Source of the DNA: Trichocoleus sp. FACHB-40 | Lineage (GTDB): Bacteria > Cyanobacteriota > Cyanobacteriia > Cyanobacteriales > FACHB-T130 | Length of the DNA stretch: 64,000 bases | Direction: 5' to 3' | NCBI RefSeq assembly: GCF_014695915.1 | Contig: NZ_JACJPF010000066.1 | Location: 1 to 64,000 of the forward strand | In this document: positions 1 to 64,000 of the stretch, in pieces | How the letters are laid out: the number at the start of each line of letters is the position of its first letter | Position numbering within the stretch: position 1 is the first letter of the stretch | Notes under the pieces: model-generated | Seen by the model: the letters and a program-made list of their open reading frames with translations, nothing else | Told to the model about the DNA's origin: nothing | The model's database searches: none | Position numbers and translations under genes: made by a program

Positions 1-277
1 TTAATCTTCGGCTTTTTAATTTCTTTACTGACCAATCTGAATAGGCAAGAAAATGATGTAATGACTGTGCCGAGTTTATACTTACTACTTTGGCTATTTC
101 TGGTAATGATTTTCTTTTTATTTCTGATATTATTCCTAAATGTAAATACTTTAAGCATTCATAATTTCTGACTTCTTTGAACAGGTCTTTATACTCTGCA
201 CAATATTCATCTATTATTGCCACTGTTGGCTGGGCATCCCTTGGCAAATGTTTCCGGATTTGTAATTCTACATCCAT
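1..277 (-). CDS. IS701-family transposase, N-terminal part (runs off the window)
   Basis: Read on the minus strand from an ATG at 277-275, the frame stays open to the window edge. It starts MDVELQIRKHLPRDAQ and contains EYKDLFKEVRNYECLKYLH, then RKSLPEIAKVV and QSLHHFLAYSDWSV. This order is that of the N-terminus of IS701/DDE_5-type transposases of cyanobacteria. Only about 92 residues are visible, so the catalytic DDE residues lie outside the window and it cannot be judged whether the gene is intact. The IS630 copy starting at 354 lies just upstream of its start, so one end of this IS701 element must fall between 278 and 353. No inverted repeat could be fixed there. Confidence 0.7.
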   Translation of the reverse strand, partial: MDVELQIRKHLPRDAQPTVAIIDEYCAEYKDLFKEVRNYECLKYLHLGIISEIKRKSLPEIAKVVSINSAQSLHHFLAYSDWSVKKLKSRRL

Positions 278-353
278 TGCTCTATCTACCTTGTAGAGTT
301 TTTTCTTTTCATTCTTCTACTTATAATACCCGGAGAGTGACAGAAGAGGGTTA

Positions 354-1299
354 TAGCACTCGAAGTATAGGTTAGGACGCTAAACGAACAGAAGTATCTA
401 CTCTTTCTCGGAAATCTTCAATCGTTCCAATGGATTTTCTAACCCGATTTTTTATCGGAAACCAGTAATGCTCAATTTCATTCAAATCCGGGGAATAGGG
501 CGGTAAATATTGCAGTTCACATTCGACTGATTCGATTAATTCTTTAATTGAAGCGGATTTATGAAATGTTGCATTATCTAAAATAATAGTTTTTCCTGGT
601 TTCAACTTAGGCAGAAGTTCTGATGATAACCACTTCTCAAATACTGCTCGATTACAAGAACCTTCAAAAGTCAGTGGGGCTATCAGTTTTCCTTGGCATA
701 AACCACTTATTATACTCACCCTAACACTTCTTTTTCCTGACTTCATATCATAATATCTTTGCCCTTTTTCATTCCATCCATATCCGTAATCGTCTCGGTT
801 ATCTATCCCTGATTCGTCAACATATACTAAATCTTCCGGCTTCTTTAACTTGATTTTTTGCAGAAATTCTTGCCGAATTTCTTCATTTCTTTCTCGATAC
901 CCATAAGTTTTTTTTTGCGAGTAAAGTTGATTTTTTTTAACGCCTTCCCGATAGTCAGGTCACTGATTTTCTCCGGCCAAGCTTGGGCCATTTCTTTTTG
1001 GGTCTTGCTTCCCTGTTGCTGAGCAAATTTTCTAAAACTTTCTAAGTCTGTAATTTTCGCTCCATACCCTTGTTGATATCCTTCCTTGGCTTTATAGTCT
1101 CCTGTTTCTTCCCTTCTAGCCAACCAGAGATTAATGGTATTCCGGCTAATTTTAAATATTTTACTGGCAAGGCTTTTGCTCATCCCATCATCAATGGCCT
1201 CTAACACTTTCTTTCTCAAGTCGTAGCTGTAGGGTGAAGGCATTTTTTTTTGAAGTTTACTTTTTGTCTATTATGTCCTAATCTTTGCTTCGAGTGCTA
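354..1299 (-). mobile_element. Complete IS630-family insertion sequence with TA target duplication
   Basis: The two ends are inverted repeats of about 25 bp. The left end at 354-378 and the complement of the right end at 1275-1299 agree at 22 of 25 positions, and both begin TAGCACTCGAAG. The dinucleotide TA lies directly outside both ends (352-353 and 1300-1301), which is the hallmark TA duplication of IS630/Tc1-mariner elements. The 946-bp element holds one transposase in two overlapping frames. It separates an IS701-type transposase start on the left from a beheaded DUF1206 gene on the right. Confidence 0.9.
372..1243 (-). CDS. IS630 transposase in two frames joined by a probable -1 frameshift
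   Basis: The first frame (1243 down to 845) carries the N-terminal helix-turn-helix region (LRKKVLEAIDDGMSKSLASK) and a second DNA-binding part. The second frame continues KTYGYRERNEEIRQEF, LVYVDESGIDNRDDYGYGW and on to a stop at 372. It supplies the whole DDE core: VDES (first Asp), IILDNATFHK (second Asp) and PPYSPDLNEIEHYW (Glu). The frames overlap across a run of nine A on the coding strand (908-916). Moving back one base there joins the two halves into a protein of about 290 residues, normal for the family. Slippage on A-runs is known for several IS families, so programmed frameshifting is likely, though a simple indel cannot be excluded. The product acts at the element ends and the TA target. 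Confidence 0.85.
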
Positions 1300-1301
1300 T
1301 A

Positions 1302-1492
1302 TCGGTCTTTTGGTGATTCAAGCTGCACTTCAGGATGACCCAGGCGAAGTTCAAGGACTGGGGGGTTCTCTGCAAGCGCTTGCAGAAGAACCTCTCGGTC
1401 AGTGGATTTTGGGCGCGATCGCTTTTGGTTTCATGGCCTATTCTCTCTATATGTTGATTCAAGCGCGGTATCGTCGCATTGATCCCCCATAA
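1302..1492 (+). pseudogene. DUF1206 membrane protein, 3' remnant
   Basis: Directly to the right of the IS630 TA duplication a frame reads GLLVIQAALQDDPGEVQGLG, then LAEEPLGQWILGAIAFGFMAYSLYMLIQARYRR and a stop. This is the last of the repeated two-helix units of DUF1206 integral membrane proteins, which are normally about 270 residues. Only about 63 residues remain. The residues that precede them in frame come from the IS end. The sequence left of the IS is IS701, not DUF1206, so the 5' part was displaced or deleted. Function of the family is not established. Confidence 0.7.
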
Positions 1493-1695
1493 ACTAATCT
1501 AATAATCTTATTTACTGGGTTGAAAGCTACTTTTTTTAACCCAAGTGCCGAGACAAGTCAAATAGGATTGCTATATAAAAATTTTGATTTCTTCGTAAAC
1601 AATAATTTGGGGATAATTAGTGATTGGAGAAAAACTATTACCGTTGTAAGTTTGCTCTGTGCAAAATAGCGTTACCTACTAAATGGCTCAATCTC

Positions 1696-2454
1696 TTATT
1701 TCAACCTTTTGACTGACTGAGCAATTACTACAGGTTGGTTCTCATATTCTATTTTCAATTCAGGCTGCAAGTTAAAATCGAAATCTCTCTCGATTTCGGC
1801 TGTAACAAACTTGCGGACTATACCTGTCACTTCAACAATTTCACCTTTTTTAATCGGATATCCTGCTATAACGGCACCTGTCACGAGTAACTCTTTACCC
1901 CCAATTAGTTCTTGGTCATCGAGTAGAAAGGTATTTGAGCTGATAACTTTTTCAACATTGCTAGTTACAGTTACAACCTGACCAAAGTATTTATTTGGTT
2001 CTTCTCCGACTTCACCCGGTTCGGGTGTTAGAGTCACATCCGAGGCTATAATTACAGATTCGCCCTCGTATTTTTTAAATAAATCATCCTCTAAATCAAG
2101 GCTCAAATTTCTCTCGATATCGGCAAGAATAAATTTAGTAACTTTACCCGTCACTCTGACATGAGAATCTTCAATTAGACGCGCTTTTTTAACACTTACT
2201 ATCAACACTACTGGGTCGATAAATAGCGTTTCCCCTTCGATTAAGAACGCTTTTGAGCCCATAAGTTCTTCGACTTCGCCATTTACAGTTATAGTTTTGC
2301 CTATGAAATCCTTAGCCGATTTGCTAACAACTTTACTTATCGTTGTGGTAGCCTCAGGAGTATATGAGGGAGTACACGCGGCAAGAAATACAGCAAAGAG
2401 TAATAGAGCGATCGCTTCTTTAGCCTTCCATTTATGCAAACATTTATTTACCAT
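1696..2454 (-). CDS. Lipoprotein with two repeated OB-like beta domains
   Basis: The ATG at 2454 gives a compact lipoprotein signal (MVNKCLHKWKAKEAIALLLF followed by a lipobox LAAC with the lipidated Cys), so it is preferred over an in-frame TTG 13 codons upstream. The mature part has two copies of one unit. Each has a 'GK/GQ-x-V-TV...V' strand, an 'AFLIEGETL' or 'TFLLDDQEL' hairpin, a 'VRVTGKVTKFILADIERN' or 'VEVTGIVRKFVTAEIERD' segment and an ending 'YEGESVIIAS' or 'YENQPVVIAQ'. The all-beta pattern suggests a small OB-like fold. It is probably anchored at a membrane facing the periplasm. A fragment of a paralogue lies just upstream (2657-2860). No enzymatic motif is visible; the function is unknown. 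Confidence 0.75.
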   Translation of the reverse strand: MVNKCLHKWKAKEAIALLLFAVFLAACTPSYTPEATTTISKVVSKSAKDFIGKTITVNGEVEELMGSKAFLIEGETLFIDPVVLIVSVKKARLIEDSHVRVTGKVTKFILADIERNLSLDLEDDLFKKYEGESVIIASDVTLTPEPGEVGEEPNKYFGQVVTVTSNVEKVISSNTFLLDDQELIGGKELLVTGAVIAGYPIKKGEIVEVTGIVRKFVTAEIERDFDFNLQPELKIEYENQPVVIAQSVKRLK

Positions 2455-2611
2455 TAAGATTACCACTCTTGAAAATCTCTTTACTCTTATCAATCACTCG
2501 AAAATAGTCACTGGAAAAAGTAATTTTTCTTTCTTCAGTGTGGGGCAGATAAAATTTATGAAGTTTCGGTAATCTAATACTTGAAAGAGAATAAAAACCG
2601 ATTCATAAAAC

Positions 2612-2638
2612 TAAGGGGAAGCAACTTGCTTCCCCTTA
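2612..2638 (-). terminator. Perfect hairpin downstream of the lipoprotein-paralogue fragment
   Basis: Thirteen-base arms (2612-2624 and 2626-2638; TAAGGGGAAGCAA and its complement) are separated by one base. Read on the minus strand the hairpin follows the stop at 2657 and is followed by AGTTTTAT, as in an intrinsic terminator. Confidence 0.65.
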
Positions 2639-2656
2639 AATTATAAGCCTGTCAGC

Positions 2657-2860
2657 TTATGGCGTTACTGGGGCTGCTGGGTATACATCTTTAACAACCA
2701 GTACGGGCTTGTTCTTGTATTCCACTTCCAGTTTTCTTCGCAATTCCAAATCCCAGGTTAAATCGTCTTCTTTTTTAATGTCAACGACAACGAACGGACG
2801 AAGAAGACCAGTAGCGACAACCTTTGTGTCCTCTTTAATAGGTGTTGTTGTCGCAACCAA
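2657..2860 (-). pseudogene. Fragment of a paralogue of the neighbouring lipoprotein (C-terminal unit)
   Basis: The frame reads IKEDTKVVATGLLRPFVVVD, then LELRRKLEVEYKNKPVLVVKDV. It matches the end of the second repeat of the 1696-2454 lipoprotein (IKKGEIVEVTGIVRKFVTAE ... KIEYENQPVVIAQSV) position by position. The only possible start is a TTG preceded closely by an in-frame TAA, and there is no signal peptide or first unit. It therefore looks like the 3' relic of a tandem duplicate. A good hairpin terminator follows it. It could still be expressed as a short cytoplasmic peptide, but nothing supports this. Confidence 0.55.
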
Positions 2861-3723
2861 CTTTATAAAATAACTTTTACTTTATTTTATATGACTTGTA
2901 GCACCAATCAAACTGCCTGACTTTTACTCAATTAACCCTAACGCGATCGCTCCCTTTACTTTCCACAACCCTTGAGCCAAACCGTTATTTTCTAGATTAT
3001 TTTGTATCATTTGGGAACGCTTTCAAAACTATAATATTTTAGGCATAATTGATAAATTTTCCTACTGATTATGGACAGAAAACCCCTTATTTTTAAACTC
3101 AATAAAGGTTTCTTTCCACTGTTTTTAAAATGCCCAACTAGGCAACGATAAAACCCCCCGCCACCCAATTAAATCAGGCAACTTATCGTCATGGGATAAC
3201 GACCAATTACTTGTAATTTAAAAGCCAAAGCCGCTGTTTTGCGTCTGCCTAGAGAAAGAGAAGTAGAATACATACTTATTTCTCAAGGAGTGCTCTTTGT
3301 GAACTTTCTTTAAAAGCGAGCTTGGTGGAAGCGATGTCCCACCGGAACAGCCCACAATAGGTAGGGTTTGGACTCCATTTTTCCCCTCAACAGCAACCTC
3401 TGTACCATTCACCCTAACTTACTGCGGCTTAAACCCTTGGAGATGCAGTTGTACACCTGCGTAAGGGAAAGCTTAATCGCCCGTTGTTCTATCTATCAAG
3501 CTCTTTTATGGTGGCGACTAAATACCACTGATATCAATATTAAAGGTGTGAAAGTGAAATACTGCTTGAAATACTTTGAGATCCAATGTCATGCGATCTA
3601 AAAGCATTTCAAGCAGCATTTTTATCAAGCTATACCAAATACTCGTCCTAGATATATGAATCGCCAGACTGATTGACAATTATTTGACAATAGTCTCTTT
3701 ACAAGAACCCATATAATTCAATT
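2861..3723. other. Long AT-rich spacer without a recognisable gene
   Basis: About 860 bases with short frames on both strands, none of which has a plausible start, ribosome site or family resemblance. One HIP1 octamer lies near 2943. The stretch 3410-3600 holds an inverted pair (ATGCAGTTGTACACCTGCGT) and a partial tandem of AAATACTGCTTGAAATACTT with its complement-like TTTCAAGCAGCATTTTT further on, so it may be an old repeat or mobile-element remnant. No RNA gene could be recognised. Confidence 0.5.
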
Positions 3724-3745
3724 GCTATTCTCAACTGAGAATAGC
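3724..3745 (-). terminator. Hairpin downstream of the small membrane protein gene
   Basis: GCTATTCTC (3724-3732) pairs with GAGAATAGC (3737-3745) over a four-base loop. On the minus strand it lies about 30 bases past the stop of the 3778-3978 gene. The following bases are AT-rich rather than a pure T run. Confidence 0.5.
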
Positions 3746-3777
3746 ATTAAGAAAAACAAAAACAGTATTGCTTTTCC

Positions 3778-3978
3778 TTATAATTGAGATTTGGATTTCA
3801 AAATTTCTATATAAGCAATGGGAAGAACCAGAGGCCAGAAAACAGTTGCTACCACCAAAGTCACAAAACCTGCAAGGCGCTCTTGTGTCTTCCAAGTGCG
3901 ATCGCGTTTGAAGAAGTCTAACCAGATAGTAAACAAAGTGGTGGCTATCAGCAGATAAATAACTTCTACGCAGATCAT
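3778..3978 (-). CDS. Small two-helix membrane protein
   Basis: A 66-residue frame with a GGAG ribosome site about eight bases before the ATG. Residues 3-22 (CVEVIYLLIATTLFTIWLDF) and 36-58 (LAGFVTLVVATVFWPLVLPI) form two hydrophobic helices separated by a charged loop FKRDRTWKTQE. The layout (short helix, basic loop, second helix rich in W/P) is seen in small conserved hypothetical proteins of cyanobacteria. Topology with the loop in the cytoplasm is expected from the positive charges. The product has no known function. It stands alone, with its own hairpin terminator. Confidence 0.6.
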   Translation of the reverse strand: MICVEVIYLLIATTLFTIWLDFFKRDRTWKTQERLAGFVTLVVATVFWPLVLPIAYIEILKSKSQL

Positions 3979-4189
3979 AAGTGTCTCCAGAACAACTTCT
4001 TTTATAAGGGTTCCCGTAATCTAGATCGGCCATTACTATTTCTTTACAAAACGTTACAACAAATAGTAGTGGCTGATACTTACAGCCTATCAGCCTGGTG
4101 TTGCAACCATGTGACCAACTTGTGTAGAGAATCTGTAGCGAAAGAAAGTTGTAGGTAGCTGATCCCAATCCGAAATAAAAAATTTATAC

Positions 4190-5287
4190 TCAAGCCAAAG
4201 GCAGAAAAAAACGAAACGTGCTGCCCATGCCCAGCTTACTTTCTACCTCAATCTGACCGCCTTGCAGTTCAATCAAGCGCGAGGAGATAGCTAACCCGAT
4301 GCCAGTTCCTCTAGAATTTTGACGAGACTCGTCAGCCCGCCAAAAACGCTCAAAGACATGGGGCAAATCTTCCGGTGCAATTCCTTTACCCGTATCAACT
4401 ACAGCAATCCACAGCCGTTGTGATGCACTCCAAACTCGGACAGTAATCGAACCAAAACTGGTATATAGCAGCGCATTTCCCAACAGATTCACCAAAACCT
4501 GTTCCACGCGGTCAATATCAGCTAAGACGGGGGGCAGTTGGGGCGGACAGTCTAATTTCAGGGCTACCGGGCCATCTTCTAGTAACTGCTCAGAAAATCT
4601 TTCTACCAGAGACTCTAATAAAGGTCGTAAATTAACAGGCTGGAGATTAATCGGCAGATAGCCAGCTTCCGCCTTAGAAAGTTCCTGCAAATCGTTGACT
4701 AACCGCTCTAACCTAGAGGTTTCGCGCACCAGCTGCTGGTAAACTTCTGGCGATGGTTCAATTCCGCCGTCAGCCATCTCCTCCAAATAACCGCGAATCA
4801 CTGTTAGGGGTGTCCGAAGTTCGTGAGTGAGGTCGCTAATAAGTTCCCGCCGCCGCTGTTCCACTCCTTCGAGACTGGATGCCATGCGATTAAAACTTGC
4901 AGCCAGCCGATTGAGTTCCCGAATTTCGCTGTTTGGTAGTCGTTCATCCAGATGTCCGGCAGCAAACTTTTGGGTGATTTGTTCCATTTGTTTCAAAGGC
5001 TGGACGATCCGCCGCGTTACCAAATAGCTCAATCCACCAGCTGCGGTAGCACCCACAAGAACTGATAATAAGGTGCTGCGACTCCAAGCTGTTTCAAAGC
5101 TTCTTACCAGCTGCCTCCGGGCATAGCGTACTTGCACCCCAGATATTTCGATTTGTTGCAGCTGCACGATAAAAAAGCGCGGCGAAGACAATTTGCTAAT
5201 CGCCAGTAGGCTACCCACTCCCACCATCATGACCAAGAGGTGGGAAAGAAATAGACGCGATCGCAATCCAACTTTATTGAACGGCAT
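4190..5287 (-). CDS. Membrane sensor histidine kinase of an OmpR-type two-component pair
   Basis: The 365-residue protein has a first membrane helix at about 11-31, a very short extracytoplasmic part (about 40 residues), a second helix at 72-90, a HAMP linker at about 91-140, a HisKA domain with the phospho-acceptor His155 in SDLTHELRTP, and a complete HATPase_c domain (N box LVNLLGNALLYT, G1 DTGKGIA, F box FERFWRADES, G2 GTGIGLAIS). All catalytic boxes are intact. The gene begins three bases after the end of the response-regulator gene 5290-5997, so the two are co-transcribed and presumably form one phosphorelay. The small outer domain suggests sensing within or close to the membrane. The stimulus cannot be read from the sequence. 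Confidence 0.9.
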   Translation of the reverse strand: MPFNKVGLRSRLFLSHLLVMMVGVGSLLAISKLSSPRFFIVQLQQIEISGVQVRYARRQLVRSFETAWSRSTLLSVLVGATAAGGLSYLVTRRIVQPLKQMEQITQKFAAGHLDERLPNSEIRELNRLAASFNRMASSLEGVEQRRRELISDLTHELRTPLTVIRGYLEEMADGGIEPSPEVYQQLVRETSRLERLVNDLQELSKAEAGYLPINLQPVNLRPLLESLVERFSEQLLEDGPVALKLDCPPQLPPVLADIDRVEQVLVNLLGNALLYTSFGSITVRVWSASQRLWIAVVDTGKGIAPEDLPHVFERFWRADESRQNSRGTGIGLAISSRLIELQGGQIEVESKLGMGSTFRFFLPLA

Positions 5288-5289
5288 TT

Positions 5290-5997
5290 TTATCCTATGG
5301 CATCTTCAAATTTATAGCCAACACCTACCACCGTCTTAATAAAGCTAGGATTGGCTGGATCTGGCTCAATTTTTTTCCGCAACCGTGCCACATGAGTATC
5401 TACAACTCGTTCATCACCAAAAAAGTCATCTCCCCAAAGTTTCTCTATTAGTTGCGTTCGGTTCCAAACTCTACCAGGATGACTGATAAAAGTAGATAAC
5501 AAGTTAAATTCTAGAGTCGTCAAATCTAAAATTTCTGATTGTTGAGAATCGATTTGGCGTTTAGCAGTGCGCTGCTCTACATCAAGAGCGAAATGTTGGG
5601 TATGATAAACCTGATGCTGTCCTCCCTGACGCAAGCTGCGGCGCAATAACGCCCTTACTCTAGCAACCAATTCTCTCGGACTAAACGGTTTGACCAGATA
5701 ATCATCAGCACCAGTAGAAAGTCCGATAACGCGGTCAATTTCTTCACCCCTAGCGGTCAGCATCAAAATATAAGGGTCTTTCGCACCAGGTTTCTGTCGG
5801 ATTCTGGCACACACTTCCAGCCCATCTAAACCAGGTAGCATCAAATCAAGAACGATTAAATCTGGTTGTTGCTCCTGAAAAACTTGTAAAGCTTTCAAAC
5901 CATCGCGGGAGTGATGGCAAGAAAAACCCTCTCGTTCTAAAGCTGTCTGGATGAGCTTAGCAATTTCCGGTTCATCCTCAACAATCAAAATATCCAT
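5290..5997 (-). CDS. OmpR/PhoB-family response regulator
   Basis: The 235-residue protein has an N-terminal receiver domain with the acidic pair E7/D8, phospho-acceptor Asp51 (LIVLDLMLPG), the conserved Thr81 (MLTARGEE) and Lys103 (YLVKPFSP), and a C-terminal winged-helix DNA-binding domain ending in VVDTHVARLRKKIEPDPANP and VVGVGYKFE. It is upstream of its cognate kinase (4190-5287) in the same transcript. The ATG at 5997 is the only sensible start, because the receiver begins at once. It is expected to bind direct repeats near promoters as a dimer when phosphorylated. Its targets are not evident; no autoregulatory repeat was recognised in the leader. Confidence 0.93.
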   Translation of the reverse strand: MDILIVEDEPEIAKLIQTALEREGFSCHHSRDGLKALQVFQEQQPDLIVLDLMLPGLDGLEVCARIRQKPGAKDPYILMLTARGEEIDRVIGLSTGADDYLVKPFSPRELVARVRALLRRSLRQGGQHQVYHTQHFALDVEQRTAKRQIDSQQSEILDLTTLEFNLLSTFISHPGRVWNRTQLIEKLWGDDFFGDERVVDTHVARLRKKIEPDPANPSFIKTVVGVGYKFEDAIG

Positions 5998-6040
5998 TTA
6001 TAACAATTAAAAATTAGTAAGTAGGTGGGATTAATTATTT

Positions 6041-6105
6041 GTAGGATGGGTTACGCTATCGCTAATCCATGCAGATGTTGGGTTTCCTACGTCAACCCAC
6101 CCTAC
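6041..6105. repeat. Palindromic intergenic repeat (GTAGGATGGGTT family)
   Basis: GTAGGATGGGTT at 6041-6052 is inverted as AACCCACCCTAC at 6094-6105 with one mismatch, around a core containing TTGGGTTTCCTAC. A related short copy (GTAGAGTGG...CCACCCTAC) lies near 39945-39970 and degenerate ones near 38930 and 52270. These are dispersed palindromes typical of cyanobacterial spacers. Confidence 0.6.
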
Positions 6106-6162
6106 GAACATCTTCAATCTAATCGCGTCCGCCTACTTAAATTAAAAATTGAGCATCAATTT

Positions 6163-6621
6163 TTAATTTTTCGGACGCATCGCTTCTCGACCCAATATCA
6201 TCATCCCAGCAACACCTAGACAGACAAACCAGACGTATTGATACCAATATTCTCGAATCTGTTCTGCTGCGCTAAGTTCCGGGTGCAGGGCATCTAAATA
6301 GAGTACCAATAAAACCATAAATAACGCCCCAAACCCCGAAAAGGTCAAACCGATGAAAATTCTAGCGGGTTTTAGTTCATCATCACTGATGGCATCCAGG
6401 TCAATTTCTGCCAACTCGCTGAGAGACTCATCTGCAACTGCTGAAGCTGCTTGCAAATTATTGGCCACAGGCGGCGGCAAAACTGGCATTAAGGTTTTTA
6501 CGGTTTTGCGTCGCAGCAAACATTCTGTATCCCGCAGCAATGCTAGAGGCTTTGCTTGAGGGTAGTCAAATTCGGCGGCTTTGGGTGTCGATGTAGTGGT
6601 GACTTCCGGTTCAAAATCCAT
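6163..6621 (-). CDS. Conserved hypothetical membrane protein with two C-terminal helices
   Basis: The 152-residue protein has a disordered N-terminal half (acidic and Pro/Ala-rich, with ADESLSELAEIDLDAISDDE before the membrane part). Two hydrophobic helices follow at about 88-108 (FIGLTFSGFGALFMVLLVLYL) and 126-143 (YVWFVCLGVAGMMILGREA), ending RPKN. The pattern of a long soluble N-terminal tail plus two helices is common in cyanobacterial proteins of unknown role. It precedes the two-component pair on the same strand, but a palindromic repeat and about 165 bases lie between, so co-transcription is uncertain. No family is recognised with confidence. Confidence 0.6.
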   Translation of the reverse strand: MDFEPEVTTTSTPKAAEFDYPQAKPLALLRDTECLLRRKTVKTLMPVLPPPVANNLQAASAVADESLSELAEIDLDAISDDELKPARIFIGLTFSGFGALFMVLLVLYLDALHPELSAAEQIREYWYQYVWFVCLGVAGMMILGREAMRPKN

Positions 6622-6810
6622 AGCTTGCCTACCAGTGCTTGTTTCTAAGATACAGCACCAAACTGGATTAAAGGTATATCCGGCAAATAGCTCTTAAGTT
6701 AGTAACAAAGCTTTTTTTGTTCGCCCAGTTAGGTGAACCCTGATGGAGGAAGTGCGATCGCTCTAGCTAATTCTATGCTGAAACTTAGCTGGAATTTGAG
6801 AAAACTATAG

Positions 6811-7602
6811 ATGATTAGGATGTCTAGGAAAGCAACCTTAGACCCAAATAAGTCCGCGAACTTAAAAGTCTTTGGAATACTAACGGCTGGCGGAGTGCTT
6901 GGCTCCTTAGCAAGCCTTCCTTATGTTTTTAGCTTAATCGAGCCGCCTCCCATACCTATTTGGCAATTCTTGCTATTAGCGACAATACAAGCTTCCGTGC
7001 AGACAGCTTTCCTCACCGGGCTGGGACTTTGGTTAGGGGGTAAAGTTGGACTAGGCGCACCCGTGCTTAAAGCTTGGTTAGCAGGCGACCCGAAAGCGTT
7101 CCATCGGTTTCGGTCATCCCTACCCATATCTGTTGGTGCAGGTGTGGTCGTAGCAGCGATTATGTTGCTGCTAGAGATTTTTGTGTTTGTCCCCTTGTTA
7201 CCTGATGCCTTACGCAAAGTATCGCTTCCCTCAGTGTGGCAAGGTTTCTTGGCTTCCTTCTACGGTGGAATTACCGAGGAGTTGATGTTGCGCTTGGGTT
7301 TGATGACGTTACTGGTTTGGTTGGGAACAAAACTCACCCGTCAGCAACATCCTAAGTCAAGTGTAATGTGGAGCGCGATCGCTCTAACTGCCTTAATTTT
7401 TGGGGCGGGTCACTTACCAATAACCGCTCGTCTAGTTCCCCTAACTCCCTTTGTGGTCACACGGGCCCTATTGCTCAACGGTATCCCCGGATTGCTTTTT
7501 GGCTGGCTCTATTGGAGAAAGGGACTTTTAGCCGCAATGGTAGCGCACTTCTGGAGTGACATCGTTCTGCACGTTATTGGAGCAGCTTTATTCTTGGCGT
7601 GA
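6811..7602 (+). CDS. CPBP-family intramembrane glutamic endopeptidase
   Basis: The 263-residue polytopic protein has about seven hydrophobic segments. The three active-site motifs of the CPBP (Abi/Rce1) family are present in order: E156-E157 with Arg161 in GITEELMLRLG, Phe197-xxx-His201 in FGAGHLP, and His246 with Asp250 in HFWSDIVLH. In characterised relatives these residues activate water for cleavage of membrane-bound substrates; bacterial homologues are linked to maturation or self-immunity, but the substrate is not predictable. The ATG at 6811 or a second ATG four codons later (MSRKATLD) could be the start. A strong stem-loop lies about 75 bases after the stop. The gene appears monocistronic. 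Confidence 0.85.
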   Translation: MIRMSRKATLDPNKSANLKVFGILTAGGVLGSLASLPYVFSLIEPPPIPIWQFLLLATIQASVQTAFLTGLGLWLGGKVGLGAPVLKAWLAGDPKAFHRFRSSLPISVGAGVVVAAIMLLLEIFVFVPLLPDALRKVSLPSVWQGFLASFYGGITEELMLRLGLMTLLVWLGTKLTRQQHPKSSVMWSAIALTALIFGAGHLPITARLVPLTPFVVTRALLLNGIPGLLFGWLYWRKGLLAAMVAHFWSDIVLHVIGAALFLA

Positions 7603-7675
7603 AAAAGTTATTCACTTACCCAACAAGTGCTTATACAGCGGCTTGCAGTCGGATGAAGTACAGGCTATCTGGAGA

Positions 7676-7706
7676 GATGCCCGACTTATCTAAGAAGTCG
7701 GGCATC
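7676..7706 (+). terminator. Stem-loop downstream of the CPBP gene
   Basis: GATGCCCGACTT (7676-7687) pairs perfectly with AAGTCGGGCATC (7695-7706) over seven bases. It lacks a T run, so it may be a repeat or RNA-stabilising structure rather than a classic terminator. The region to 7849 contains further short repeats but no gene. Confidence 0.45.
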
Positions 7707-7849
7707 TGTGTCCCTCACTCACAAGGGAAAGCGCTGTATGTGTTCGAGTTCGTCCCTCAACGAGGGAAACCCCCACAGCAGGGTGGCTCCCCAACCTAGA
7801 ACTTTTAGGGTTTGACGGCCCGCTTCATTAAATGTGGAACAACTTCAAA

Positions 7850-8755
7850 CTAAAAGCCTAATTTTTCCAACACCGGACGAGTTGAGACAATGTGCCTATC
7901 TAAACCGAGTTGTTGCGGACTAATCCCCAACGCGAGGCAGATAAGCTGAGGTAGATGCAGCACTGGCAAACCCAAAGTTTTGCCGATTACCTTTTCCACT
8001 TCCGGTTGACGAGAATCTAAATTCAGGTGACACAATGGGCAAGGCGTTACCATACAATCGGCACCAGCGTCAAGTGCTTCTTGGATGTGCGAACCAGCCA
8101 TCTTAAAAGATTGCGTCGTCGCATAGCTGGAAAGAGGCCAGCCGCAGCATTGGGTGCGTCCTCGGTAATAAACTGGTGTCGCCCCCAGCGTCCGGAACAC
8201 ATTCTCCATTGATTCTGGTTCCAGCGGATCGTCGTAGGGTATATGAGTTTGGGCGCGTAGCAAGTAGCAACCATAAAATGCTGCACACTTCAACCCAGCA
8301 AGCTTGCGGCTAACCCGGTTTTGCAGTTCTTCTAGCCCGTAATCTGCTACTAACGCCCATAGTAGGTGTTTGACTTCGGTACTGCCCCGATAAGGGGAAC
8401 AGCCTTCTTTTTTCAATAAGCCATTAACCTGCTCAAAGTAGTTTGGGTTGGTTTGTTGGGATTCCTTCAAGCGTTCATCCACATGACCAATCACCCCTTG
8501 ACAAGTGCTGCAATGTGTGAGCAAGGGCAGATTCAGTTGCTCGGCTAGAGCAATATTGCGGGCGTTAACGGTATCTTCTAGTAGTTGGGAATCTTCTTTG
8601 AAGGTGCCAGAACCGCAACAGGAGGCTTTTTTCAGTTCAATCAGTTCAATTCCCAATGCTTGGGTGAGGGCTGCTGTAGATTGGTAAAGTTCCCGGCAAG
8701 CTCCTTGGGCAACGCAGCCGGGGAAGTAAGCATATCTAAGAGTTTGGGATGGCAT
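7850..8755 (-). CDS. HdrB-like CCG-domain protein (heterodisulfide reductase subunit B / succinate dehydrogenase-associated family)
   Basis: With the ATG at 8755 (MPSQTLRYAYFPGCVAQGAC) the protein has 301 residues, the usual size; an upstream GTG would add seven. It holds two cysteine-rich CCG modules. The first has FPGC, KKASCCGSGTF and LLTHCSTCQGV; the second has AAFYGCYLLR, GRTQCCGWPLSS and VTPCPLCHLNLD. In methanogen HdrB such repeats bind the unusual active-site iron-sulfur cluster. In cyanobacteria and sulfate reducers the same family is found as a membrane-associated partner of succinate or fumarate dehydrogenases (often called SdhC/SdhE-like). A role in electron transfer to quinone or thiol-disulfide chemistry is therefore inferred. 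No other dehydrogenase subunits are nearby. Confidence 0.8.
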   Translation of the reverse strand: MPSQTLRYAYFPGCVAQGACRELYQSTAALTQALGIELIELKKASCCGSGTFKEDSQLLEDTVNARNIALAEQLNLPLLTHCSTCQGVIGHVDERLKESQQTNPNYFEQVNGLLKKEGCSPYRGSTEVKHLLWALVADYGLEELQNRVSRKLAGLKCAAFYGCYLLRAQTHIPYDDPLEPESMENVFRTLGATPVYYRGRTQCCGWPLSSYATTQSFKMAGSHIQEALDAGADCMVTPCPLCHLNLDSRQPEVEKVIGKTLGLPVLHLPQLICLALGISPQQLGLDRHIVSTRPVLEKLGF

Positions 8756-8776
8756 AGCCTTGAGTGAAGAAAACAC

Positions 8777-9186
8777 GCGATCGCATGAGCGTAGCGTGGG
8801 GGAAACAAGCTGATATCTCTATCATCGCTCTTGAAGGGGGAATTATTAGGTCACGTTGCGAAGATAAACATAAAACCTTCTCGATGTGAGTTGGGCGTTT
8901 GTAGGTATACAGATGGGCTGGTATTGAATCCTATTGTGAGGATAGATACAGCTATTTTTTGATTGGGATGAGGCTGCCTTGAAATAACCGAACAGCCTAT
9001 TGTTCGCGCTTGCAGAATTTTAAAAAATAATGTATCGAAAGATACAGATTGACGTAATGTAGAACTCCGTCTGTAGAGAAAGCCAGCCGCCTCCTGCGGT
9101 AGAAGCTTGGTAAAACGACGGCATCTATTCTATTAAGAAGCCACTGCCCCGTAAACATTCCCAGCCATCAGCAAAAAACGACAAGG
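8777..9186. other. Spacer without a recognisable gene
   Basis: About 410 bases. There is one short palindrome, TGTATCGAAAGATACA, at about 9030-9046. No frame of convincing length, no RNA gene and no strong terminator is seen. Confidence 0.5.
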
Positions 9187-9477
9187 ATGCAACTCAAGCT
9201 TATCAATCAACAAGTTGTTGCCATCTTGGGAGTTTCTTGCAGTATCAGGCGCAAAACTGTTTAGCAATTTGCTAAACAGGGCGTCAACTTGGTAGTGGCT
9301 GCTTGTAGTCAGGTAGGGTTGAACCTTCGTGTAGACAAGATTCCTCGCATGGGCAGTAACGCGGTTCTAGTCGTTGCTGATGCAACCGTCTTTGAACAAG
9401 TCAAGGCAGTTAAAACAGTTGAAACTGCCAGCGAGGATCAGTCAACGCCAAAGGTGCTGTATTCAAATTCAATTTAG
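9187..9477 (+). pseudogene. Truncated short-chain dehydrogenase (SDR) with in-frame stop
   Basis: From the ATG at 9187 the frame reads MQLKLINQQVVAILGVSCSI, then RRKTV, a TAG at 9262-9264, and on as QFAKQGVNLVVAACSQVGLN, RMGSNAVLVVADATVFEQVK and a stop at 9477. This is the N-terminal Rossmann half of an SDR (normally QVVVVVGASSGIGRETA...FAKRGAKLVVAARSE...VVADV). The glycine motif GxxxGxG has decayed to GVSCSIR, a stop interrupts it at codon 26, and everything after the third beta strand, including the Ser-Tyr-Lys active site, is missing. It cannot encode an active enzyme. Confidence 0.7.
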
Positions 9478-9490
9478 CTGGTAGAAAAAT

Positions 9491-10417
9491 ATGACAATAG
9501 CGATCATTGTGCATGGTGGAGCAAAAACCATTTCAGAAGATAAGACAACAGCGAATACAGAAGGTTGTTTAGCTGCTGTCGAGGCAGGTTGGGCTGTGCT
9601 TGAACAAGGCGGTAATGCCAAAGACGCAGTTGAGGCTGCCATCCGAGTGCTGGAGAGCGATGCAACCTTCAATGCCAGTCTTGGTGCCACCCTCGACGTT
9701 GAAGGCCAAGTGTACCTGGATGCCGGGATGATGGAAAGTGACAAATTGCGGTGGGGAGGTGTGGCAGCAGTACAGCGAATCGCTCACCCCATTTCAGTGG
9801 CAAGGAAAATTTTAGACGAAAAGCCGTCGCTGCTTGTAGCAGAAGGCGCAGAACGCTTTGCTGCTGAGCATGGCTGCGAGATGTGCGAGCCAACAGATTT
9901 GATTAGTGATGAACAGCAGGAGGAATGGGAGCAGCAGAACACGCCGCACGATCGCCCTGCTACTGTCGGCTGTGTGGCGCTGGATATCAATGGTAACTTG
10001 GTTGCCGGAACCTCAACGGGAGGTCTTGAGAACCAACTACCAGGTCGTGTAGGGGATACCGCACTGGTGGGAGCTGGCTTGTACGCGAATAGTCAGGGAG
10101 CTTGCTCAACTACAGGCGATGGGGAGTCTATAATCCCGGTGGGTTTGGCTAGGACTGCTGTCGATCTATTGGCGGGTAATTCCCCTAGCTCGAATGGCTC
10201 CGCTACCCGTCATCCAGAGGAAGCAGCTCAGATGGCAATTGATAAGCTCAAGCAGCAGGTTTCTGGAGAAGCCGGATGTATTGTTTTAGATCCTCACGGA
10301 CAAATCGGTTGGGCGTACAATTCCCAAGACATGGCAGTTGGCTATAGAAGCTCAGAAATGGATCGGGCAGCAGTATTTACAAAGAAGGAAGACGAGCGTT
10401 TCGCTAAAAGCGCATAA
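9491..10417 (+). CDS. iaaA: Isoaspartyl peptidase / plant-type L-asparaginase (Ntn hydrolase)
   Basis: The 308-residue precursor has the family landmarks: HGGA near the N-terminus, FNASLGATLDVEGQVYLDAG, the autocleavage and nucleophile site P-A-Thr158-V-G (TVGCVALDINGNLVAGTSTGG) and the substrate-binding stretch GRVGDTALVGAGLYAN...STTGDGE. It should cleave itself before Thr158 into alpha and beta chains and hydrolyse beta-aspartyl dipeptides, for example those released from cyanophycin, and possibly asparagine. The usual NAG(K/R)G motif is NASLG here, so this is a divergent member. An ATP-grasp gene starts 54 bases downstream on the same strand, suggesting an operon and a shared beta-aspartyl or peptide substrate. 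The SDR relic ends 13 bases before its start. Confidence 0.85.
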   Translation: MTIAIIVHGGAKTISEDKTTANTEGCLAAVEAGWAVLEQGGNAKDAVEAAIRVLESDATFNASLGATLDVEGQVYLDAGMMESDKLRWGGVAAVQRIAHPISVARKILDEKPSLLVAEGAERFAAEHGCEMCEPTDLISDEQQEEWEQQNTPHDRPATVGCVALDINGNLVAGTSTGGLENQLPGRVGDTALVGAGLYANSQGACSTTGDGESIIPVGLARTAVDLLAGNSPSSNGSATRHPEEAAQMAIDKLKQQVSGEAGCIVLDPHGQIGWAYNSQDMAVGYRSSEMDRAAVFTKKEDERFAKSA

Positions 10418-10471
10418 TTGCTTTGACTGCTTCTGGTAAATAACGGTTTTGAGACCTCCAGGCATCTCCCT

Positions 10472-11743
10472 ATGAACCATCAATACAACTTCCAGTATTT
10501 CCAAGGAAGTTCTTTTTCTGAGCTATTTGCCCAAGACATAACAGATGCGGGGTATACGTTCATCTTGAATTACCCCGCGACTGCTAGTTGGGCAACTTAT
10601 CCCAACACGAAAAAATACTTCCTTCAAGACGGTAGTGATGAAGCCACCAAAACTGGCTATGACAAGATTGGTGAGAAGGAACCTTGGAAAAACCTGGCGG
10701 TTCTAGGGGATACCATTCCCGGCATTATTCTTAGTCCGCCGCCAGACCTGTTAATTGACTACTGGCGAGAGTGTTTTGGCTTTGGCTACAACAATTTGGA
10801 ACTGTTGGATCGGCAGGTTTATTTAGATGAACTCAATCAGAGCGATCGCTTCGAGCGAGTTATTACCTTATTCCCTTTCGATGGTTTACTTCCCCAGAAG
10901 CACGCTGTCGATCCAGATACTCACTACCGTCTCCTGAGCAAAGTGACGCTAGCCGATCTTGGGGTACCCTGTCCAAAGTATCAGAGCTACAATCTGCACA
11001 CCTGCAATCTTGATGAGATTAAGTTACCGGAGCAATTCCCCTACTTGATCAAAACATCTCACGGACTCTCAGGCGAAGGTACTTATATTATCAAAAGCGC
11101 CAGCGACCTGAACTACTCTTTGGAAGAAATCAGGAAATATCTGGCTATCAAGCTGGTGGATACCATCATCGTCTCGGAGTTCGTCAAAGATGAAGTACAA
11201 AACTACTGCGTGCAGTTTTACGTCAACAAGGTAGGAGACATCACGCTGATTGGTGTTACTCAGCAACTCGTCACCCCTGATGGCAAATATCTAGGGGGGC
11301 TAATTCACTACCGTACTGACATGAGCAAGTTCTATGAGATGATTGCTGCTGTCGGTCAGTATGCTCACCAGCAGGGATATTTCGGCGTTATTGGGTTCGA
11401 CGTGTTGGAAAATAAAGACGGCGAACTTTACGCGATCGATGCCAATTTTCGAGTTAATGGCTCAACGCCCCTCTGCTTGCAGCGTCATAGGCTGCTGGAA
11501 CTAGGGAAGGAAGTCGCTAAATATTCCAGTGACTACCGTATGGATGGAACCTTGGAGTCGATTTTAGTCAACCTAAAGCCAGAACTAGAGCGCCAGGACT
11601 TCACGATCCTGTCGGCTCTAGAGAAGGTTAAATATGGCAAAATCTACACAGAAATTTACGGAATCGTCACTGGAGAAACCCTTGAGGAGATGCAGAGCAT
11701 TGAGCATAGCCTGCATGATAAGGGATTGCAGTTGGTTAGCTAA
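10472..11743 (+). CDS. ATP-grasp ligase, PGM1-like, next to the isoaspartyl peptidase
   Basis: The 423-residue protein has an N-terminal pre-ATP-grasp part (about 1-150), then an ATP-grasp core: PYLIKTSHGLSGEGTYII as the flexible glycine loop, IIVSEFV as the adenine-binding strand and FGVIGFDVL...ELYAIDANFRVNGST as the metal-binding segment. In that segment Asp and Asn replace the more usual Glu and Asn. The DANFRVNGST ending recalls the VNLR-x-GG motif of PGM1-type peptide ligases, so ligation of a carboxylate to an amine with ATP is likely. Substrate is unknown. Pairing with iaaA suggests synthesis or turnover of an isopeptide. The stop codon lies directly before the end of a tnpB element, so transcription may run into it; the reading frame itself seems complete. 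Confidence 0.7.
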   Translation: MNHQYNFQYFQGSSFSELFAQDITDAGYTFILNYPATASWATYPNTKKYFLQDGSDEATKTGYDKIGEKEPWKNLAVLGDTIPGIILSPPPDLLIDYWRECFGFGYNNLELLDRQVYLDELNQSDRFERVITLFPFDGLLPQKHAVDPDTHYRLLSKVTLADLGVPCPKYQSYNLHTCNLDEIKLPEQFPYLIKTSHGLSGEGTYIIKSASDLNYSLEEIRKYLAIKLVDTIIVSEFVKDEVQNYCVQFYVNKVGDITLIGVTQQLVTPDGKYLGGLIHYRTDMSKFYEMIAAVGQYAHQQGYFGVIGFDVLENKDGELYAIDANFRVNGSTPLCLQRHRLLELGKEVAKYSSDYRMDGTLESILVNLKPELERQDFTILSALEKVKYGKIYTEIYGIVTGETLEEMQSIEHSLHDKGLQLVS

Positions 11744-11900
11744 GTGAATTACTGCGGGGACAAGCCCGCGCAGCTTCCCAAGCCCAAGGAGTAACCCCCT
11801 TGGTATCCCTGTCTCTCAACAGGCTCTTTGGGCGTAGATTCCGGCAATTCCTGCCGTATTTGTGGGTCTGAGAATATGAGAATGTTGGTCGCTGCATTGA
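11744..11900 (-). ncRNA. Candidate omega/reRNA at the tnpB right end
   Basis: In characterised elements the guide RNA spans the 3' end of tnpB and the right end, with the guide taken from flanking DNA. Here the corresponding strand folds a hairpin (CTGCGCGGG with CCCGCAG, 11752-11773) just before the border and another GC-rich pair (CCAAGGGGGTTACTCCTTGG, 11785-11804). The guide would be read from the ATP-grasp 3' end. The limits given are approximate. Confidence 0.35.
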
Positions 11901-12945
11901 TATCCCGGTCGTGGTGAGTGCCACATTCTGGACAAGCCCATTCTCTGATATCTAGCGTTAGAGTCTGGTGAATATATCCACACTTCGAGCAACGCTTAGA
12001 GCTTGGAAAGAATCTATCGAGTTGGCGAATCTCGCATCCGTAGAGTTTTCCTTTGTACTCCAACATCGTTAGAAATTGACCCCAACCTGCATCACTAATA
12101 GCTTGAGCCAGCTTGTGGTTTTTAACCATTCCCTTAATATACAAATCTTCCACAGCCACAACTTGGTTATTGCACGTTAACTGTAGAGAGAGTTTGTGTT
12201 GCATATCTAAGCGCTGGTTGGCTACTTTTTCATGGGATGCAGCCACAAGTAGCCGTTGTTTATTGCGGTTGTTTGACCCCTTGACTTTACGGGACAAAGA
12301 ACGCTGCAACCGCTTCAGGCGCTTTAATGAACGTTTGTAGAATCTAGGATTTGGATATTTCTCACCCTCACTGGTAATCAAAAACTCCTTTAGCCCTAAG
12401 TCAGCGCCAATCTTCCCACCATTGAGTGGAGCTTCCCTATGGTCATATTCAACCAAAATAGAGGCGTAATACTTACCCCCTGGAGTTTTGCTGATAGTGA
12501 CGCTACTTGGCGTTCCTTCCATTTCCCGATGTTGCACCATTTTAATCGGCTGCATCTTGGGAAGTTTTAGCATCCCATCAGGGGTAATACTCCAATGCTG
12601 TGGAATACGGAATGATTGGCGGTTGCGCTTTTTCTTGAATACTGGAAAGCTTCCTAGCTTCTTAAAAAAGCGTACAAAGGCTGACTCCAAATCTTTGAGT
12701 GACTGCTGTAGAGATTGACTATTAACGTCTGTAAGCCACGAAAACTGCTCGTCTTTCTTTAAAAGAGTTAGTAGCTTGGCTGTGTCGGTGTACTTAAGGT
12801 GTTTCTTAGATTCAGCATAAGCATCAATGATTAACCGCAAAAAATAGTTATACACAAAACGACTGCATCCAAAACACCTGGAGAGATATTGCTCTTGCTC
12901 AGGGGTGGGATACAGCCTCCATTTGTAACCTTTGTTTGCCATCAA
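11749..12945 (-). CDS. tnpB: TnpB, RNA-guided nuclease of the IS605/OrfB family
   Basis: The 398-residue protein has the N-terminal wedge and helix-turn-helix part (YKWRLYPTPEQEQYLSRCFG) and a RuvC-type nuclease with all three acidic residues: Asp182 (IGADLGLKEFLIT), Glu266 (VVAVEDLYIKGM) and Asp348 (HDRDINAATNI). The zinc-binding insert with Cys319, Cys322, Cys338 and Cys341 is intact. TnpB proteins of this group are known as programmable DNA nucleases guided by a transposon-end RNA (omega or reRNA), which favours retention of the element. Because the catalytic set is whole, activity is plausible. An ATG one codon downstream is an alternative start. The C-terminal residues GLSPQ are encoded inside the element's right end. 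Confidence 0.93.
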   Translation of the reverse strand: MMANKGYKWRLYPTPEQEQYLSRCFGCSRFVYNYFLRLIIDAYAESKKHLKYTDTAKLLTLLKKDEQFSWLTDVNSQSLQQSLKDLESAFVRFFKKLGSFPVFKKKRNRQSFRIPQHWSITPDGMLKLPKMQPIKMVQHREMEGTPSSVTISKTPGGKYYASILVEYDHREAPLNGGKIGADLGLKEFLITSEGEKYPNPRFYKRSLKRLKRLQRSLSRKVKGSNNRNKQRLLVAASHEKVANQRLDMQHKLSLQLTCNNQVVAVEDLYIKGMVKNHKLAQAISDAGWGQFLTMLEYKGKLYGCEIRQLDRFFPSSKRCSKCGYIHQTLTLDIREWACPECGTHHDRDINAATNILIFSDPQIRQELPESTPKEPVERQGYQGGYSLGLGSCAGLSPQ

Positions 12946-13042
12946 TCACTGCTTTTATCTATTTGTTTTATTTTAGATAAGCGCCGGAAGTTGGTCAATA
13001 CAACCAGGTTAATTTGGCAATCTCCGTATCTCCGATTGCCCT

Positions 13043-13082
13043 GCCTTTGATCTGCGTACCCTCGTGGTCGCGGATCAAAGGC
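13043..13082. repeat. Long GC-rich hairpin between tnpB and acpP
   Basis: GCCTTTGATCTGCGTACC (13043-13060) pairs with GGTCGCGGATCAAAGGC (13066-13082) over a five-base loop, with a T opposite G and one bulge. It lies in the 500-base spacer 12946-13447 and could be a left-end structure of the IS605 element or an independent repeat. The rest of the spacer holds a further GC-rich palindrome (CTTCCCCACTGGGGAGGGAG, about 13115-13133) and the leader of acpP; no other gene is seen. Confidence 0.5.
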
Positions 13083-13447
13083 GGAGCCGATAAAAATAAA
13101 AATTTTTCCCGATCTTCCCCACTGGGGAGGGAGTGAGCAGGCTGGGGGTTAAGTCTTGTATTTGAGTCCACAGACAACCGTTGTAGATTTCAGGATTGTT
13201 ATTAGTATTATTTAAATTTTATTCTCAGGCCATTGAGCTGAAAAGCTTTGTGGGCGGAGTTTTCAGGTTGTTATGGTAACTCAATATCCCTGTTTCCCAG
13301 TGTGATGATCCCCGACTCTGACTAAGTGCCACTTAGATAAGCGACTATCTATCGCTTTTGTTGTCCCTCTTTCAGATAAGATGAAAAAATGCTTAAAAAC
13401 CGTATCACCCTATATAGCAAGTTCTGGAGACTGGGTAGAGGATTAAT

Positions 13448-13699
13448 ATGAGCCAAGAGGAAATTTTTGCAAGAGTCAAGAAGATTGTGGCGGAACAACT
13501 AGAGGTTGAACCCGATCAAGTAGTGCCGCAAGCGAACTTTGCTAACGATCTGGGAGCGGATTCCCTGGATACGGTTGAACTCGTCATGGCCCTAGAAGAA
13601 GAGTTTGATATCGAAATTCCAGACGAAGCAGCTGAACAGATTGCCACTGTTCAAGCCGTTGTGGACTACATCAACAACAAAGTCACGGCTTCGGCATAA
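13448..13699 (+). CDS. acpP: Acyl carrier protein
   Basis: An 83-residue acidic helical protein with the phosphopantetheine attachment site Ser39 in [20 protein letters not shown]. Length and sequence are those of the fatty-acid synthase type II carrier, which shuttles growing acyl chains between the Fab enzymes in the cytoplasm. It lies directly upstream of fabF and then tktA, an order widely kept in cyanobacteria. A spacer of about 200 bases separates it from fabF, with a GC-rich fold (GGGGCGGGT ... ACTCGCCCC) that may act as a partial terminator. Confidence 0.97.
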
Positions 13700-13905
13700 A
13701 TTCTAGTGTGCTGAGTGCTGTAGGGGCGGGTAAGACGAAAATTTCTTCTAACATTGGATTAACACAATGTGTACGCACTCGCCCCGACGCGAGGGCGATA
13801 GTTGAAAATAGTAAGTGATACTGAAGTTCTCAGTATTCTTAGCTCAGTCAGTTCTGTATAGTGTTTCCGCGTTCTGGGTGTAAAAACCCTTTTAGTATTG
13901 GCATC

Positions 13906-15156
13906 ATGACAAATTTTGAATGCAAGCGGGTTGTTGTAACAGGTCTCGGCGCGATTACACCGATTGGCAACAATTTGGCTGATTATTGGGCAGGGTTGTT
14001 GAGCGGTCGCAATGGAATAGCCCCAATAACCTTGTTCGATCCATCCAAGCACGATTGCCGCTTTGCTGGGGAGGTAAAAGGATTCGACCCCCACGAGTAC
14101 CTGGATCGTAAGGAAGCTAAGCGGATGGATCGATTTGCCCAGTTTGCGGTTAGTGCCAGCAAACAAGCGATCGCAGACGCTAAATTTGTCATCAACGATC
14201 TGAATGCAGAACAAGTGGGCATCATCATTGGTACGGGCATTGGCGGTATCAAGGTACTCGAAGACCAGCAAGAAGTCTACCTGAATCGCGGCCCGGATCG
14301 GTGTAGTGCGTTTATGATTCCCATGATGATCGCCAACATGGCAGCTGGGTTAACAGCAATTCACACGGGTGCTAAAGGGCCAAACAATTGCACGGTGACA
14401 GCTTGTGCCGCAGGTTCTAATGCGGTAGGAGATGCTTTTCGCTTGATTCAGCGAGGATATGCTCAGGCGATGATCTGCGGTGGGACAGAAGCGGCGGTAA
14501 CGCCTTTGTCGTTTGCTGGATTTTGTGCGTTGCGGGCGCTTTCAACGCGCAATGATGACCCGCAAAAAGCTTCTCGTCCGTTTGATCGCGATCGCGATGG
14601 TTTTGTCATGGGCGAAGGCTCTGGCATTCTCATTCTAGAAGAATTGGAACACGCCCTCAGTCGAGGAGCCAGAATTTATGCCGAAGTTGTCGGTTACGGC
14701 ATGACTTGCGATGCCTATCACATGACAGCACCAGTTCCCGGCGGCGAAGGTGCCTTCAGAGCTATGCAAATGGCTTTAAAGGATGCCTCCTTAACTCCCG
14801 ATCTGGTAAGCTACATCAACGCCCACGGCACCAGTACCCAGGCGAATGATGTCACAGAAACAGCCGCGATTAAAAAAGCTTTGGGCGAAAGTGCTTACAA
14901 AGTAGCAATTAGTTCTACCAAGTCCATGACTGGTCATCTTTTAGGCGGAAGCGGTGGTATTGAAGCAGTCGCTACGGTGATGGCAATTGCCAACGACCAA
15001 ATTCCACCCACAATCAACTTGGAAAATCCCGATGAGGGGTGCGATCTGGATTATGTCCCCCACACAAGTCGCTCTTCAAAAGTAGACGTAGCACTTTCAA
15101 ATTCTTTCGGATTTGGCGGTCACAACGTAACCTTAGCATTTAAAAAGTACGTCTAG
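13906..15156 (+). CDS. fabF: 3-oxoacyl-[acyl-carrier-protein] synthase II
   Basis: Starting at the ATG at 13906 (MTNFECKRVVVTGLGAITPI) the protein has 416 residues, the family norm; an in-frame GTG 15 codons upstream would add an unlikely leader. The catalytic triad is present: Cys167 (TVTACAAGSNA), the first His in YINAHGTSTQANDVTE and the second in KSMTGHLLGGSGG. The enzyme elongates acyl-ACP with malonyl-ACP and, in cyanobacteria, controls the C16 to C18 step. Its substrate carrier is encoded just upstream by acpP. Confidence 0.96.
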   Translation: MTNFECKRVVVTGLGAITPIGNNLADYWAGLLSGRNGIAPITLFDPSKHDCRFAGEVKGFDPHEYLDRKEAKRMDRFAQFAVSASKQAIADAKFVINDLNAEQVGIIIGTGIGGIKVLEDQQEVYLNRGPDRCSAFMIPMMIANMAAGLTAIHTGAKGPNNCTVTACAAGSNAVGDAFRLIQRGYAQAMICGGTEAAVTPLSFAGFCALRALSTRNDDPQKASRPFDRDRDGFVMGEGSGILILEELEHALSRGARIYAEVVGYGMTCDAYHMTAPVPGGEGAFRAMQMALKDASLTPDLVSYINAHGTSTQANDVTETAAIKKALGESAYKVAISSTKSMTGHLLGGSGGIEAVATVMAIANDQIPPTINLENPDEGCDLDYVPHTSRSSKVDVALSNSFGFGGHNVTLAFKKYV

Positions 15157-15183
15157 AGGCGATAAAAATATAAATAGGTCAGG

Positions 15184-15209
15184 TAAAGACTCAAACGTTT
15201 TGGTCTTTA
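15184..15209 (+). terminator. Weak stem-loop after fabF
   Basis: TAAAGAC (15184-15190) pairs with GTCTTTA (15203-15209) around a self-complementary AAACGTTT. Followed by TCTTTC rather than a full T run, so only a possible terminator. Confidence 0.35.
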
Positions 15210-15358
15210 TCTTTCATAATTTCGTCTTTTCCACAGCTTGCCCATAAGTCCTGCTAATGGGATGATAATCGGGTAATGGGTGCTTAGGGCGATCCCAGAG
15301 CATTCAATTTCCAGCTCATCCAAAAAGCGTGCTAACCCGTCGTTAAGTAGAATAAATC

Positions 15359-17371
15359 ATGGTTGTTGCAACCCAATCACTCGAAGAGCTTTGTATTAAT
15401 TCCATCCGCTTTCTGGCGATTGATGCCGTAGAGAAGGCAAAATCAGGCCATCCAGGGCTACCAATGGGCGCTGCGCCGATGGCATTTGTGCTTTGGGATC
15501 GCTTTATGCGGTGTAACCCGAAAAACCCCAAGTGGTTTAACCGCGATCGCTTTGTCCTCTCCGCTGGACACGGCTCAATGTTACAGTATGCTCTGCTGTA
15601 TCTAGCTGGCTACGACAGCGTGACGCTGGAAGACATCAAGGAGTTCCGTCAGTGGGAATCAAGAACCCCAGGACACCCGGAAAACTTCATGACATCTGGA
15701 GTGGAAGTCACGACGGGGCCATTGGGACAAGGTATTTCTAACGCTGTAGGTTTAGCGATCGCTGAAGCTCACCTAGCAGCTAAGTTTAACAAGCCTGATA
15801 GCACCATAGTAGACCACTATACCTATGTAATTTTAGGTGATGGTTGCAACATGGAAGGTGTTTCCGGCGAAGCTTGTTCCTTGGCGGGACACTTAGGTTT
15901 GGGTAAACTCATTGCCCTGTACGACGACAACCACATTTCCATCGATGGCTCCACTGACCTAGCTTTCACCGAAGATGTCGGTAAGCGCTTTGAAGCTTAC
16001 GGTTGGCATGTTCTGACTGTAGAGGACGGCAATACCGACCTAGAGGCAATTCACAAAGCAATTGAAGCAGCAAAAGCTGTCACCGATAAGCCCTCAATGA
16101 TCAAAGTCCGCACCACCATTGGTTACGGCTCCCCCAATAAAGCCAATACCGCAGGTGTCCACGGTTCCGCATTGGGTGGCTCAGAAGTAACTGCAACCCG
16201 TGAAAAACTCGGTTGGGAATACGAGCCTTTTCAGGTTCCAGAAGATGCCCTTAACCATTGGCGCAAAGCCGTTGAACGCGGTGCTAAGTACGAGGAAGAG
16301 TGGAATAAGAACTTCGCCGATTACAAAGCCAAGTATGGTGCCGAAGCAGCCCAACTAGAACAAATGCTCAGCGGTAAACTGGCAGAAGGTTGGGAGAAAG
16401 TACTACCTACCTACACCCCAGAAGATAAGGCAGATTCCACCCGCAATCAGTCTGGTAAGTGCCTCAACGCCTTGGCTGATGTTGTCCCTGGATTAATTGG
16501 CGGTTCTGCTGACTTAGCTCACTCCTGCATGACCTTGCTCAAGTCTTCCGGCGACTTCCAGCCCGGTCATTACGAAAATCGCAACATCCGCTTTGGTGTC
16601 CGCGAACACGGCATGGGAGCCATTTGTAACGGCATTGCGCTACATGGTTCCGGATTAATCCCTTACGGTGCCACCTTCTTAGTTTTTGCTGACTATATGC
16701 GGGCGGCGATTCGTATTTCAGCATTGTCCCACGCAGGTGCTATCTGGGTGATGACCCACGACTCCATCCAACTAGGTGAAGATGGCCCCACCCACCAACC
16801 AGTTGAAACCATCGCATCTCTGCGGGCAATTCCCCAGCTAACAGTAATTCGTCCTGCTGATGGTAACGAAACCTCTGGTTCTTATAAGGTAGCGATTGAA
16901 GCTGCTAACCAAAATCGCCCGACGTTGCTGGCGCTGTCTCGTCTAGCACAGCCCAACTTGCCTGGCACTTCTATTGAAGGCGTGGCTAAGGGTGCTTACA
17001 CCCTCTCTGACAGCGATGGTACTCCTGACATCATCCTGATGGGTACAGGTAGCGAACTTCAACTCTGCGCTGGTGCAGCCGACAAGCTGCGCGGTGAAGG
17101 CAAGAAAGTCCGCGTCGTCTCCATACCTAGCTGGGAACTGTTCGACGCGCAGGATGCGGCTTACCGCGAGTCTGTGTTACCTAAAGGTGTCACTAAGCGC
17201 TTAGCTGTGGAAGCAGCTTCTAGCTTCGGTTGGTGCCGTTACATTGGCAGTGAAGGCGCGATGATCAGCGTTGACCGTTTTGGCGTTTCCGCCCCCGGCC
17301 CGGTGGCTCTAGAGAAGTTCGGCTTCACTGTTGACAACGTAGTTGCCAAGGCTAAAGAATTGCTCGGTTAA
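15359..17371 (+). CDS. tktA: Transketolase
   Basis: The 670-residue protein is full length for bacterial transketolase. It has the substrate and thiamine-diphosphate residues in [19 protein letters not shown], the diphosphate/Mg motif [15 protein letters not shown], the GxxGHG-like [16 protein letters not shown], and the second-domain motif [19 protein letters not shown] with the catalytic Glu. It moves two-carbon units in the Calvin-Benson cycle and pentose phosphate pathway. The start ATG at 15359 is followed at once by conserved sequence. A strong intrinsic terminator lies 22 bases after the stop, so it is the last gene of its unit. A 200-base leader separates it from fabF. Confidence 0.97.
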
Positions 17372-17393
17372 TAACAACTCAATAATCTCTTGA

Positions 17394-17422
17394 GGGGTGG
17401 GCATTTTGACCGCCCCTTTTTT
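17394..17422 (+). terminator. Intrinsic terminator of tktA
   Basis: GGGGTGG (17394-17400) pairs with CCGCCCC (17410-17416) with one G-U pair, followed by six T (17417-17422). Confidence 0.85.
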
Positions 17423-17625
17423 ATTGGCAAAAATACAGATATCCTTCGCCAACAAGCTGCCGGGGTGACAACCTCGCCAGTATTGAGGTTTTTGTTTACA
17501 ACTTGTTCTTTTTATGACAACTTGTACTCCTAATGTCTCAGTATAATTGCTGTCTAGTTCAGCGTGGCTAATTTTTAGAAAAGATGAACATCACTAACAA
17601 AAGAAGTATTGAGTAGGACGCAAAA

Positions 17626-17650
17626 AAAGCCCGGATGGTGAGCGGGCTTT
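17626..17650 (-). terminator. Intrinsic terminator of gloA
   Basis: On the minus strand AAAGCCCG (17643-17650) pairs with CGGGCTTT (17626-17633) and runs into a string of seven T, about 45 bases after the gloA stop. It faces the tktA terminator, so the convergent genes are insulated. Confidence 0.8.
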
Positions 17651-17695
17651 GTCTGTATAGCCCCACCTTATAAGGGTGCGAGCGACATCGCAAAC

Positions 17696-18124
17696 CTAGC
17701 GACTTGCTGCTTCAGCCGCTTCCTGCTTTTGGGCACCCTGAGTCCCCAGTTGAATCAACTCCACCTTGTATCCATTCGGGTCTTCTACAAAGGCTATCAC
17801 CGTCGAACCATGCTTCATGGGCCCAGGTTCCCGCGAGACTTTGCCGCCACGCGCCTTTATTTCATTACAAGTGGCGTAAATATCATCAACACCAATAGCA
17901 ATGTGACCGTAGGCATTTCCCAAATCGTACTGTTCTTTGCCCCAGTTGTAGGTTAGTTCTAACACCGTGTGGTCAGACTCATCCCCATAACCCACAAAAG
18001 CCAGGGTAAATTCCCCGCCAGGATAATCTTTTTGGCGCAGTAACTTCATGCCCAGCAGTTCGCAGTAAAATTTCAAAGACTCTTCTAAGTTGCCGACTCG
18101 CAGCATGGTGTGTAGCATTCGCAT
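17696..18124 (-). CDS. gloA: Lactoylglutathione lyase (glyoxalase I)
   Basis: A 142-residue VOC-fold protein. It begins [20 protein letters not shown] and contains [43 protein letters not shown] and [13 protein letters not shown]. The metal ligands of the nickel/zinc glyoxalases (His5, Glu in LELT, His in GHIAI and Glu in KVELI) are all present. It converts the methylglyoxal-glutathione hemithioacetal to lactoylglutathione, a detoxification step beside glycolysis; enolase is its divergent neighbour. The C-terminal [11 protein letters not shown] tail is non-conserved. Confidence 0.95.
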
Positions 18125-18262
18125 CGTTTTAATCCCAAATTCCTTCTTAATATGACGCTTGAGTGTCCGTTCAGGACGTATTCTAACAATCGGGCTACAA
18201 AACCTGATCCAGTTCAGTGAGACTACTAGATGTCAACAAATTTGTAACGTAAATCCCCCCAA

Positions 18263-18308
18263 CCCCCGAATTTATCGGGCTTTGAGGGTACCCCGATAAA
18301 TTCGGGGG
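18263..18308. repeat. Perfect 17-bp inverted repeat in the gloA-eno spacer
   Basis: CCCCCGAATTTATCGGG (18263-18279) is perfectly inverted at 18292-18308 with a 12-base loop. It is followed by the repeat-like CCTCCCTTAAAGAAGGGGAC. The divergent spacer 18125-18453 otherwise holds the promoters of gloA and eno, which could not be pinned down. Confidence 0.7.
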
Positions 18309-18447
18309 CTTTGAAAATACCTCCCTTAAAGAAGGGGACTAGGGGGAGCAAATGTGTGACACCGAAATATCTGAACTGTATTTGGCTAAAAGCCGATTGA
18401 AGGCCTGCATAAATGTGAGCCACTTGCAATCTTGCTATTAAGGGTGA

Positions 18448-19746
<1,299 letters not shown>

Positions 19747-19768
19747 CCATCCACGCAGTTTTCGGTAC

Positions 19769-19819
19769 GGGAGGCCCAGCCTCCCACCCCCTCGTTCCCA
19801 GGCTGGGCCTGGGAACGAG
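19769..19819. repeat. Paired palindromes between eno and argC
   Basis: GGGAGGC/GCCTCCC (19769-19775, 19779-19785) is followed by CTCGTTCCCAGGC/GCCTGGGAACGAG (19791-19803, 19807-19819). The second motif recurs, split by an insertion, at 60903-60996. It may double as a bidirectional terminator for the convergent genes. Confidence 0.65.
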
Positions 19820-19836
19820 AATATGAGGTGTCTTAT

Positions 19837-20898
19837 TCATGGGTAAAAGCCCATAGTTGGCAACCCAAGTGTTTCTTCCCAACCCATCATTAGGTTGAGA
19901 CACTGGAGGGCTTGACCTGCTTGGCCTTTGATTAAGTTGTCAATTGCTGACATCACTATTACGCGGTCGGTGCGGGGATCAACTTCGATGCCGATGTAGC
20001 ACAAGTTGGTGCCGCAAGCCCACTTTGTTTGTGGGTAAGTACCGCCTGGTAACATTTTGACGAATGGAGATGAGCGGTAGAAGGCTTTGTAAATGGTCAG
20101 TAAATCTTCTCGCACCAGTCCGGGATCGCGCAGGGTGGCGTAGACGGTGGCTAAAATTCCGCGCACCATCGGGATCAGGTGCGGGGTAAATTGTACTCTG
20201 ACTTCGTGTCCCGCCAAATCGCTACAAACTTGCTCAATTTCTGGGGTATGGCGGTGCCTTCCGCCGACTCCGTAAGGGCCAAGCGAGTTGTCAGCCTCAG
20301 CTAGTAACAGATTAGTTTTTGCTTGCCGTCCGCCGCCAGATGTGCCGGATTTGGCATCGATAATGGCGGTTTCTGACAAGATTAATCCTTGCTTTAAGAG
20401 TGGTGAGAGTGCCAGGAGACTCGCTGTGGGGTAGCAACCAGCACAACCTATTAGCGAGGCTTCAGCAATGCGATCGCGATATAGTTCCGGTAAGCCATAA
20501 GCTGCTGTGGCAGCAATTTCTCGATCTGCGCGATCGCCACCATACCAGGATTGGTATGTTTCCAAGTCAAAAAATCGGTAGTCAGCCGATAAATCCAGCA
20601 CTTTGCACCCCTTCGCCACTAATGCTGGTGCCATCTGATAGGCAAGACCATTCGGCAAAGAGAGAAAAACGACTTTACAGCGACTGGCAATGGTGTCTAA
20701 ATCCAGCGGTTCTATGTTTAAGTCAACGCAATGGCCTAGATGCGGGTAGAGGTCGGAAAATGGCTTTCCGGCACTACTCTCGCCACCTAAGTAAACCAGT
20801 TCGACTCGCGGATGCTCCTTCAAGAGTCTGACCAGTTGCACACCACCATAGCCCGACGCGCCAACAATTCCAACTGGAACACGTCCTAATTCACCCAT
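19837..20898 (-). CDS. argC: N-acetyl-gamma-glutamyl-phosphate reductase
   Basis: The 353-residue protein has the N-terminal NADPH-binding motif [18 protein letters not shown], the active-site Cys in [15 protein letters not shown], and the conserved [11 protein letters not shown] and HRHTPEI segments. It carries out the third step of arginine synthesis, reducing N-acetyl-glutamyl phosphate to the semialdehyde. The usual NPGCYPT is AGCYPT here, but the Cys is kept. It is not in an arginine operon, which is normal for cyanobacteria. The ATG at 20898 is chosen because the Rossmann motif begins eight residues later. Confidence 0.96.
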
Positions 20899-21072
20899 GA
20901 TGCTCTTGTTTCCTAAAAATCTTTAATTTTAAGCGGTCAGTAATCAGCCAAAGTCAAAGCGATCGCACAAAGCTACTTTTGCTGCATTGTAGTATCAAAA
21001 CTAAGATTTGGTGGTAGAAATTTTAACATAATCGTCCAGCGCGACAATGTTAGTTGCCGGGATTCAAGGCTA

Positions 21073-21183
21073 ACTATAGCAATTCTCATGCTGGTGAGGT
21101 ACAAAAAATTTTTTTCTCTTCTCTTGCATCAAATAGATGGTGTGAGGTTGTGTACCTCACGAGTCCGAGAACCGCTATATAGC
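21073..21183. repeat. MITE-like inverted repeat of about 110 bp
   Basis: The arms at 21073-21103 and 21151-21183 are imperfect inverted copies: CTATAGC, TTCTC and TGAGGTACA are answered by TGTACCTCA, GAGAA and GCTATATAG. The core is AT-rich and non-coding. It lies in the 475-base spacer between argC and the methylase gene (20899-21373), which holds no other recognisable feature except AT-rich likely promoter sequence near 21330-21365. Confidence 0.65.
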
Positions 21184-21373
21184 AACTCCTAACGTATTAA
21201 GTTAATAACTTGGGAATTTTACCGTGTTAAAAATCTACATTTTTGGTTGATAGTTTTGGCGATGTTGCACGCTCTAATTAGCCTTATTCATCACCATGCT
21301 GATATAGTTGACAATTTTCTAGTTGTTGAATACTATAAGTAGCATATAATATTCATCCTAGTGGGGATATCTT

Positions 21374-22240
21374 ATGTTTCTGAATCAGCTAACTAAACTT
21401 TTGGGCAACCCGTATTTTCAGGCTCCAAACTGCCTAATTTACAACATTGATTGTTTAGACACCCTGAAAAAGTTGCCCGACGAGTGCATTGCTTTAACAG
21501 TCACAAGTCCGCCGTATAATATTGGTAAAGAATATGAAAAGCCGCTGCCACTAGATGAATATTTAACCTGGTGTGAGAAATGGATAGCAGAAATTTACAG
21601 GATTACATTGTCAACTGGTGCTTTCTGGCTAAACTTGGGTTATTTATCTATACCTGAGCGTGCCAAAGCGATTCCTATCCCCTACCTTCTTTGGGAGAGA
21701 ATATCTTTTTATTTAATCCAAGAAGTTGTTTGGAACTATGGCGCTGGAGTAGCTGGCTCTAGATTCTTTTCTCCAAGAAACGAAAAGTTTCTTTGGTATG
21801 TTAAGAATCCGGATAAATATACTTTTAATCTAGATGCTGTTCGAGATCCAAATGTAAAATATCCAAATCAAAAAAAGAACGGTAAGATTAAAGTAAATGC
21901 GCTAGGAAAAAATCCTACTGATGTATGGCAATTTCCTAAAGTTACCTCTGGTAAAAATAGATCTTCAAAAGAACGCACTCCCCATCCATCGCAATTTCCA
22001 AGTGCTGTAATTGAAAGAATAATCAAGTCTTCATCAAATTTGAACGAGATTGTTTTAGATCCATTTATGGGTTCAGGTACTACAGCTATTACTGCTTTAA
22101 GTTTACAGCGTCCTGTTATTGGATTTGAAATTAAAAAAGAATACTGTGAAGTTGCTGCCAATAGAATTGATAATTTTCTTAGCCAAAAGCAAGCAAAGGA
22201 AGCGCAATTATCTTTGTTTTTAGAAGAATTGTGTTTGTAG
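21374..22240 (+). CDS. Type II DNA methyltransferase, beta class (probably N4-cytosine)
   Basis: The 288-residue protein has the catalytic motif IV TSPPYNIGKEYE (SPPY at 45-48) early and the S-adenosylmethionine motif I VLDPFMGSGTTAITAL near the C-terminus. This is the permuted order of beta-class enzymes. An SPPY motif in this class usually goes with N4-methylcytosine, DPPY with N6-methyladenine; m4C is therefore inferred. It converges with and overlaps by 21 bases the ScaI-like endonuclease gene, whose cutting it should block at the shared site. The cassette is clearly more AT-rich than its neighbours, a sign of horizontal transfer. Confidence 0.88.
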   Translation: MFLNQLTKLLGNPYFQAPNCLIYNIDCLDTLKKLPDECIALTVTSPPYNIGKEYEKPLPLDEYLTWCEKWIAEIYRITLSTGAFWLNLGYLSIPERAKAIPIPYLLWERISFYLIQEVVWNYGAGVAGSRFFSPRNEKFLWYVKNPDKYTFNLDAVRDPNVKYPNQKKNGKIKVNALGKNPTDVWQFPKVTSGKNRSSKERTPHPSQFPSAVIERIIKSSSNLNEIVLDPFMGSGTTAITALSLQRPVIGFEIKKEYCEVAANRIDNFLSQKQAKEAQLSLFLEELCL

Positions 22241-22834
22241 CGGTAATCTTAGGAGTTTATAGCGCTCTACTTCAGGTCTTAGTCTTGCTTGCTGACCAGT
22301 TTGTGACTTTTGGCCTATCCAGTCATCACGATCCAGCCACCCAAATCGTATTAAGTTGATCTGTGGGTTGGGAAGACTGACAATTAATTTTTGGAAATTA
22401 ATTACTAGGTAGTAACCGGACTTGGTTTTTGTTCCTGGTTTTCCAGTAGAGCTTTTTTGGGCGTAGCTACGATTACCATAAGTGTTGCGAGTGCTAGATG
22501 AAGTTTTAATTTCAATTGAGAAGGAATCATCAGGTACATAAACTAAATCTTTTTCGTCTTTAGTCGCCTGTCTACGCCAAATACCAGGATATCTATATGC
22601 AAACTCTAATGGTATGAGATCGTGTAGTAAGGAGCCGATAACTTGTGGGCTTGGGAAGAAATCGACTCCAATCTTGTATCCCCTACTCGTTATACTTGAT
22701 AGAAATATCTCACTCCATACCTGAGTTATAAGTTGATAAATTTCATTAGGACTAAGTGGGTGTTCGTCTATCAATTCTAGAGTCTTGGCTTGCCAGTCTT
22801 GAACCGAAAGCCCTTCGTAGGGGGATTTATTCAT
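22220..22834 (-). CDS. Type II restriction endonuclease, ScaI-like
   Basis: The 204-residue protein resembles the RE_ScaI family in the stretches KIGVDFFPSPQVIG, LHDLIPLEFAYRYPGIWRR, EKDLVYVPDDSFSIEIKTSS and NTYGNRSYAQKSS. The PD-(D/E)xK nuclease core is visible as Asp96 and Glu108-Ile-Lys110. ScaI cuts AGT^ACT; the same or a related site is possible but unproved. Its start overlaps the stop of the controller gene by four bases (ATGA), so the two form an operon opposed to the methylase. The family assignment comes from remembered pattern rather than a search. Confidence 0.75.
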   Translation of the reverse strand: MNKSPYEGLSVQDWQAKTLELIDEHPLSPNEIYQLITQVWSEIFLSSITSRGYKIGVDFFPSPQVIGSLLHDLIPLEFAYRYPGIWRRQATKDEKDLVYVPDDSFSIEIKTSSSTRNTYGNRSYAQKSSTGKPGTKTKSGYYLVINFQKLIVSLPNPQINLIRFGWLDRDDWIGQKSQTGQQARLRPEVERYKLLRLPLQTQFF

Positions 22835-23088
22835 TCAATTCCTTTTAATAGTTCACTTGGTGACACATTTAAGGCTTTGGCTAAGCGGACAATATTGATT
22901 AAGGCAACGTTTCTTTCACCGCGCTCAATTCCGCCAATGTAGGTACGGTGTAAATCTGTCAGTTCTGCCAAATCTTCCTGAGAAAGCCCTAGTGCTTTTC
23001 TCAGTTGTCGGACTTGTGCGCCAAATTTTTCAAGCTCAGGTGCCACTATTAGGAGAAAGGATGATACTTCAACTACCGATTGTGCCAC
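22831..23088 (-). CDS. Controller (C) protein, XRE-type helix-turn-helix
   Basis: The 85-residue protein carries a lambda-repressor-like fold at about 20-80: LRKALGLSQEDLAELTDLHRTYIGGIERGERN, followed by IVRLAKALNVSPSELL. Such small proteins lie upstream of endonuclease genes and delay their expression until methylation is established. The four-base overlap with the endonuclease gene and the lack of any other target nearby support this role. The N-terminal 20 residues (MAQSVVEVSSFLLIVAPELE) are unusual for the family; a later non-ATG start is possible. C-box operators just upstream of 23088 could not be identified with certainty. Confidence 0.8.
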   Translation of the reverse strand: MAQSVVEVSSFLLIVAPELEKFGAQVRQLRKALGLSQEDLAELTDLHRTYIGGIERGERNVALINIVRLAKALNVSPSELLKGIE

Positions 23089-23221
23089 AGACTATAAGTA
23101 TCAAGGTGAGCGATCGCGCGTTAGCGCATCCCTTCTATAATCTAAGTGACTGCCCCTCTTAGTGGTGGCAACAGGCTACTATCAAGAGAGATAGTTTTTT
23201 ACGGTTTATTGCTGTTAATCT

Positions 23222-24922
23222 GTGGAATTGCCTCAAAGCCAAGATGCGAAGCATCGCGCTGCTTCAAACCAAACGTTTAAATTTGACTCGATTGATGCTG
23301 CCTTAGCAGACCTCAAGGCTGGGCGGATGGTCGTGGTAGTGGATGATGAGAGTCGGGAAAACGAAGGTGATTTGATTTGTGCGGCGCAGTTTGCCACGCC
23401 GGACACGATCAATTTCATGGCGGTGTATGCGCGGGGTCTGATTTGTCTAGCGCTGACAGGCGATCGCTTGGATGAACTCGATCTGCCCTTGATGGTTAGC
23501 AACAACACCGACAGCAACCAAACCGCCTTCACCATCAGCATCGATGCCTCCCCTACTATGGGTGTACGCACAGGAATTTCTGCTGAAGATAGGGCGCTGA
23601 CGATCCAGGTAGCTATCAATCCCGCAACATCCCCACAAGACTTGCGCCGTCCGGGTCACATATTCCCTCTACGGGCGCGGGAAGGTGGCGTTTTGAAACG
23701 GGCGGGTCATACAGAAGCCGGGGTTGACTTGCCAAAATTGGCAGGATTATATCCAGCTGGGGTGATCTGCGAAATTCAAAATCCCGATGGTTCGATGGCG
23801 CGGTTGCCGGAGTTAGTAGAATACTCCAAGATGCACAATCTGAAAATTATCAGTATTGCTGACTTAATTAGTTACCGCCTCAATCACGAAAGATTCGTTT
23901 GTCGAGAAACAATTGCCGAATTGCCTACTCAGTTTGGCAATTTCCAAATTTACGCTTACCGTAACACCTTAGATCAATCAGAAACAGTTGCTATTGTTAA
24001 GGGCAACCCAGCTGATTTTAATGACAAAAAGGTGATGGTGCGGATGCACTCGGAATGTCTGACTGGTGATGCTTTGGGTTCTCTGCGTTGCGACTGTCGA
24101 ATGCAGCTGCAAGCGGCGCTGAAAATGATTGAAAATGCCGGAGCAGGCGTTGTGGTTTACCTGCGGCAAGAAGGGCGGGGAATTGGTCTAATTAATAAGT
24201 TGAAAGCCTATTCTTTGCAAGATATGGGGCTGGATACTGTAGAAGCAAATGAGCGATTGGGATTTCCGGCCGATTTGCGGAATTATGGGGTAGGGGCGCA
24301 AATTCTCAATGATTTAGGTATAACCAAAATTTGCTTGATTACTAATAATCCCCGCAAAATTGCTGGGTTGAAAGGGTACGGTTTGGAGGTGGTAGATCGG
24401 GTGCCGTTGTTGATTGAGGCAAATGATTATAATTCGATTTATCTAGCGACAAAAGCCCAAAAGTTGGGTCATATGCTGTTGCAGACGTATTTAGTTACAG
24501 TAGCGCTGCACTGGCAAGATGAACCCCAGGTAACGGAACGCTACGAAAGATTGGATAAACTGCGGCATTTGGCAAGAAGTCACGATTTGTTGTTGCAGGA
24601 AGAAACGCGACCTGTAGCGATCGCGCTTTTCGGGAAACCATCGCTAACTGTTCACTTGGGTTTTGACCAACCGCATCTGGCAGCATCCGATTGGTATCAA
24701 GACAATGGTCATCCTTATGTGAAAGCGATCGCGCAAATTCTTGACGCTTTATCGCAATGGCAACATTTGGAAGGCCTGGAATTTATGATTTCAACTGGTT
24801 TAGACCCGCTGACAGGGTTACAAATACACCTAGATCGGCAAACCTTCCCTATAGGTACTCTACCTTCCTCTGTTTGTGACAACTTAGAAACTCAAAAAAT
24901 CTACAGTTTTCAGGGATTTTAG
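23222..24922 (+). CDS. ribBA: Bifunctional 3,4-dihydroxy-2-butanone-4-phosphate synthase / GTP cyclohydrolase II with C-terminal extension
   Basis: The 566-residue protein begins at a GTG (MELPQSQDAK). Residues about 25-225 are the RibB domain (DDESRENEGDLICAAQF, RPGHIFPLRAREGGVLKRAG, HTEAGVDL). Residues about 230-425 are the RibA domain with the zinc cysteines (SECLTGDALGSLRCDC), YLRQEGRGIGLINK, DLRNYGVGAQIL and ITNNPRKIAGL. Both active sites are intact, so it should supply both precursors of riboflavin. About 140 extra residues (LVTVALHWQDEPQVTERY ... IYSFQGF) follow the catalytic part. No FMN riboswitch was seen in the 130-base leader. Confidence 0.95.
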   Translation: MELPQSQDAKHRAASNQTFKFDSIDAALADLKAGRMVVVVDDESRENEGDLICAAQFATPDTINFMAVYARGLICLALTGDRLDELDLPLMVSNNTDSNQTAFTISIDASPTMGVRTGISAEDRALTIQVAINPATSPQDLRRPGHIFPLRAREGGVLKRAGHTEAGVDLPKLAGLYPAGVICEIQNPDGSMARLPELVEYSKMHNLKIISIADLISYRLNHERFVCRETIAELPTQFGNFQIYAYRNTLDQSETVAIVKGNPADFNDKKVMVRMHSECLTGDALGSLRCDCRMQLQAALKMIENAGAGVVVYLRQEGRGIGLINKLKAYSLQDMGLDTVEANERLGFPADLRNYGVGAQILNDLGITKICLITNNPRKIAGLKGYGLEVVDRVPLLIEANDYNSIYLATKAQKLGHMLLQTYLVTVALHWQDEPQVTERYERLDKLRHLARSHDLLLQEETRPVAIALFGKPSLTVHLGFDQPHLAASDWYQDNGHPYVKAIAQILDALSQWQHLEGLEFMISTGLDPLTGLQIHLDRQTFPIGTLPSSVCDNLETQKIYSFQGF

Positions 24923-24966
24923 ATTTTAGATTTTGGATTTTTGTCTTCAATCCAAAATCTAAAATC
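24922..24966 (+). terminator. Perfect 18-bp inverted repeat after ribBA
   Basis: GATTTTAGATTTTGGATT (24922-24939) is perfectly inverted at 24949-24966 over a nine-base loop. It starts at the last base of the ribBA stop codon and ends 17 bases before the next gene. It could terminate ribBA, but it is AT-rich and belongs to a common cyanobacterial repeat type. Confidence 0.55.
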
Positions 24967-24983
24967 CAAAATTGGATAAAGCC

Positions 24984-25970
24984 ATGCAATATCAATACAC
25001 CATAAAAATTTTGGGGCTGGCGATTCTACTGAGTGGATTATCCCTCAACCCCCATTCCCTAATCCCCAGCCCCCAGTCCCCAGTATTGGCTCAATTAAGT
25101 GCTGAGGAATTGTTTAATCGGGGCGAACGAAAGTATAACAAAGGTGAATACAGCGATGCTGTCACAGATTTCAATGAAGCACTGCGCCTTGATTCCACCT
25201 TGGAAAAAGCGTATTATCGCCGGGGTTTAGCAAAGCGTCAGCTAGGAGATAATTCAGGTGCGATCGCAGACTATACCTCTGTGTTGGGGTTGAATCCTAA
25301 AAATACTGATGCTTACTTAAGTCGGGGTGCTGTGTATGCTGAAGAAAAAAATTATCGAGAAGCAATTGAAGATTACACCGCAGCGCTGAAGCTTAATTCA
25401 AAGAGTGCGATCGCTTACTATAATCGGGGAAATGCGCTGAGTGGGTTAGGCGATTCTAAAGCGGCTTTTGAGGATTTAAGCAAAGCAATTCGGATACAAC
25501 CTAACTATGCTAACGCCTACGTAAACCGGGGAAATGTTCGCGTTAAATTAGGTGAAACAAAGGAAGCAATTGCCGATTTTACTAAAGCGGCGAGTCTCAA
25601 TCCGAATTTAGCAGAAGCTTATTACAACCGAGGGATTCTTCGGCGGCGAATGGGAGATATAGAAGAAGCGATCGCAGATTACGACAAAGCAATCCAACTC
25701 GATGCAAACAATGCTGCTGCTTACTACAATCGGGCAATTGCACGTCATTTAATTGGTAATCCTCAAGCAGCAATTGATGACTATAGTGAGGCAATATCTA
25801 TTTCTCCTAAATTTGCCAAAGCTTTTGGAAATCGGGGGTTAATTCGCTACGAAACAGGCGATGCAAGAGGGGCAATTCAGGATTTACAAGCAGCAGCAGA
25901 ACTTTTTAGCGATCAAGGTATGACTGCTGATTATCAAAAAGCATTGCAATTGCTGCGACAATTACAATAG
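24984..25970 (+). CDS. Exported tetratricopeptide-repeat protein
   Basis: From the ATG at 24984 (MQYQYTIKILGLAILLSGLS) the protein has 328 residues; a TTG four codons earlier is less likely. A signal peptide ending near VLAQ is followed by about eight TPR units of 34 residues (RGERKYNKGEYSDAVTDFNE, RGLAKRQLGDNSGAIADYTS and so on), which fill the rest of the protein and form a protein-binding superhelix. A proline-rich stretch NPHSLIPSPQSPV between the hydrophobic core and the cleavage region is encoded by repeat DNA (see 25048-25084). It is probably periplasmic and an adaptor; the partner is unknown. Confidence 0.85.
   Translation: MQYQYTIKILGLAILLSGLSLNPHSLIPSPQSPVLAQLSAEELFNRGERKYNKGEYSDAVTDFNEALRLDSTLEKAYYRRGLAKRQLGDNSGAIADYTSVLGLNPKNTDAYLSRGAVYAEEKNYREAIEDYTAALKLNSKSAIAYYNRGNALSGLGDSKAAFEDLSKAIRIQPNYANAYVNRGNVRVKLGETKEAIADFTKAASLNPNLAEAYYNRGILRRRMGDIEEAIADYDKAIQLDANNAAAYYNRAIARHLIGNPQAAIDDYSEAISISPKFAKAFGNRGLIRYETGDARGAIQDLQAAAELFSDQGMTADYQKALQLLRQLQ
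25048..25084. repeat. Low-complexity CCCCAGTCCC-type repeat inside a signal peptide
   Basis: The coding strand reads ACCCCCATTCCCTAATCCCC then AGCCCCCAGTCCCCAG. The same units fill the spacers at 58313-58402 and 62895-63033. It is in frame and lengthens the TPR protein's signal peptide. Confidence 0.7.
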
Positions 25971-25992
25971 ACCTGTATTGAAAGTGCTGAGG

Positions 25993-26124
25993 ACGAATGG
26001 CACTTAACTTTTGCCCCTGCGCTAAGCCCTGAACTAAAGTTTGAGGCTCAAAGCTTAAGTCCGTTGAAACGGACTAAAATGCTTTGTGTATATGAATTTC
26101 AAATCTTAAGTCAGTGCCATTCGT
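25993..26124. repeat. MITE-like element with 12-bp perfect ends
   Basis: ACGAATGGCACT (25993-26004) is perfectly inverted at 26113-26124. Inside is a smaller palindrome AGTCCGTT/AACGGACT (26058-26065, 26068-26075), a motif frequent in cyanobacterial spacers. It fills the gap between the TPR gene and convergent pdxJ. Confidence 0.65.
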
Positions 26125-26149
26125 GCTAAGGACTAATAACTTCAACCAT

Positions 26150-26893
26150 TTACGCCCCCTGATTTGAAATTTCTACCTGGGATAAGACTTGTAAGTAGGC
26201 TTTGACAGCGCCAGATAAGCCGATTTCCAACGCATCAGCAATCAGAGCATGACCAATAGAGACTTCTAGAATACCGGGAATAGAGCAGAATTTTCCCAGA
26301 TTTTGGTGATTGAGATCGTGTCCAGCATTAACCCCTAGACCGAGGGATTGAGCCGTTTGAGCAGCGATCGCGTATTCCTGAAAAACAGACTCTACATCGC
26401 CATGCCCAAATGCAGCCGCATAGGGTTCAGTGTACAGCTCAATCCGTTGGGTGCCGATGTCTTTAGCGTGTTGAATCTGCACCAAATCTGGATTCAAAAA
26501 TAAACTGACTCGAATCCCCAGATTTTTTAACTCATCAATAATCGGGATGAGCCGCTGTCCATCTTCCGCCAGATCCCAACCGTGATCTGAAGTGAAAGTA
26601 TCGGCAGCATCAGGCACCAATGTACACTGCGTTGGTTTGACTTGGCGAACCATCTCCATAAACTGCGGTTGGAATGGATTGCCTTCAATATTAAACTCAA
26701 CCGCGATCGTTTCCGCTAGAGCATACACATCCTCTGGTCGAATGTGACGTTTATCTGGGCGGGGGTGAACTGTAATGCCATTGGCACCAGCTTCGATACA
26801 GATTTTCGCAGCTTTGGTGACGCTTGGGAGTTCCAAAGAACGGGAATTTCTGAGCAGAGCAACCTTGTTGAGGTTAACGCTGAGATTGGTCAT
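26150..26893 (-). CDS. pdxJ: Pyridoxine 5'-phosphate synthase
   Basis: The 247-residue TIM-barrel protein has the family segments LSVNLNKVALLRNSR, ANGITVHPRPDKRHIRPEDV (catalytic His/Arg), FNIEGNPFQPQFMEMV, CTLVPDAADTFTSDHGWDL, LFLNPDLVQIQHA, IELYTEPYA, GLGVNAGHDLNHQNLG and EVSIGHALIADALEIGL. It condenses aminoacetone phosphate with deoxyxylulose phosphate to form vitamin B6. Six bases separate its start from the stop of the PNPOx-fold gene upstream, so the two are co-transcribed; a GNAT gene precedes them and a MocR regulator is divergent. This context suggests B6-linked regulation. Confidence 0.96.
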   Translation of the reverse strand: MTNLSVNLNKVALLRNSRSLELPSVTKAAKICIEAGANGITVHPRPDKRHIRPEDVYALAETIAVEFNIEGNPFQPQFMEMVRQVKPTQCTLVPDAADTFTSDHGWDLAEDGQRLIPIIDELKNLGIRVSLFLNPDLVQIQHAKDIGTQRIELYTEPYAAAFGHGDVESVFQEYAIAAQTAQSLGLGVNAGHDLNHQNLGKFCSIPGILEVSIGHALIADALEIGLSGAVKAYLQVLSQVEISNQGA

Positions 26894-26899
26894 TGCTTG

Positions 26900-27586
26900 T
26901 TACCTTTTGCAAACACGGATGTAATTTTTTACATAAACTGGCAGACTGATTCCCGGCTGTAAACGAGCATCCGCAATTGGCGCAGCAGCAGTTAATTGCA
27001 GGGGCACAACACCCGCCCACACGGGTAAGCTGTAGTCTGCTTCGTCATCGTTAGGATCGCCAGTCCGCACCTTAGCTGATGCCTCATTTAGGGGTAGGGA
27101 GAGTACCAAGGTTCCCTGAAGTTCCTGACGATTTGGCGATCGCACCTCTGCCCATCGCCCCGGTATTACGTGTTCGGTAAAGGCGAGGAGTGCTTCCAGT
27201 TTTTCTTCAGGGTTTTCCGCAATCATCGCTGTGCCAAAAATTACAACTGAGCGATAATTCATCGAGTGGTGGAAGGCAGACCTCGCCAGTACCAGCCCAT
27301 CAAGCAGGGTGACTGTAACGCAGACCTCAATACCGTTAGAGAGCGATCGCAACATCCGGCTAGCAGGCGATCCATGAATATACAGCTTGTCTCCTACCCT
27401 TCCATAAGCAGTAGGAATGACAAAAGGCTGACCGTCTACGACAAATCCAACATGGCACACCAACCCTTCATCCAAAATCTGATAGATAACCTGACGTTCA
27501 TACTCTGCGCGTTGAGGAAGACGCTTGACCGTGCTGCGTTGCGTATGAGTAAGTTCCTCATTTATTTCATGTTCTAAAGAACTCAT
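26900..27586 (-). CDS. Pyridoxamine 5'-phosphate oxidase-fold flavoprotein
   Basis: The 228-residue protein is a split-barrel FMN-binding type protein. It has ILDEGLVCHVGFVVDGQPFV, IPTAYGRVGDKLYIHGSPAS, CVTVTLLDGLVLARSAFHHSM, NYRSVVIFGTA and, towards the end, AKVRTGDPNDDEADY with VWAGVVPL. This is the NimA/PNPOx-like group, distinct from true PdxH, and members bind flavin or related cofactors. Its place directly upstream of pdxJ, in the same transcript and near a MocR regulator, suggests a part in B6 salvage or in flavin- or B6-dependent detoxification. The ATG at 27586 is preceded by a good ribosome site (AGGAGG). Confidence 0.83.
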   Translation of the reverse strand: MSSLEHEINEELTHTQRSTVKRLPQRAEYERQVIYQILDEGLVCHVGFVVDGQPFVIPTAYGRVGDKLYIHGSPASRMLRSLSNGIEVCVTVTLLDGLVLARSAFHHSMNYRSVVIFGTAMIAENPEEKLEALLAFTEHVIPGRWAEVRSPNRQELQGTLVLSLPLNEASAKVRTGDPNDDEADYSLPVWAGVVPLQLTAAAPIADARLQPGISLPVYVKNYIRVCKR

Positions 27587-27650
27587 GATTTCCTCCTAGT
27601 AGTATTTAATACCTTTGACGGCTTGCAGACGCTTGGTAAGGTATGTTTAA

Positions 27651-28124
27651 TCACATCAAATCTAGCCGCATCCCGTTAGTTTCACTGAAGCCAAGACTAG
27701 AGTAAACTGGCTTACCTGATGGAGAGGCGTGTAGGATAACCCTTGTGCAGTTAAGCGATTTCAGATGGTCGATTGCACAAAGCGTGAGTTTCTTGGCAAG
27801 TCCCTGTCTGCGGCGAGGCGGTTCAACGTAAACTCCCCAGATGTATCCATAGTTGCGATATTCCGGTTTGAGGATATGCGGGTAAAGACCAGCAAACAGC
27901 TGACAACTGGCTGAAGCGATCGCTCTACCATCAACCTCCGCGACAAAAGCTTTGTAGCATCGCTCTTTTCGAGCGCCTTCTATAAACTGGAGCGTAATGT
28001 CCAGCCAGTCTGACTCTATTGAGTCAGAAGGAACATGATTATCCAGCCACATTTGATAAAAATGTTCAGCAATTAGGGAATCTTCCTCTGGAAAAGCCTC
28101 TCTGATATGGATTTCTCGTTCCAT
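27651..28124 (-). CDS. GNAT-family N-acetyltransferase
   Basis: With the ATG at 28124 (MEREIHIREAFPEEDSLIAE) the protein has 157 residues; in-frame GTG codons lie just before. It shows the GNAT core: IREAFPEEDSLIAEHFYQMW at the start, KAFVAEVDGRAIASASCQL, the acetyl-CoA motif GVYVEPPRRRQGLAKKLT (R/Q-x-x-G-x-A) and ILHASPSGKPVYSSLGF near the end. The acceptor is unknown. It is the first gene of the minus-strand group leading to pdxJ and is divergent from the MocR regulator, with a 123-base shared control region. Confidence 0.85.
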   Translation of the reverse strand: MEREIHIREAFPEEDSLIAEHFYQMWLDNHVPSDSIESDWLDITLQFIEGARKERCYKAFVAEVDGRAIASASCQLFAGLYPHILKPEYRNYGYIWGVYVEPPRRRQGLAKKLTLCAIDHLKSLNCTRVILHASPSGKPVYSSLGFSETNGMRLDLM

Positions 28125-28170
28125 CACCACGATACGGGTTCACGCTTGTTTCACTGTTAGAGTAATCTTG

Positions 28171-28221
28171 AAAGTGGTCTTCTACAAGAGCCACTTTTGC
28201 GATCTAATATCAGTCCACTTC
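28171..28221. promoter_or_regulatory. Candidate MocR operator repeats in the divergent promoter region
   Basis: AAAGTGG (28171-28177) is inverted perfectly as CCACTTT (28191-28197). A third, direct copy CCACTT occurs at 28215-28220, 24 bases after the second. MocR/PdxR proteins typically bind paired direct or inverted repeats between themselves and the genes they control. The position, between the GNAT-PNPOx-pdxJ unit and the regulator gene, fits this. Confidence 0.4.
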
Positions 28222-28247
28222 GGTCTGATTATCTCAAGCGGGTAACT

Positions 28248-29702
28248 ATGGATTTAGCGATCACCCTCCACAGCAATGCACTACCCTTACATCGACAGCT
28301 ATACGAAGAACTGCGTCAAGCTATTTTGAGCGGACGTTTAGCGCCTAAAGAGCGCATTCCTTCAACGCGATCGCTCGCCAAATCTTTAGGGATTTCTCGT
28401 ACTACCGTTACCCAAAGTTATGAGCAACTCCTCAGCGAAGGCTATATCCAGACCATCGTAGGTTCTGGGACGTTTGTCTGCGATCAACTCCCCGACCTGA
28501 TGCTGCGAAGTACGCCCGTTGAGTCTCAAGAGAAGATTGCTCGTCCACTTTGCAAGCTGTCCAAGTATGGGATAAACCTATCCCAGACGGATGTCTCTTT
28601 GAGGAGTGTACCCGACACCGCGATTAGCTTTCGCTACGGACGACCTGCTTTTGATAAATTTCCAATGCAACTGTGGCGCAAGCTGCTGTTGAGCCACTGT
28701 CGCAAAGGCTCCTCTTGGCTGGACTATACAACCGATCCCCAAGGACACAGACCTTTGCGAGAAGCGATCGCCCGTTACCTGTCTCGTTCTCGTGCGGTGC
28801 AGTGCGACCCCGACTCTGTAATCATGACCAATGGCACCCAGCAAGCGCTGTATATGGTGATGCGCTTGTTGATCGATCCTGGGGATGCGATCGCGATCGA
28901 AGACCCAGGCTACCTCAGCGCACGGCGAATCTTTCTCTCGCAGGGCGCTAAACTCTTGCCTATCGGTTTAGATGAGTCAGGCTTATTAGTCAAGGATTTA
29001 GCCAATACAACTGAACCGATTAAACTTGTCTACGTAACACCCTCTCACCAGTTTCCTACTGGGGCGATACTATCGCTTCCTCGGCGATTAGAGTTACTGT
29101 CTTGGGCGCACTCTACGGGGACGATGATTATTGAAGATGATTATGACAGCGAATATCGCTATGGCGATCGCCCGATTCCCGCCTTGCAAGGGTTAGATAA
29201 AAGTGACTCGGTGCTTTACATCGGGACTTTCTCGAAGGTGCTGTTTCCCTCGCTGCGGATTGGCTATTTAGTGTTACCCCAGAATTTAGTATCAATCTTT
29301 ACCCGCGCTAAGTGGTTGAGCGATCGCCAGTTACCGTTGTTAGAGCAGTATATCCTGACGGATGTTATTGAAGAAGGGCATTTAGAACGTCATCTCAGAA
29401 GAATGCGATCGCACTATGACCAATGTCGAAGCGTGTTAGTGCAGGCTTTAAACGCTCACTTTGGGGAACAAGCGACTATTTTAGGCGAAAAGGCTGGAAT
29501 TCATTTGATGGTGCGACTGCACACCAGCTTTAGCGATGAGGAGATTATTCATCGTGCGGCGAAAGTGGGTGTGGGGATGATGTCCGCCCAACCTCATTAT
29601 CTCAAAGCGCATCGCCCAGGCGAGTTTATCTTTGGTTACTCTGAACTCACTTTGCCACAAATTGAGGAGGGTATTAGCAGGTTGGCGGAAGTTTTGAAAT
29701 AG
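28248..29702 (+). CDS. MocR/PdxR-like transcription regulator (GntR domain plus aminotransferase domain)
   Basis: From the ATG at 28248 (MDLAITLHSNALPLHRQLYE) the protein has 484 residues. An N-terminal GntR winged helix (LRQAILSGRLAPKERIPSTR, LAKSLGISRTTVTQSYEQLL, EGYIQTIVGSGTFV) is joined to a fold-type I aminotransferase-like domain (TNGTQQALYMVMRLLIDPGD, IEDPGYLSARRIF, VTPSHQFPTGAILSLPRR, EDDYDSEYRY). The PLP-binding lysine lies in TFSKVLFPSLRIGYLV. Such fusions sense pyridoxal phosphate or amino acids. PdxR activates B6 synthesis in other bacteria. The divergent pdxJ unit makes a B6 role likely. A TTG 17 codons upstream would give an extended start. Confidence 0.9.
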   Translation: MDLAITLHSNALPLHRQLYEELRQAILSGRLAPKERIPSTRSLAKSLGISRTTVTQSYEQLLSEGYIQTIVGSGTFVCDQLPDLMLRSTPVESQEKIARPLCKLSKYGINLSQTDVSLRSVPDTAISFRYGRPAFDKFPMQLWRKLLLSHCRKGSSWLDYTTDPQGHRPLREAIARYLSRSRAVQCDPDSVIMTNGTQQALYMVMRLLIDPGDAIAIEDPGYLSARRIFLSQGAKLLPIGLDESGLLVKDLANTTEPIKLVYVTPSHQFPTGAILSLPRRLELLSWAHSTGTMIIEDDYDSEYRYGDRPIPALQGLDKSDSVLYIGTFSKVLFPSLRIGYLVLPQNLVSIFTRAKWLSDRQLPLLEQYILTDVIEEGHLERHLRRMRSHYDQCRSVLVQALNAHFGEQATILGEKAGIHLMVRLHTSFSDEEIIHRAAKVGVGMMSAQPHYLKAHRPGEFIFGYSELTLPQIEEGISRLAEVLK

Positions 29703-29724
29703 AGTTAAAGCTGGAAGGAAAGTC

Positions 29725-30450
29725 TTAGTCTTGGGTTAAGTCACCAAAGCGATCGCGATATCTCGCCAGTAACTCAGCCATTTCAGATGCTTGCTGTTGT
29801 GCTAACTCCCGCTGATTTCGCTCAATTTCAGTTAATTCCTCAGCAGTCTGATACCTCGCACCTTGGGCATCGTACCAGTACAATACCTCGCGCTGTATGC
29901 CTCCGACTTGAGCCACAAATCGCCCAATCCCTAAACCAATTTCTGGCATCCAGAATGGTTCTCCGATTTGTAACTGATATTGTCCATTTACTAAACGGTA
30001 AACTTCAAAAGGTTGTTCCTGGTCGCGCCGCCAGAAATTCGGATTATAAATTACATAATACAACACGCCTAAATTGGTATAAATTGCCATTTTTGTATCG
30101 TATTCTCCCCCATAGGTGTGAGAGATAATTTCTAAGACAAAAACAGGCGCAATATTATTTTCTTCCCAAAGAACATAACTAGAGCGAGAACCATTGTTTT
30201 TTCTCCGTTCAACTCCCAAACTTAGAAACCCATCTGGCACCATGGGTACTCTCGGATTCACGCCTGTCGTGTGGTAGATGCCCATATCAACACCAAAATA
30301 CCAGTCAAGACGATTACCCCAAATGAACTCTAGCAAGAATAATAGAAAATTTGGGATAAAATTCTGGTCTTCGTTATCCACTGGTGTATCATCCGAACAA
30401 GGAAGTTCAGCGCTTGTTGGTAATCTGGTTTCCGGGTTGTGCTGTACCAT
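29725..30450 (-). CDS. Uma2-family (DUF820) putative restriction-like nuclease
   Basis: From the ATG at 30450 (MVQHNPETRLPTSAELPCSD) the protein has 241 residues. The PD-(D/E)xK-like Uma2 core is seen as MVPDGFLSLGVERR, APVFVLEIISHTYGGEYDTK (Asp and Glu-Ile-x motif) and YTNLGVLYYVIYNP, then LGIGRFVAQVGGIQREVLYWYD and a coiled tail TEIERNQRELAQQQASEMAE. The family is greatly expanded in cyanobacteria and its role is not settled. It converges with the MocR gene and is not linked to a recognisable operon. Confidence 0.8.
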   Translation of the reverse strand: MVQHNPETRLPTSAELPCSDDTPVDNEDQNFIPNFLLFLLEFIWGNRLDWYFGVDMGIYHTTGVNPRVPMVPDGFLSLGVERRKNNGSRSSYVLWEENNIAPVFVLEIISHTYGGEYDTKMAIYTNLGVLYYVIYNPNFWRRDQEQPFEVYRLVNGQYQLQIGEPFWMPEIGLGIGRFVAQVGGIQREVLYWYDAQGARYQTAEELTEIERNQRELAQQQASEMAELLARYRDRFGDLTQD

Positions 30451-30549
30451 AAAGATTAGCTCCACAAGCTATTAAGATAATTATCCAATAAATACTCCTA
30501 ATTTAATAAAATCCATTTAAGTAATAATCTCTCTTCTCTTCCTCTGCGT

Positions 30550-30625
30550 TCTCAGCGTCTAAAGCGCTAACGCGCATGGCTAAGCGCATCCGCGCCGCTT
30601 CGCGAACGCTAAGGCGGTTCGTTTA
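30550..30625. repeat. GC-rich dispersed repeat (GCGCTAACGCGC type)
   Basis: The segment reads AAAGCGCTAACGCGCATGGC then GCGAACGCTAAGGCGGTTCG, with several short inverted pieces. It is a typical dispersed cyanobacterial spacer repeat and does not encode a protein. Confidence 0.5.
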
Positions 30626-30665
30626 AAAAAGATAGTGTTCATAAATAAAATGAGATTGCCATAAT

Positions 30666-32168
30666 ATGAGTTTAGATGTAATTGTTATCGGTAGCGGAAT
30701 TGGCGGTTTAACCGCAGGGGCGTTACTTGCCCGTTACGGAAAAGGAGTGCTAGTGTGCGAAAGTCACGCGATCGCTGGTGGTGCTGCACACAGTTTCTCG
30801 CGGCAGGGATTTCATTTTGACTCTGGCCCCTCATTTTATTGCGGACTCACCCCTAGAAGCGGTCTAAATCCATTACAGCAAGTGTTAGAAGTTCTGGGAG
30901 AGTCGTTGCAAGCTGTTCCCTACGATCCTATGGGTCACTATCACTTTCCTGAAGGCACTTTTGCCGTTTACAGCAATGCAGAACGCTATCGGCAAACTGT
31001 TGCTGAAATTACGCCTCAGGGTGCAAGAGAATTAGAACAATTTGAAAAACGTTTACTACCTCTTTACGAATCGCTGCGGGGGATTCCTACTATTGCTTTG
31101 AGAGCAGATTGGCAGATGATACCAGTAATTTTGAAGCAATATTTACCATCTGTATTGAAACTGCTACCACATCTGAGAATCGTCCAAGGTTCTGTTGGCG
31201 ATGTGATGGATCGAGAGGTGCGAGATCCTTGGGTACGGCGCTTAATTGACTTGGAGTGTTTTTTACTTTCTGGACTTAAGGCGCACGGTACAATTGCCTC
31301 AGAAGTGGCATTTATGTTGGGGGAACGTTCTCGCGCTGGTGTCGAGTATCCTATTGGGGGAAGTGGCGCAATTGTGGATGCTTTGGTGCGCGGTTTAAAG
31401 CGTTGGGGCGGCGAATTAAAATTGAACGCTCATGTTGAGCAAATACTAATTCAATCAGGCAAAGTAACAGGCGTTAAGTTGAAAAATGGTGAAGTTATTA
31501 ATGCGCCTGTAGTAATTTCTAATGCTACCCTTTGGGATACTTATACTAAGTTATTGCACCCCAAAGATTTGCCGCCATCTTATCGTCAGCAGTCTCTAGA
31601 AACCCCGGTGGTTGATAGCTTTATGCACTTACATTTAGGCATCCGTGCTGAGGGTTTGGAAAATCTGACCGGACATCATGTGGTAGTTCACGATGCGAAT
31701 AAAGATATTACCGAACCGGGGAATACTTGCATGATTTCTATCCCTTCAGTGTGGGACGCTAATCTTGCACCAGTGGGAAATCATGTGGTTCACGCCTACA
31801 CGTTGGAACCTTATGAGGGATGGCGACGGGATGAGAGGTATGAGGAGAGGAAAAAAGAGCGATCGCAATCTCTATTCCGTGCGTTAGAGAGAGTGATTCC
31901 GAATATACGCGATCACATTGTATTAGAACTTATCGGCACACCCTTAACTCACGCTTACTACTTACGCCGCTATCAGGGAACATATGGCCCGGCAATTGTA
32001 GCTGGTAAAGGGATATTTCCAGGCACACAAACGCCGATTTCTGGATTGTATCGCGTGGGGGATAGTACGATGCCAGGAATTGGCGTTCCCGCTGTTGCTG
32101 CTTCGGGAATTTTGTGTGCGAATAGTTTAGTAACTCCGCAAGAAACAGCAAATTTATTAAAGTTATGA
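30666..32168 (+). CDS. FAD-dependent carotenoid isomerase / phytoene desaturase-like oxidoreductase
   Basis: The 500-residue protein has the N-terminal dinucleotide motif VIVIGSGIGGLTAGALLARYG and the CrtI/CrtISO pattern GGAAHSFSRQGFHFDSGPSF. It ends with the FAD-binding segment GLYRVGDSTMPGIGVPAVAASGILCANSL. The distance and the sequence GRYGKGVLVCESH.../YPIGGSGAIVDALVRGLKRWG are those of cyanobacterial CrtISO-type proteins (about 500 residues). It may isomerise poly-cis carotenes or desaturate a related lipid. CrtISO paralogues exist in most cyanobacteria, so the precise substrate is open. No other carotenoid gene is adjacent. Confidence 0.82.
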   Translation: MSLDVIVIGSGIGGLTAGALLARYGKGVLVCESHAIAGGAAHSFSRQGFHFDSGPSFYCGLTPRSGLNPLQQVLEVLGESLQAVPYDPMGHYHFPEGTFAVYSNAERYRQTVAEITPQGARELEQFEKRLLPLYESLRGIPTIALRADWQMIPVILKQYLPSVLKLLPHLRIVQGSVGDVMDREVRDPWVRRLIDLECFLLSGLKAHGTIASEVAFMLGERSRAGVEYPIGGSGAIVDALVRGLKRWGGELKLNAHVEQILIQSGKVTGVKLKNGEVINAPVVISNATLWDTYTKLLHPKDLPPSYRQQSLETPVVDSFMHLHLGIRAEGLENLTGHHVVVHDANKDITEPGNTCMISIPSVWDANLAPVGNHVVHAYTLEPYEGWRRDERYEERKKERSQSLFRALERVIPNIRDHIVLELIGTPLTHAYYLRRYQGTYGPAIVAGKGIFPGTQTPISGLYRVGDSTMPGIGVPAVAASGILCANSLVTPQETANLLKL

Positions 32169-32210
32169 AATACACAAACATATTTTTTTCATGTTTAATT
32201 CAACGAGCCT

Positions 32211-32558
32211 TTAAGAAATACAAAGAGCCTTTTTCAGCGCTTCGTGTACTAACATCAATAAGTCTGATGGTAAAATTCCCAATTTCCTCTGAAACACTGA
32301 TTCATGGACAGTTGCAATCTTATCAGCCCTAATCAAAGATGTTTTTTTCAGACCTACTTGTAAAAACTCCGGATGGTCTTCTTCAATCACAACCCAAGTT
32401 TCACGCAAAGCATCGACAGGCATTTTTGAGAAAATACCCAAAATAATCAACTCTTCTCTATGAACTGCTAAAACAAGAGCTGGTCTAACTTTTGTGGCAG
32501 TTAGATCGCTAAATGGGAAGCGCACCAACCACACTTGTGCTGGCTTAGGCTTCGTCAT
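32211..32558 (-). CDS. MazF/PemK-type toxin (putative mRNA interferase)
   Basis: The 115-residue protein begins with the family signature KPAQVWLVRFPFSDLTATKVRPALVLAVH and continues with FSKMP, SLIRADKIATVHESVF and GILPSDLLMLVHEALKKAL. This SH3-like fold cleaves RNA in characterised members. Its start overlaps the upstream antitoxin gene by 14 bases, the usual arrangement. Conserved Arg in VRPAL and Thr/Ser in KTSLIRADK are retained. The RNA target is unknown. Confidence 0.85.
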   Translation of the reverse strand: MTKPKPAQVWLVRFPFSDLTATKVRPALVLAVHREELIILGIFSKMPVDALRETWVVIEEDHPEFLQVGLKKTSLIRADKIATVHESVFQRKLGILPSDLLMLVHEALKKALCIS

Positions 32559-32730
32559 TATAGATATCTTCTTCTGGGTCGTTCCACTCCTGAAAACCTG
32601 TCTCTGCCAGCTGCATCATCGTAACGGTTTCCACTCTTTTTTCAATATCTGCCATTAGTGCTACAAGTTCCTCCACTGGTAGCTGGAAGATCATGGCTTT
32701 AATTTCTTCAACATTTTGATTTGATGTCAT
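32545..32730 (-). CDS. Antitoxin of the MazF-type pair
   Basis: The 61-residue acidic protein (MTSNQNVEEIKAMIFQLPVE, then ELVALMADIEKRVETVTMMQ and the acidic tail WNDPEEDIYNDEA) lies directly upstream of and overlaps the toxin gene. Small acidic partners with a helical first half and a flexible acidic tail are typical antitoxins in cyanobacterial MazF pairs. No sequence-specific DNA-binding fold is obvious, so autoregulation is uncertain. Confidence 0.75.
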   Translation of the reverse strand: MTSNQNVEEIKAMIFQLPVEELVALMADIEKRVETVTMMQLAETGFQEWNDPEEDIYNDEA

Positions 32731-32951
32731 AACGCTCCTTCTTTGAAAACGGACTTTGTTTTTGTAGAGGCGATCGCACCTTTCCCCAAAATGCGATCGT
32801 GTTTTAAGAAATGAACCACTCTAAGCGATCCAGAAATTTGCACAATCACCCGTATAACTGCAACTTTAGTCCTAGTTAGTGCGTCTTTGCCATAGGGAGA
32901 TACACCTACAATATCTTACCTGAAAGGAAAATATATTTTTCAGGAAAAGCT

Positions 32952-33779
32952 ATGGAACAACTCTCAAAGCGGCAAAAAGAGGCTTTAACTATGGCGTTGT
33001 TGATGAAGACAACTGCTAACAGAGATCCGCGTTTTGAGCGTCGCCTGAAGCAAATATTGTTACGCGGTTATGTTATTTATAAAAGACGCGATCGCTTAGA
33101 AGCAAACATTTTTTATCAATATCAATGTAACTTAAAGCGCCGATTAAAAGAGTGCCTGGAATTTCAGACCGATAATACCGAAGTCCCTTATTATTCGTTC
33201 CTGTTATTAAAGGAGCAGTTTCTAGCCCCTAGTGATATAGACTACCAGTTAACCGTAGGCGCGAGTCAAGTTAATCAAAAATATTTTTCTCTTGATAATC
33301 AACACAAAATTTCTTTATTTCGATATCATATTGCGTGGGTAAGGTTGTGTTTAGCAGTATGCACAACAAATCCTCTAGTTGTTAGATTAAAGAAAAAACT
33401 TGGCTGTATTAGCTTAATTCCGATTAAAGTAAGGAAAGAGCCTGTGAAAGTCCGAAATATTCGGATTCATTATCACGATTTATACCATCTTGAGGTTGCT
33501 CAACTAGAAAGAATCCAGATGGGAAGATACATGGTAAGCGGCATTCACGGAATAAAAGCGCCAGTATTTCATGATGCTCCGATTTTACAAGAGTATGACG
33601 GATTTCTAGATGAAGCTAGAATTGCGATTCACGAGTGGTTAACTCGACCTACAGCTTTTAGTAAAATTAAGGCAATTTGCTGGATGACTTTGCTAATATT
33701 ACACGGCATCAATCCTTTTGCAGTTGTCATGCGTCATCTTAAGAGTATGAAAAAAAAGCAGCAAGAATTATGGTGCTGA
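32952..33779 (+). CDS. Uncharacterised basic protein
   Basis: The 275-residue protein (MEQLSKRQKEALTMALLMKT) is rich in Lys and Arg with a ribosome site AGGAAAAG before the ATG. It looks largely helical at the start (residues 20-70, many RR/KR pairs), has a basic stretch VRLKKKLGCISLIPIKVRKE, a motif HYHDLYHLEVAQLERIQMGR and a helical C-terminal region ending in HLKSMKKKQQELWC with a hydrophobic run WMTLLILHGINPF at about 240-255. No known domain is recognised. Flanking genes (toxin-antitoxin, antiporter) give no clue. It may be nucleic-acid-binding because of its charge; this is only inference. Confidence 0.6.
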   Translation: MEQLSKRQKEALTMALLMKTTANRDPRFERRLKQILLRGYVIYKRRDRLEANIFYQYQCNLKRRLKECLEFQTDNTEVPYYSFLLLKEQFLAPSDIDYQLTVGASQVNQKYFSLDNQHKISLFRYHIAWVRLCLAVCTTNPLVVRLKKKLGCISLIPIKVRKEPVKVRNIRIHYHDLYHLEVAQLERIQMGRYMVSGIHGIKAPVFHDAPILQEYDGFLDEARIAIHEWLTRPTAFSKIKAICWMTLLILHGINPFAVVMRHLKSMKKKQQELWC

Positions 33780-33858
33780 TTCGATTTTAGAAACAAACCA
33801 CAAAGGGGAAGGGAGAAGAGAAAAAATGGTTTTGTTTGGGGTGCGATCGCACCCCACG

Positions 33859-35436
33859 TTATTTTCTTTCATCGTCTGTTGATTCAGCTAGAATTTCCTG
33901 CAATACGGGTGAGAGTCGATTATTCAAACGTCCTGCACGGATAAGTTCGGCGTAGGTGTCGGCTTCAATATCTAAGAGTTTTTCTCGCAGTTGTTGCATA
34001 TTAAGCGATCGCAACTGAGGATATTGATTTTGCAGCTTCTCAATTTCCTCCTCAATGCTTTTGAGTTGTCCTTGCACCAGATTTAACTCGTAACGATAAA
34101 ACTCCTGATCGATTTCTGATTCTTTGCCAGCTTCCAATAAATAATTCAACACTCGATTTAAGGCGATGCGACGGGCAATTGCCTCTGAATATTGCTGGCG
34201 TATCGGCTGATCTCCAACTAACCCTAATCTTTCCAAAAACCACTGAGTTGTCAAACCTTGAACTAACAAAGTAAACAACACAACGCCAAACACCATATCA
34301 ATAATTTCGTCTCTTCCGGGCAAGATAATGGGTACGCTTATCGCCAAGGCAATTGAAACTGAACCTCTTAAGCCACCCCACCAAAGTATTGTTTGATCTC
34401 GCCAACCTATTTGAGATTTAACTAACCAATTGCTCAAGGCACTGAGTCCATAAATAGCAATTGCTCGTGTTACTAATACCGCCCCAATTGTCACCGCAAT
34501 TAGACCAAAATTTTCAACTAGACGCGAGTAGCGGATTTGATCACCAATCAAAAGAAAAACGATAGAATTTACAAAAAATGCTAGAAATTCCCAAAATTCA
34601 GATACCAGTAACCGGGTGCGCGGGTTCATGCCAATGCGAGAGCCAAAGTTACCCAAAATCACGCCAACTGTGACAACCCCAATTACACCAGAACCACCCA
34701 ACTCTTCTGTTATCAAATAAGTGCCGTAAGCGGAAACAAGTGTTAGTGATTGTTCCACTAATGGCAAGTCAAAACGTTGCGTAAGGTAGGAAATTCCAAA
34801 ACCAACTAAGCTGCCAATTCCAATCCCAACACCAACAAATATCAAAAACCGAGCAATGGTAGTATCTAGTGCAAATTCACTGGTTCCTAGCGGGATTCCT
34901 ACTAGCAGCATAAACGCCACCACCGCCACGCCATCATTAAATAAACTCTCTCCCTCCATCAACATTGTTAAGCGTTTCCCAGCACCCAGTTCGCGAAACA
35001 AAGCTACTACGGAAACGGGATCGGTAGCAGATAAACAAGCACCGACAAGTAGGGCAGTTGTAAGAGGAACTCCAGTCAGCCAAGTGAGGGGAAATGCAAT
35101 ACCAACAACGGAGATGATGACACCGACAATGGCAAACAAAGTGACGGGAAATAAATCATCTTTCAAGTCTCGCCAACGGATATTCCAGGCAGCTTCAAAT
35201 AGTAGGGGAGGCAAAAAAATCTCTAGAATTAATTCTGGCGAGAGATTCACCAACCGCACATCTACAAATGCTAAAAATAACCCGACAATTACCAGCAGCA
35301 ATGTGTAGGGGATTTGGCGTAACCAACTGAAAATTCGCGAGAGTGTCGCCACACTCAAGGAAATAGACAACACTATCAGAAATTGCTCCAGACTTTGCTT
35401 AATGGAAGCTTCGTCTAGGGTGGTTTCTATCGCCAT
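33859..35436 (-). CDS. Na+/H+ antiporter, CPA1/NhaP family
   Basis: From the ATG at 35436 (MAIETTLDEASIKQSLEQFL) the protein has 525 residues. About 12 membrane helices are visible, including VATLSRIFSWLRQIPYTLLL, the ion-binding pair in GACLSATDPVSVVALFRELG and GESLFNDGVAVVAFMLLVG (the conserved Asp of the CPA1 family) and GGLRGSVSIALAISVPIILP. A cytoplasmic C-terminal tail of about 110 residues, largely coiled coil (LVQGQLKSIEEEIEKLQNQY), follows. It exchanges protons for Na+ across the membrane and helps salt and pH balance. The last residues TDDERK end at the stop near 33859. Confidence 0.92.
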   Translation of the reverse strand: MAIETTLDEASIKQSLEQFLIVLSISLSVATLSRIFSWLRQIPYTLLLVIVGLFLAFVDVRLVNLSPELILEIFLPPLLFEAAWNIRWRDLKDDLFPVTLFAIVGVIISVVGIAFPLTWLTGVPLTTALLVGACLSATDPVSVVALFRELGAGKRLTMLMEGESLFNDGVAVVAFMLLVGIPLGTSEFALDTTIARFLIFVGVGIGIGSLVGFGISYLTQRFDLPLVEQSLTLVSAYGTYLITEELGGSGVIGVVTVGVILGNFGSRIGMNPRTRLLVSEFWEFLAFFVNSIVFLLIGDQIRYSRLVENFGLIAVTIGAVLVTRAIAIYGLSALSNWLVKSQIGWRDQTILWWGGLRGSVSIALAISVPIILPGRDEIIDMVFGVVLFTLLVQGLTTQWFLERLGLVGDQPIRQQYSEAIARRIALNRVLNYLLEAGKESEIDQEFYRYELNLVQGQLKSIEEEIEKLQNQYPQLRSLNMQQLREKLLDIEADTYAELIRAGRLNNRLSPVLQEILAESTDDERK

Positions 35437-35606
35437 AGGAAACTCCAAATCGTAATTAGTAGCTAAAACACTGTAGCTTTTAATTTACCCTTCAATCTAG
35501 AGGTTGTATAGGATACTCTGTTGAATTGCCAACATCGTATCATTAAAGATATGTGCTTGTTCGTAGACACAATTTACTGCATCTATCTTAAGGAAGAAAA
35601 GACGTT

Positions 35607-36284
35607 ATGTCAGACATTAAACAGTTAATTGCAGATATCCAGCAGGAAGCGCAACGGGAAACATTTCCCGTCGATGAACCAGTTTATCAGGCAGCGAGTA
35701 TGGAGCCTACGCAGCCAATTCTCTATGCAGGCAATCTGGAGAGCAAGCTGTGCTTTTTTGCCCGCGATTTGGGCAAAGATGAAGTGCGGGCAGGTCAACC
35801 GCTTTATGGTGCTGCTGGTGGCTTTGTGCGTCGGGGTCTATACCGTGCGATCGCAGCCACCGAACCCAATAAGGATACCGATTTACAAGTTGTCCTCGAT
35901 CGGGTTTTGCTTACGAATACGGTGCCTTACAAACCACCGGGTAATAAAGCATACACTGAGGCTGTGAAAAAACGATTTCGCCCGTTTTTAGAGCAATTAT
36001 TGGTGTTGCATTGGCAAGGAGATAAAATTATTACCTTAGGGAATGAAGCGTTTAATTGGTTTACCCCTTATGGTGCTAAAGGTGAGTTGAAGCAGTTTTT
36101 TACAAGAAGCGATCGCTACTCTACTAGCATTCAAGTTACGCTTCAAGCGAAGGACGCAGAAAGCAACCTACATCAACGTCCCGTGACGCTACTGCCACTT
36201 CCTCATCCTTCCCCACTCAATCAAAAATACTACGCCCAATTTCCCCAATTACTTCAAGCAAGGCTTGCTGAAATCTTCCCGTAA
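35607..36284 (+). CDS. Uracil-DNA glycosylase superfamily protein
   Basis: The 225-residue protein has the glycosylase fold markers: LCFFARDLGKDEVRAGQPLY (motif equivalent to the water-activating loop), LLTNTVPYKPPGNKAYTEAV, LVLHWQGDKIITLGNEAFNW and the C-terminal LLPLPHPSPLNQKYYAQFP, whose HPSPL resembles motif B. It is related to family 4/6-type proteins but lacks the four iron-sulfur cysteines of family 4. It likely recognises a damaged or unusual base; the substrate is open. It stands alone with an AAGGAAGAAAAGACGTT leader containing a ribosome site. Confidence 0.75.
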   Translation: MSDIKQLIADIQQEAQRETFPVDEPVYQAASMEPTQPILYAGNLESKLCFFARDLGKDEVRAGQPLYGAAGGFVRRGLYRAIAATEPNKDTDLQVVLDRVLLTNTVPYKPPGNKAYTEAVKKRFRPFLEQLLVLHWQGDKIITLGNEAFNWFTPYGAKGELKQFFTRSDRYSTSIQVTLQAKDAESNLHQRPVTLLPLPHPSPLNQKYYAQFPQLLQARLAEIFP

Positions 36285-36559
36285 GTGATCCCCTTCAGGA
36301 ACTTGTGTGATTTCTGTCAATTCTTGATTAGGTTTCTTTGGATATCATACTTATTGTACTAACACAAGTTACTTTTGGTTGATTTTATGCTTATTTTGTA
36401 GCTTTATTACCGGAAATTTGTCAGGCAAACAGCCACTGATATTATCTAAAACCCCATTATTTGCCTGAATTTATGGTTGTAAATCAGCAACTTAATCAAC
36501 CTATAAAATTGGCAATGTTAACTCAATTATGGCAATGTCATAATGTGAAATCGCGCTGA

Positions 36560-36910
36560 TATTGTAACTTTAGGGTAAGCCTGATTATTGACAGCATAAC
36601 TTTAGCAGTCAGCCTATTTGCTTATTACAGCTATGAAGTTGTGCGTAACTTGACTCTGGATAATTTAAAGCAAAATGATCTTCTGAAAGTACAGCAAGAG
36701 GTTGATGAAATCGACGGATGGTTAGCAACTCGGCTGGCTGAAATAGAAACAATTGCTAACACTCCAATAATGCGGACTATGGTTTTATCTATGACAGGTT
36801 CTTACTTAAAATCAGAATTTAAGCGGCTGAAGGAATACACGCATATATCGCTGGTTAGCCCTGAACCTTGTCCAGCAGAGCCGCTTGAGATAACTGCTAG
36901 AAGAAGCTAA
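36560..36910 (+). pseudogene. Remnant of a membrane sensor (chemoreceptor or hybrid-kinase dCACHE-type input)
   Basis: An open frame with no ATG starts after a TGA at 36557. It reads VSLIIDSITLAVSLFAYYSY (end of the first membrane helix), then EVVRNLTLDNLKQNDLLKVQ and WLATRLAEIETIANTPIMRT. This is the start of the extracellular sensor domain of cyanobacterial hybrid kinases and receptors. The frame breaks off at 36910 after LVSPEPCPAEPLE. The N-terminal start and the whole rest of the domain, second helix and output are gone. A REC-kinase gene follows 130 bases downstream and may descend from the same ancestral gene. Confidence 0.6.
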
Positions 36911-37041
36911 AGAATAAAGCAATTAGACGTAAAATATGATCTATTTATCCAGACAATTGTGCCTTTATCTAAGAGTTCTCAAGCAGAAAGAAATAGAATA
37001 TTTAATCAATATATACATTAACAGGAGTGCAATAATCGCAT

Positions 37042-38346
37042 ATGCAAAAATCTGATGTTATTTTAGTAGTAGATGATACTCCTACTAATCTGCAATTAAT
37101 ATCTGAGGCATTAACTGATGTAGGCTTTGAAGTTGCTACAGCTATAAATGGCGAAATGGCGCTGAAGCAGATTCAATATAGCTTGCCAGATTTGATTTTA
37201 TTAGATGTGATGATGCCAGGAATAAACGGCTTTGAAACCTGTAAGCGATTGAAAGAAAATGCCGCCACCTGCGATATTCCAGTTATTTTTATGACTGCCC
37301 TTTCCGACACAGATAGTAAGGTAAAAGGTCTAAGTTTGGGTGCAGTGGATTACATCACCAAACCCTTTCAAGAGGAGGAATTATTAGCTAGGGTCAAAAC
37401 TCATTTAGAATTGCGAAATTTGACGAAAAACTTAGAAAAAAAAGTTGTAGAACGAACAGCGGAACTTTCCCTGGCATTAGAAGACTTACAAGAGTCTCAA
37501 ATCAAACTCGTCCAGCGAGAAAAAATGTCTGCCCTTGGTCAGTTAGTAGCAGGAATTGCCCACGAAATCAATAATCCTGTGGGATTTATTTCCGCTAATT
37601 TAGAGCATACTGAAGAATACTTTAAAGCTTTAGTTCATCATTTACAACTTTATCAGCAAGAGTTTTCTCAGCCAGGAGTAAAGATTTTAGAGGATGCAGA
37701 AGATATTGACTTAGAGTATCTGTTGACAGACTTGCCGAAAATCATCGGTTCTATGCAACAGGGAACGGAACGCATTCGTCATATTAGCAACTCTATCAGA
37801 ATTTTCTCTAGAACAGATAGCGATCGCAAAGTTTTTTTTAATATTCATGAGGGAATAGATAGCACCATTTTGATTTTGCAACATCGGTTGAAAGCTAATG
37901 AAAAGCGTCCCGATATTGTGATGATTAAAGAATATGGCTGTTTGCCCAATATAGAGTGTTACCCCGGACAGATCAACCAAGTGTTTATGAATCTGCTGGC
38001 AAATGCGATTGATGCTATAGAAGAAGCCAATCAAGAACGTTCTTTTGAGGAAATTAAAGCATATCCTAATCAAATCACGATTTACACCAACCTAACTGAA
38101 GATGGCACTGGTGTGGTAATTAAGATTATAGATAATGGGGCAGGAATGTCAGAGGATACGAAGAAAAAAGTTTTTGACCAGTTCTTTACAACTAAAGCCG
38201 TGGGGAAAGGAACAGGATTAGGATTATCGATTGTCCGCCAAATTGTGGTAGAAAAGCATGGGGGAACCTTGGAGGTAAAATCAATATCAGGACAAGGTTC
38301 AGAGTTTGCGATCGCGCTTCCAGTTAAGGATGAGATTATTGATTGA
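37042..38346 (+). CDS. Hybrid response regulator-histidine kinase (REC-HisKA-HATPase)
   Basis: The 434-residue cytoplasmic protein has an N-terminal receiver (VILVVDDTPTNLQLISEALT, phospho-acceptor in LILLDVMMPGINGFETC, Lys in YITKPFQEEELLAR), a coiled linker (NLTKNLEKKVVERTAELSLA), a HisKA region with the His in GQLVAGIAHEINNPVGFI, and a complete ATPase domain (GQINQVFMNLLANAIDAIEE, IIDNGAGMSEDTKKK, GKGTGLGLSIVRQIVVEKHGG). It should receive phosphate from an upstream kinase and control its own kinase activity. Its start has an AGGAG ribosome site. A decayed receptor lies directly upstream, which may once have been its partner. Confidence 0.92.
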   Translation: MQKSDVILVVDDTPTNLQLISEALTDVGFEVATAINGEMALKQIQYSLPDLILLDVMMPGINGFETCKRLKENAATCDIPVIFMTALSDTDSKVKGLSLGAVDYITKPFQEEELLARVKTHLELRNLTKNLEKKVVERTAELSLALEDLQESQIKLVQREKMSALGQLVAGIAHEINNPVGFISANLEHTEEYFKALVHHLQLYQQEFSQPGVKILEDAEDIDLEYLLTDLPKIIGSMQQGTERIRHISNSIRIFSRTDSDRKVFFNIHEGIDSTILILQHRLKANEKRPDIVMIKEYGCLPNIECYPGQINQVFMNLLANAIDAIEEANQERSFEEIKAYPNQITIYTNLTEDGTGVVIKIIDNGAGMSEDTKKKVFDQFFTTKAVGKGTGLGLSIVRQIVVEKHGGTLEVKSISGQGSEFAIALPVKDEIID

Positions 38347-38381
38347 TAGCAACTAAATTGTGTGGCGTTTAGAACTATCTA

Positions 38382-38756
38382 TTAATCGGCGTTAACGTAG
38401 CGGTTTGTCTTGATAACTTTGCCTTCTTTATCAAAAGCTATTTCAAAATTAATCCAAGCAAAATCACCCACGAAAGCTACTCCATCATTGCCATAATACC
38501 AGCAATTATATTTTTTATTCGATCTAAAAATATAACAATTTGTAGAAGTGCTAGATGTGGGTGGCGGCAATATTTTCAAAACCTCATTTTTGAGCATTCC
38601 TATTTTTATACTGGCAAATTTTGCTTCTGTAAATCCGGGAGGCACTATTGTGTCAATTAAAGGATTAAGTGAAAAATAACTTTCTGTAAAACAGGTTAAC
38701 CATATAACAGGTGTTAAACCTACAAATAACAAAGCAATTCCATTTAGAACTTTCAT
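38382..38756 (-). CDS. Hypothetical exported protein, BamE-like region
   Basis: From the ATG at 38756 (MKVLNGIALLFVGLTPVIWL) the protein has 124 residues with one N-terminal hydrophobic helix. The body has FASIKIGMLKNEVLKILPPP, a pattern seen in SmpA/OmlA-like (BamE) small domains (I-x-x-GM-x-K-x-E-V-x-x-x-L), followed by CYIFRSNKKYNCWYYGNDGV and INFEIAFDKEGKVIKTNRYV. The resemblance is weak and no lipobox is obvious. It is probably anchored in the membrane with the body in the periplasm. It converges with the REC-kinase gene. Confidence 0.55.
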   Translation of the reverse strand: MKVLNGIALLFVGLTPVIWLTCFTESYFSLNPLIDTIVPPGFTEAKFASIKIGMLKNEVLKILPPPTSSTSTNCYIFRSNKKYNCWYYGNDGVAFVGDFAWINFEIAFDKEGKVIKTNRYVNAD

Positions 38757-38768
38757 GGTTTTCCTCAC

Positions 38769-39085
38769 TTCCTAGGTGGAACCTGAAACCTATGGTTTCT
38801 TAAATCGCCTTGACTGATTACTGTTAAATTAAGTTCCTTACTCTCTACTTACTCCGAGTAACACTTCAAAATTACTGCGTTTGTAGTTTGAGTTGAAACT
38901 CACCCAATTTTTCGCGCTGGGTTGCCTTCCGCAAGGCAGCCTACCTAATCCTGATAATTTAATACTTAATTGGCAGGTTCCTATAAACGCTGAAATTGAT
39001 TAAATATTTCCTCATCTAACGGGAGATAAAACTTTCATCTATCTGTGGTTAGATAGCTTGCGATCGCGCGAAATAAAATAATCTT
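38769..39085. other. Spacer without a recognisable gene
   Basis: About 317 bases, AT-rich, with a degenerate copy of the GGGTTGCCTTCCGCAAGGCAGCC-like spacer repeat near 38920-38945 and a HIP1-like GCGATCGCGC near 39060. No RNA gene is seen. Confidence 0.5.
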
Positions 39086-39892
39086 TCAATCAACATTTTC
39101 TGCTTGCAACAACCAGAAACCGCTATAAGTCATCCCCGAATCATCAGGTTGCACCAGCAAAAAATGCAATCCTCGGCTTTGTTGTTTGCGCCTTTCAAAC
39201 ATTTGGGCAGAGTCGGCAACTTCTTTATCTTCAAAAGTAGCAACAACCCAACGGTCAACCAATCCAGCTTCTAATATCAAACCATCAGGCGCACCAGCGA
39301 TGTAGTTGAGAGAAACAGGACGGGCATCTTGTAACCAACGCGCCAAACGCATTGATTGACGACCACCATAAATCGCCACACCGGGAACTGGAACTGTTGA
39401 CGCTAAACCCAAATTGATAGGTAAGAGGAATTCTGGCATCTCCAGAATGGGAATCGGACGTTCTGCAAAAGCTTCCTCCAAATTTCCCGCAGGAAGCGTA
39501 GCAAATCGCCATTGCTCCCCCCAAAGGTTTTCTGGCAATGGCAACGGCGGCGGTTTGTCGAGAGGCGAGAAAGACTGTTGCGCCTCCTGCAACAATTTTT
39601 TTAAAGCATAGGTGCGTCGAGTCGGTTCCACCTTAACACCCAACTTTCGCCCCGCCGCCTCAAGTAAACTCAACGACTGGGGACGAAAAACTTGGATAAC
39701 ATTCGGCAGCTGACCATTAGCAGCTTGTTGCAACTGGTCAGCTAACCAGCTGGCATTCGCTTCCGACTGGGGACATAGCGCCTCATAGGTAAAGCTGCGA
39801 CTGGAGTCACAAATCAACAACTCCCACAACACCTGCCCTTTTTCATCCTTGAGAGGACACCGATAAAAATCAGCCTGCCAAACCCGACCCAT
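39086..39892 (-). CDS. Tab2/Atab2-family RNA-binding protein
   Basis: Starting at the ATG at 39892 (MGRVWQADFYRCPLKDEKGQ), which has a GAGG ribosome site, the protein has 268 residues; 24 codons upstream in the frame are unlikely. Conserved family segments are WQADFYRCPL, ELLICDSSRSFTYEALCPQS, VIQVFRPQSLSLLEAAGRKL and PPPLPLPENLWGEQWRFATL. The last part has VSLNYIAGAPDGLILEAGL, RWVVATFEDKEVA and GLHFLLVQPDDSGMTYSGFW. In algae and plants the homologues are needed for translation of photosystem I psaB or thylakoid biogenesis. In cyanobacteria the precise role is not well defined. Confidence 0.88.
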   Translation of the reverse strand: MGRVWQADFYRCPLKDEKGQVLWELLICDSSRSFTYEALCPQSEANASWLADQLQQAANGQLPNVIQVFRPQSLSLLEAAGRKLGVKVEPTRRTYALKKLLQEAQQSFSPLDKPPPLPLPENLWGEQWRFATLPAGNLEEAFAERPIPILEMPEFLLPINLGLASTVPVPGVAIYGGRQSMRLARWLQDARPVSLNYIAGAPDGLILEAGLVDRWVVATFEDKEVADSAQMFERRKQQSRGLHFLLVQPDDSGMTYSGFWLLQAENVD

Positions 39893-40045
39893 CTTAATAC
39901 CTCTTCCTTCGCGCCCTATAGCATCTTTGCGGTTTAAAAAAAAAGTAGAGTGGACACAGCCCACCCTACTAATAGCTCAAAACTCAGTTAATTCAAACCT
40001 CAAGACGTAAAGTGTGGAATTAAAACTAGGCTGAGACTGGAAAAA

Positions 40046-42241
40046 CTATGCTGTAACACTCGCCAGAATTGGTTCAGTACCCACTGAAGTTCCCGGCGCG
40101 TACACTTGAGTAACATAGTCCGCAATCATTCTGTCAGTGTTGAACAGCGGCGAATTTGTCTTAATCGACGCTTTCATCATCCCAATCCAACGATGGGAAA
40201 CTCCATTCTCATCTTGGTCATAGTACAAAGGAACAATTTCCTCTTCCAGTAACCGATAGAGAGATTCAGAATCAATCCGGTCTTGCAACTCTTGGTCGCT
40301 GGTGTGGGCATCTTCACCAATTGCCCAACCGTTGGTGCCTTTTCCATTAGCATCAGCTTGATAGCCTTCGCACCACCAACCGTCGAGGACACTGCAATTG
40401 ATACCGCCGTTGAAGCAGACTTTCTGCCCACTCGTACCGGAGGCTTCCAGAGGGCGACGCGGGTTATTTAGCCAAACATCGACACCTTGCACCAGTTTTT
40501 GCCCTGTGTAGATGTCGTAGTCTTCAACTAAGGCAACTCGGTTGAGAATATCTGGGTGCTTACACCATTCCATCAACCGCTGGATAATCCGCTTGCCTTC
40601 TTCGTCGGCGGGGTGCGCTTTTCCTGCAAAGACGATTTGCACGGGTTTTTCGGAATTGCCAAAAATCCTCAAGGCGCGTTCTGCATCCCGCATTAGCAAG
40701 TCACCCCGCTTGTATGGGCTGAAGCGTCGGGCAAATCCGATAGTTAGCACGTTGGGGTCTAGCAGCTTGTCAACGGCATCAATGCGGAATTGTTCTTCAC
40801 CGCGATTTTGCCTTGACATTTTTACCTTAGCGCGGGTGTGGGCAATCAGGCGCTCTTTGAGAACTTGGTGCCGCCACCAGATTTCTTCATCGGGAATTTC
40901 GTCTACTTTTTCCCAGGTCTTGGGATCAACCATGCGGGTTGACCAATCTTCACCCAGGTACTGGGAATACAAATCGCTAATTAGGGGTGCTGTCCAAGTA
41001 CGTGCATGGACACCATTGGTGATGTGAGCAATTGGTACTTTGTCTTCTTTGCGGTCTGGATAGAGAATATTCCACATCTTGCGGGAGACTTCGCCGTGGA
41101 GTTCGCTAACGCCGTTGGCAGTGCGACACATCCGTAAGGCTAAGACAGTCATCCCGAAGGGTTCCCAAGGATCGCCTAGTCGTCTTGCACCGAGTGCCAG
41201 GAATTGTTCGCGAGACAAGCCTAGTGTCGGCCAGTAGTGGGCGAAGTAAGAATCCATCAGGTCTGAGGAGAAGACATCGTGACCTGCGGGAACGGGGGTG
41301 TGGGTGGTGAAGACACAAGCTTCGCGCACGTCAGCTTCGATATCATAGAAAGACTTGCCGCTACGCTGAATTTCTTGCCGCGCTATCTCCAAGGTGCAGA
41401 ATGCGGCGTGACCTTCGTTCAGGTGATACACGGAGGGAGTGATGCCCAATGCCTCCAGCGCCCGGACACCGCCAATTCCCAGCATTACTTCTTGGGCGAT
41501 GCGTGTTTCTTGGTTGCCACCGTACAAGTGTCCCGTTAACCAGCGGTCTATCGGGTCGTTGTCATGGCGATCGCTATCGAGTAGGTAAAGTTTAACTCGC
41601 CCGACTCGCGCTAACCAAATTTGTGCTTTGACTATGCGTTGCCGGATTTCCATCTCAATTGTGATGGGTTCCCCTTGCTGATTTTTCATCAACTCTAGGG
41701 GCATCTGGTCAAAGTGATTGTCAACATAGTAGTCTTCTTGCCAACCGCCCCGATTTAACCGTTGCCGGAAGTAACCTTGGCGGTACATTAACCCGATGCC
41801 TACCATTGGCACGCCTAAATCTGAGGCAGATTTGAGGTGGTCGCCTGCTAAGATTCCTAAGCCGCCGGAGTAGATGGGCAAGGATTCGTGGATGCCAAAT
41901 TCGGCGCAGAAGTACGCTACTGGTCGTTCTGGGGAGATTTGCGGGGCGACGCGACTAGCCCAAGGCGATTTTTCTTCCAGGTAGCGGTCAAGTTGATCGG
42001 CTAGTGCTTTCACCCGCTTAATATATGCTGGTTCTTTCGCTAGTTGGGTGAGTCGCACGTAGGAGGCAGATTCCAGAATGGCGACGGGATTGTGTCCGCA
42101 GCGCTGCCATTCGTCGGGGTTGATATTCTGGAATAGGGATGTGCGATCGCAACTCCAACTCCACCAGTAGTTGTATGCCAAATCTGCTAGTCGTTTCAGC
42201 GGGAATGGTAGCTTTGCTCGCAGCGTCTCAATTGTTGTCAT
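40046..42241 (-). CDS. glgP: Alpha-glucan (glycogen) phosphorylase, short GT35 type
   Basis: The 731-residue protein is the compact type of glucan phosphorylase (LRAKLPFPLKRLADLAYNYW, WWSWSCDRTSLFQNINPDEW). It has the N-terminal sugar-phosphate region (YFCAEFGIHESLPIYSGGLG, GILAGDHLKSASDLGVPMVG), VYHLNEGHAAF, FTTHTPVPAGHDVF and ITNGVHARTW, plus a C-terminal PLP site with the Schiff-base Lys in EASGTSGQKVCFNGGINCSV. It breaks down glycogen to glucose 1-phosphate. The usual MK(x)(x)NG at the PLP site is QKVCFNG here. It is a single gene; the region upstream (42242-42718) has no other gene. Confidence 0.93.
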   Translation of the reverse strand: MTTIETLRAKLPFPLKRLADLAYNYWWSWSCDRTSLFQNINPDEWQRCGHNPVAILESASYVRLTQLAKEPAYIKRVKALADQLDRYLEEKSPWASRVAPQISPERPVAYFCAEFGIHESLPIYSGGLGILAGDHLKSASDLGVPMVGIGLMYRQGYFRQRLNRGGWQEDYYVDNHFDQMPLELMKNQQGEPITIEMEIRQRIVKAQIWLARVGRVKLYLLDSDRHDNDPIDRWLTGHLYGGNQETRIAQEVMLGIGGVRALEALGITPSVYHLNEGHAAFCTLEIARQEIQRSGKSFYDIEADVREACVFTTHTPVPAGHDVFSSDLMDSYFAHYWPTLGLSREQFLALGARRLGDPWEPFGMTVLALRMCRTANGVSELHGEVSRKMWNILYPDRKEDKVPIAHITNGVHARTWTAPLISDLYSQYLGEDWSTRMVDPKTWEKVDEIPDEEIWWRHQVLKERLIAHTRAKVKMSRQNRGEEQFRIDAVDKLLDPNVLTIGFARRFSPYKRGDLLMRDAERALRIFGNSEKPVQIVFAGKAHPADEEGKRIIQRLMEWCKHPDILNRVALVEDYDIYTGQKLVQGVDVWLNNPRRPLEASGTSGQKVCFNGGINCSVLDGWWCEGYQADANGKGTNGWAIGEDAHTSDQELQDRIDSESLYRLLEEEIVPLYYDQDENGVSHRWIGMMKASIKTNSPLFNTDRMIADYVTQVYAPGTSVGTEPILASVTA

Positions 42242-42718
42242 AAATTCGATTTAATTCACGGTAGCAGGCTTATTCTTCACGAGAAACGAGAGTGAAGATA
42301 GGTTTCAGATTAGGCCAATCCCGATCTCGTTATTTCTCGTTCGGCTCACACTCATCTACTGAATCGGGATAGGAGTATTCACGGTTGAGAATATAACCGT
42401 ATCAGGAATGAGTTATAGCTTGCCAAATTTACCAGGACAAAAAGTGATTTTTTACACTGTTTATTGTTTTTTAAGGCAAATTTAGGATACTTTACATAAA
42501 CTAATCTGATTTTTAAGCAATTTTGTCCTTGCTCATGGAAGGGAGAACGAGGAATCATGAACCTCAACGCCGCGTTGGTGGGATATGCGCTTAGGACACG
42601 AAACAAGGAAATAACGGAAAGAGAAGTAGTTCTACATATAGTGCTGGGGCATTTGCAGTTAAATTGGTATTAGGGATAAAACCCTTACCTTTTTCCCAAT
42701 TACCCTTTACCGCTGACT
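42242..42718. other. Divergent spacer between glgP and avtA
   Basis: About 477 bases with palindromic segments such as TCTTCAC/GTGAAGA (about 42273-42299), CCCGAT and ATCGGG pairs near 42320-42370. Probably contains the promoters of both genes; no other gene or RNA was recognised. Confidence 0.45.
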
Positions 42719-43999
42719 ATGAACCCTGCCCTGACTCAATTTGGCGATCAGATGTCTCGTTTAACTGGTGTTCGCGCCATTATGAAGGACATTATTGAAA
42801 CTTTGCAAGCAGGTAGTGGGCAGGAATTTATCAATTTAAGCGCTGGAAATCCGGTGATTTTGCCGGAAGTTGAGCAATTGTGGCGCGACTATACCACAGA
42901 ATTGCTGTCCAGTTCAGATTACGGCGAGGTAGTTTGTCGTTACGGCTCAAGTCAAGGATATCAGCCTTTGATTGACGCGGTGGTTAACGATTTTAATCGT
43001 CGCTATGGGTTGAAGTTAACTGCTCGGAATGTATTAATTACTCCAGGCAGTCAAACTCTGTATTTCTTTGCTGCTAATGCCTTTGGGGGTTACACTACCA
43101 GCGGCGAACTCAAGCAAATTATTCTCCCACTAAGTCCAGATTATACGGGTTACGGGGGGATAACTTTGGTGCCAGAGGCGTTATTTGCCTATAAGCCTGC
43201 TTTGGATATTGATGCCCCTGCTCACAGATTTAAGTATCGCCCGGACTTTAGCCAACTGACCATTACTGAGAATACTGGTTGCGTTTTATTCTCCCGCCCC
43301 TGCAATCCTACGGGCAACGTGCTGACAGATGATGAGGTTCGCAAGATTGCGGCTTTGGCTGCGCCTTGCAATGTTCCTGTGTTGATAGACTCTGCGTATG
43401 CGCCACCATTCCCGGCATTAAATTTTACAGAAATGACCCCGTTGTTTGGGGATAATATCCTGCACTGCATGAGCTTATCGAAGGCGGGTTTACCGGGAGA
43501 GCGGATTGGCATTGCGATTGGGGATGAGCGGATGATTCAAGTGCTGGAGTGTTTCCAGACAAATATGTGTATCCATTCGTCTCGGTATGGACAAGCGATC
43601 GCGGCCCGTGCCATTGAAAGCGGTACTCTTGCAGATATCGCTACAAATGTGATTCGCCCATACTATCAGAAAAAATTTGATGTAGTAGAAAACACTTTAG
43701 ACAGTTCAATGCCCAAGGATTTACCTTGGTTTTTGCATCGCGGCGAAGGCGCAATCTTTGCTTGGTTGTGGTTGGAAGATTTACCAATTACTGACTGGGA
43801 ATTCTATCAGCAACTTAAACAGGTGGGTGTAATTGTTGTACCCGGTAGTTCCTTCTTCCCCGGTTTGCGAGAAGAATGGGCGCACAAGCAACAGTGTATC
43901 CGCATCAGCCTCACGGCTACAGATCCGGAAATTGAAACTGGGATGCAGCGTTTGGCTAAGGTGGTAGAACAGGTTTATCAGAAGGCAGCGCTAAGTTAA
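42719..43999 (+). CDS. avtA: Valine-pyruvate aminotransferase
   Basis: The 426-residue fold-type I aminotransferase has FINLSAGNPVILPEVEQLW, CRYGSSQGYQPLIDAVV, ITPGSQTLYFFAANAFGG, LFSRPCNPTGNVLTDDEV, LIDSAYAPPFPALNF and the PLP-lysine segment HCMSLSKAGLPGERIGIAIG. The arrangement and VVVPGSSFFPGLREEWAHKQ near the end are those of AvtA, which makes alanine from pyruvate with valine. In cyanobacteria the exact amino-acid preference is not certain. The ATG at 42719 has no strong ribosome site. Confidence 0.88.
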   Translation: MNPALTQFGDQMSRLTGVRAIMKDIIETLQAGSGQEFINLSAGNPVILPEVEQLWRDYTTELLSSSDYGEVVCRYGSSQGYQPLIDAVVNDFNRRYGLKLTARNVLITPGSQTLYFFAANAFGGYTTSGELKQIILPLSPDYTGYGGITLVPEALFAYKPALDIDAPAHRFKYRPDFSQLTITENTGCVLFSRPCNPTGNVLTDDEVRKIAALAAPCNVPVLIDSAYAPPFPALNFTEMTPLFGDNILHCMSLSKAGLPGERIGIAIGDERMIQVLECFQTNMCIHSSRYGQAIAARAIESGTLADIATNVIRPYYQKKFDVVENTLDSSMPKDLPWFLHRGEGAIFAWLWLEDLPITDWEFYQQLKQVGVIVVPGSSFFPGLREEWAHKQQCIRISLTATDPEIETGMQRLAKVVEQVYQKAALS

Positions 44000-44266
44000 A
44001 AATAATCTTAGCGAGTTTCTACTTTTAGCTAGGCGTATTTCTACTATCCGTAGTTTCGACTATTCCTTTATCAAAATTTCATAAATATGCCAAAAAGGAC
44101 GGCTAATTTAAAGATTAGGTAAAACTAGCTCTTGAGAAAAAACCGTATGGGCAACTTCTGCGTACTCTAGAGCAGGACGATTGGAAAGCTACGTAGATTT
44201 ACGCTGCTTTACAGGGTGCTCTAAATTTCGCTCTCCAGCTTTGAGAAATTATCAGGAGATATTCCC

Positions 44267-45205
44267 ATGAAGTTTAATAAGTTTGGTACAGTCCTCAGTG
44301 CGATCGCAGCAGCAACAGTGTTAAATTTGCTTGATGTTGCCACAGCTGAGGCAGCAACCCTCCAGCTAATCGGTTTAAACGACAGTAACACCCTTGTTTT
44401 CTTCAATAACAACTTTTCTCAGGTCAAGAAAACTGTTGGTGTCACTGGAGTTGATGGCACCTTGCTAGGCATTGACCTTCGTCCAGCTGACCGTCAGCTC
44501 TACGGTATCTCCAGCACTAACAAAATCTACACCATTGACTCCTCCACAGGTGCGGCAACTTTTGTCAGTACACTCTCCCTTCCCTTCAGTGGAGGAATCG
44601 AATCAGGAGTGGACTTCAACCCAGTAGTAGACCGCCTACGGCTTGTGGCTAGCAATGACCAAAACTTCCGCCTCAACGTGGATACAGGTGCTGTTGCAGA
44701 TTTTGATCCCCTCACTCCAGGTACTCAACCAGATGGAAACTTAGCCTATGCAGCTGGAGATGCCAACGAAGGAGCTAACCCTAGTATCACAGCTGCGGCT
44801 TACACTAATTCGTTCGCGGGAGCGCCCTCCCCAACTCGGACAACTCAGCTGTTTGGGATTGATGCCAACCTTGACACCTTAGTTTTGCAGAGCCCCCCTA
44901 ACAACGGGACTCTAACGACTATCGGTTCCTTGGGCATTGACTTTGGTTCCACGGGAGGCTTTGACATTTTCTCTCCTGTTAGTGGAGTGAATACTGCCTA
45001 TGCAGCTTCCGGTTCCAATATCTACAACATCAATTTGACTACTGGTGCTGCTACAACTTTGGGGACGTTCAGTAGTGCTGATTCTGGCAATATTGTCGGT
45101 CTTGCTGCTACCCAAGTTCCTGAACCTGCTGTTACTAGCTCTTTAATTGGGTTCGGTCTTCTTGGCTTATTCCGTCGCCGCCGCAGCGTCAAGTCGCTTA
45201 GTTAG
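44267..45205 (+). CDS. PEP-CTERM sorted exported protein (DUF4394)
   Basis: The 312-residue protein has a signal peptide (MKFNKFGTVLSAIAAATVLN ... ATAEAATL), a DUF4394 beta-propeller-like body (LIGLNDSNTLVFFNNNFSQV, LLGIDLRPADRQLYGISSTN, GVDFNPVVDRLRLVASNDQN) and a C-terminal sorting signal VPEPAVTSSLIGFGLLGLFR followed by RRRRS. In bacteria with an exosortase, such signals are processed at the membrane and the protein is displayed or secreted, often into exopolysaccharide. A strong ribosome site (CAGGAG) precedes the ATG and a strong terminator follows. Confidence 0.92.
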   Translation: MKFNKFGTVLSAIAAATVLNLLDVATAEAATLQLIGLNDSNTLVFFNNNFSQVKKTVGVTGVDGTLLGIDLRPADRQLYGISSTNKIYTIDSSTGAATFVSTLSLPFSGGIESGVDFNPVVDRLRLVASNDQNFRLNVDTGAVADFDPLTPGTQPDGNLAYAAGDANEGANPSITAAAYTNSFAGAPSPTRTTQLFGIDANLDTLVLQSPPNNGTLTTIGSLGIDFGSTGGFDIFSPVSGVNTAYAASGSNIYNINLTTGAATTLGTFSSADSGNIVGLAATQVPEPAVTSSLIGFGLLGLFRRRRSVKSLS

Positions 45206-45218
45206 TATAGTTGGGGAG

Positions 45219-45262
45219 AATTAGGAGTTATTAGTTTTAAATTAATAACTCCTAATTTTTTT
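45219..45262 (+). terminator. Strong intrinsic terminator after the PEP-CTERM gene
   Basis: AATTAGGAGTTATTA (45219-45233) pairs perfectly with TAATAACTCCTAATT (45243-45257) and runs into a T tract (to 45262). Confidence 0.85.
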
Positions 45263-45369
45263 AAAAGTCTCAAGAGAGAAATGTTATAATATCAATTGAT
45301 GGTAGATAAAATTGCTACCAAAACTAACTTCAAAATTATAATATTTTAATAGGTAAGAAGTAGAGAACG

Positions 45370-46029
45370 TTGGAATTGATAAGCAGCTCGCCTAAAGAAA
45401 ATTTCTCATCTGATGACTGGCTAGAAGTCGGTACAATTGTTGCAGCACAAGGGTTGAAGGGCGAGTTACGAGTTTATCCTGACTCGGACTTTCCGGAACG
45501 CTTTGAGGAACCCGGAGTGCGTTGGCTGTTGCGGCCGGGGGAAACGGAACTACAACCAGTCGAATTAGTGACAGGACGATATATTCCCGGTAAAAAAATA
45601 TACGTCGTGCAACTGATGGGCGTAGATGATCGGAACCAAGCCGAGGCGTTGCAAGGTTGTAAGTTACTGGTGAGGGCAAGCGATCGCCCAACCCTGGAAG
45701 AAGACGAATTTCATGTTATGGACTTGATTGGTTTGGAAGTGATTAACCAACCCACCGGAGAAAATCTTGGTGTTGTGGTGAATGCGATCGCTGCTGGTAA
45801 CACTCTACTAGAAGTGAAGCGGCACGAGCCAGCAGTTCCCGCAGTTGAGGAAACAGAGAAACCCAGCAAAGGGGAGATCACCAGAACCAGTAAAATCAAA
45901 AAAATCCGCTCCAAACCGCCACAGCCAATAAACCTCTTGATCCCGTTTGTGAAAGAGATTGTGCCAGTGGTAGACTTGCAAGCTGGACGAATTGAGATTA
46001 CGCCGCCTCCGGGATTGCTGGACGTTTAG
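45370..46029 (+). CDS. rimM: Ribosome maturation factor RimM
   Basis: The 219-residue protein starts at a TTG ([20 protein letters not shown]). It has the N-terminal RimM barrel ([60 protein letters not shown]) and the C-terminal PRC-barrel ([53 protein letters not shown]). It helps 30S subunit assembly around protein S19. A charged insert ([20 protein letters not shown]) between barrel strands is longer than in Escherichia coli and is frequent in cyanobacteria. A perfect hairpin follows. Confidence 0.93.
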
Positions 46030-46040
46030 GTGCCTAATCG

Positions 46041-46071
46041 ATTAACTTCTTCCCAATGGGAAGAAGTTAAT
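46041..46071 (+). terminator. Perfect 14-bp hairpin after rimM
   Basis: ATTAACTTCTTCCC (46041-46054) pairs with its exact complement at 46058-46071 over three bases, followed by TATATTT. Confidence 0.7.
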
Positions 46072-46181
46072 TATATTTAGATGTCAAAGCGCGATCGCAT
46101 TCCCAAAATGAAAAATGCCGCTCCAGAGAACGACATCGCTAAGTTGTTCCATGTTTGAATCAGTCAAACACTGCTAGAAAG

Positions 46182-46610
46182 TTACCAAAGCGCTCTCACA
46201 GGAGCTGTATTTTCGGTAGCAGCTGGTGCAGTATCAACAGGCTCAGTTATTGTAGGTTCGGTCTGAGTGTTGGTAGGTCTGGTAACTGGTCTAGTTTCAA
46301 TTGTCCGGCGCTGTTCAATCACTTCTTGCCGACGGATTCTATTGGTGCGGGTAGAATCTGTAGTTCCCTCTTGCTCCGTTTGCATTTGATCCACCTGCTG
46401 TCCGGCTGGATTCATCTGCATTTGATTCATCTGCTGCCCAGATGGAGTCATTGGCGTTTGGTTCATCTGCTGTCCAGCCGGAGTCATTGGCCTTTGGCCT
46501 GGGGACTGTGTTGAGGCTGGTGATTGCGCGATCGCTGGAAATACTGATACTCCGGAGAGCAACAGTGTTAACATCGTACCTGTCATTACTTTCGTTTTTT
46601 GAAGACGCAT
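46182..46610 (-). CDS. Exported low-complexity protein with MTPAGQQMNQ repeats
   Basis: The ATG at 46610 (MRLQKTKVMTGTMLTLLLSG) has a GAGAG ribosome site and gives 142 residues. A signal peptide ends near AIAQ. Then come three to four imperfect repeats of about 11 residues (PMTPAGQQMNQ, PMTPSGQQMNQ, QMNPAGQQVDQ), a basic segment NRIRRQEVIEQRRTIETRPV and a Thr/Pro-rich tail. It is probably periplasmic or cell-surface and largely disordered. No known family is recognised. The gene converges with rimM. Confidence 0.6.
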   Translation of the reverse strand: MRLQKTKVMTGTMLTLLLSGVSVFPAIAQSPASTQSPGQRPMTPAGQQMNQTPMTPSGQQMNQMQMNPAGQQVDQMQTEQEGTTDSTRTNRIRRQEVIEQRRTIETRPVTRPTNTQTEPTITEPVDTAPAATENTAPVRALW

Positions 46611-46899
46611 TTCACTCTCTCCTCGAAAATATTTTAGTAACAAAGCCAACTATCGGTACAAATCCTATTCAACAATGAATTGATTTATGGCATAGTTAAT
46701 CTTCCAAATACTAGCCATCTTTGTTTTAATGGAAATCTACCTGAATGTATAGGTCATTAGTAGTACCAATATTAATCGCTTAGTTTTAAAAAAACTTACC
46801 GATGGGATAAATTAGGGATAAAATTAAATTTGTCTGCTTTTGTTTGATTTATTGGCTGTGAAGCAAGATTTGATAGTAGTCGTAGAGTAGAGGCAAGAA

Positions 46900-47538
46900 A
46901 TGGCAGCAATTATTAGAGGCAACTCGCTACTTCAAAGTTTAAAACTTTTCTATTTAAGTGTAACAATTGTAGCGCTATCACTGGGACAACAGGTTTCTGC
47001 CCAAGTGACAACAAAAGAAGGTGCAGCAACTACTAACGAGGGAAATACTCCTCTGGAATTGTCACCTGTTACAGAACCAAAATTGCCTCCTTTGGGTTCA
47101 CCATCTCTATATCTTCCTATTGAGGAAGCATCCCCTACAAGTACCCTGACCGATACTCAGTTGGTGATCAAATTAAGCGATCGCAAGGTCTATGTGTATC
47201 GAGATAAGCAAGTGAAAGGAAGTTATCCAATTGCTGTTGGTAAAGCAGGTTGGGAAACACCTACAGGCACCTTTAAAGTTATAGCAATGCAACGCAATCC
47301 ATCTTGGGAACATCCCTGGTCTGGAAAAGTCATCCCTCCTGGGGCAGATAATCCGTTAGGAGCCAGATGGATAGGTTTTTGGACTGACGGAAAAAACTTT
47401 ATTGGATTTCATGGAACGCCTCAAGAACAGCTAGTCGGACAAGCCGTTTCTCACGGATGTATCCGAATGCGAAATAAAGATATTTTAGCTTTGTATGCAC
47501 AGGTAGCTATTGGCACACCTGTAGTAGTAGAACGTTAA
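46900..47538 (+). CDS. L,D-transpeptidase (YkuD domain)
   Basis: The 212-residue protein has a signal peptide (LLQSLKLFYLSVTIVALSLG up to VSAQ), a Thr/Pro linker (about 30-75) and a YkuD domain (LVIKLSDRKVYVYRDKQVKG, YPIAVGKAGWETPTGTFKV). The catalytic His and Cys lie in FIGFHGTPQEQLVGQAVSHG and SHGCIRMRNKDIL. It links peptidoglycan stems through 3-3 bonds or attaches proteins to the wall, in the periplasm. The ATG at 46900 follows a GAGGCAAGAA ribosome site. Confidence 0.92.
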   Translation: MAAIIRGNSLLQSLKLFYLSVTIVALSLGQQVSAQVTTKEGAATTNEGNTPLELSPVTEPKLPPLGSPSLYLPIEEASPTSTLTDTQLVIKLSDRKVYVYRDKQVKGSYPIAVGKAGWETPTGTFKVIAMQRNPSWEHPWSGKVIPPGADNPLGARWIGFWTDGKNFIGFHGTPQEQLVGQAVSHGCIRMRNKDILALYAQVAIGTPVVVER

Positions 47539-47602
47539 TTGGCGACAGGGAACGGAGGATTTCTTCGTTCCCTGTATCGCAGAAGGGAACCAGGAAATAT
47601 GT

Positions 47603-50600
47603 TCAGTGGCAAGTTTTTAGAATAGCGCGATCGCGTCCAGCTGCTTTTGCCTCATAAAGCGCTAGATCGGCAGTATGAATCAGTTCAACGGGGGAATCAG
47701 GAAGAGGAACCACAACGGCGACCCCTAAACTCAAAGTAATGTATGGGCTTATTGGGGATTTGGCATGAGAAATCTGCAATTCTCGGATGCGATCGCGTAT
47801 GTCCTGTGCTACTTTCAGCGCTCCTTGGGTCTTAGTGTAAGGCAAAATCACCACAAATTCTTCGCCTCCATATCGAGCCACTAAATCCGCAGGACGCTTC
47901 AGTATCTGACTAATAGCAGCGGCGACCAATTGTAAACAACTATCTCCCGCTTGATGACCATAATTATCATTATAAAGTTTAAAAAAGTCGATATCGCACA
48001 TAATCAAAGCTAGCGGTGCTTTTTCCCGTGCCAACCGCCGCCACTCTCGCTCAAGATATTCGTCAAAGCGACGACGATTTGCCACCTGAGTTAAGCCATC
48101 TAAGCAAGCTAAACGCTGTAACTCATAGTTTGCTTCTTCTAGCTGTTGATATAGTTGTGCTTGCTGGATAGCGATCGCTATCTGAGTCGTCAGCTGTTGT
48201 AGCAAATTAACTTCAAACGGTTGCCAAATCCGTACTGAACTACATTGATGAGCAATCACCAATCCCCAAAGAGAAACGCTATTAACTTGTGGTTTTTCAG
48301 TAACCAAAGCCGATATATTGGCATCTTTACTAGGGATTTGTGACTGGTGATTGGGTATAGAAAATTGTTGAACCCCGAAATTTCGCCTCTCTATCCTAGT
48401 CCCTACTTCACAGGTTCTAATTCCTTCATTAGAACTTGAGCCAACCGATTCCAGAACCAGCGGCGATATTAGTTCAGCTTTTACCTCCAAGCGTTGCAAA
48501 AATGCCACCAAACAAGGTTCTACCTCATTCTCCAGGTTGTCGATTACGCGAACCTGTCCGTTTTTATAACGTTCGTAGCAGCTTTGTGGAAAAACGTCCT
48601 CATCAAAAGTTTGTCCTAGAAGACTAGGCAACTCAGGAACCACTGCTTCTGCGATCGCATTCCCCCTGTTTCCACAGCAAATGCGGTAAATGAAAACGCG
48701 ATCGCATTCCAGTAATTGCCGCACCTCTGTGACTGCGGTGTTAAGAATCTCCTCCAAATTCAGCGATTGGCGAATTCTTTGGGTAATAGCTGCTACCAGT
48801 CGTTCTCGCTGTGTCTGCTGGCGCAGTGCTGCCTCTGCTCGCACGCGATCTGTGATATCCAGAGCTAGGGAGGCAAAGCCCATCACTTCTCCATTGGGAG
48901 CCACTAAAGACGTGTTGTACCAATCACAAATAATAGCTCTACCATCTTTGGTTATATTCTCGTTTGTGCTGCGATTACCACCCTTACCTGTTAGCAACTT
49001 ATAACAAATTTTATTGACGTGTTCTCTAGCATTTTCAGGCACAATCATTTCACCTGTACTACCGATAATTTCACTTTTTTTATAACCAAAAATTGCTTCC
49101 GCAGACGGGTTCCATTCTACAATTTCATAATTAATATTCCATTCAATTACAGCTAACGGAGTTTGCTGTACGTGGAGAGAAAGTTTCTGTTCTGATTTCT
49201 TTAGTGCTTCTTCCGCAGCAATGCGATCGCTTATATCGCGAGTAACACATAATAGGGATTCTACACAACCATCTGCCGAAAATTCTGGTACTATTCTAGA
49301 TTGATAATGTGCTAAGCCATCGGGTGTTAAAAATTCAAACTCTATCTTACCTTCGCAGCCTGTTTCCCAGACTTCCGACATCGCTTTTTCCCAGAAAGAT
49401 ACTATTTCATCAGGCATACCCAACTCTCGATTAGTTTTCCCAATGAATGCCTGGGGAGAAAGTCCAGAAGCCTTCCTAGCTGCTGGGTTTACGTAGAGAT
49501 GACGCAGTTGTTTATCAAACCGGGTAATAATATCAGGCGCGTTTTCAGCTAACGCTCTAAATTCTTGTTCGCGTCGGTGTAACGCTTCTTCTACTTGCTT
49601 GCGTTCGGTGATATCGCGGATAATAGCTAAAACTTCCTCTTCCCGTCCTTGAGAACAGGTGACAATTCTAGCTTCACATTCGCGCACGCTATCATTAATA
49701 ATAATCTGACATTCCCAAGTTTGAATTTCCCCAGACGAGAGCGATCGCTCTATATAAGTCATCCCTTCTTGTGCTACCTCTGGGGGCAAAAAATCCCACA
49801 GGGTTTTACCAACCAATGCCTCTGGAACGATTAACATAGAAATGTCTTTCGCTGCTTTGCATTCCAAAATTTTGCCTTTCTTACTAACGCGCATCATTAA
49901 ATCTGGTAGAGCATCGAGAAGGGCGCGATTTTTAGCTTCGCTTGCTCTCAAAAATTCTTCTACCTGCTTACGTTCCGTGATGTCAAAACACGAGCCAATA
50001 TAACCCTCGAAGCCTCCATTCCTAAAGCGAGGAACACCTTTATCCACAACCCAGCGATAATTTCCATCTGCACGTTTTAGGCGATATTCTATCAGAAAGC
50101 ACTGACGTGCCGCAAAAGCTGACAGGTACGTATCCAGACGTAATTCTCTATCTTCCGGATGTAAGTTTTGAACCCAGCCATTGCCTAGTTCCTCTTCTAG
50201 GGTGCGTCCGGTAAAGTCCAGCCAACCTTGATTGAAAAAGTTACACAGTCCATTGGTGTCAGATGTCCAAAGTAACAAAGGCGCACTATTAAGAAGCGAT
50301 CGCAAGCCCTCTTCACTTTCCCGCAAAGCCTGCTCCATAGCTTTGCGCTCAGTGATGTCAGTATAGGCGATAGCAACTCCATAATTTTTTAGAATAATAG
50401 GACTAGCCGTAACATTGAGCCAGGTGATTTCTTTATCATTTCTTACAACCCCCATTTCTATATTTTCAACAGTTCGATTTTCAGTTAATGCTTTCACACT
50501 AGCGAATTCGTTTGTTGGCATTGGTGTACCATCAGGACGAACAATCTTCCATTCCTGGCAGTCATAAGTTCGATTTGTCTGTTCTACCGAAGATATACAT

Positions 50601-52006
50601 AAAATCTTTTCAGATGCTTTATTGGCTTCAATAATATTTCCGGCTTTATCTGTAATGGAAATTCCCAGAGGAAATGTCTCAAACAGAACCTTGTATTTTT
50701 CTTCGCTTTCTCTTAAGGCTTCTTCAGTTTGCTTGCGCTCGGTAATATCTCGTCCTACTGACTGGAACTCTACCAATCCCTGCTGGTCAAATATGGCGCG
50801 ATCGCTCCACTGCTGAATACGAATTTCTCCATTAGAAAGGATGACTTTGTGTTCAATCATCGCCACCGGGTTTTCTCGACTCAAAGCGGCGAAATGCTTT
50901 GCTACCCTTTCTCTGTCTTCTTCTAAAATGTATTGCAGAAAGTCATCGCCAATCATTTCCTGGCGCTGCTTGCCAAAATAGCGACAGCAAGCCTCATTGA
51001 CCAAGGTAAACTTTCCGTCAGGTGAAAGCCTGACGATTAGTTCAGTTTGCTCCTCAACAATTTTGCGATAGCGTACTTCGCTCTCCCGTAGTGCTAACTC
51101 ACTTCGCTGGCGATCGCATTCTTGGATTGCCAAAACCACCATTTGCGCGATCGCGCAAGCAAAATTCTGCTCATCTAACGCCCACTCCCGAACCGTCCCC
51201 GTCTGTTCATGGCAGATTACCCCAAATCCAGAAATTGGCGCATCCAACATGGAGGTAATGCCTAGCTCCAGATAAGATCCCAACTCAGATGTACGCCGAT
51301 CGTTACGAGCATCGCTAGCTGCAATGACGCGCTTTTGTTTGATCGCAGCGAAGTAATTAGGATAGTCCGCCGCCGCCAATTTCATCCCGTTTGAATGGCA
51401 GTTATTCCCCAATTCATACAAGTCAGCGCAGCAAATCTGGGAACAGTCTTGATTGTAAAACCACACGCTCACCCGCTCTACACCGAGAGTCCGCGCTGCC
51501 ACCTCTGTAATTTCCCGCAACGCCGCTTGTAGTTCCCCATATTTCCGACTTGCCAGTTCCAAAAGCGCTGTCTGTTGGCGTAGGAGCCGATGTTCGCGCT
51601 CTTGAGAAGCTTGTTCTGCAAGCTTGGCGCGAGTAATGTCGCTTCCATTCACCAATAGCTTTTGGCGGCTGCCATCTGGGTTGAAAAGCGGGGTTTTTTT
51701 GATATCAAATACCTTTATCTCCCCATCGCCATCTTGAATCACTTGTTCGCTATGGCTGACAGTTCCTTCACGCCAAACTTTCTCATCGCAGGCAGCACAA
51801 GCTAAAATAGCGGCCCGACTTTTGTCATCAGTGTGTGCAGCTAGTTCTAAGCTTGTCTTACCTTGATAATCTACTCCTGATAACCGAAATAGCTCTATTG
51901 TGTAGTTATTTGCCATCAACCAGCGTCCCTGGTTATCTTTAACGACAATAAAGCCGGAAGCAGCGTTAATTAAGTTATAAAGCAAGATGTCTTGAGTTGG
52001 CTGCAT
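47603..52006 (-). CDS. Multi-PAS/GAF diguanylate cyclase of 1467 residues
   Basis: The protein has a first PAS (LINAASGFIVVKDNQGRWLM), a GAF domain (about 150-300), six further PAS domains, many followed by DITERKQ linkers (for example LIVRLSPDGKFTLVNEACCR, LGISITDKAGNIIEANKASE, APLLLWTSDTNGLCNFFNQG, APDIITRFDKQLRHLYVNPA), and a second, phytochrome-type GAF (LEEILNTAVTEVRQLLECDR ... WGLVIAHQCSSVRIW). A GGDEF cyclase ends it: YGGEEFVVILPY carries the catalytic Glu, and a DGLTQVANRRRFDEYL entry precedes it. It should make cyclic di-GMP in response to several signals. No EAL domain is present. A loop in the second GAF carries a repeat-derived insert (see findings). It heads a minus-strand set of four signalling genes but is separated by over 400 bases from the next. 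Confidence 0.92.
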   Translation of the reverse strand: MQPTQDILLYNLINAASGFIVVKDNQGRWLMANNYTIELFRLSGVDYQGKTSLELAAHTDDKSRAAILACAACDEKVWREGTVSHSEQVIQDGDGEIKVFDIKKTPLFNPDGSRQKLLVNGSDITRAKLAEQASQEREHRLLRQQTALLELASRKYGELQAALREITEVAARTLGVERVSVWFYNQDCSQICCADLYELGNNCHSNGMKLAAADYPNYFAAIKQKRVIAASDARNDRRTSELGSYLELGITSMLDAPISGFGVICHEQTGTVREWALDEQNFACAIAQMVVLAIQECDRQRSELALRESEVRYRKIVEEQTELIVRLSPDGKFTLVNEACCRYFGKQRQEMIGDDFLQYILEEDRERVAKHFAALSRENPVAMIEHKVILSNGEIRIQQWSDRAIFDQQGLVEFQSVGRDITERKQTEEALRESEEKYKVLFETFPLGISITDKAGNIIEANKASEKILCISSVEQTNRTYDCQEWKIVRPDGTPMPTNEFASVKALTENRTVENIEMGVVRNDKEITWLNVTASPIILKNYGVAIAYTDITERKAMEQALRESEEGLRSLLNSAPLLLWTSDTNGLCNFFNQGWLDFTGRTLEEELGNGWVQNLHPEDRELRLDTYLSAFAARQCFLIEYRLKRADGNYRWVVDKGVPRFRNGGFEGYIGSCFDITERKQVEEFLRASEAKNRALLDALPDLMMRVSKKGKILECKAAKDISMLIVPEALVGKTLWDFLPPEVAQEGMTYIERSLSSGEIQTWECQIIINDSVRECEARIVTCSQGREEEVLAIIRDITERKQVEEALHRREQEFRALAENAPDIITRFDKQLRHLYVNPAARKASGLSPQAFIGKTNRELGMPDEIVSFWEKAMSEVWETGCEGKIEFEFLTPDGLAHYQSRIVPEFSADGCVESLLCVTRDISDRIAAEEALKKSEQKLSLHVQQTPLAVIEWNINYEIVEWNPSAEAIFGYKKSEIIGSTGEMIVPENAREHVNKICYKLLTGKGGNRSTNENITKDGRAIICDWYNTSLVAPNGEVMGFASLALDITDRVRAEAALRQQTQRERLVAAITQRIRQSLNLEEILNTAVTEVRQLLECDRVFIYRICCGNRGNAIAEAVVPELPSLLGQTFDEDVFPQSCYERYKNGQVRVIDNLENEVEPCLVAFLQRLEVKAELISPLVLESVGSSSNEGIRTCEVGTRIERRNFGVQQFSIPNHQSQIPSKDANISALVTEKPQVNSVSLWGLVIAHQCSSVRIWQPFEVNLLQQLTTQIAIAIQQAQLYQQLEEANYELQRLACLDGLTQVANRRRFDEYLEREWRRLAREKAPLALIMCDIDFFKLYNDNYGHQAGDSCLQLVAAAISQILKRPADLVARYGGEEFVVILPYTKTQGALKVAQDIRDRIRELQISHAKSPISPYITLSLGVAVVVPLPDSPVELIHTADLALYEAKAAGRDRAILKTCH

Positions 52007-52441
52007 ATATGCCTTATTTTTGATTGATAATGTCTTAAATTGGCAAATTTTTACCTCTAGTTTTGTATACTGCCAATCTCCAGAAGTAAATAATTTTAAG
52101 GAAGTTATTTGCCTGAATGGGAAAATTGAGATTTATTACAAAGGCTTCCCAAAACCCCGAAAAAACTTATAATCTAAGCGCCAAAAACTGTAGTTGTTTA
52201 TTTATATTTTAGTATTAGGATAATTCAAAAAAACTACTACAAGTATAGTTTATGTAATAAATTAAAATAATTGTAGGTGGGGTTGTAGCTTGCTTGGGCG
52301 TAGTGGTACGACAGCGCAACCCAACAAATGATTATAGTTGCTGAGTAAGGTTTAGTTAAAATAGTAGAGTACGGAAGCCTCAAACGCCACGCACCACGGG
52401 CGCGGTAAACAAAGCAGCACCAGGTAGTCCAACCTACGAAG
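52007..52441. other. Spacer between signalling genes
   Basis: About 435 bases, AT-rich to 52270, then a spacer repeat of the GTAGGTGGGGTTGTAGC type with GCAACCCAACAAATG (about 52274-52330) and AAACGCCACGCACCACGGGC (about 52382). No gene is seen. Confidence 0.5.
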
Positions 52442-53908
52442 TTACACTAAGGGCAGCAGAATCTCAAATTCAGTACCGCTGCTTACAGGAGATTCTATGC
52501 TTTCATTTGCGGATGCTTGTGATTCCGCTTCGTATAGGCGATCGCTAACGATAGGGGATTCTTCTTGGGAGACGCTACGCGATCGCATTTTAAATTCTCC
52601 CCCGTGCTTTGCTGTCACGATTTCATAACTTAGCGATAAACTGGTTTCTTTAGTAGCACGTTTTTGCACAGAAAAAGATTCAAAAATTTGCTGCTGTAAT
52701 TCCGGAGACATTCCCGGCCCATTATCAGCAATCAGAATAGAAACCCAGCGAAGATCGCAAATTCCCGGATTAGGATTAGTAAAAGTCCGAGAAAACACCT
52801 TTGTAGTGATTTCAATGCGAGACTTTTGTATAGCGTCTGCTGGCATTCCCCCTTTAAACTCTTGGGAATACTTCTCTCGCACTGCCTGCTCAATCAACGC
52901 ATCAATGGCATTTGTGAGAATATTCATAAAAACCTGGTTCAGTTGCCCAATGTAACATTGGACTGGAGGTAAATGTCCATAATTTCTGATAATCTCAATC
53001 TCGCTGGTCAGACGACTTTTTAACAACAAAAGAATACTATCTAAATTAGCGTGTAAATCAGCAGGCTTAGGATAAACATCATCAATATGGCAAAAGTTTT
53101 GCAACCCAGATACCAATTTTTTTAAGCGTTCTGCTCCTGAGCGGATGCTGCCAATTGCTCTGGGAAAATCTTGTTGGATAAAATCTAACTCAATATCTTC
53201 TTTTAGGTCAGCAATTTCTTCAGGCGGAACAGTAAGATACGCTGCATAAGCAGACAGCAATTCTAGTAAATTATCGCTGTAGGTTGAGACATAAGTTAAG
53301 TTTCCCCAAATAAAGCTTACTGGATCTAAAATTTCGTGTAATAATCCATCCACCAAACGCCCCAAACTAGCCATTTTTTCACTTTGGATCATCTGCGCTT
53401 GGATGCGTTCGTATCGTACTTGAGTTTCTATTCCTCGAATTTGCCAGGAAACAAGGTTCAATTCCTGAACATCTAACAAACGATAGTCAGATGCTCCCAC
53501 TTGTACCACGATTGGTTCTGCTCGCAGTTCAGGCGATCGCTTTAGTGCCTGCTGCGTTGCTGTCAGAATTGGCGTACTATCGGGAAGCACTAAAACCTCA
53601 GAGCGATCGTACCTGTAGATAACGTGCAGGGGTTTGTGCAAAAATAACTCTAGCCGATGAGGACGAAGCAGGCACTCCAAGAGCCGTCGCCGCGAAATCA
53701 TACCTGCAAACTTACCTTGTTCTATCAGGATTGCTCCAGGTAGCAGGGGCTGCTTCTCGAAAGTGCGGGCGACATCTACACCCTGGCAGCTGGTTTTAAC
53801 TTGAAAATTGTACAGGGGTAACTCTCTCAGGGCTGACTGTGTAGAGAGATCGCGATCGCTCCCCTGAGACAAGGATGGAGGTGAGATAAATCCATTTGAT
53901 ACCAACAC
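52442..53908 (-). CDS. Histidine kinase with CBS-pair-like sensor and degenerate G2 box
   Basis: The 488-residue protein starts at GTG. Residues about 24-165 form the shared sensor module (LPLYNFQVKTSCQGVDVART, LLPGAILIEQGKFAGMISRR, ITP-like DSTPILTATQQALKRSPELR, DYRLLDVQELNL). Next come the HisKA region with His191 (GRLVDGLLHEILDPVSFI), the N box (GQLNQVFMNILTNAIDALIE) and G1 (IADNGPGMSPELQQQ). The G2 box, GKGTGLGLAI in the adjacent kinase, is ATKETSLSLSYEIV: its glycines are lost. ATP lid function is doubtful, so it may be a weak or inactive kinase acting as a phosphatase or partner. The tail before SGTEFEILLPLV is an irregular repeat-derived linker. Confidence 0.85.
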   Translation of the reverse strand: MLVSNGFISPPSLSQGSDRDLSTQSALRELPLYNFQVKTSCQGVDVARTFEKQPLLPGAILIEQGKFAGMISRRRLLECLLRPHRLELFLHKPLHVIYRYDRSEVLVLPDSTPILTATQQALKRSPELRAEPIVVQVGASDYRLLDVQELNLVSWQIRGIETQVRYERIQAQMIQSEKMASLGRLVDGLLHEILDPVSFIWGNLTYVSTYSDNLLELLSAYAAYLTVPPEEIADLKEDIELDFIQQDFPRAIGSIRSGAERLKKLVSGLQNFCHIDDVYPKPADLHANLDSILLLLKSRLTSEIEIIRNYGHLPPVQCYIGQLNQVFMNILTNAIDALIEQAVREKYSQEFKGGMPADAIQKSRIEITTKVFSRTFTNPNPGICDLRWVSILIADNGPGMSPELQQQIFESFSVQKRATKETSLSLSYEIVTAKHGGEFKMRSRSVSQEESPIVSDRLYEAESQASANESIESPVSSGTEFEILLPLV

Positions 53909-54120
53909 ACAACGCCCAAAATGCAGTAGAGAAGCTGGATTCAGCTATTAACATACATTATCATCTCCAGCAGCCTTTCACCTGTACTTTGGGCTGATTC
54001 CAACTACTTTCGGGAAATATTTTCTCTACAATTATTTTTTGGTACGTTAGTTCTAACCTGCGGCGTTGCATGAGGTCAGGCTTATATGCCTGCGTTACAT
54101 ATAGTTGGCGCTACTGCCGA

Positions 54121-55617
54121 TTAAACAAGCGGCAGCAGGATCTCAAATTCCGTGCCGAAGCTTGGTTGTGAATCTTCCATGCCGATTGCGCTGTTTAAAT
54201 GCTCTAAGGTCGCTATCTTTGCAGCCACTTTGCTAACGCCCTCCCCTACACTATGGGAGGAGACGCTATTAGCAGCGTACAACCGAGACGGGGAGGGGCT
54301 ATTAGCCGCATTCCAGCGAGGCGATCTCACAAATAATTTACCTCCATGCTTTTGCGTAACAATTTGATTACTTATAGCCAACCCCAGCCCTGTCCCCTTA
54401 CCTACTGGCTTTGTGGTAAAAAACGTCTCGAAAATCCGCTTTTGAATCTCCGGCTCAATTCCAGGCCCATTATCCGAAATCTTAATTACTACCCATTCAG
54501 AATCTTTGGTTTCTAAAACTTCAGTTGTAATTTGGATCTGGGGTTGCCAATCTTTTGCTGGGAGGAAATTGGGATGAGCGTTTTCCTTACTTTTTGCTTC
54601 CCCTAAAGCATCAATTGCATTACTGATAATATTCATAAACACCTGGCTCAGTTGTCCTGAGTAACAACTTACAAGCGGCAAATCCCCATAATTTTTAATT
54701 ACTTCAATACCATTTTTTAGGGGATTATTTAAAATTAGTAGGGTACTTTCAATACATTCGTGCAAATCAACGGTTTGACGCTTATTTTCATCCAAGTGAG
54801 AAAAGTTTTGTAGGCCGCTAACGATTTTCGTCAATCGCTCCGCGCTCACTTTCATACTTTCTATTAACTTTGGCAAATCTTCCAAAAGAAAATCTAGTTC
54901 AATTTCTTCTTTGAGGTCAACAATTTTAGCTGATATATTTGGTTCTGCTTCATAAGCTGCCACTAACTGCATCAAGTCTTGACAGTAAGTTGACATGAAT
55001 GCGGAATTACCATTAATGCAGTTAACCGGATTTTTAATTTCATGGGCAATTTCAGCAACCATCCGCCCCAAAGTCGCCATTTTTTCTGCTTGCAACATTT
55101 GGGCTTTGGTTTGCTCATCTAAAAGCTGAGTTGTCAGTTCGTGAATCTGAGACTGAGCTACCAGTAATTGATGCACGTCTACTAACCGATACACTCCATT
55201 CGCCAACTCTACTACAATCGGTTCATTTAGTAACTCAGGTGGACGCTGCAAAGACAATTTTGCTGCCGTCACAATTAACGTATCACCTGGTAATTTTAAA
55301 AAATTTGTTGCGGCAAATTCATATAGAGATTTTAGAGAGCGTTTTAAAAATAGTTCCAACCCATAAGGGCGACTCATTTGTTCTAAAAACCGTCCCCGCG
55401 AAATCATCCCCACAAATTTATTTTCTGTGGTCAAAATGACTCCCGGCAACAGCTTGTTAACTTCAAACCTCTGAGCAACTTCTTTGCCCTGGCATGAGGC
55501 TTCTATTTGAAAATCGTATAGTGACAGCTCTTGAAGAGTTGACTCCAAACTCAGCTTTTTGGTAGCGAATTCCGGTAATATTGATAATTCGGCCTTGGAC
55601 TTTTGCAAACTAACCAT
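54121..55617 (-). CDS. Histidine kinase with CBS-pair-like sensor, intact catalytic domain
   Basis: The 498-residue protein has the same sensor module at about 25-165 (LSLYDFQIEASCQGKEVAQR, LLPGVILTTENKFVGMISRG, GDTLIVTAAKLSLQRPPELL, GVYRLVDVHQLLVAQSQIHE), a HisKA region with His192 (GRMVAEIAHEIKNPVNCI), and a full ATPase domain (GQLSQVFMNIISNAIDALGE, ISDNGPGIEPEIQKR, GKGTGLGLAISNQIVTQKHG). The conserved end SFGTEFEILLPLV is pushed away from the catalytic part by an insertion of about 45 residues encoded by palindromic repeat DNA (54228-54310). Soluble; no membrane helix. No response regulator is adjacent, so its partner is unknown. It starts with ATG at 55617. Confidence 0.9.
   Translation of the reverse strand: MVSLQKSKAELSILPEFATKKLSLESTLQELSLYDFQIEASCQGKEVAQRFEVNKLLPGVILTTENKFVGMISRGRFLEQMSRPYGLELFLKRSLKSLYEFAATNFLKLPGDTLIVTAAKLSLQRPPELLNEPIVVELANGVYRLVDVHQLLVAQSQIHELTTQLLDEQTKAQMLQAEKMATLGRMVAEIAHEIKNPVNCINGNSAFMSTYCQDLMQLVAAYEAEPNISAKIVDLKEEIELDFLLEDLPKLIESMKVSAERLTKIVSGLQNFSHLDENKRQTVDLHECIESTLLILNNPLKNGIEVIKNYGDLPLVSCYSGQLSQVFMNIISNAIDALGEAKSKENAHPNFLPAKDWQPQIQITTEVLETKDSEWVVIKISDNGPGIEPEIQKRIFETFFTTKPVGKGTGLGLAISNQIVTQKHGGKLFVRSPRWNAANSPSPSRLYAANSVSSHSVGEGVSKVAAKIATLEHLNSAIGMEDSQPSFGTEFEILLPLV
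54228..54310. repeat. Palindromic repeat DNA inside the kinase gene
   Basis: The sequence GTTAACGCC/CCCTCCCCTACACTATGG, GGAGGAGACG, and GACGGGGAGGGGCTATTAG contains CCCTCCCC paired with GGGGAGGGG and AGACG-type inner pairs. The same class of G/C-rich palindromes occurs in spacers. It is read in frame as the linker NSPSPSRLYAANSVSSHSVGEG. Confidence 0.6.
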
Positions 55618-55910
55618 AATATCCCTGAGTTAGTTATTTCAACTTTTTTAATAATATCGTATTTTTACTGTAGCACTCAATTTTACTAATTTATATAATA
55701 AAGATTTTTCCTACAATATTTATTTACTTTTAATCTAATCTAAAGTTTATTTTAATCAAATCTTAACTTATAAATCAATTAGATAATTTAATTTTCGTAG
55801 ACTAAAATATAATTTTTTTTGAAGGAAGTTAAAGTTTAACTATATATTTATTAAAGAAAATATTTTTTCATTTAATAAGTTGCCAATGGCTTAAATAACG
55901 CCTGGAAATA

Positions 55911-57008
55911 CTAAAAGCTGCATACGCTAACGCGATCGCGTCCAGTCTGCTTTGCTTTGTACAGCATCTCGTCAGCTGCCGTAACCAGCATTGATGGTGA
56001 GAAAGCTGGACTGGGAAAACCGATGGCAACACCTAAACTGACGGTGACGTACTCGCTAACCTCTGAACAAGCATGGGGAATTTTCAAAGCTTTGACTGCC
56101 TGTTGAATAGATTCTGCAACATGAACCGCACCAGCAAGCGGCGTGTGCGGCACAATTATGGCAAATTCTTCCCCGCCATAACGTGCTACCAAATCTTCAG
56201 GATGCTTCACCGTTTGCTCAATGGCAGCAGCTACCTGCCGTAAACAGTCATCACCTGCTTGATGACCGTAGGTATCGTTATACTTTTTGAAAAAGTCAAC
56301 ATCGCACAGAATCAGGCATAGCCCAGAACTATTTTCCTGCATCTGTTGCCAGCAAGAAAGGAAATACTCATCAAAACGGCGACGGTTGGCAACCCCAGTT
56401 AAGCTATCAGAACTTGCCAGGTGTAGTAACTGTTGGTTTGTAATTGCCAGCTGGTTGTAGAGTTGAGTCACCAGCTGGGTTGCCAATTCATGAATTTGCG
56501 CCTGAGCTAGGAGTAATTGATGTACATCCAATAAACGGTAAACTTGCGGTGCCACCTCTACCACAATCGGTTCATCAAGTAACTCAGGGCGTCGATCTAA
56601 AGACCGACGGGCCGCCGTCACGATCGGTGTTTCCCCTGGAAAAGTTAACATCTCCGTTTGAGCAGCTCGGTATAAACACTCAATTGGTCGCTGAGAAAAC
56701 AATTCTAACCCGTAGGGACGACTCATGAATTCTAAAAATCGCCGCCGGGAAATCATCCCAGCCAAACGACCTTGCTGGTTTAAGATGATGCCTGGAAGGA
56801 GAGGATTAGCTTTGAAAGCCCCAGCCACCTCCCTGCCGATTTTATCGGTTTCAACCTGACCATCGTGCAGTGATAGTTCCTGAAGCGTGGATTGTAAGGA
56901 TAAATAGCGATCGCTTACCTGGAGTGACAAGGGCGGTGCTCCAAGGGCATTCATGTCAGGTTGCGCTACATAACTGATATCCAGTCTTAAAGCTTGAGCC
57001 TGATTCAT
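55911..57008 (-). CDS. Diguanylate cyclase with CBS-pair-like sensor
   Basis: The 365-residue protein joins the shared sensor module at about 30-175 (LSLHDGQVETDKIGREVAGA, LLPGIILNQQGRLAGMISRR, GETPIVTAARRSLDRRPELL, VYRLLDVHQLLLAQAQIHEL) to a GGDEF domain (SSDSLTGVANRRRFDEYFLS, LCDVDFFKKYNDTYGHQAGD). The active site is GGEEF (VARYGGEEFAIIVPHTPL). It should make cyclic di-GMP; RxxD-type inhibition site residues were not clearly seen. The sensor is 50-70 percent identical by eye to those of the two kinases at 52442 and 54121. No membrane segment. The ATG at 57008 has only a weak ribosome site. Confidence 0.92.
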   Translation of the reverse strand: MNQAQALRLDISYVAQPDMNALGAPPLSLQVSDRYLSLQSTLQELSLHDGQVETDKIGREVAGAFKANPLLPGIILNQQGRLAGMISRRRFLEFMSRPYGLELFSQRPIECLYRAAQTEMLTFPGETPIVTAARRSLDRRPELLDEPIVVEVAPQVYRLLDVHQLLLAQAQIHELATQLVTQLYNQLAITNQQLLHLASSDSLTGVANRRRFDEYFLSCWQQMQENSSGLCLILCDVDFFKKYNDTYGHQAGDDCLRQVAAAIEQTVKHPEDLVARYGGEEFAIIVPHTPLAGAVHVAESIQQAVKALKIPHACSEVSEYVTVSLGVAIGFPSPAFSPSMLVTAADEMLYKAKQTGRDRVSVCSF

Positions 57009-57300
57009 AAATGTTTTATAAATATCTTACTGTCTTGAGTAAATTTACAGTGTAATCAGAAATACATCATCAGCAAAAATGCTGAAATTACTCAAAATTA
57101 CCTATAAATTTGTAATCTAGAGAACCAGCATTTCTCTTTGTTTGAGGAAAATACTTATACGTTTGGGATGTTGAAAGAAACAATTGAAACAATTGCAACA
57201 ATACCTCGTCGAATACCACATTCATCAAATCAACAGTAATTACCGCTAAAATGGCTTGGCAGCCGCAAAAAGCTAGAAAAGGCTACTCACGACCAACAGC

Positions 57301-58311
57301 ATGAATCAACTGCACAACGCTTTCACCTTGTTTTTAAGTTTGCTAGTAGAGGCAATGCCTTTCTTGCTAGTGGGGGTTTTGCTCTCCGGTATACTGCTGT
57401 TGTTTATCGATGAGCGGAAGCTGATTGGTGCCATGCCGAAGAACCCAATTTTAGGGGCTTTTGTGGGCAGCTGTGTAGGCTTCTTGTTTCCAGTGTGCGA
57501 GTGCGGTAATGTGCCAGTAGCGCGGCGGTTGCTGATTCAAGGGGTGCCATCACCAGTAGCGATTGGGTTTTTGCTGGCAGCGCCAACAATCAATCCGATT
57601 GTGATCTGGTCTACCTGGGTGGCATTTCGAGATCAGCCGGAAATTGTCGTGTTGCGGGTAGTATTTTCGTTAGCGATCGCAACCATCATTGCTTCCGTAT
57701 TCAGCGTTCAGGGTAATTTGAAACCAATCCTGCAACCAGCGATCGCTTGCGCCATACCCCGTCCCCAATCAAAATCAAGACTGGAAGATAAAACTCCCAC
57801 CTTGCTACAATCGGGAACGTTTTGGCTGGGACAGTCTGGGCCGACGCCAATGGATGCCGTGGCTCTTGGCAACACAATGGCGGGTAATATAAGCTCAAAA
57901 CCGCTACCCTACAAGCTGCGGATGTTGCTAGATAATACAGTGCAGGAGCTGCGGGAACTGGGGGGCGTGTTAATTTTGGGAAGTGCGATCGCCGCGGCTA
58001 TTCAAGTACTCGCACCCCGCGAACTTATCCTAAGTCTTGGTCAAGGGCCAATTACCTCCATCGTCGCCATGATGGTATTGGCTGCACTGGTGTCGATTTG
58101 TTCAACCGTAGATTCCTTTTTTGCCCTCTCCTTTGCCTCAGCTTTTACCAGTGGATCTTTACTAGCTTTTCTGGTATTTGGCCCGATGATTGACCTCAAA
58201 GGCATCGGATTGATGTTATCAATTCTTAAACCCAGAGCAGTATTCTATCTCTTTGGACTCGCCGCCCAACTGACCTTCATCTTTACCTTGTTTTATACCT
58301 ACTTTTTCTGA
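57301..58311 (+). CDS. Permease of the DUF318/YraQ family
   Basis: The 336-residue protein has about eight hydrophobic helices, with the signature FPVCECGNVPVARRLLIQGV near residues 62-80 (Cys-Glu-Cys motif), PSPVAIGFLLAAPTINPIVI and ALVSICSTVDSFFALSFASA in the second half. The two half-repeats are separated by a charged loop with the repeat-like PRPQSKSRLEDKTP. Members are predicted efflux or uptake permeases for metals or other small solutes. It is followed by a TIGR03943 protein, and such pairs occur in many bacteria, where they are thought to work together in metal handling. Confidence 0.83.
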   Translation: MNQLHNAFTLFLSLLVEAMPFLLVGVLLSGILLLFIDERKLIGAMPKNPILGAFVGSCVGFLFPVCECGNVPVARRLLIQGVPSPVAIGFLLAAPTINPIVIWSTWVAFRDQPEIVVLRVVFSLAIATIIASVFSVQGNLKPILQPAIACAIPRPQSKSRLEDKTPTLLQSGTFWLGQSGPTPMDAVALGNTMAGNISSKPLPYKLRMLLDNTVQELRELGGVLILGSAIAAAIQVLAPRELILSLGQGPITSIVAMMVLAALVSICSTVDSFFALSFASAFTSGSLLAFLVFGPMIDLKGIGLMLSILKPRAVFYLFGLAAQLTFIFTLFYTYFF

Positions 58312-58312
58312 T

Positions 58313-58402
58313 GTCAGGGAACTGGGGGCTAGGGACTAGGGACTAGGTAAGACTTTTTCCCAATCCCCAGTCCCCAATCCCCAATCCCTAGTCCCCCCTT
58401 GA
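58313..58402. repeat. Low-complexity GGGACTAGGGACT / CCCCAGTCCCC spacer repeat
   Basis: A GGGACTAGG-type run (58319-58348) faces an inverted CCCCAGTCCCC-type run (58365-58398), forming a fold-back between the permease and TIGR03943 genes. The same units occur at 25048-25084, 60844-60880 and 62895-63033. Confidence 0.7.
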
Positions 58403-58405
58403 CCA

Positions 58406-59188
58406 ATGACCAATCAACCAAAGCTTATTTCCCAAAAATTTATCATCCCTAGCTTGGATGTCTTGGCATTCTTAGCGTGGGGAATATTGCTGCTAAAATA
58501 CCGGATCACAGGGCAATTATACTTACTGATTCACGAAGATTATTTCTGGCTGGTGATTGTAACTGGTATATCTTTGTTAATCTTGGCGGTATTGAAAGCT
58601 GTACAACTGCTCCAAGACCTGTTTAATGGTAGGGAGCGAAATCGAACTGTAGCGGTTCTTCAGCATATCACCTTGTTTCCCCCAGGATGGAGTAGCATAT
58701 TGCTGCTGGCGACAGCGATATTGGGTTTACTAATTGCCCCCCGCGTGTTTACCTCTGCAACAGCACTAGAACGGGGTGTTACTGAATCTATTAGCTTTAC
58801 CAGATCGAATCCCCAAGCATTTCGTTCGTCAGTACGACCGGAACAGCGATCGCTAATTGACTGGGTGCGGACGCTAAACTTCAACCCCGAACCCGACGCC
58901 TACACAGGTCAGAAAGCCAAAGTTCAAGGATTCGTGGTTCATCCACCAGAACTACCGCCAGAATACCTGCTAATATCCCGATTTATAATTACCTGCTGTG
59001 CAGCAGATGCTTATCCAGTAGGGTTGCCCGTAAAACTAATTGAAAATCGCAATGCCTATATTCCCGACACTTGGTTAGAAATCGAAGGTGAGATGATTAC
59101 CGAAACATTCCAAGGTAAACGTCAACTCACCATCAAAGCAAATTCACTTAAAAAAATAGACCCGCCAAAGAATCCCTATGATTATTAA
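58406..59188 (+). CDS. TIGR03943-family membrane protein (YcgQ-like)
   Basis: The 260-residue protein has helices at about 15-35, 45-67 and 92-110, then a soluble C-terminal domain of about 140 residues. Family features are FNPEPDAYTGQKAKVQGFVV, LISRFIITCCAADAYPVGLP with the Cys pair and DTWLEIEGEMITETFQGKRQ. It lies 94 bases after the DUF318 permease on the same strand. The same gene pair is known as YcgR-YcgQ in Bacillus. The Cys residues in the soluble part could bind a metal. The role remains inferred. Confidence 0.83.
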   Translation: MTNQPKLISQKFIIPSLDVLAFLAWGILLLKYRITGQLYLLIHEDYFWLVIVTGISLLILAVLKAVQLLQDLFNGRERNRTVAVLQHITLFPPGWSSILLLATAILGLLIAPRVFTSATALERGVTESISFTRSNPQAFRSSVRPEQRSLIDWVRTLNFNPEPDAYTGQKAKVQGFVVHPPELPPEYLLISRFIITCCAADAYPVGLPVKLIENRNAYIPDTWLEIEGEMITETFQGKRQLTIKANSLKKIDPPKNPYDY

Positions 59189-59311
59189 CTATTTGGGCTG
59201 TTTGTTGTCTATTGGCGTTTGAACTTTATCAGGTTAGAAAGTGGCTAGAACCTGATAACGTTTCAACTTGATAACTGGACAACTCTTAAGATGACAACTG
59301 ACAACTGACCA

Positions 59312-60841
59312 ATGACTTCCAAACAATTTCTTCAACCAATTGATCGCCTTGCCTTAGCGCTAATGCTATTGCTGAGTCTGGTGATAGGGCTAATGTTGTG
59401 GGGTGGCAATGCCTGCGCCAGTGGCACCAATTGCCTTTTAGTCACCGGGCCTCGCGTGCGAGATTTCAGCTGGCAGAGAAAACAAGTAGGTGCTAATGAT
59501 CCTTCCTTTATCCTCACCTTTAGCCGCCCAATGGATCGTGGCAGTGTGGAAGCAAATCTGCGTATTGAGCCACCTTTGCCGGGTAAATTCAGCTGGGCAG
59601 GGCGGAAAATGTCTTATACCTTAACTTCCCCAGCGCCTTATGACACAGCTTATAAAGTAAGCTTAGAAGGGGCAAACGAGCGCATAGGAACGAGTCGTGT
59701 AGGAAAGGAAATGCAGCCGTTTACGGGACAGTTTCGCACCCGCGATCGCGCTATGGTTTATCTGGGAGTTGAGAAGGAAGAACAAGGGCAATTAATCCTC
59801 TACAACTTTACTCAAAATAAAAAAACAGTTCTGACGCCTAAAGACCTGGTAGTAATGGACTTTAAGTCTTACCCAGATGGCGAAAAAATATTGTTTTCTG
59901 CCACCGATTCGAGGAATAATAAACCAGGCTTGTCGGAACAACAAATTTACACCGTAACCACGGGAATAAGTTCCGATTCCGGAAAATCTAACGAAGAATC
60001 ACCGCCAGCAGGCAGACTGAACGTGGTTCTAAATAACACAGATTACCAAAATCTCAAATTTGACTTGTCGGCGGATGGGGAAACAATTGTTGTGCAGCGC
60101 GTGAACAGCAAAAATCCCGCAGAATTTGGACTGTGGGTAGTGCGAGAAGATGCTCCGCCACAACCGTTGAAAAACCAACCGGGAGGAGAATTTTTGATAG
60201 CGCCGGATAGTGAGACAGTAGCGATCGCTCAAGGAGAAGGTATCGCCATTCTGCCACTCACCCCAGCCGCAAAGCCGTTGGATTTTCTGCCGAAATTTGG
60301 TTTAGTGCTAGGGTTCGCCAGAGATGGATCGGCAGGCACTTTCGTTAAATTCAACACAGATTACACGCGATCGCTTTTTCTGGTCACTAACTCTGGCGTA
60401 CAGAAAGAACTCCTGCGGACAAACGGCTCAATTCTGGGTTGCGAATTTGCTCCCCAAAAGGAGATACTCTACTGTCTGCTAACACAGCTACTCACTGGAA
60501 CAGATTACCAAGAACAGCCTTACATTGCCGCAATTGACATCAAAAATTCCACAAGTCCTCTGGATGCAAATGCCGTGAAGCCGCTGTTGCTATTGCCCAC
60601 CCAGCGCGACATTCACATGAGTTTGTCACCAGATGGGTTAGCGCTGCTATTCGATCAAGTTGTCACCTCCCCCGGAATACCCCCCACAGCGGATGGTTTG
60701 AGAACAGATGAAGGGCAAGCGATCGCTACCAGTAACCTCTGGCTGCTTCCCCTAACCTCCTCAAAACCAGGAGAACCCCGCACCCAGATGCAACCCGAAC
60801 AGCTACCTTTACCAGGCTTACAGCCCCGATGGTTGCCATAA
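59312..60841 (+). CDS. Exported protein with Ig-like domain and WD40-like beta-propeller
   Basis: The 509-residue protein has one N-terminal membrane helix (LALALMLLLSLVIGLMLWGG), then a Big_5-type Ig-like domain at about 60-155 (FSRPMDRGSVEANLRIEPPL, SYTLTSPAPYDTAYKVSL). A TolB-like propeller of several blades follows (DFKSYPDGEKILFSATDS, FDLSADGETIVVQRVNSK, SPDGLALLFDQV). It is probably anchored with the body in the periplasm. The function is unknown; propellers usually bind other proteins or ligands. It is 123 bases after the TIGR03943 gene on the same strand, so it may belong to the same transcript. Confidence 0.75.
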   Translation: MTSKQFLQPIDRLALALMLLLSLVIGLMLWGGNACASGTNCLLVTGPRVRDFSWQRKQVGANDPSFILTFSRPMDRGSVEANLRIEPPLPGKFSWAGRKMSYTLTSPAPYDTAYKVSLEGANERIGTSRVGKEMQPFTGQFRTRDRAMVYLGVEKEEQGQLILYNFTQNKKTVLTPKDLVVMDFKSYPDGEKILFSATDSRNNKPGLSEQQIYTVTTGISSDSGKSNEESPPAGRLNVVLNNTDYQNLKFDLSADGETIVVQRVNSKNPAEFGLWVVREDAPPQPLKNQPGGEFLIAPDSETVAIAQGEGIAILPLTPAAKPLDFLPKFGLVLGFARDGSAGTFVKFNTDYTRSLFLVTNSGVQKELLRTNGSILGCEFAPQKEILYCLLTQLLTGTDYQEQPYIAAIDIKNSTSPLDANAVKPLLLLPTQRDIHMSLSPDGLALLFDQVVTSPGIPPTADGLRTDEGQAIATSNLWLLPLTSSKPGEPRTQMQPEQLPLPGLQPRWLP

Positions 60842-61136
60842 AAGGGACTGGGGGCTAGGGACTAGGGGCTGGGGACAAGGAGAAATTTTTTCTCGCCATA
60901 TCCTCGTTCCCAGGCTGCAATCACAAAGAACGCTTGCACTATCGGTGAGGCTCTTCGCCCCACTCTTAACATTCCCTGGCCGCAGCCCAGGAACGAAAAA
61001 ATTGCCATGAGCGGGTAACAGCCTTCATTCTGTGTTTAGCTGTATCTGGGTAGACTGAGGAATAATTAACCACAGGCGCTTTAAGTAGAGTTGTTAGCTT
61101 ATTCCTAGCGGCTAATCGCTTTCTGGCAACCGCCCC
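60842..61136. repeat. Repeat-filled spacer, split CTCGTTCCCAGG palindrome
   Basis: A GGGGCTAGGGACTAGG run is at 60850-60880. TCGTTCCCAGGCTG (60904-60917) is answered by CAGCCCAGGAACGA (60983-60996), the same motif as at 19791-19819 but split by about 65 bases (ATCACAAAGAACGCTTGCAC and following). No gene is seen. Confidence 0.6.
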
Positions 61137-62894
61137 ATGCAATTACATAATTTTCTCGACAGATATAAACAAGGAGAGCGCGATTTTTCCCATGTTGACC
61201 TCAGTGGAGCTAGCCTCAGTGGGGTCAATCTGCGCGATATCGACTTGACTGGGGCTGACTTGACTGGTGCTAACCTCAGCTGGGCAACTTTAAGTAACGC
61301 TAAACTCATCGGGGCAAGTCTGCGCCAAGCTGATATGCGTAGCGCTATCCTCAACGCTGCCAATCTCAATTCTGCAACTTTGAGCCGTGCAAAATTGGGC
61401 AAAGTAGACTTGCGTTTAGCAACCTTGCAAAAAGCAGACCTCAACTGGGCAGTTCTCCAAGAGGCAGACTTGAGCGGTGCGAACCTAGAGGGGGCTAAGC
61501 TGGATCAGATTAATCTAGAATCCGCCAAACTCAACAGCACTAATTTAATTGGGACGGAGTTGATGGAGGCAAATCTGCGTCGCGCTAGTTTAATTAGCGC
61601 TAACCTCAGCGGCGCAAATCTCCGGGAAGCTCATCTGGAAGAAGCCAATTTACGAGAGGCGAAGTTGGTTGGCACCAATTTAACGGAAGCTGACCTTACC
61701 GCCGCTTACCTGCGAGGGGCAAATTTGAGTGACGCAAACTTGCATCGGTCAATTCTGGCGGGGGCAGATTTGAGCGAAGCAATTCTTAACGGTGCTGATT
61801 TGAGTCGGGTTAATCTGACTGGGGCTTATTTACTCAAGGCAACTTTAAGAAAAGCTTATTTATTACGAGCTATCTTGCAGGATGTGTATCTGTTACGGGC
61901 CGATTTGAGCGAGGCAAATTTACGCTCTGCGGATCTGCAACGGGCAGATTTGAGCGGTGCTTATTTGAGTGATGCCACTTTAAGTGAGGCTAATTTAGTC
62001 GATGCCTGTCTTTTGGAGAGTCATCTAATTCGCACCAATCTCGACCAGGCGCACATGACTGGTTGTTGCATCAGTAATTGGCACATTGAGGATGTAGATT
62101 TTTCTAAGGTTGATTGTCGTTATGTTTTTACCCGGTTCAATTACACTACAAAAAAACCAAGCGATCGCTTTCCTGTGGGTCGCGATTTTCAGCCGGGAGA
62201 ATTAGGCAAGCCAGATCCCGAACATGGCAAAAATGATACTAATGCCTCCACCACAATAGAAGTTTTTTTGCAAGAATCTCCTAACTGGGAAGCGCTAGTC
62301 TTTACCCTGGCTCAGGTACAACTAGATTGTCCTGACTTAGAACTGAGTATTAAGTCTTACGAACAATTAGAGGCTCGCTATCTGCTGCGGCTGGTATCCA
62401 GTCATTTTGTGAATGCCAAAACCCTTGCTCAACGGATTTTAGAGTTGTACCCGGAAATGCTTGGGCGGGTCGCTTCTTCTCGCCAAGCCATGTTGGATCT
62501 GCTGCAAATCAAGCCTCGCTCAGAAAATGTGATAGAAACAGTACAGCCACCACAACCACCGCCACCGCCACCCTCACCAGATCAGCGGCTGCGGATGTAT
62601 CAAGAAGTGGTCAAGCAAATCCAAATGATTATCCTCTCCCAAACGCCAGACCAGTTTGTGGACAGCGTACAGCGGCTTCTGAATTTCCTTAAAACTCAGG
62701 GGATCTCGACAGAGGAAATCCAAAAGTCAGTTATTAGTCAGGCAATTGTGAAGCGGGCGCGTCTTGACCCGATGTTCCAGCAGCAGTTGCTACGCTGGGA
62801 GGAAACGGCGGCAAAGGCAGCTCGTTTTTCGATGGTGGGGGAATCAGTACGGCTAGCGATCGCTCTCCTTTGGCCCGACCTTCCGCGAAAATGA
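61137..62894 (+). CDS. Pentapeptide-repeat protein
   Basis: The 585-residue protein has an N-terminal part of about 300 residues made of pentapeptide repeats A(D/N)LxX (DLSGASLSGVNLRDIDLTGA, ADLTGANLSWATLSNAKLIG and so on, over 45 units), which folds as a right-handed quadrilateral helix. A C-terminal portion follows: EVFLQESPNWEALVFTLAQV, then a Pro-rich link (QPPPPPPSPDQ) and a helical end (LRMYQEVVKQIQMIILSQTP ... AARFSMVGESVRLAIALLWP). It is cytosolic by prediction. Such proteins are numerous in cyanobacteria; the role is unknown. The start is the ATG at 61137. Confidence 0.88.
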   Translation: MQLHNFLDRYKQGERDFSHVDLSGASLSGVNLRDIDLTGADLTGANLSWATLSNAKLIGASLRQADMRSAILNAANLNSATLSRAKLGKVDLRLATLQKADLNWAVLQEADLSGANLEGAKLDQINLESAKLNSTNLIGTELMEANLRRASLISANLSGANLREAHLEEANLREAKLVGTNLTEADLTAAYLRGANLSDANLHRSILAGADLSEAILNGADLSRVNLTGAYLLKATLRKAYLLRAILQDVYLLRADLSEANLRSADLQRADLSGAYLSDATLSEANLVDACLLESHLIRTNLDQAHMTGCCISNWHIEDVDFSKVDCRYVFTRFNYTTKKPSDRFPVGRDFQPGELGKPDPEHGKNDTNASTTIEVFLQESPNWEALVFTLAQVQLDCPDLELSIKSYEQLEARYLLRLVSSHFVNAKTLAQRILELYPEMLGRVASSRQAMLDLLQIKPRSENVIETVQPPQPPPPPPSPDQRLRMYQEVVKQIQMIILSQTPDQFVDSVQRLLNFLKTQGISTEEIQKSVISQAIVKRARLDPMFQQQLLRWEETAAKAARFSMVGESVRLAIALLWPDLPRK

Positions 62895-63033
62895 GGGATT
62901 GGGAATTGGGAATTGGGGATTGGGACTAGGGACTAGGGATTGGGAAGAATCTTACCCAGTCCCTAGTCCCTAGTCCCCAGCCCCCACTACCCAGCCTCCA
63001 GCCCCCAGTCCCCAGCCCCCAATCCCCAGTACC
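62895..63033. repeat. Low-complexity GGGATTGGGAATT / CCCCAGTCCCCAG spacer repeat
   Basis: GGGACTAGGGACTAGGGA (62920-62938) and ATTGGG repeats face an inverted run CCCAGTCCCTAGTCCCTAGT (62955-62975), then CCCCAGCCCCCACTACCCAG and more. The two halves can fold into a long hairpin. Same units as at 25048 and 58313. Confidence 0.75.
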
Positions 63034-63057
63034 TATCTTTAAGGCGGTTGAGAACCA

Positions 63058-63942
63058 TTGTTTGATTATTTTGAAACTTTTACAAACAGTTTGCTGAATA
63101 CGGGTAAAGCCTCTGACCATCGATTTGATGGTTGGTCTTTAGAAGATCGAAGTCCCGATGCAATTAAATCTTGGATGCCGATTTGGGAATGGTTTTACCG
63201 TTACTATTTTCGGGTTCAAACTGATGGTTGGCATCATATGCCCCAGTCGGGAAAAACGCTGATTGTCGGTTCCCATAATGGCGGCTTGGCTTCACCCGAT
63301 ACGTCTATGTTCATGTATGACTGGTTTCGCAGGTTTGGTTACGATCGCCTGATTTACGGGCTAATGCACCCGGCGGCTTGGAAGTCTCCTATTTTCGCTA
63401 TCCCTGGCTCTAGCGTAGGGGCAGTTATTGCTCATCCGAAGATGGCAATCGCTGCCCTTCAGCGAGATGCTTCTGTTCTGGTCTATCCCGGCGGTGCTGA
63501 AGATTTGTTTCGTCCCTACTATATGCGCGATCGCATTCATTTTGCAGGGCGTAAAGGATTTATTAAATTGGCGCTACGGGAAGAGGTGCCAATTGTACCA
63601 ATTATTTCTTATGGCGCTCACGATACTCTGATTGTTTTGGCAGATTTTTATGACCAGGTACGCCAACTACATGAATGGGGTTTTCCCTGGAAATTAGATT
63701 TAGATACGGGTGTTTTTCCGATTTATTTGGGGTTGCCTTGGGTTTTGGGAATTGGCCCTTTACCAAATTTTCCTCTACCAATACAAATTCATACTCGCGT
63801 ATGTCCGCCAATTGTATTTGAGCGTTATGGTCGTGACGCGGCTCTTTGTCGCGATTATGTAAATGATTGCCATGAAAAAGTCTGTTTTCATATGCAGTTA
63901 GAACTCGATAGTTTAATTCTCAGTGTTAGGGCAAGTAGTTAA
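63058..63942 (+). CDS. Acyltransferase of the PlsC/DGAT-like family
   Basis: The 294-residue protein starts at a TTG (MFDYFETFTNSLLNTGKASD). It has the acyltransferase motif I as LIVGSHNGGLASPDTSMFMY, block II-like LIYGLMHPAAWKSPIFAIPG, and motif III VLVYPGGAEDLFRPYYMRDR with KGFIKLALREEVPIVPIISY. In eukaryotic DGAT2-type and cyanobacterial relatives, HNG...PD replaces the classical NHxxxxD, so it probably acylates a lipid (lysophospholipid, alcohol or related). The C-terminal part (about 210-290) contains FPIYLGLPWVLGIGPLPNF and is membrane-associated. It closes a gene set starting at 57301. Confidence 0.85.
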   Translation: MFDYFETFTNSLLNTGKASDHRFDGWSLEDRSPDAIKSWMPIWEWFYRYYFRVQTDGWHHMPQSGKTLIVGSHNGGLASPDTSMFMYDWFRRFGYDRLIYGLMHPAAWKSPIFAIPGSSVGAVIAHPKMAIAALQRDASVLVYPGGAEDLFRPYYMRDRIHFAGRKGFIKLALREEVPIVPIISYGAHDTLIVLADFYDQVRQLHEWGFPWKLDLDTGVFPIYLGLPWVLGIGPLPNFPLPIQIHTRVCPPIVFERYGRDAALCRDYVNDCHEKVCFHMQLELDSLILSVRASS

Positions 63943-64000
63943 AATAAATTAGCCACAATGACGTGAAATAAAGGAAGAGAAGAGTGCGATCGCTTTCTTT

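Follow-up and report, generated by a model that had tools for sequence, protein, structure and literature searches.

The locus considered here raises the question of why three neighbouring signalling genes of the cyanobacterium Trichocoleus sp. FACHB-40, which lie within the 64,000-nucleotide stretch of DNA that was analysed (the window), should open with one and the same sensory module and end in different outputs, and whether the two of them that resemble histidine kinases are both able to act as such. An earlier note had read them as two histidine kinases and a diguanylate cyclase, all of them answering a single input. The open reading frames lie where that note placed them, the modules align end to end and carry the sequence motifs it described, and the reading of one of the proteins as a histidine kinase stands; the other (52442-53908) lacks the ATP-lid motif that kinases need, and this conserved pseudo-kinase, which had been taken for a second kinase, is the main new result.

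All three genes lie on the minus strand; the cyclase comes first in transcription (from 57008 downwards), then the canonical kinase, and last the pseudo-kinase. The first (55911-57008) encodes a cyclase of 365 aa with its module at 56475-56903 (profile match E 4.9e-74) and a GGDEF domain (PF00990, E 3.1e-51). The second (54121-55617, 498 aa) joins a module at 55126-55554 (E 1.6e-73) to HisKA (1.8e-7) and HATPase_c (1.3e-21) domains, and its H, N, G1, F and G2 boxes are all present, the H-box as HEIKNP (55027-55044) and the G2 box of the ATP lid as GKGTGLGL (54379-54402). The third, with a GTG start and 488 aa, carries its module at 53420-53848 (E 2.5e-70), followed by a histidine kinase-like region that HisKA does not match and HATPase_c matches more weakly (3.1e-12). 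Its H-box reads HEILDP (53322-53338), with the His and Glu kept and the Asn at H+4 changed to Asp, and KETSL (52637-52651) stands in place of the G2 box, two residues having been deleted and the glycines lost. No response regulator was found adjoining the array genes, no direct repeats of 16 bases or more occur within the three genes, and an Rfam search of part of the window and six loci returned no RNA. Both histidine kinase-like proteins of the window also contain, ahead of the final beta strand, a long additional segment (52460-52600 and 54150-54330), absent from most relatives, which may have come from inserted repeat DNA.

As to the common input, the N-terminal modules of the trio are about 143 residues long and 48-52% identical, and there are five copies in the genome: when the first module is used as query, the other two of the array match it at E 1e-34 to 1e-35, well outside what chance would give, and two further copies elsewhere do so at E 5e-29 and 2e-23, one of which precedes a kinase and the other a PAS-kinase. 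The module copy at L005:1414-3075 is joined to PAS and a different type of kinase, so that output diversity in this genome exceeds the array. The earlier note had seen two CBS-like halves, and an AlphaFold model of the cyclase module, built from 42 aligned modules (mean pLDDT 91.8), does show a CBS pair (Bateman module) followed by a long signalling helix. The PDB matches of this model are themselves CBS pairs, with Foldseek E values from 3.6e-5 and VIA-align Z up to 12.7 among the matches listed, and they include the cyanobacterial CBS-CP12, AcuB, AMPK gamma and DarB. At the level of sequence the signal is fainter, as the Pfam CBS family (PF00571) falls below its cut-off in the window copies, 37 of the 42 related modules match it weakly (best E 5.5e-6), and PDB sequence searches give CBS matches, all weak. 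Because the model is confident and its structural matches are CBS proteins, the fold is taken as settled so far as prediction allows. The module resembles the known CBS pair in fold, size and pairwise repeat, and differs from it in lying under the Pfam cut-off and in having the usual Asp of the adenosyl motif replaced; it is a described domain by its fold, and one without a known fixed role in this subfamily.

What such a sensor could bind is a narrower question. In adenosyl-binding CBS pairs an Asp contacts the ribose, and in the module this position is Arg or Gln in CBS1 and Glu or Gln in CBS2, so that the adenosyl motif is only partly kept. The statement that none of the usual ligand-contact motifs is obvious thus describes this position well, and goes too far for CBS1, which keeps the G-h-h-S motif: G55, S58 and R59 are invariant in all 42 modules of the alignment, and so are E64, R110, P118 and Y128. 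In DarB, residues T130-R131-R132 contact c-di-AMP (PMC9848473, PMC7900238). The module shares with the c-di-AMP receptors DarB/CbpB the CBS pair, and its S58-R59-R60, with the invariant R59, resembles this contact, although the DarB motif lies in CBS2 and that of the module in CBS1, and DarB stands alone; the likeness is a lead to a candidate ligand only.

The GGEEF active-site motif of the cyclase (56163-56177) is unbroken, and every one of 13 family cyclases keeps it (13/13). The inhibitory site that precedes it, RxxD in about half of these 13, reads HPED in the window protein, and because of this its product inhibition may be missing. Directly downstream of the array, on the same strand, lies a second cyclase, a 1467-aa PAS/GAF/GGDEF protein (47603-52006) in which KRPAD, an RxxD, precedes the GGEEF.

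The features that set the third protein apart are not peculiar to Trichocoleus. All 91 pseudo-kinase relatives in the family alignment have H-E-x-x-D-P, with Asp and not Asn at H+4, while the 38 canonical sister kinases have, without exception, H-E-x-x-N and the G2 glycines (GxGxGxG). The same 91 pseudo-kinases have all lost two residues of the G2 box, together with the glycines at its third and fourth positions; at the first position, which lies outside the core GxGLG, 25 of them have Gly. What has replaced the box is itself conserved, as K-x-T-S-L (K 90/91, T 91/91, S 90/91). The His, the Glu at H+1, the Asp of G1 and the first Asn of the N-box are kept throughout (91/91), and the second Asn of the N-box is replaced in 67 and kept in 24. 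The KETSL lid was found as well in pseudo-kinases of eight further or deeper groups (families f4, f7, f11, f16, f18, f19, f20 and f23), lids of the GKGTGLGL type persist in those module kinases of other families that do not show the HE..D signature, and across these further families no intermediates between the two lids were seen. The loss of the lid is therefore old and has been kept since, and apparently it arose once. The whole pseudo-kinase (AlphaFold pLDDT 82.6) is predicted to retain the layout of a histidine kinase, with the fold of the CA domain and a lid of low confidence, and the PDB matches of the model are histidine kinases; its full-length identity to the canonical module kinase is about 50%. 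The median pairwise dN/dS of the pseudo-kinases (0.18 for the CA domain, 0.17 for the lid) is comparably low to that of the canonical kinases (0.28 and 0.12), and the protein is under purifying selection.

With regard to distribution, 90 of the 386 genomes sampled from the phylum carry the module, and every one of the 80 named loci retained from the genome collection is cyanobacterial. In the loci examined, the only outputs seen were cyclase, kinase, PAS-kinase and pseudo-kinase. The cyclase-kinase-kinase arrangement is met again in Argonema, Microseira, Oscillatoria and others (L036, L039, L041, L050, L054, L065, L080), and L015, another genome, matches this three-gene layout; in Microcoleus-type loci the pattern is kinase-kinase, and in Nostocales loci the pseudo-kinase usually stands alone. 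The DNA pattern for HEILDP stands directly behind the module in at least 42 of the 386 genomes, from 11 families, a minimum count, since this pattern does not pick up HEVLDP variants. In eight genomes the pseudo-kinase is the sole module protein (at E 1e-5), from which it follows that a module kinase is not needed as its fixed partner. The richest sets seen, of up to six module proteins each, belong to genomes of one family (f7: G039, G099, G195, G203, G354). A literature search limited to non-subscription journals found no paper on these cyanobacterial proteins.

The earlier note had proposed local duplication with swapping of outputs. A recent local duplication is ruled out by the same gene order in other genera, and the three-gene set is for that reason old and not a recent local event; swapping, on the other hand, is hinted at. 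In the tree of the modules, where the rows L073_HK, L086_HK and L029_other are pseudo-kinases, the pseudo-kinase modules form one clade (100/100), that of the window included, and the modules of cyclases and kinases intermingle. A tree constrained to keep the cyclases in one group is worse by 36 log-likelihood units, at an AU p of 0.057, and their monophyly is not formally rejected. Within the L036 genome the cyclase module is 78% identical to the kinase module, compared with 64-69% between the cyclase modules of different genomes, when the near-identical sister L039 (94%) is set aside, and the pseudo-kinase modules stand at about 50% from both alike. The mixed tree and these identities are suggestive of gene conversion or output swapping that would have been confined to the cyclase and kinase genes.

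On the other side of the array the neighbourhood is also shared. On the plus strand, and divergent from the cyclase, lie an ArsP_1-family permease (57301-58311; PF03773, E 1.5e-78), a putative permease subunit of TIGR03943 / DUF1980 (58406-59188; E 2e-69) and a conserved 509-aa protein without a Pfam or NCBIfam match (59312-60841). The ArsP_1 permease is near a module gene in 46 of 112 loci and divergent in all 46, the nearest module gene being the pseudo-kinase in 42, the kinase in two and the cyclase in two; its absence beside module genes in the other 66 is due in part to some loci being short. In the genome sample, 29 genomes, drawn from seven families, have TIGR03943 less than 4 kb from a module gene, and in all 29 it is divergent. 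For a related pair known from Streptococcus and Bacillus, links to stress, biofilm and envelope functions have been published, its role in transport being putative (PMC5584981). The ArsP_1/TIGR03943 operon is probably controlled by the signal of the array, or serves it. Control of the operon by zinc through Zur was considered and rejected, as no Zur-like box was found in 31 intergenic regions and the papers offered no such link. The family-less 509-aa protein is a neighbour of the permease pair in as many as 38 loci, forming a neighbour cluster in 38 of the 80; in 33 loci the pseudo-kinase is followed downstream, on the opposite strand, by another protein without a Pfam or NCBIfam match (L092:5851-7428 and relatives). 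Between permease and pseudo-kinase, upstream of the permease, Nostocales loci (e.g., L045, L049, L057) share some 60 conserved bp, CAAAAGCGGTTT...CTAGTCATTCTATCGAAATGGGGATCAAAAGCA, for which there is no Rfam match.

If these elements are brought together, the cytoplasmic CBS-pair sensor would bind a ligand, and the resulting change would pass through the signalling helix to three outputs, namely a c-di-GMP-producing cyclase, a canonical histidine kinase and a pseudo-histidine kinase. The joining of one CBS-pair input to phosphorelay-type and c-di-GMP outputs, as the earlier note had it, is borne out by the Pfam domains and the modelled module, but two kinases giving phosphate responses together are not to be expected, because 52442-53908 is without the ATP-lid motif and only 54121-55617 looks able to autophosphorylate. 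Lacking the G2 box, the pseudo-kinase would be unable to do so, and with the phospho-accepting His and its neighbouring Glu kept, it most likely acts on a regulator phosphorylated by another kinase, as a non-catalytic histidine protein that would accept its phosphate or dock it. In such a role it probably regulates or relays a phosphate signal rather than making it, although the retained His could be structural, and a weak or unusual ATP site may persist, the Asp of G1 and the first Asn of the N-box being kept in all and the second Asn in 24 of 91. The functional steps are our reading of motifs, conservation, purifying selection and a predicted sensor fold, and we hold the chances to be about even that this is an old trio with a common CBS-pair sensor whose kinase-dead third protein is a ligand-gated phosphate acceptor, relay or docking switch.

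Known proteins offer work-alikes by analogy for such a function. DivL of Caulobacter is a pseudo-kinase that docks or reads a phosphorylated regulator (PMC4211667). The likeness lies in a histidine kinase fold without kinase activity (shown for DivL, predicted here) with a sensor in front, and the difference in that DivL carries PAS sensors and a Tyr where the His would be, while the present protein keeps the His (91/91) and loses the ATP lid. ChpT and Spo0B are histidine kinase-like phosphotransferases, in which a DHp domain with an active His is accompanied by a CA domain without kinase function; the same combination is predicted here, behind a CBS sensor that those two do not have. RetS of Pseudomonas, finally, is a histidine kinase-like protein that acts on another kinase, GacS, and its kinase region is among the structural matches of the pseudo-kinase, although its sensor is different and its architecture hybrid.

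The example of RetS leads to an alternative which is unlikely and yet deserves to be kept in sight, that the pseudo-kinase is mainly a hetero-oligomer partner which, through DHp and CBS, restrains the canonical kinase or alters its balance of kinase and phosphatase. Their common array, common module and full-length identity would suit it, as would the presence of RetS in the Foldseek list, where it is one of many histidine kinase structures; however, the eight genomes that carry the pseudo-kinase without any other module protein argue against it, and an invariant His and Glu would be unnecessary for pairing alone. It is quite improbable that the protein has remained an active kinase with its ATP lid in an unusual form, for although the Asp of G1, the first Asn of the N-box and the His-Glu of the H-box are kept and the CA fold is predicted, the core glycines of G2 are gone and two of its residues deleted in every member, and the second Asn of the N-box is replaced in most of them. 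Changes in G2 abolish autokinase activity in the HisKA kinases that have been studied.

The opposite explanation, that the third gene is the decaying pseudogene of a duplicated kinase, could appeal to the loss of active-site motifs, but with an open frame in all copies, dN/dS near 0.18, a replacement motif that is itself conserved and a spread over 11 families it has practically no probability left, and conservation and purifying selection rule it out. There is likewise little likelihood that the three CBS-linked paralogues stand together by chance and without a joint function: it is true that the set is often broken up and that many genomes keep one or two members only, but order and strand agree between distinct genera, and the divergent permease recurs as a neighbour in seven families. 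A bolder form of the preferred reading, that of the ligand-gated phosphate acceptor, relay or docking switch, would have one messenger, possibly a nucleotide rich in phosphate, for example c-di-AMP, set cyclase, kinase, kinase-dead histidine relay and permease operon together, and this we regard as doubtful.

To our knowledge, the known pseudo-histidine kinases are few, and genetics brought most of them to light singly. The protein described here is defined by a clean signature, HE[IV]LDP and KETSL, and is widespread in cyanobacteria, including Nostoc; its close canonical paralogue with the same sensor makes for an easy assay, and allows the role of a kinase-dead histidine protein to be asked directly. 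The shared CBS sensor, for its part, provides a defined example in which a single input feeds both c-di-GMP and phosphorelay outputs. If the bolder reading is true, c-di-GMP output, phosphate input and phosphate routing would all be set by one ligand in these cyanobacteria, and the pseudo-kinase would found a class in which the His is kept and the lid lost.
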